NCBI GenBank assembly: GCA_017405115.1
Contig: JAFRBA010000090.1
Location: forward strand, 1-8,462
From: Kiritimatiellia bacterium
Lineage (GTDB): Bacteria > Verrucomicrobiota > Kiritimatiellia > RFP12 > UBA1067
Reading direction: 5' to 3'
DNA: 8,462 bases
Shown: positions 1 to 8,462 of the stretch, in pieces
Position numbering within the stretch: position 1 is the stretch's first letter
Layout: each line of letters starts with the position of its first letter
The notes under the pieces: model-generated
Database searches by the model: none
Told to the model about the DNA's origin: nothing
What the model saw: the letters and a program-made list of their open reading frames with translations, nothing else
Program-made: the position numbers and the translations under genes

Positions 1-2
1 AC

Positions 3-956
3 AGTACGGCGAATGTGGCAACCGTTTCATTCAGTTATACTGCAGGAGGAAGCTCAGCATACTTCGCTAACTGGGGATGGTGGGGATACGGTTGGTCGGC
101 AACCGTCAATGCTGCCGAAGGATACACCATCACCAAATGCGTATTCTATGACGATCAAAATCGTACAGCAACAGACAGCGAAGCTCCCTTTGTAGTAGAA
201 ACCACAGAAGAGGATAAGACACCGAAAGTAAATGGCACACCCATTCTGGCATACACGTCTAAAGGTATAAAAAAGATTGAGGTGTATGGCTATGCCAATG
301 CCGTCGCCGTCACCAGCGTATCCCTCTCGCAGACCGAAGCCACGCTGAATATAGGTGAGACGCTGACGCTGACCGCCACCGTGACACCAGATGATGCTAC
401 CGACAAGACCGTGAAGTGGAGCGTCGGCGGAACCAACGCAGGCGCCGTGAAGCTCTATACGGATGAGACCTGCACCACCGAAGTCGGCACAGATGCCACC
501 TCCGCCCTCACCGTCTATGCCCTGGGCCTGTCGGCAGGAGAGGCCACCGTCACCGTCGCCAGCAACGCCGACGCGACGAAATCCGCCACCTGCACCGTCA
601 CCGTCAGCGTCCCTGCCTCCGCATACGAGACATGGGCGGCGGCGAACGGCGTCACGGGCGAGCTGGGCGACAAGGATGCGAACGGCATCTACAACGCGTT
701 CCGCTATGTGTTCGGACAGCCGACAGGCGATTTCGCGCTCATCGCCGACATCGACGTCGGCGAAAGTGAGGTCGTGATAACAACGCCGGCTGTAGCGAAC
801 AGCGATGGCGTTACGGTTTTGGTCGTGGAGTCCAGCGATCTCGCGGGCGAGACGGTCACCGACACGAAAGCTCTTGAGGCGGAGGGCCGCGCGGAGTTCA
901 CGAAGTCGGCCGAGACGCCGCGCTTCTACCGCCTCAAGGCGGTGGAGGCGGAATAA
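3..956 (+). CDS. Surface protein with Big_2 Ig-like domain, 5'-truncated by window edge
   Basis: The frame is open from nt 3 with no stop upstream, so the true start lies outside the window; 317 codons are visible. A Big_2 (bacterial Ig-like, group 2) domain spans about nt 309-608. It starts with VTSVSLSQTEATLNIGETLT, contains TVKWSV, and ends in the ATCTVTV strand. From about nt 624 there is a separate module, YETWAAANG followed by a D-x-N-G-x-x-N-A-F-R-Y-x-F-G stretch, ending in RFYRLKA. Such C-terminal modules are common in secreted proteins of Verrucomicrobiota and Kiritimatiellota (family knowledge). The first ~100 residues are aromatic- and Gly-rich and I do not recognise them. The role is probably extracellular or cell-surface binding; no catalytic motif is visible. 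Base composition changes sharply along the gene: 76 of 180 G/C at 121-300 against 41 of 60 at 541-600. The next gene begins 29 nt downstream without a terminator. Confidence 0.8.
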   Translation, partial: STANVATVSFSYTAGGSSAYFANWGWWGYGWSATVNAAEGYTITKCVFYDDQNRTATDSEAPFVVETTEEDKTPKVNGTPILAYTSKGIKKIEVYGYANAVAVTSVSLSQTEATLNIGETLTLTATVTPDDATDKTVKWSVGGTNAGAVKLYTDETCTTEVGTDATSALTVYALGLSAGEATVTVASNADATKSATCTVTVSVPASAYETWAAANGVTGELGDKDANGIYNAFRYVFGQPTGDFALIADIDVGESEVVITTPAVANSDGVTVLVVESSDLAGETVTDTKALEAEGRAEFTKSAETPRFYRLKAVEAE

Positions 957-985
957 GGGTTCCCTAAAAACAAGGAGGACAAAAC

Positions 986-1756
986 ATGGCGACAACAATA
1001 CTTGACGAATGGACGGGCTACGGGCTTGCCAACGGCGAGCACCTCGACTATTCGAAGGCGATTGCCGGGGCTTTGCACGGTCTCGACCCTGCGAAGGTTC
1101 CGGTTGGCGAGCAGGTTGCGGCGCTTGAGGCGCTTAACACGAAGTACACCGACTTCATCAACGAGTCGCGCAAGTTCGTCGATACGGCGGACATCACCAA
1201 GGCCGACGCGAAGCGCGATGCGCTGTTCATGGCAATCTACACGGCGGTGGACCACCTTGCGGCGATCGACGGCGACACGCCGCAGGATCTCGGGCGCAAG
1301 GCGCGAATCGTCCAGACGGTGAGCGGTGCGTACAATGGCGTGACGCGGCATTCGCTGCCGAAGGAGACCGAGGAGCTGCGCGGCTTCGGGTTCGACATGC
1401 AGAAGAACCCCGCGGCGGTCGAGGCGATCACGGTGCTCGGCATGCTGCCGTGGTTGAACGCGCTCATTGCGGCGAACGAGGAGCTGGACGAGCTGTACAA
1501 GCACCGCACGGGCGAGCGCGGCGACCGCGAGGCGTCTGCAGGCGGCGAGACGACGGCGAGCGTGCGCAAGGAGGCGTCCACCCTCATCGTCGAGATCGTC
1601 GCTCGGGTCAACGCGGCGCAGAGGCTCATTCCGTCGGCGGAGCTGGAGGGCGCGGTCACGGCGCTAATGGGCGTTATCAGCCAGTACAGACTCGTCGCCT
1701 CGCAGCACACCGCGAAAAGGGAGAAGCCGGAACCGGGGCCTGAAGCCGCCTCGTGA
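986..1756 (+). CDS. DUF6261-like protein of unknown function
   Basis: The protein has 256 residues. The start is fixed by a strong ribosome site AAGGAGG at 972-978, 7 nt before ATG. The layout recalls the DUF6261 family known mainly from Bacteroidota. It has an early L-A-N-G-E-H motif (about residues 14-19), a D-x-x-K-A-D-A-K-R-D segment in the first third, an A....T.SGAYNGVTR-type helix, a middle ET.EL.GFG segment with a W-L-N-A-L helix, then R........I.....RVNA near the end. It is predicted to be mostly alpha-helical and soluble, with no signal peptide or membrane segment. The C-terminal tail (KREKPEPGPEAAS) is charged and probably disordered. No function is known for the family. It lies 29 nt after the Ig-like protein and is closed by the terminator at 1782-1816, so the two may share a transcript. 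The family call is from memory of its pattern and is not certain. Confidence 0.75.
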   Translation: MATTILDEWTGYGLANGEHLDYSKAIAGALHGLDPAKVPVGEQVAALEALNTKYTDFINESRKFVDTADITKADAKRDALFMAIYTAVDHLAAIDGDTPQDLGRKARIVQTVSGAYNGVTRHSLPKETEELRGFGFDMQKNPAAVEAITVLGMLPWLNALIAANEELDELYKHRTGERGDREASAGGETTASVRKEASTLIVEIVARVNAAQRLIPSAELEGAVTALMGVISQYRLVASQHTAKREKPEPGPEAAS

Positions 1757-1781
1757 ACGGGAATTAGACAAATCGGCGACG

Positions 1782-1816
1782 AAAACAGCCCCTGCGATTG
1801 ACGCGGGGGCTGTTTT
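1782..1816 (+). terminator. Intrinsic terminator hairpin after the DUF6261-like gene
   Basis: The arms AAAACAGCCCCTGCG (1782-1796) and CGCGGGGGCTGTTTT (1802-1816) pair over 15 positions with one non-Watson-Crick pair and a 5-nt loop. The 3' arm ends in TTTT and follows the stop codon by 25 nt, as expected for Rho-independent termination. The stem also matches the start of the repeat family that follows. Confidence 0.8.
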
Positions 1817-1819
1817 GTG

Positions 1820-1942
1820 TCAAAAGACGTCCCTGCAATTTGCGCGGCGGTTTTTTAATGTCAAAAAACGTCCTTTCAATTTGCGGGAGAGCTTTTCAAC
1901 CTTCAAAAGCGTCCCTGCAATTTGATTGGGTGCTTTTCGACG
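1820..1942. repeat. Three degenerate ~41-bp tandem repeats in the intergenic region
   Basis: The units start at 1820, 1861 and 1903. Each has the order TCAAAA, (A)CGTCCCTGCAATTTGCG or a variant, a G-rich stretch, then a T-run (TTTTTT or CTTTT). The A-run and T-run at the unit ends can pair, most clearly in the third unit (AAAAGC with GCTTTT). The terminator at 1782-1816 looks like a first, better-paired member, and CGTCACCTAATTTGCGGGA at 1983-2001 like a last, displaced fragment. No coding frame fits across the units. Together with the terminator and the hcp promoter this accounts for the whole gene-free stretch 1757-2079, except 1943-1982, where I see nothing specific. Confidence 0.75.
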
Positions 1943-2001
1943 GCGAAGCGGCATCCAGCATTATGTTCGGATGAAGAGACGGCGTCACCTAATTTGCGGG
2001 A

Positions 2002-2045
2002 ATGTTGGCGCACCAACATATTTCAGCAAACGGAAATGATATAAT
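2002..2045 (+). promoter_or_regulatory. hcp promoter with two adjacent operator dyads
   Basis: The -10 box TATAAT is at 2040-2045, so transcription should start near 2052, about 28 nt before the hcp ATG. Dyad 1 is ATGTTGGCG/CACCAACAT (2002-2019, one mismatched pair). Dyad 2 is ATTTCAG-CAAA-CGGAAAT (2020-2037, one mismatched pair). The expected -35 hexamer (CATATT at 2017-2022) does not resemble TTGACA. Dyad 1 is centred about 41.5 bp before the predicted start, the class II activator position for CRP/FNR proteins. The whole element recurs at 8156-8208. The regulator is not in the window; an HcpR-like protein is an inference from the target gene. Confidence 0.75.
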
Positions 2046-2079
2046 ACGCGCCGTCAACAAGCAAGAGGAGTCAAGATAC

Positions 2080-3675
2080 ATGGAAAGAACGATTAACGAA
2101 CAGAAGATGTTTTGCTGGCAATGCCAGGAGACTGCAGGAAACAAGGGCTGCACGGTATGCGGCGTGTGCGGCAAGACGGCTGACGTCGCTGCGTTGCAGG
2201 ATGAACTGGTCTATGAGACGAAGCGTCTCTCGCAAGTCACGACAGCGTTGCGCAAGGATGGCAAGCCGGTCGACAAGGATATCAACCACCTCGTGACGGT
2301 CAATCTCTTCATCACCATCACGAACGCGAATTTCGACGCCGATGCAATCAAGGCCGCGATAGCCAAGACGAAGACCATGCGGGGCAAATTAGCCACAAAG
2401 GACACAAAGAGCACAAAGGATATGGTCGGCGTTCTCGCGACCACCGACGAGGATATCCGCTCTTTGCGCGAGTTGATTACCTACGGTCTTAAGGGGCTTG
2501 CCGCCTACTCAAAACACGCGAATGCGCTCATGCAGGATGACGAGGATGTCGATGCGTTCATCCAACGCGCGTTGGCGGCGACGCTTGACGATTCGCTTTC
2601 GGTAAACGATCTCATCGCTCTTGCACTTGAAACCGGCAAGTTCGGCGTCGCGGGCATGGCGCTCCTCGACAAGGCGAACACATCCGCCTACGGCAACCCA
2701 GAGATCACGGAGGTCGATATCGGCGTTCGCGCGAATCCCGGCATTTTGATTTCAGGCCACGATCTGCGAGACCTTGAGATGCTGCTTGAGCAGACGGCCG
2801 GGGCGGGCGTCGATGTCTATACACATTCTGAGATGCTTCCGTCCCACTACTATCCGGCCTTCAAGAAGTATCCGCACTTCGCAGGCAACTACGGGAACGC
2901 GTGGTGGAAGCAGAAGGAGGAGTTCGAGAAGTTCAACGGCCCGATCCTTATGACGACGAACTGCGTCGTGCCGCCTGCCGCATCCTACAAGGACAGGCTT
3001 TGGACGACCGGCGCGGCGGGATTCCCAGGATGCCGCCATATCGACGGAGAATACGGCGAGCAAAAGGACTTCTCCGAGCTCATCGAGCAGGCGAAGAAAT
3101 GTCCGCCGCCGACGGGAATCGAATCCGGCAAGATCGTGGGCGGGTTCGCGCACGAACAGGTGTTCGCGCTTGCCGGGAAAGTCGTCGAGGCCGTGAAGTC
3201 GGGTGCGATCAGGAAGTTCGTGGTGATGGCGGGCTGCGATGGACGCCACAAGTCCCGCGACTACTATGCCGAGTTCGCCAAGGCATTGCCGAAGGATGTG
3301 GTGATTCTCACGGCGGGATGCGCAAAGTACAAGTACAACAAGCTGGATCTGGGCGACATCGGCGGCATTCCGCGCGTCCTCGATGCCGGACAGTGCAACG
3401 ACTCTTATTCGCTAGCGCTCATCGCACTGAGGCTCAAGGAGGTTTTCGGCCTTGACGACATCAACAAGCTGCCGCTCGCCTTCAACATCGCATGGTACGA
3501 GCAGAAGGCCGTCATCGTCCTGCTGGCGCTCCTTTACCTTGGCGTGAAGAACATCCATCTTGGCCCTACCCTCCCGGCGTTCCTCTCTTCGAACGTCGCC
3601 AAGGTGCTCGTCGAGAACTTCGGCATCGCCGGCATCGGATCGGTGGACGACGACATGAAACTCCTCGTCGGCTGA
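2080..3675 (+). CDS. hcp: Hybrid cluster protein (hydroxylamine reductase), class I
   Basis: The protein has 531 residues and is cytoplasmic. Hcp proteins carry a hybrid Fe-S-O cluster; they reduce hydroxylamine in vitro and are thought to act mainly on nitric oxide in nitrosative stress. The N-terminal cluster motif is C12-x2-C15-x8-C24-x5-C30, the class I spacing of anaerobes such as Desulfovibrio, with an extra C27. All hybrid-cluster ligands are visible: H227, E251, C295, C386 (the persulfide position), C414, C439, E474, and also K476. Their spacing equals that of the Desulfovibrio protein, apart from about 26 fewer residues between the N-terminal cluster and H227 and 3 fewer between C295 and C386. 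The start at 2080 is set by GAGGAG (2065-2070), 9 nt upstream. Earlier in-frame codons lie in the promoter, and ATG 2107 lacks a ribosome site. Residues 105-114 ([10 protein letters not shown]) are encoded by a 9-bp tandem repeat. It is first in an operon with the next two genes, 11 nt before the second. Confidence 0.97.
2394..2420 (+). repeat. Three 9-bp repeats (CACAAAGRR) inside hcp
   Basis: CACAAAGGA, CACAAAGAG and CACAAAGGA follow each other directly at 2394, 2403 and 2412, preceded by TTAGC. They are in frame and encode TKD-TKS-TKD in the hcp product. Similar CACAAAG arrays occur between genes in many environmental bacterial genomes (general knowledge). The site is in a segment between the N-terminal cluster domain and the SLREL helix, where Hcp proteins vary in length. 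Confidence 0.75.
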
Positions 3676-3686
3676 AAGGAGCTGAA

Positions 3687-4073
3687 ATGACGACACATGA
3701 AAGACAGGAATACGCCGCGCAGCTGAAGCGCGAGATGAACTGCTGCCAGGCGGTCGTGCGAGCCTTCGCCGATACGCTGGACATGCCGGCGGACAAACTC
3801 ATGCAGCTTTCCGCTGGATTCGGCTCCGGCATGGGGACGATGGAGGGAACCTGCGGTGCGCTTGCTGGGGCGATCGTGGTCGCGGGACTCCGTACTGGCG
3901 GGAATGACACTATGTCGTTGTCGCGCAAGATACTGCCACGCTTTAAGGAACTCTGCGGCGCGACGATCTGCCGCGACCTCAAGGGCATCGGAACAGGCAA
4001 GATCCTGTGCAGTTGCGAGAACTGCGTCCGCAACGCTGTCCTCGCGGCGGAAGAGGCGTTGGAGACAAAATAA
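3687..4073 (+). CDS. C_GCAxxG_C_C family redox protein
   Basis: This small cysteine-rich protein has 128 residues. The start follows the hcp stop by 11 nt, with AAAGGAG (3675-3681) 5 nt before ATG; the stop of hcp overlaps this ribosome site. Motifs in order are N18-C-C-Q-A-V-V, G44-F-G-S-G-M-G, C56-G-A-L-A-G (the CGAxxG signature, with Leu at the third variable place), C90-G-x-x-I-C95, and C108-S-C-E-N-C113 near the end. These match the C_GCAxxG_C_C family (Pfam PF09719/TIGR01909), which is thought to be redox-active or metal-binding but has no established reaction. No signal peptide or convincing transmembrane helix is visible; the Gly/Ala-rich stretch at residues 56-68 is the family core. 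Being between hcp and a dehydrogenase suggests an electron-transfer or redox-sensing accessory, which is inference. Confidence 0.9.
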   Translation: MTTHERQEYAAQLKREMNCCQAVVRAFADTLDMPADKLMQLSAGFGSGMGTMEGTCGALAGAIVVAGLRTGGNDTMSLSRKILPRFKELCGATICRDLKGIGTGKILCSCENCVRNAVLAAEEALETK

Positions 4074-4089
4074 CAAGGAGCATTGCACT

Positions 4090-5139
4090 ATGAAGAAGAT
4101 TGCGTTTTTCGACACGAAGCCGTATGACAAGGAGTCGTTCGACAAGCTGAACAACGGGCGGTACGAGATCAAGTATTTCGAGACGCGGCTGACGGCGGCG
4201 GCTCTGCCCCTCGCCGACGGATGCGACGCGGCATGCGCGTTCGTTAATGCCGAGATAGACCGTGCCGTGATCGAGGGGCTTGTGAAGCGTGGCATCAGGG
4301 TTCTCGCCATGCGGTGCGCGGGCTACAACAACGTCGATTTCAAGGCGGCATACGAAGCCGGGCTTACGGTCGTGCGCGTTCCGGCGTACTCGCCTTATGC
4401 CGTCGCTGAACACGCCGCCGCGTTGCTTCTGTCGCTCAATCGCCACATCCACAAGGCGGCGGCAAGGACGCGCGACTTCAACTTCTCGCTGGCTGGTCTC
4501 ACCGGCTTCGACCTCCACGGAAAGACGGTAGGCGTAATAGGCACAGGCAAGATCGGTCGCATCTTCGCAGACATCTGCAAGGGTTTCGGTATGCGCGTGC
4601 TCGCCTACGACGCATTTCCGAATCCGACGAGCGGACTCGAATACGTGACGCTCGACAAGCTCCTCGCGGAATCGGATGTCGTTTCGCTGCATTGTCCGCT
4701 TTTGCCCGATACGAAACACCTCATCAACGCCGATACGCTCGCCAAGGCGAAGCGCGGCTTCACGCTCATCAACACGTCGCGCGGCGGACTTGTCGATTCG
4801 GAGGCGTTGTTGGCGGCGTTGCGCGGCGGAACGGTCGGAGGCGCGGGGCTTGACGTCTATGAAGAGGAAAGCGAATGGTTCTACGAGGATCGTTCTGATG
4901 TGGCGCGCCAGAACAAGACGCTCTCGCTGCTTGTCTCGATGCCGAACGTGATCGTCACCTCGCACCAGGCGTTTCTCACGCATGAGGCGCTTGCCAACAT
5001 TGCCGAGACGACGCTCAAGAACCTTGACGACTACTTCTCCGGCGCACCGCTCGCCAATGAGATTTGCTACCGATGCCTCGGCACGGGCGGGGCGGCCAAG
5101 TCGAACTGTCCGCGCCGCGCAAACGGACGCTGCCACTGA
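4090..5139 (+). CDS. ldhA: D-lactate dehydrogenase (2-hydroxyacid dehydrogenase) with Cys-rich tail
   Basis: The protein has 349 residues, is cytoplasmic, and reduces pyruvate to D-lactate with NADH, re-oxidising NADH in fermentation. The Rossmann motif is G151-x-G153-x2-G156, with D174 as the expected NAD-selecting acid. The catalytic set is R231 (in NTSRGG), E260 and H292 (in SHQAFLT), each shifted by 3 from E. coli LdhA R234, E263 and H295. The DVYEEESEWFYEDRSD-type segment supports lactate dehydrogenase over other family members. The start at 4090 has AAGGAG (4075-4080) 9 nt upstream and lies 16 nt after the previous gene. The end is unusual: after the last helix the chain continues with C326-x2-C329-x10-C340-x7-C348 and a final His. 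This could bind zinc or an Fe-S centre or form disulfides. It is last in the hcp operon, followed by a terminator 5 nt on. Confidence 0.93.
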   Translation: MKKIAFFDTKPYDKESFDKLNNGRYEIKYFETRLTAAALPLADGCDAACAFVNAEIDRAVIEGLVKRGIRVLAMRCAGYNNVDFKAAYEAGLTVVRVPAYSPYAVAEHAAALLLSLNRHIHKAAARTRDFNFSLAGLTGFDLHGKTVGVIGTGKIGRIFADICKGFGMRVLAYDAFPNPTSGLEYVTLDKLLAESDVVSLHCPLLPDTKHLINADTLAKAKRGFTLINTSRGGLVDSEALLAALRGGTVGGAGLDVYEEESEWFYEDRSDVARQNKTLSLLVSMPNVIVTSHQAFLTHEALANIAETTLKNLDDYFSGAPLANEICYRCLGTGGAAKSNCPRRANGRCH

Positions 5140-5144
5140 CCAGA

Positions 5145-5186
5145 CGCGAAAAGCCCGTCACGGGGCGACGTGGCGGGTTTTTCGCG
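5145..5186. terminator. Probable bidirectional terminator between convergent operons
   Basis: CGCGAAAAGCCCG (5145-5157) pairs with CGGGTTTTTCGCG (5174-5186) over 13 positions with one G-T wobble. The loop holds a further CACG/CGTG pairing. A T-run lies in the 3' arm on either strand. It follows the dehydrogenase stop by 5 nt and lies downstream of the minus-strand cupin stop, so it can serve both directions. Between it and the cupin (5187-5294) I see only a 12-bp palindrome, GGGCGTACGCCC at 5284-5295, which touches the cupin stop codon. Confidence 0.8.
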
Positions 5187-5294
5187 CGAGGTGCGGGCGT
5201 GGGCGGTCAGGCGGCGCGGCGGAGGGTGAATCCCCGCGTCAAGCTCATGGTAATCAAATGCGTGGATCATGCCGACGTGGATCGGGCGTACGCC

Positions 5295-5672
5295 CTACTT
5301 GTGCCAGGGGGCCTTGTCGGGGCAGAGGGCGCCGTCGTTCGCCGTGAAGGCCTCGAGCGAGCCGCGCTTCGTCTGGATGCAGAGGTACTTGATGCCGCAG
5401 TCCGCCGCCGCGCGGATGGCGCGGTGGCCGGCGGGGTCGATGCGGAACCAGTCGCCCGCCACGAGCGGCACGACTTCGCCGTCGATGTAGAGTTCGCCAT
5501 TGCCGTCGAGGATGCCGTACAGCTCCTCGTTGGCCTTGTGCTCGTGGACGAAGGGAACAGCTCCGCCCGCCAGAAGCTCGTTGATCGAGACTTCGCAACC
5601 GGTCAGTTCCAGGGCGTCGTGCAGCTCCGTGCGCGGCGCATCGACAATGTTGATCTTCTTGTAGGTGCACAT
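5295..5672 (-). CDS. Small single-domain cupin protein
   Basis: The protein has 125 residues. It carries both cupin motifs with all metal ligands. Motif 1 is G-G-A-V-P-F-V-H43-E-H45-x3-E49, followed by the usual G-N-G-E-L-Y-I-D-G-E turn. Motif 2 is G73-D-W-F-R-I-D-P80-A-G-H83. It is therefore probably a metal-binding beta-barrel; the substrate cannot be told. It ends in CPDKAPWHK. I chose ATG 5672 because the minus strand carries AAGGAAGGA just upstream. The frame stays open to 5795, but that extension is Arg/Pro-rich, non-cupin and overlaps the flavoprotein. It is the last gene of the minus-strand operon, 14 nt after the flavoprotein stop. Cupins of this kind often sit with flavin reductases, but no joint reaction is established here. 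Confidence 0.9.
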   Translation of the reverse strand: MCTYKKINIVDAPRTELHDALELTGCEVSINELLAGGAVPFVHEHKANEELYGILDGNGELYIDGEVVPLVAGDWFRIDPAGHRAIRAAADCGIKYLCIQTKRGSLEAFTANDGALCPDKAPWHK

Positions 5673-5686
5673 GGCATCATCCTTCC

Positions 5687-6226
5687 TTATTTCATGCTGA
5701 ACCCGAGATCGTGGGCGCGCTGGACGAGGTCGGTGTCCTCGAGGGCGGCGGCGGTCGGACATTCGCCGGCTATGATGCGGCCCGCATCCTGCCAATGCAT
5801 CCAGTTGAGGATGCGTTCGTAGGTCGCCTCAATGCCGACCATGACGTCCTTTGCGGGACCTTCACAGGCGGCAATCAGCAGGCTGCGCTTGCCGCCGGTC
5901 ATCTGCGGGTTGACGCTGTACCAGCGGCTCACAACCGTCGCGAGCTGCGGCGAGAGCGCGAAGTAGTAGGTCGGGGCGCAGAGGACGACGACATCCGCCT
6001 CCAGCAGCCTCGGCACGAGGGCGGAGACGAAATCGTCCTTGAATACGCATTCGCGCTGACCGCAGCCGCACTGGTTGCAGCCGATGCAGGGGCGGACTTT
6101 CGCGGTCGCGCAGTTGAAGCGGAACACCTCGTGTCCCGCGGTCTGGGCACCTTCGGCGAAGGCCGTGGCGAGGGTGTTCGTCGTGCCTTTGGGGTGGGCA
6201 CTTCCGGTGAGGATCGTGATTTTCAT
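5687..6226 (-). CDS. Iron-sulfur flavoprotein / NADPH-dependent FMN reductase family
   Basis: The protein has 179 residues and a flavodoxin-like fold. GSAHPKGTTNT (residues 8-18) is the FMN-phosphate loop. A cluster motif C47-x2-C50-x2-C53-x6-C60 (with an extra C55), followed by KDDF, matches iron-sulfur flavoproteins. PTYYFALSP (85-93) is the flavin-ring loop. The C-terminal half has CEGPAKD and a conserved WMHWQDAG stretch. Such proteins pass electrons between a reduced ferredoxin or NAD(P)H and acceptors such as quinones, oxygen species or nitro compounds, with FMN and [4Fe-4S]; the acceptor here is unknown. The start at 6226 overlaps the upstream gene's stop in ATGA, and AAAGGA lies 9 nt before it. 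The frame runs on upstream to 6451 only because the neighbouring repeat is low-complexity in this frame. It is followed 14 nt later by the cupin. Confidence 0.9.
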   Translation of the reverse strand: MKITILTGSAHPKGTTNTLATAFAEGAQTAGHEVFRFNCATAKVRPCIGCNQCGCGQRECVFKDDFVSALVPRLLEADVVVLCAPTYYFALSPQLATVVSRWYSVNPQMTGGKRSLLIAACEGPAKDVMVGIEATYERILNWMHWQDAGRIIAGECPTAAALEDTDLVQRAHDLGFSMK

Positions 6227-6714
6227 TTGCTGGTTTCCTTTGTTGGCTGTGAAATGACCTTGACGAGGAGGCGGTCGAGTTCTTTCGTCTCGTCCGCCAT
6301 GAGGTTCTTCGTGATCTCCGCCGCCTCCGCCCAACGTTGTTCCTCTTCCACCCGACGACGTTGTTGTTCTTCCGCCCGACGACGTTGTTCTGCCGCCTCC
6401 GCCCGAAGTTGTTCCTCTTCCACCCGACGACGTTGTTGTTCTTCCACCCAAAGACGTTGTTCATTCGCGCGCATACGGTCTTCAAGAACGTGAGCATCTC
6501 GCTCTGCCTCCATAGCATTCTGTTGATGCCGTTGCGCGTCAAGAGAAGTGGCGTCTCCTACGTTAAATGCCTCTCGCCGTTCTTCATCTGCAAATCTGCG
6601 TGCTTTGAATACATCTACTTCGGAAGGATTTGGGTTGTTAGGGTCGTATGGCTTAAATTGCGCAAAGGATCTGCACGAGACTATTACAACACAGAGTAGA
6701 ACAATCGTTTTCAT
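6223..6714 (-). CDS. Exported coiled-coil protein with 8-residue repeats, possible lipoprotein
   Basis: The protein has 163 residues. The N-terminus is a short basic start (MK) and a hydrophobic run (IVLLCVVIV). Either I-V-S-C14 serves as a lipobox or signal peptidase I cuts after SFA (residue 18); the sequence does not decide. After a short D/N/P-rich linker, nearly all of residues 35-150 are charged Glu/Arg/Gln helix, predicted as a coiled coil. The core is built from 8-residue units such as EEQQRRRV, EEEQLRAE and AAEQRRRA, and a three-unit set is duplicated as a 72-bp DNA repeat. I recognise no family; it resembles TolA-like stalks only in composition. It starts 10 nt after the nuclease stop, with TAGGAAA upstream, and is translationally coupled by ATGA to the flavoprotein. 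A periplasmic or membrane-anchored spacer or scaffold is possible, but this is inference. Confidence 0.8.
   Translation of the reverse strand: MKTIVLLCVVIVSCRSFAQFKPYDPNNPNPSEVDVFKARRFADEERREAFNVGDATSLDAQRHQQNAMEAERDAHVLEDRMRANEQRLWVEEQQRRRVEEEQLRAEAAEQRRRAEEQQRRRVEEEQRWAEAAEITKNLMADETKELDRLLVKVISQPTKETSK
6318..6461 (-). repeat. 72-bp direct duplication coding the coiled-coil repeats
   Basis: Copies at 6318-6389 and 6390-6461 abut and are nearly identical over 72 bp, keeping the frame (24 residues). Each is made of related ~24-bp units ending in GACGACGTTGTT-like sequence. Differences cluster at the copy ends. The pattern suggests recent growth by slippage or unequal exchange, and unit number may vary among strains. 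Confidence 0.85.
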
Positions 6715-6724
6715 AACGGATTTC

Positions 6725-7810
6725 CTATTCCTTACTCGTCACCGCAATCTGCCGCTCCGCGTCGGCCACGCACTTTGCCAACTGCGCCTTGGAGGGAAGA
6801 ACCTTCTTGAGTTCGTAATCCGTGATGCCCATTGGCAGGCCAAGTTCCTCAAGATGGTACTTGGCAAGGATGCGGTTGTGTTCCTTGCAGATGAGAAGTC
6901 CGACGGGCTGATTGTCGACTGACGTGTTCAAGACGTGTTTCGCCATCGCCATGTAGCCGCTCAATTGGCCGAGGTCGGCGGGTTCGTACTTCCCTGTCTT
7001 GACTTCGACAACAAGGTAGCGGTGAAGAGGTACGATGTAGAAGAGCAGATCGATGTTCTTTGTCTCGCCGCCTATTTCAACTGGGTATTCTCTCCCAAGA
7101 AACGCGACGCCCTTGCCAAACGACAGCAACGTGGATTCGATGTTGGCGACGATGGCGGCTTTCAATTCGGTCTCGGAATACTTCTCTTTCAATCCGAACA
7201 CCTCGAAGTTCTGCGGATCCTTCACAATCTGCCGCGCCAGGTCGCAGTCGTCGGACGGCATCGTCAGTTCAAAGTTCGTCTGCGCCTTGCCCTCGCGCTC
7301 GTAGAGGTCGGTCGAAAGCCAGTTCAAAAGCGAATTGCGGCTCCACCCGTTCTTAAGCGTTCTCAACACGTAAAACAGGGCCTTTTCTGGGTCATTCTTA
7401 CATTTGTCGATGATGGTGCAATGATGCCCCCAAGGAACGTTCACCAATTTTCCAACAAGTTGTTGGAAATTTGGTTGCATACTGTAGAGTTCATAGAAAT
7501 GCAGACAATAGCGGAGGTTTTGCGTGGAGAACCCTTCGGCGTCTGGAATGGATCCCTTGAGGTCGATGCTCAACCGTGGGAAGAAGCCCGTACCATAGAT
7601 TTTGGTACCGACATACTTTTCGCGCACATCCTTTCCGAGATTCCAATAGAACTCAATCAGCGCGGAATTGACGGCGACCGCCGCCTTGATCTGGGTTGCG
7701 CGGTAGCGGCGCTTAAGGGCAGCAATCCACGCGGCGTAGGATTTCTCCACGCCGTTCCCGTCGCTCTTCACAGGAGCCGTGCTTTTCTTTCGCGCTTCGT
7801 TCTTCTTCAT
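6725..7810 (-). CDS. DUF1016/YhcG-type PDDEXK nuclease
   Basis: The protein has 361 residues, close to the ~375 of E. coli YhcG. The N-terminal DUF1016 domain (about 20-180) carries N-S-A-L-I-E-F-Y-W-N-L-G-K (48-60), Y-G-T-G-F-F-P-R-L-S (72-81), F-S-T-Q-N-L-R (94-100), and the conserved V-P-W-G-H-H (125-130). The C-terminal nuclease domain has F-L-G-R-E-Y-P-V, then D254 in K-N-I-D-L-L-F-Y, then E269-V-K271 and G-Q-L-S-G-Y-M. These give the D...ExK catalytic core, so it looks active. YhcG-type proteins are predicted DNA endonucleases, often near restriction-modification or defence genes, with unproven roles. The start at 7810 has AAGGAG 5 nt upstream. The gene includes AT-rich stretches (20 of 60 G/C at 7441-7500) unlike hcp, which fits acquisition. 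It leads an operon that continues with redox genes, 10 nt before the next start. No methylase or other defence partner is visible. Confidence 0.93.
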   Translation of the reverse strand: MKKNEARKKSTAPVKSDGNGVEKSYAAWIAALKRRYRATQIKAAVAVNSALIEFYWNLGKDVREKYVGTKIYGTGFFPRLSIDLKGSIPDAEGFSTQNLRYCLHFYELYSMQPNFQQLVGKLVNVPWGHHCTIIDKCKNDPEKALFYVLRTLKNGWSRNSLLNWLSTDLYEREGKAQTNFELTMPSDDCDLARQIVKDPQNFEVFGLKEKYSETELKAAIVANIESTLLSFGKGVAFLGREYPVEIGGETKNIDLLFYIVPLHRYLVVEVKTGKYEPADLGQLSGYMAMAKHVLNTSVDNQPVGLLICKEHNRILAKYHLEELGLPMGITDYELKKVLPSKAQLAKCVADAERQIAVTSKE

Positions 7811-8067
7811 ACATGCTCCTTGTTCATCGTCCTACCAACATGAAAAAAGCGTACCCCAGACTGTATCTCAAACGAGGCACGACCAAGTACCATTTGGCGA
7901 AATACAGAATAGGGTACGCAAAGTGCCTGTATACACTCTGCGATACCACATATTCTGCCTCGCCGTTTGATTGGTCGTCTTTCGTTTGAAGCACAACACG
8001 CAGTTACGCGATTTCCATGAATGGTAAAGAACGACGCCTTCCGCCTCAGTGCACCACGCCGTTTCAT
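7807..8067 (-). CDS. Doubtful small Arg-rich ORF ahead of the nuclease
   Basis: An 86-codon frame begins 25 nt after the predicted start of transcription from the 8127-8099 promoter and ends in a 4-nt ATGA overlap with the nuclease start, like the other coupled junction in this operon. Against it, there is no clear ribosome site, the product (MKRRGALRRKASFF...) matches nothing I know, and its frame runs through strong inverted repeats. The stretch may instead be an untranslated leader, or a remnant. I list it because it would otherwise leave a 280-nt leader unexplained. Confidence 0.2.
   Translation of the reverse strand: MKRRGALRRKASFFTIHGNRVTACCASNERRPIKRRGRICGIAECIQALCVPYSVFRQMVLGRASFEIQSGVRFFHVGRTMNKEHV
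7849..7919. repeat. Two-part hairpin in the leader of the nuclease operon
   Basis: GCGTACCC (7849-7856) pairs with GGGTACGC (7912-7919). Inside it, CTGTAT (7861-7866) pairs with ATACAG (7902-7907), separated by a small symmetric internal loop. A third possible pairing, CCAA/TTGG (7883-7886 with 7894-7897), closes the tip. No T-run follows on either strand, so it is not a simple terminator. Confidence 0.55.
7868..7989. repeat. Long-range 19-bp inverted repeat
   Basis: TCAAACGAGGCACGACCAA (7868-7886) and TTGGTCGTCTTTCGTTTGA (7971-7989) are complementary at 16 of 19 positions: two perfect 8-bp blocks around three mismatched central bases. The left arm lies in the interior of the 7849-7919 hairpin, so long-range pairing would alter that structure. 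A small plus-strand ORF (7840-7989, 49 codons, no ribosome site) ends exactly with the right arm; I do not call it a gene. Otherwise 7990-8098 shows nothing I can name. Confidence 0.6.
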
Positions 8068-8098
8068 GGCATAATAAACCTAAGCAAAAGACGGCAGT

Positions 8099-8127
8099 AT
8101 TATCGCATTTTCGGGTTCAAAAGTCAA
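8099..8127 (-). promoter_or_regulatory. Sigma70-type promoter for the nuclease operon
   Basis: Read on the minus strand, TTGACT (8127-8122) and GATAAT (8104-8099) each match five of six consensus bases and are 17 bp apart. Transcription should start near 8092 and run towards the nuclease at 7810. It is divergent from the plus-strand operator promoter; 30 bp separate its -35 box from dyad 1 at 8158. Confidence 0.65.
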
Positions 8128-8157
8128 TGCTGGTGCGACAAGAATAAAATTGCCTGA

Positions 8158-8201
8158 ATGTTGGCGCGCCAACATATTTCCGCGAACGGAAATGGTATAA
8201 T
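8158..8201 (+). promoter_or_regulatory. Second copy of the hcp-type promoter/operator
   Basis: Dyad 1, ATGTTGGCG/CGCCAACAT (8158-8175), is a perfect 18-bp palindrome. Dyad 2, ATTTCCG-CGAA-CGGAAAT (8176-8193), directly abuts it and is also perfect around a 4-nt centre. TATAAT is at 8196-8201. Spacing is identical to the hcp copy, and 48 of 53 bases agree between 8156-8208 and 2000-2052. The expected -35 place holds CATATT in both. It drives the broken cupin and probably the ferredoxin gene. Confidence 0.75.
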
Positions 8202-8211
8202 ATGCGCCATC

Positions 8212-8399
8212 ATGAACGATGTAAAAGGTCAAGTCTTCTCGATAGCGGCGGAAAATGCACCGGTCGACGGCTGCACGGCCTCGAGGGCAGGGAACACACC
8301 ATCAAGGCGGGGGAGAACTTCGCGTTCGCCAAGAACGGCGCACATTGGGTCCGCGCCGAAAAGCCGTTCAAGATGGCTTTGCTGCTAACATTGGATTGA
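8212..8399 (+). pseudogene. Cupin gene with internal deletion and frame change
   Basis: Translation from ATG 8212 gives MNDVKGQVFSIAAENAPVDG, which looks like the N-terminus of a small cupin, but this frame then turns into Arg/Ser-rich nonsense and stops at 8388. In another frame, from about 8270, the C-terminal half of a cupin appears: LEGREHTIKAGENF, then AKNGAHWVRAEKPFKM and a hydrophobic end, with stop at 8397-8399. The middle part, about 45 residues including the first metal motif (GxxxxHxH...E), is missing. This needs a deletion of roughly 130-140 bp plus a change of frame. The only other start for the C-terminal frame (8202) is next to the -10 box, before the transcription start. ATG 8212 is itself only about 4 nt after the predicted transcript start, with no ribosome site. 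Confidence 0.7.
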
Positions 8400-8419
8400 C
8401 AAACAAAAGGAGAATCAAG

Positions 8420-8462
8420 ATGAGAGCGTATGTTGACCAGGAACTATGCATAGGCTGCGGCC
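8420..8462 (+). CDS. Ferredoxin, [4Fe-4S], cut by window end
   Basis: Only 14 codons are visible: MRAYVDQELCIGCG. The start has AAGGAG (8407-8412) 7 nt upstream. The beginning, with a short beta strand and the CIGCG cluster motif, is typical of small bacterial-type [4Fe-4S] ferredoxins; cluster number and length cannot be seen. It lies 20 nt after the cupin remnant and should be transcribed from the promoter at 8158-8201. A larger protein with an N-terminal ferredoxin domain is possible but less likely. Ferredoxin-like genes are known members of hcp regulons in anaerobes, which fits the shared operator. Confidence 0.8.
   Translation, partial: MRAYVDQELCIGCG

Follow-up and report, generated by a model that had tools for sequence, protein, structure and literature searches.

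The window, the whole 8,462-nucleotide stretch of DNA analysed here, comes from an uncultured bacterium of the gut and carries a promoter in two copies, and each copy is, with a probability that we put at roughly 80%, a class II activator-dependent promoter of an HcpR-like regulator of the CRP/FNR family serving hcp, ferredoxin and other redox genes, with nitrosative stress as the most likely signal. From Kiritimatiellia to Clostridia, genes for hybrid-cluster protein and ferredoxin seem to be commonly switched by this arrangement.

A repeated promoter with class II spacing

Segments 2000-2052 and 8156-8208 have the same base at 48 of 53 positions when aligned directly, and a repeat search of the window extends the match to 1991-2056 and 8147-8212 at 86% identity. 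The features are as follows.

2002..2019 (core 2003-2018), +, dyad 1, copy 1, predicted regulator site TGTTGGCGCACCAACA, hcp promoter
2020..2037, +, "dyad 2" of the preliminary description, copy 1; relatives keep mainly its ends, ATTT on the dyad-1 side and the T of TG on the -10 side
2037..2045, +, extended -10, copy 1, TG A TATAAT (TATAAT at 2040-2045)
2080..3675, +, hcp, hybrid cluster protein/hydroxylamine reductase, 531 aa (NF003658, 819 bits; TIGR01703, 749 bits)
3687..4073, +, C_GCAxxG_C_C family redox protein, likely in the same operon as hcp
4090..5139, +, D-2-hydroxyacid (D-lactate-type) dehydrogenase, likely in the same operon as hcp
8158..8175 (core 8159-8174), +, dyad 1, copy 2, predicted regulator site TGTTGGCGCGCCAACA
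8176..8193, +, "dyad 2", copy 2
8193..8201, +, extended -10, copy 2, TG G TATAAT (TATAAT at 8196-8201)
8212..8399, +, cupin gene remnant with an internal deletion (8211-8288 matches 3126-3049 of locus L133, and 8276-8462 matches 2604-2418)
8420..8462, +, start of a small ferredoxin gene that continues beyond the window end

In both copies, the CRP-like dyad lies 21 nt 5′ of TATAAT, and two bases separate the second 18 bp from TATAAT, as in the preliminary description, whose account of a duplicated promoter with two abutting 18-bp dyads holds, coordinates included. Dyad 1 is perfectly symmetrical in copy 2 and has one mismatched central pair in copy 1. By inspection, no TTGACA-like -35 box was seen in either promoter. 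The centre of dyad 1 is 29.5 bp 5′ of the first T of TATAAT, which by convention corresponds to -41.5 relative to the predicted start; a dimer site at this position, 21 nt from the -10, together with a poor -35 region is what a class II CRP/FNR-dependent promoter has, in agreement with the first assignment. The half-site originally proposed, GTTGG-N4-CCAAC, has to be corrected to a conserved core of TGTTG-N6-CAACA, because the base 3′ of TGTTG is variable (G in 21, T in 6 and C in 4 of 31 distinct promoters, a set picked by pattern, so that conservation of the core and of TATAAT within it is partly built in).

The dehydrogenase gave its top NCBIfam scores with VanH models, an identity that was rejected (233 bits versus a cut-off of 540); its relatives have the site immediately 5′ in four genomes. 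The second promoter had been placed in front of a cupin and a ferredoxin gene; both are there, but the cupin gene is internally deleted and the small ferredoxin gene then follows. Locus L133 holds a regulated cluster of ferredoxin, cupin, small ferredoxin, hcp, DUF488 and lactate-type dehydrogenase genes. Two copies of such a cluster have probably been rearranged in the window, after which one promoter would drive hcp, the C_GCAxxG_C_C gene and the dehydrogenase gene, and the other the deleted cupin and the small ferredoxin gene.

Recurrence of the site in the order

The 18-bp dyad (at most one mismatch) was found in 5 of 58 genomes searched, the window's own included and all of the same genus, versus a single match, in G048, for the reversed pattern, and hence does not reflect chance. 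When core and spacing were used instead (at most one mismatch), a search of 161 genomes of the order gave 47 sites in 33 of them, with 0 to 3 per genome, versus 3 with the pattern reversed. The 25 sites without a mismatch represent 19 distinct contexts, all before ferredoxin, hcp, lactate-type dehydrogenase, cupin or hydG genes (hydG was named by model in one of two cases). The genome scan that had been suggested therefore yielded further targets, the D-2-hydroxyacid dehydrogenase among them, and the list also includes L-lactate-type dehydrogenases, a rubredoxin-like protein, modA and a DUF438-hemerythrin gene. The 22 one-mismatch sites have a target gene 3′ in 13 cases and no adjoining regulon gene in 9. 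Some hcp genes have no site, namely, that of G033 (55% identity) and all five of a class of ∼45% identity. Dyad 1 looks functional.

A candidate regulator linked to the site

The candidate regulator is a CRP/FNR protein whose gene is often divergent from a ferredoxin gene, as in the window's own genome, or from hcp, as in G001, G015, G024 and G092, with the site in between. A co-occurring gene of this family had been anticipated, and the regulator (E ≤ 1e-25) is present in 17 of the 18 genomes that have a perfect site versus 22 of the 143 that do not (Fisher 2e-11), although site, regulator and target often form one locus and many loci are related, so that the counts and Fisher tests given here are not independent. 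In one perfect-site genome, no close regulator was found. The protein has a cNMP-binding domain (PF00027) and a Crp-type helix-turn-helix (PF13545), both above cut-off, and its AlphaFold2 model (mean pLDDT 94.5) matches the CRP-type structure. No N-terminal cysteine cluster was seen in the regulator sequence P0001, read by eye. Members have Arg180 and mostly Ser181, sometimes Ala, and a C-x3-C-x2-H motif at the start of the dimer helix is complete in 49 of 56 aligned members. Neither feature is a strict requirement: the proteins of G001, G015 and G024 lack the cysteine motif and still have sites, and hydG-linked paralogs with Ala (DRAALS) keep the same core. Nor is the residue aligned to CRP Arg185 what dictates the T at position 5, since members with R, K or N there keep TGTTG sites. 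The few named entries among the matches listed have only general names ("Crp/Fnr family transcriptional regulator" or "CRP-like cAMP-binding protein").

Regulator loci from outside the Kiritimatiellae, mostly Clostridia, have GTTG-N6-CAAC within 250 bp upstream in 45 of 66 cases and lack it there in 21; GTTG/CAAC at any other spacing within 0-12 occurs in 0 or 1 of the 66. TAnnnT lies exactly 21 nt away in 40 of the 45 site-bearing loci. A ferredoxin gene or hcp is present in 43 of the 66 loci, 41 of which have the site (41 with and 2 without, compared with 4 and 19 among loci lacking such a neighbor; Fisher 9e-11). The gene adjacency is that of HcpR, with hcp and/or ferredoxin nearby and a shared upstream site. 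In 30 genomes chosen for holding the regulator, 27 exact sites were found in 21, with none for the reversed pattern, and 23 of the 27 have a ferredoxin, hcp, lactate-type dehydrogenase or cupin gene within 900 nt downstream. Holders include Lachnospiraceae, Oscillospiraceae and Kiritimatiellae, comprising many gut and rumen anaerobes. The initial notion of a regulon resembling that of HcpR is supported by target genes, regulator linkage and spacing.

Alternative readings

Less probable than nitrosative-stress control, though the best of the alternatives, is a redox or fermentation regulator responding to oxygen, ferredoxin state or another ligand, for which hcp would be one electron-transfer target among many. 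The range of targets (ferredoxins, D- and L-lactate-type dehydrogenases, cupins, a rubredoxin-like protein, hydG and modA) favors it, as does the fact that, among the matches listed, ferredoxin outnumbers hcp as a neighbor of the regulator. On the other side, lactate dehydrogenase responds to NO. The genes named for the HcpR regulon include hcp, ferredoxin and hemerythrin-like genes (PMC1274295), and the targets found here include a DUF438-hemerythrin gene. In C. difficile, whose HcpR is a candidate member of the present branch, an hcpR mutant is described as sensitive to NO and as expressing less frdX and hcp (PMC12915319).

Two-factor control, in which an activator binds dyad 1 and a separate repressor binds dyad 2 (ATTTC-N8-GAAAT), had been put forward in the preliminary description and is improbable. 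In its favor, the 8176-8193 copy of dyad 2 is near-perfect, and six other genomes also have ATTTC..GAAAT beside dyad 1. ATTTC-N8-GAAATG-N-TATAAT has 44 matches in 114 genomes versus 1 for the whole pattern reversed; however, because whole-pattern reversal is a poor control for a promoter, only the 5′ arm was reversed as well. Of the 44 matches, 31 lie away from dyad 1, versus 14 matches to the arm-reversed pattern (3 of these shared), and this two-fold excess of TTTC at the dyad-2 position stands despite the rejection of dyad 2 as an operator. Inner pairing is slightly above the expected 1.0 in nine linked distinct sites (mean 1.56 of 4) but at chance in 30 unlinked distinct sites (1.10 of 4). 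Over the 31 distinct dyad-1 promoters, pairing averages 3.77 of 9 compared with 3.41 for shuffled arms, and 0.0435 of shuffles reach 3.77 when relatedness is ignored. The 3′ arm turns to GGTTTTG or CGATAAT while the 5′ ATTTC is unchanged, and among orthologous hcp promoters, where dyad 1 recurs (albeit not before every hcp), dyad 2 is absent in G001, G015 and G092. Its conservation is mainly at the edges, TATTT beside dyad 1 and the TG of the extended -10, which fits a conserved flank and an extended -10 element.

A dispersed mobile or structural repeat, before genes by accident, as two copies on one contig and identical 43-bp copies in four genomes might suggest, is most improbable: the identical copies are accounted for by near-identical contigs, sites are few per genome rather than many and unrelated to genes, the perfect ones are in promoter position at a single spacing before few gene families, and in other phyla the core is set in different flanking sequence.

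Proposed mechanism

For the class II promoter of an HcpR-like activator, we propose that a homodimeric CRP/FNR protein of ∼220-226 aa binds TGTTG-N6-CAACA at -41.5, and that the bound dimer, acting in place of the absent -35 box, brings RNA polymerase to the extended -10 (TGnTATAAT). The genes that it would thereby turn on are those for hcp, ferredoxins, cupin and lactate-type dehydrogenases, along with further redox genes. Because the site often lies between its gene and a divergent target, the regulator probably also controls itself, presumably by repression in many Kiritimatiellae. The signal is most likely nitrosative stress, and NO may be what is sensed. A regulator that many gut and rumen anaerobes carry is thus given a binding rule and a set of targets that can be put to the test. 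The proposal also touches on how the Arg180/Glu181 specificity code of CRP/FNR proteins applies at Ser181. For an uncultured group, part of the stress regulon can be predicted from sequence, and clostridial relatives that can be cultivated would allow the prediction to be tested.

Comparison with known systems

Class II promoters of E. coli CRP have a dimer site, TGTxx-N6-xxACA, at -41.5 and no good -35 box. The promoters described here share this site geometry, position and weak -35 region and differ in having TGTTG instead of TGTGA; we know of no link of the TGTTG regulator to cAMP. FNR differs in its N-terminal cysteine cluster and its site, TTGAT-N4-ATCAA; here there is no cluster, the core is GTTG (read from 31 promoters selected by that pattern), and TTGA-N6-TCAA occurs in 0 of 66 non-Kiritimatiellae loci.

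HcpR1 of Desulfovibrio and other delta-proteobacteria likewise regulates hcp and the ferredoxin gene frdX, and in Desulfovibrio its sites follow the 16-bp geometry of CRP, Arg180 corresponding to G3 (PMC1274295), but its sites are TGTGA-N6-TCACA or TTGAC-N4-GTCAA. HcpR2, a CRP/FNR-family regulator of Clostridium, Bacteroides, Thermotogales and Treponema (Rodionov 2005, PMC1274295; 2004, PMC545781), shares with the candidate a CRP/FNR fold without the FNR cysteine set, a gene near hcp and ferredoxin, and a palindrome upstream of hcp; the consensus printed for it is GTAAC-N4-GTTAC, with Pro181, compared with TGTTG-N6-CAACA, Arg180 and mostly Ser181 here. At six-base spacing, the published HcpR motifs (TGTG-CACA, TTGA-TCAA and GTAA-TTAC) each occur in 0 of the 66 non-Kiritimatiellae loci; TTGA-TCAA is present at spacings of 2 (5 loci) and 4 (9 loci), the latter being the spacing that a GTTGA-N4-TCAAC site produces. 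The half-site thus differs from the published HcpR1 and HcpR2 consensuses, as first noted, but it is not confined to the organism's own group, recurring in other phyla, mostly in Clostridia.

To speak of an undescribed regulon was too strong, since control of hcp and ferredoxin genes by HcpR has already been reported for clostridia (Rodionov 2004, PMC545781; 2005, PMC1274295), the 2004 paper mentioning candidate HcpR sites for clostridial frdX as well (data not shown there). In the text of the 2005 paper, C. thermocellum and C. difficile HcpR2 are described as having Ser181 and differing motifs, which are not printed in that text; these proteins may therefore be of the present TGTTG subtype. 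Should the Ser181 motif of Rodionov 2005 be TGTTG-N6-CAACA, novelty would lie in its breadth, the spacing and the extra targets, the motif itself having been known. The running text of the literature searched, including that of PMC545781, PMC1274295 and PMC12915319, does not give TGTTG-N6-CAACA as an HcpR site. The only match to the motif spellings was in a paper on a Corynebacterium MarR.

The best single-sequence match of the regulator in the PDB is Porphyromonas gingivalis HcpR (9day_A; TM-score 0.76, 25% identity, the highest among 50 chains listed), an activator of hcp for which heme with Met68 as ligand has been proposed (text of PMC12750200) and which differs by a Gln at the 181 position and by having no C-x3-C-x2-H in the aligned region. 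With a family profile, it ranks fourth, after DNR, Lmo0753 and 1o5l, so that comparison with these PDB chains gives no clear sequence evidence of closeness to HcpR proper. A bolder and less probable reading is a distinct, multi-phylum branch of the HcpR type that would read TGTTG-N6-CAACA by a DNA code of its own (Arg180 plus Ser181 or, in some members, Ala) and would have C-x3-C-x2-H as its own conserved sensor motif. Such a branch would govern a shared regulon for nitrosative stress and lactate fermentation in Kiritimatiellae and Clostridia, in one spirochaete or more and perhaps in Anaerolineae. NO might then be sensed by thiolate and histidine, unlike in Porphyromonas HcpR, for which a Met-ligated heme is proposed.

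The duplicated promoter and its genes

The two promoter segments of the window are equal at 48 of 53 bases, and each has the layout given in the preliminary description, in which an 18-bp dyad is joined to a further 18 bp and TATAAT follows after two more bases. Dyad 1, the predicted CRP/FNR-type site, lies at 2002-2019 and 8158-8175; dyad 2 adjoins it (2020-2037 and 8176-8193). The genes behind promoter 1 and between both promoters are:

2080-3675, hcp (hybrid cluster protein), first gene behind promoter 1
3687-4073, C_GCAxxG_C_C protein gene, behind promoter 1, after hcp
4090-5139, D-2-hydroxyacid dehydrogenase (LDH) gene, behind promoter 1, after the C_GCAxxG_C_C gene
6725-7810, DUF1016/YhcG PDDEXK nuclease-family gene, between both promoters

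Promoter 2 is followed by an internally deleted cupin reading frame and then, where the window ends, by a small ferredoxin gene. At another locus (L133), a single site precedes, in this order, genes for ferredoxin, cupin, small ferredoxin, Hcp, a DUF488 protein (its identity verified on the copy in contig C50 of G000, the window's own genome), and LDH. The simplest history, we infer, is that an L133-like cluster was duplicated and each copy then deleted differently. An imperfect intergenic tandem repeat of ~41 bp lies upstream of the hcp promoter (1790-1871; two copies listed, 78%), its units seeming, by eye, to run on to about 1935. The minus strand at 6223-6714 carries a Glu/Arg-rich frame of 163 aa, probably a coiled coil, with a 24-bp repeat array inside (6293-6484).

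Window positions 3264-8462 are 100% identical to a whole 5199-bp contig of another species of the genus (L110; G065:C42). Contigs from another genus match 4441-8462 at 99.95% (L111; G124:C98, 4022 bp) and 3654-8376 at 97.8% (L112; G136:C228). Recent transfer and mis-binning are both possible, and the window's promoters may be served by a regulator other than that of G000. Contig C91 of G000 starts at ~3078 of the window, so that the hcp promoter is outside that contig.

A candidate regulator

With up to one mismatch, the 18-bp dyad pattern occurred in 5 of 58 genomes, the window's own included, and always before a gene. In G005, G008, and G018, it lies between a ferredoxin gene and a divergent CRP/FNR gene, whose product exceeded the Pfam cut-offs for both cNMP_binding and HTH_Crp_2. 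A co-occurring CRP/FNR gene, for which the preliminary description proposed a search, is present, also in G000, where the single copy (58% identity) is divergent from ferredoxin with TGTTGGAACGGCAACA in between. Its named close relatives are from rumen and gut Kiritimatiellae MAGs. Of 61 genus genomes, 35 have a match to the regulator at E ≤ 0.001, the weaker matches probably including other CRP/FNR proteins; at E ≤ 1e-25, the order has matches in 39 of 161 genomes.

Seventeen regulator loci have a core-like site upstream. On the regulator side, a TATAAT-like −10 (≤1 mismatch) is found 15–16 nt past the site in nine, which places the site near −36 and, judged from this arrangement, suggests self-repression. 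In G003:C186 and G031:C27 (L029 and L063), TATAAT is 21 nt away, as if for self-activation, and in G027, 9 nt; five loci (G007, G008, G015, G008p, and G061) have no regulator-side −10 within one mismatch of TATAAT. One regulator frame (L016; G005:C93) carries an in-frame internal duplication of ~31 residues, possibly an assembly artefact.

The site and its predicted targets

Comparison of orthologous intergenic regions yielded the conserved core TGTTG-N6-CAACA, with TATAAT on the target side at a spacing of 21 nt. Core plus spacing (≤1 mismatch) matched 47 sites in 33 of 161 genomes (reversed pattern, 3). When two mismatches were allowed, 27 of the 61 genus genomes matched and the reversed pattern was common too, so such sites are mostly uninformative. 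The 25 zero-mismatch sites reduce to 19 distinct contexts, to which the hcp promoter of the window adds a 20th, and every one precedes ferredoxin, hcp, LDH, cupin, or hydG; these include further predicted targets, which the preliminary description proposed looking for. A target follows 13 of the 22 one-mismatch sites but not the other 9; extra targets here are the C_GCAxxG_C_C gene and a 49-aa frame resembling rubredoxin (67.6 bits against a cut-off of 90). HydG was called by model at L046 only (TIGR03955, 409 bits), the others by similar start sequences; the core at hydG-like genes ties [FeFe]-hydrogenase maturation to the regulator site. These genes adjoin paralogous regulators (helix DRAALS) with the same core (L032/L039, G061:C78; L046, G008:C320; L092, G128:C193).

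Of the 61 genus genomes, 14 have a match to hcp (marginal in one of them), and 13 distinct upstream regions with the N-terminus present were compared. Five (G015, G024, G092, G077, and G001) have an exact nGTTG-N6-CAACn core within 220 bp, and the hcp copies of the window and of G018 carry dyad 1. In G029, hcp follows ferredoxin and cupin, and the site has one core mismatch; in G062 and G000:C50 (88 bp upstream available), hcp appears to be in an operon behind the small ferredoxin. No such core was found within 220 bp of hcp in G033 and in five hcp of a ~45%-identity class. From this survey, dyad 1 is kept in most orthologous hcp promoters outside that ~45%-identity class, but dyad 2 is not.

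Dyad 2

In an alignment of 31 distinct promoters (from 33 records), GTTG and CAAC carry 2.0 bits of information, partly as a result of site choice, TATTT (−33 to −29) carries 0.9–1.5 bits, and TG (−15, −14) ~1.3; from −27 to −21 the content is <0.35. ATTTC-N8-GAAATGnTATAAT had 44 matches in 114 genomes, 13 adjoining dyad 1 (controls: whole pattern reversed, 1; only the arm reversed, 14). Zero-mismatch matches away from dyad 1 are at G000:C44:6525-6550, G122:C19:31515-31540, and G074:C120:6219-6244. The proposal that dyad 2 is a repressor's operator did not hold up: its middle is poorly conserved, arm pairing is barely above the arm-shuffle control, and the inner pairs are at chance level away from dyad 1. 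On these alignments, the best reading of dyad 2 is that it combines a conserved flank with an extended −10, with a mild excess of matches remaining.

Site and regulator in other phyla

A contig profile scan with a 15-sequence alignment (A1) was evaluated for the best 80 of 517 relatives, comprising 13 Kiritimatiellae-type and 67 others (grouped by titles and shared contigs), the latter mostly Clostridia, with three spirochaetes, one Acidaminococcus, and one Anaerolineaceae. Sixty-six of these 67 loci had more than 150 bp upstream, and GTTG-N6-CAAC was present within 250 bp in 45, compared with at most 1 for any other spacing in the range 0–12 and 2 for CAAC-N6-GTTG. It was found at 41 of 43 loci with a ferredoxin or hcp neighbor and at 4 of 23 without. 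Within the same best 80, the 45 site-bearing loci, which include one spirochaete (L198) and the Anaerolineaceae locus (L159; CGTTG..CAACG), have TAnnnT at offset 21 on the target side in 40 cases; the second-best offset, 16 (28 loci), falls within a TATAGTAnnAT-like run. On the regulator side, TAnnnT occurred in at most three loci at any offset. At least 29 of the 45 show a TAC flank after the site in the direction of the target. In Clostridia target promoters (e.g., L144, L147, and L154), the TATAGTAnnAT-like run is overlapping, at offsets 16–26 past the site.

In 30 of the other-phyla regulator genomes, the exact pattern gave 27 sites in 21 genomes (reversed, 0); downstream of 23 of these sites, a same-strand gene for ferredoxin, Hcp, LDH, or cupin lies no more than 900 nt away. 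Of the remaining four, one precedes an L-lactate dehydrogenase gene (TIGR01771, 406 bits), one a modA-like gene (TIGR01256, 119 bits), and one a gene for a DUF438-hemerythrin protein, which scored far under cut-off with the YtfE/RIC models; for the fourth, the downstream search found no ORF.

Comparison with HcpR

All 56 aligned members have Arg at the position of CRP Arg180, followed by Ser (50), Ala (5), or Thr (1); a strict Ser code was rejected, as regulators with Ala occur with an unchanged core at hydG. The register was set by alignment to PDB chains, namely 1o5l (R-P), which we take to be Thermotoga HcpR2, and P. gingivalis HcpR (R-Q). It agrees with the Pro (HcpR2) and Gln (P. gingivalis HcpR) at position 181 stated by Rodionov et al (2005; PMC1274295), where Arg180 is tied to G3 of the site, a pairing that holds for the regulator and TGTTG-N6-CAACA site here. 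A C-x3-C-x2-H motif (C123, C127, and H130), ahead of the dimer helix (128-155), is complete in 49 of 56 members; the clade of G001, G015, and G024 has site and hcp but lacks the Cys. Published proposals for the sensor are Fe-S in D. desulfuricans HcpR2 (PMC5701242) and, in P. gingivalis HcpR, heme (PMC12750200).

The interpretation in the preliminary description stands in part: a regulon of hcp and ferredoxin genes resembling that of HcpR is supported, two-factor control is not. The system would, as predicted from sequence, work like HcpR, but the printed HcpR1 and HcpR2 motifs were not found in the matching register at the 66 other-phyla regulator loci, and therefore no membership of either group as published is claimed. 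The passage on clostridia in Rodionov et al (2004; PMC545781) lowers the claim to novelty; the points of interest are the breadth across phyla, the fixed 21-nt spacing, and the extra targets.
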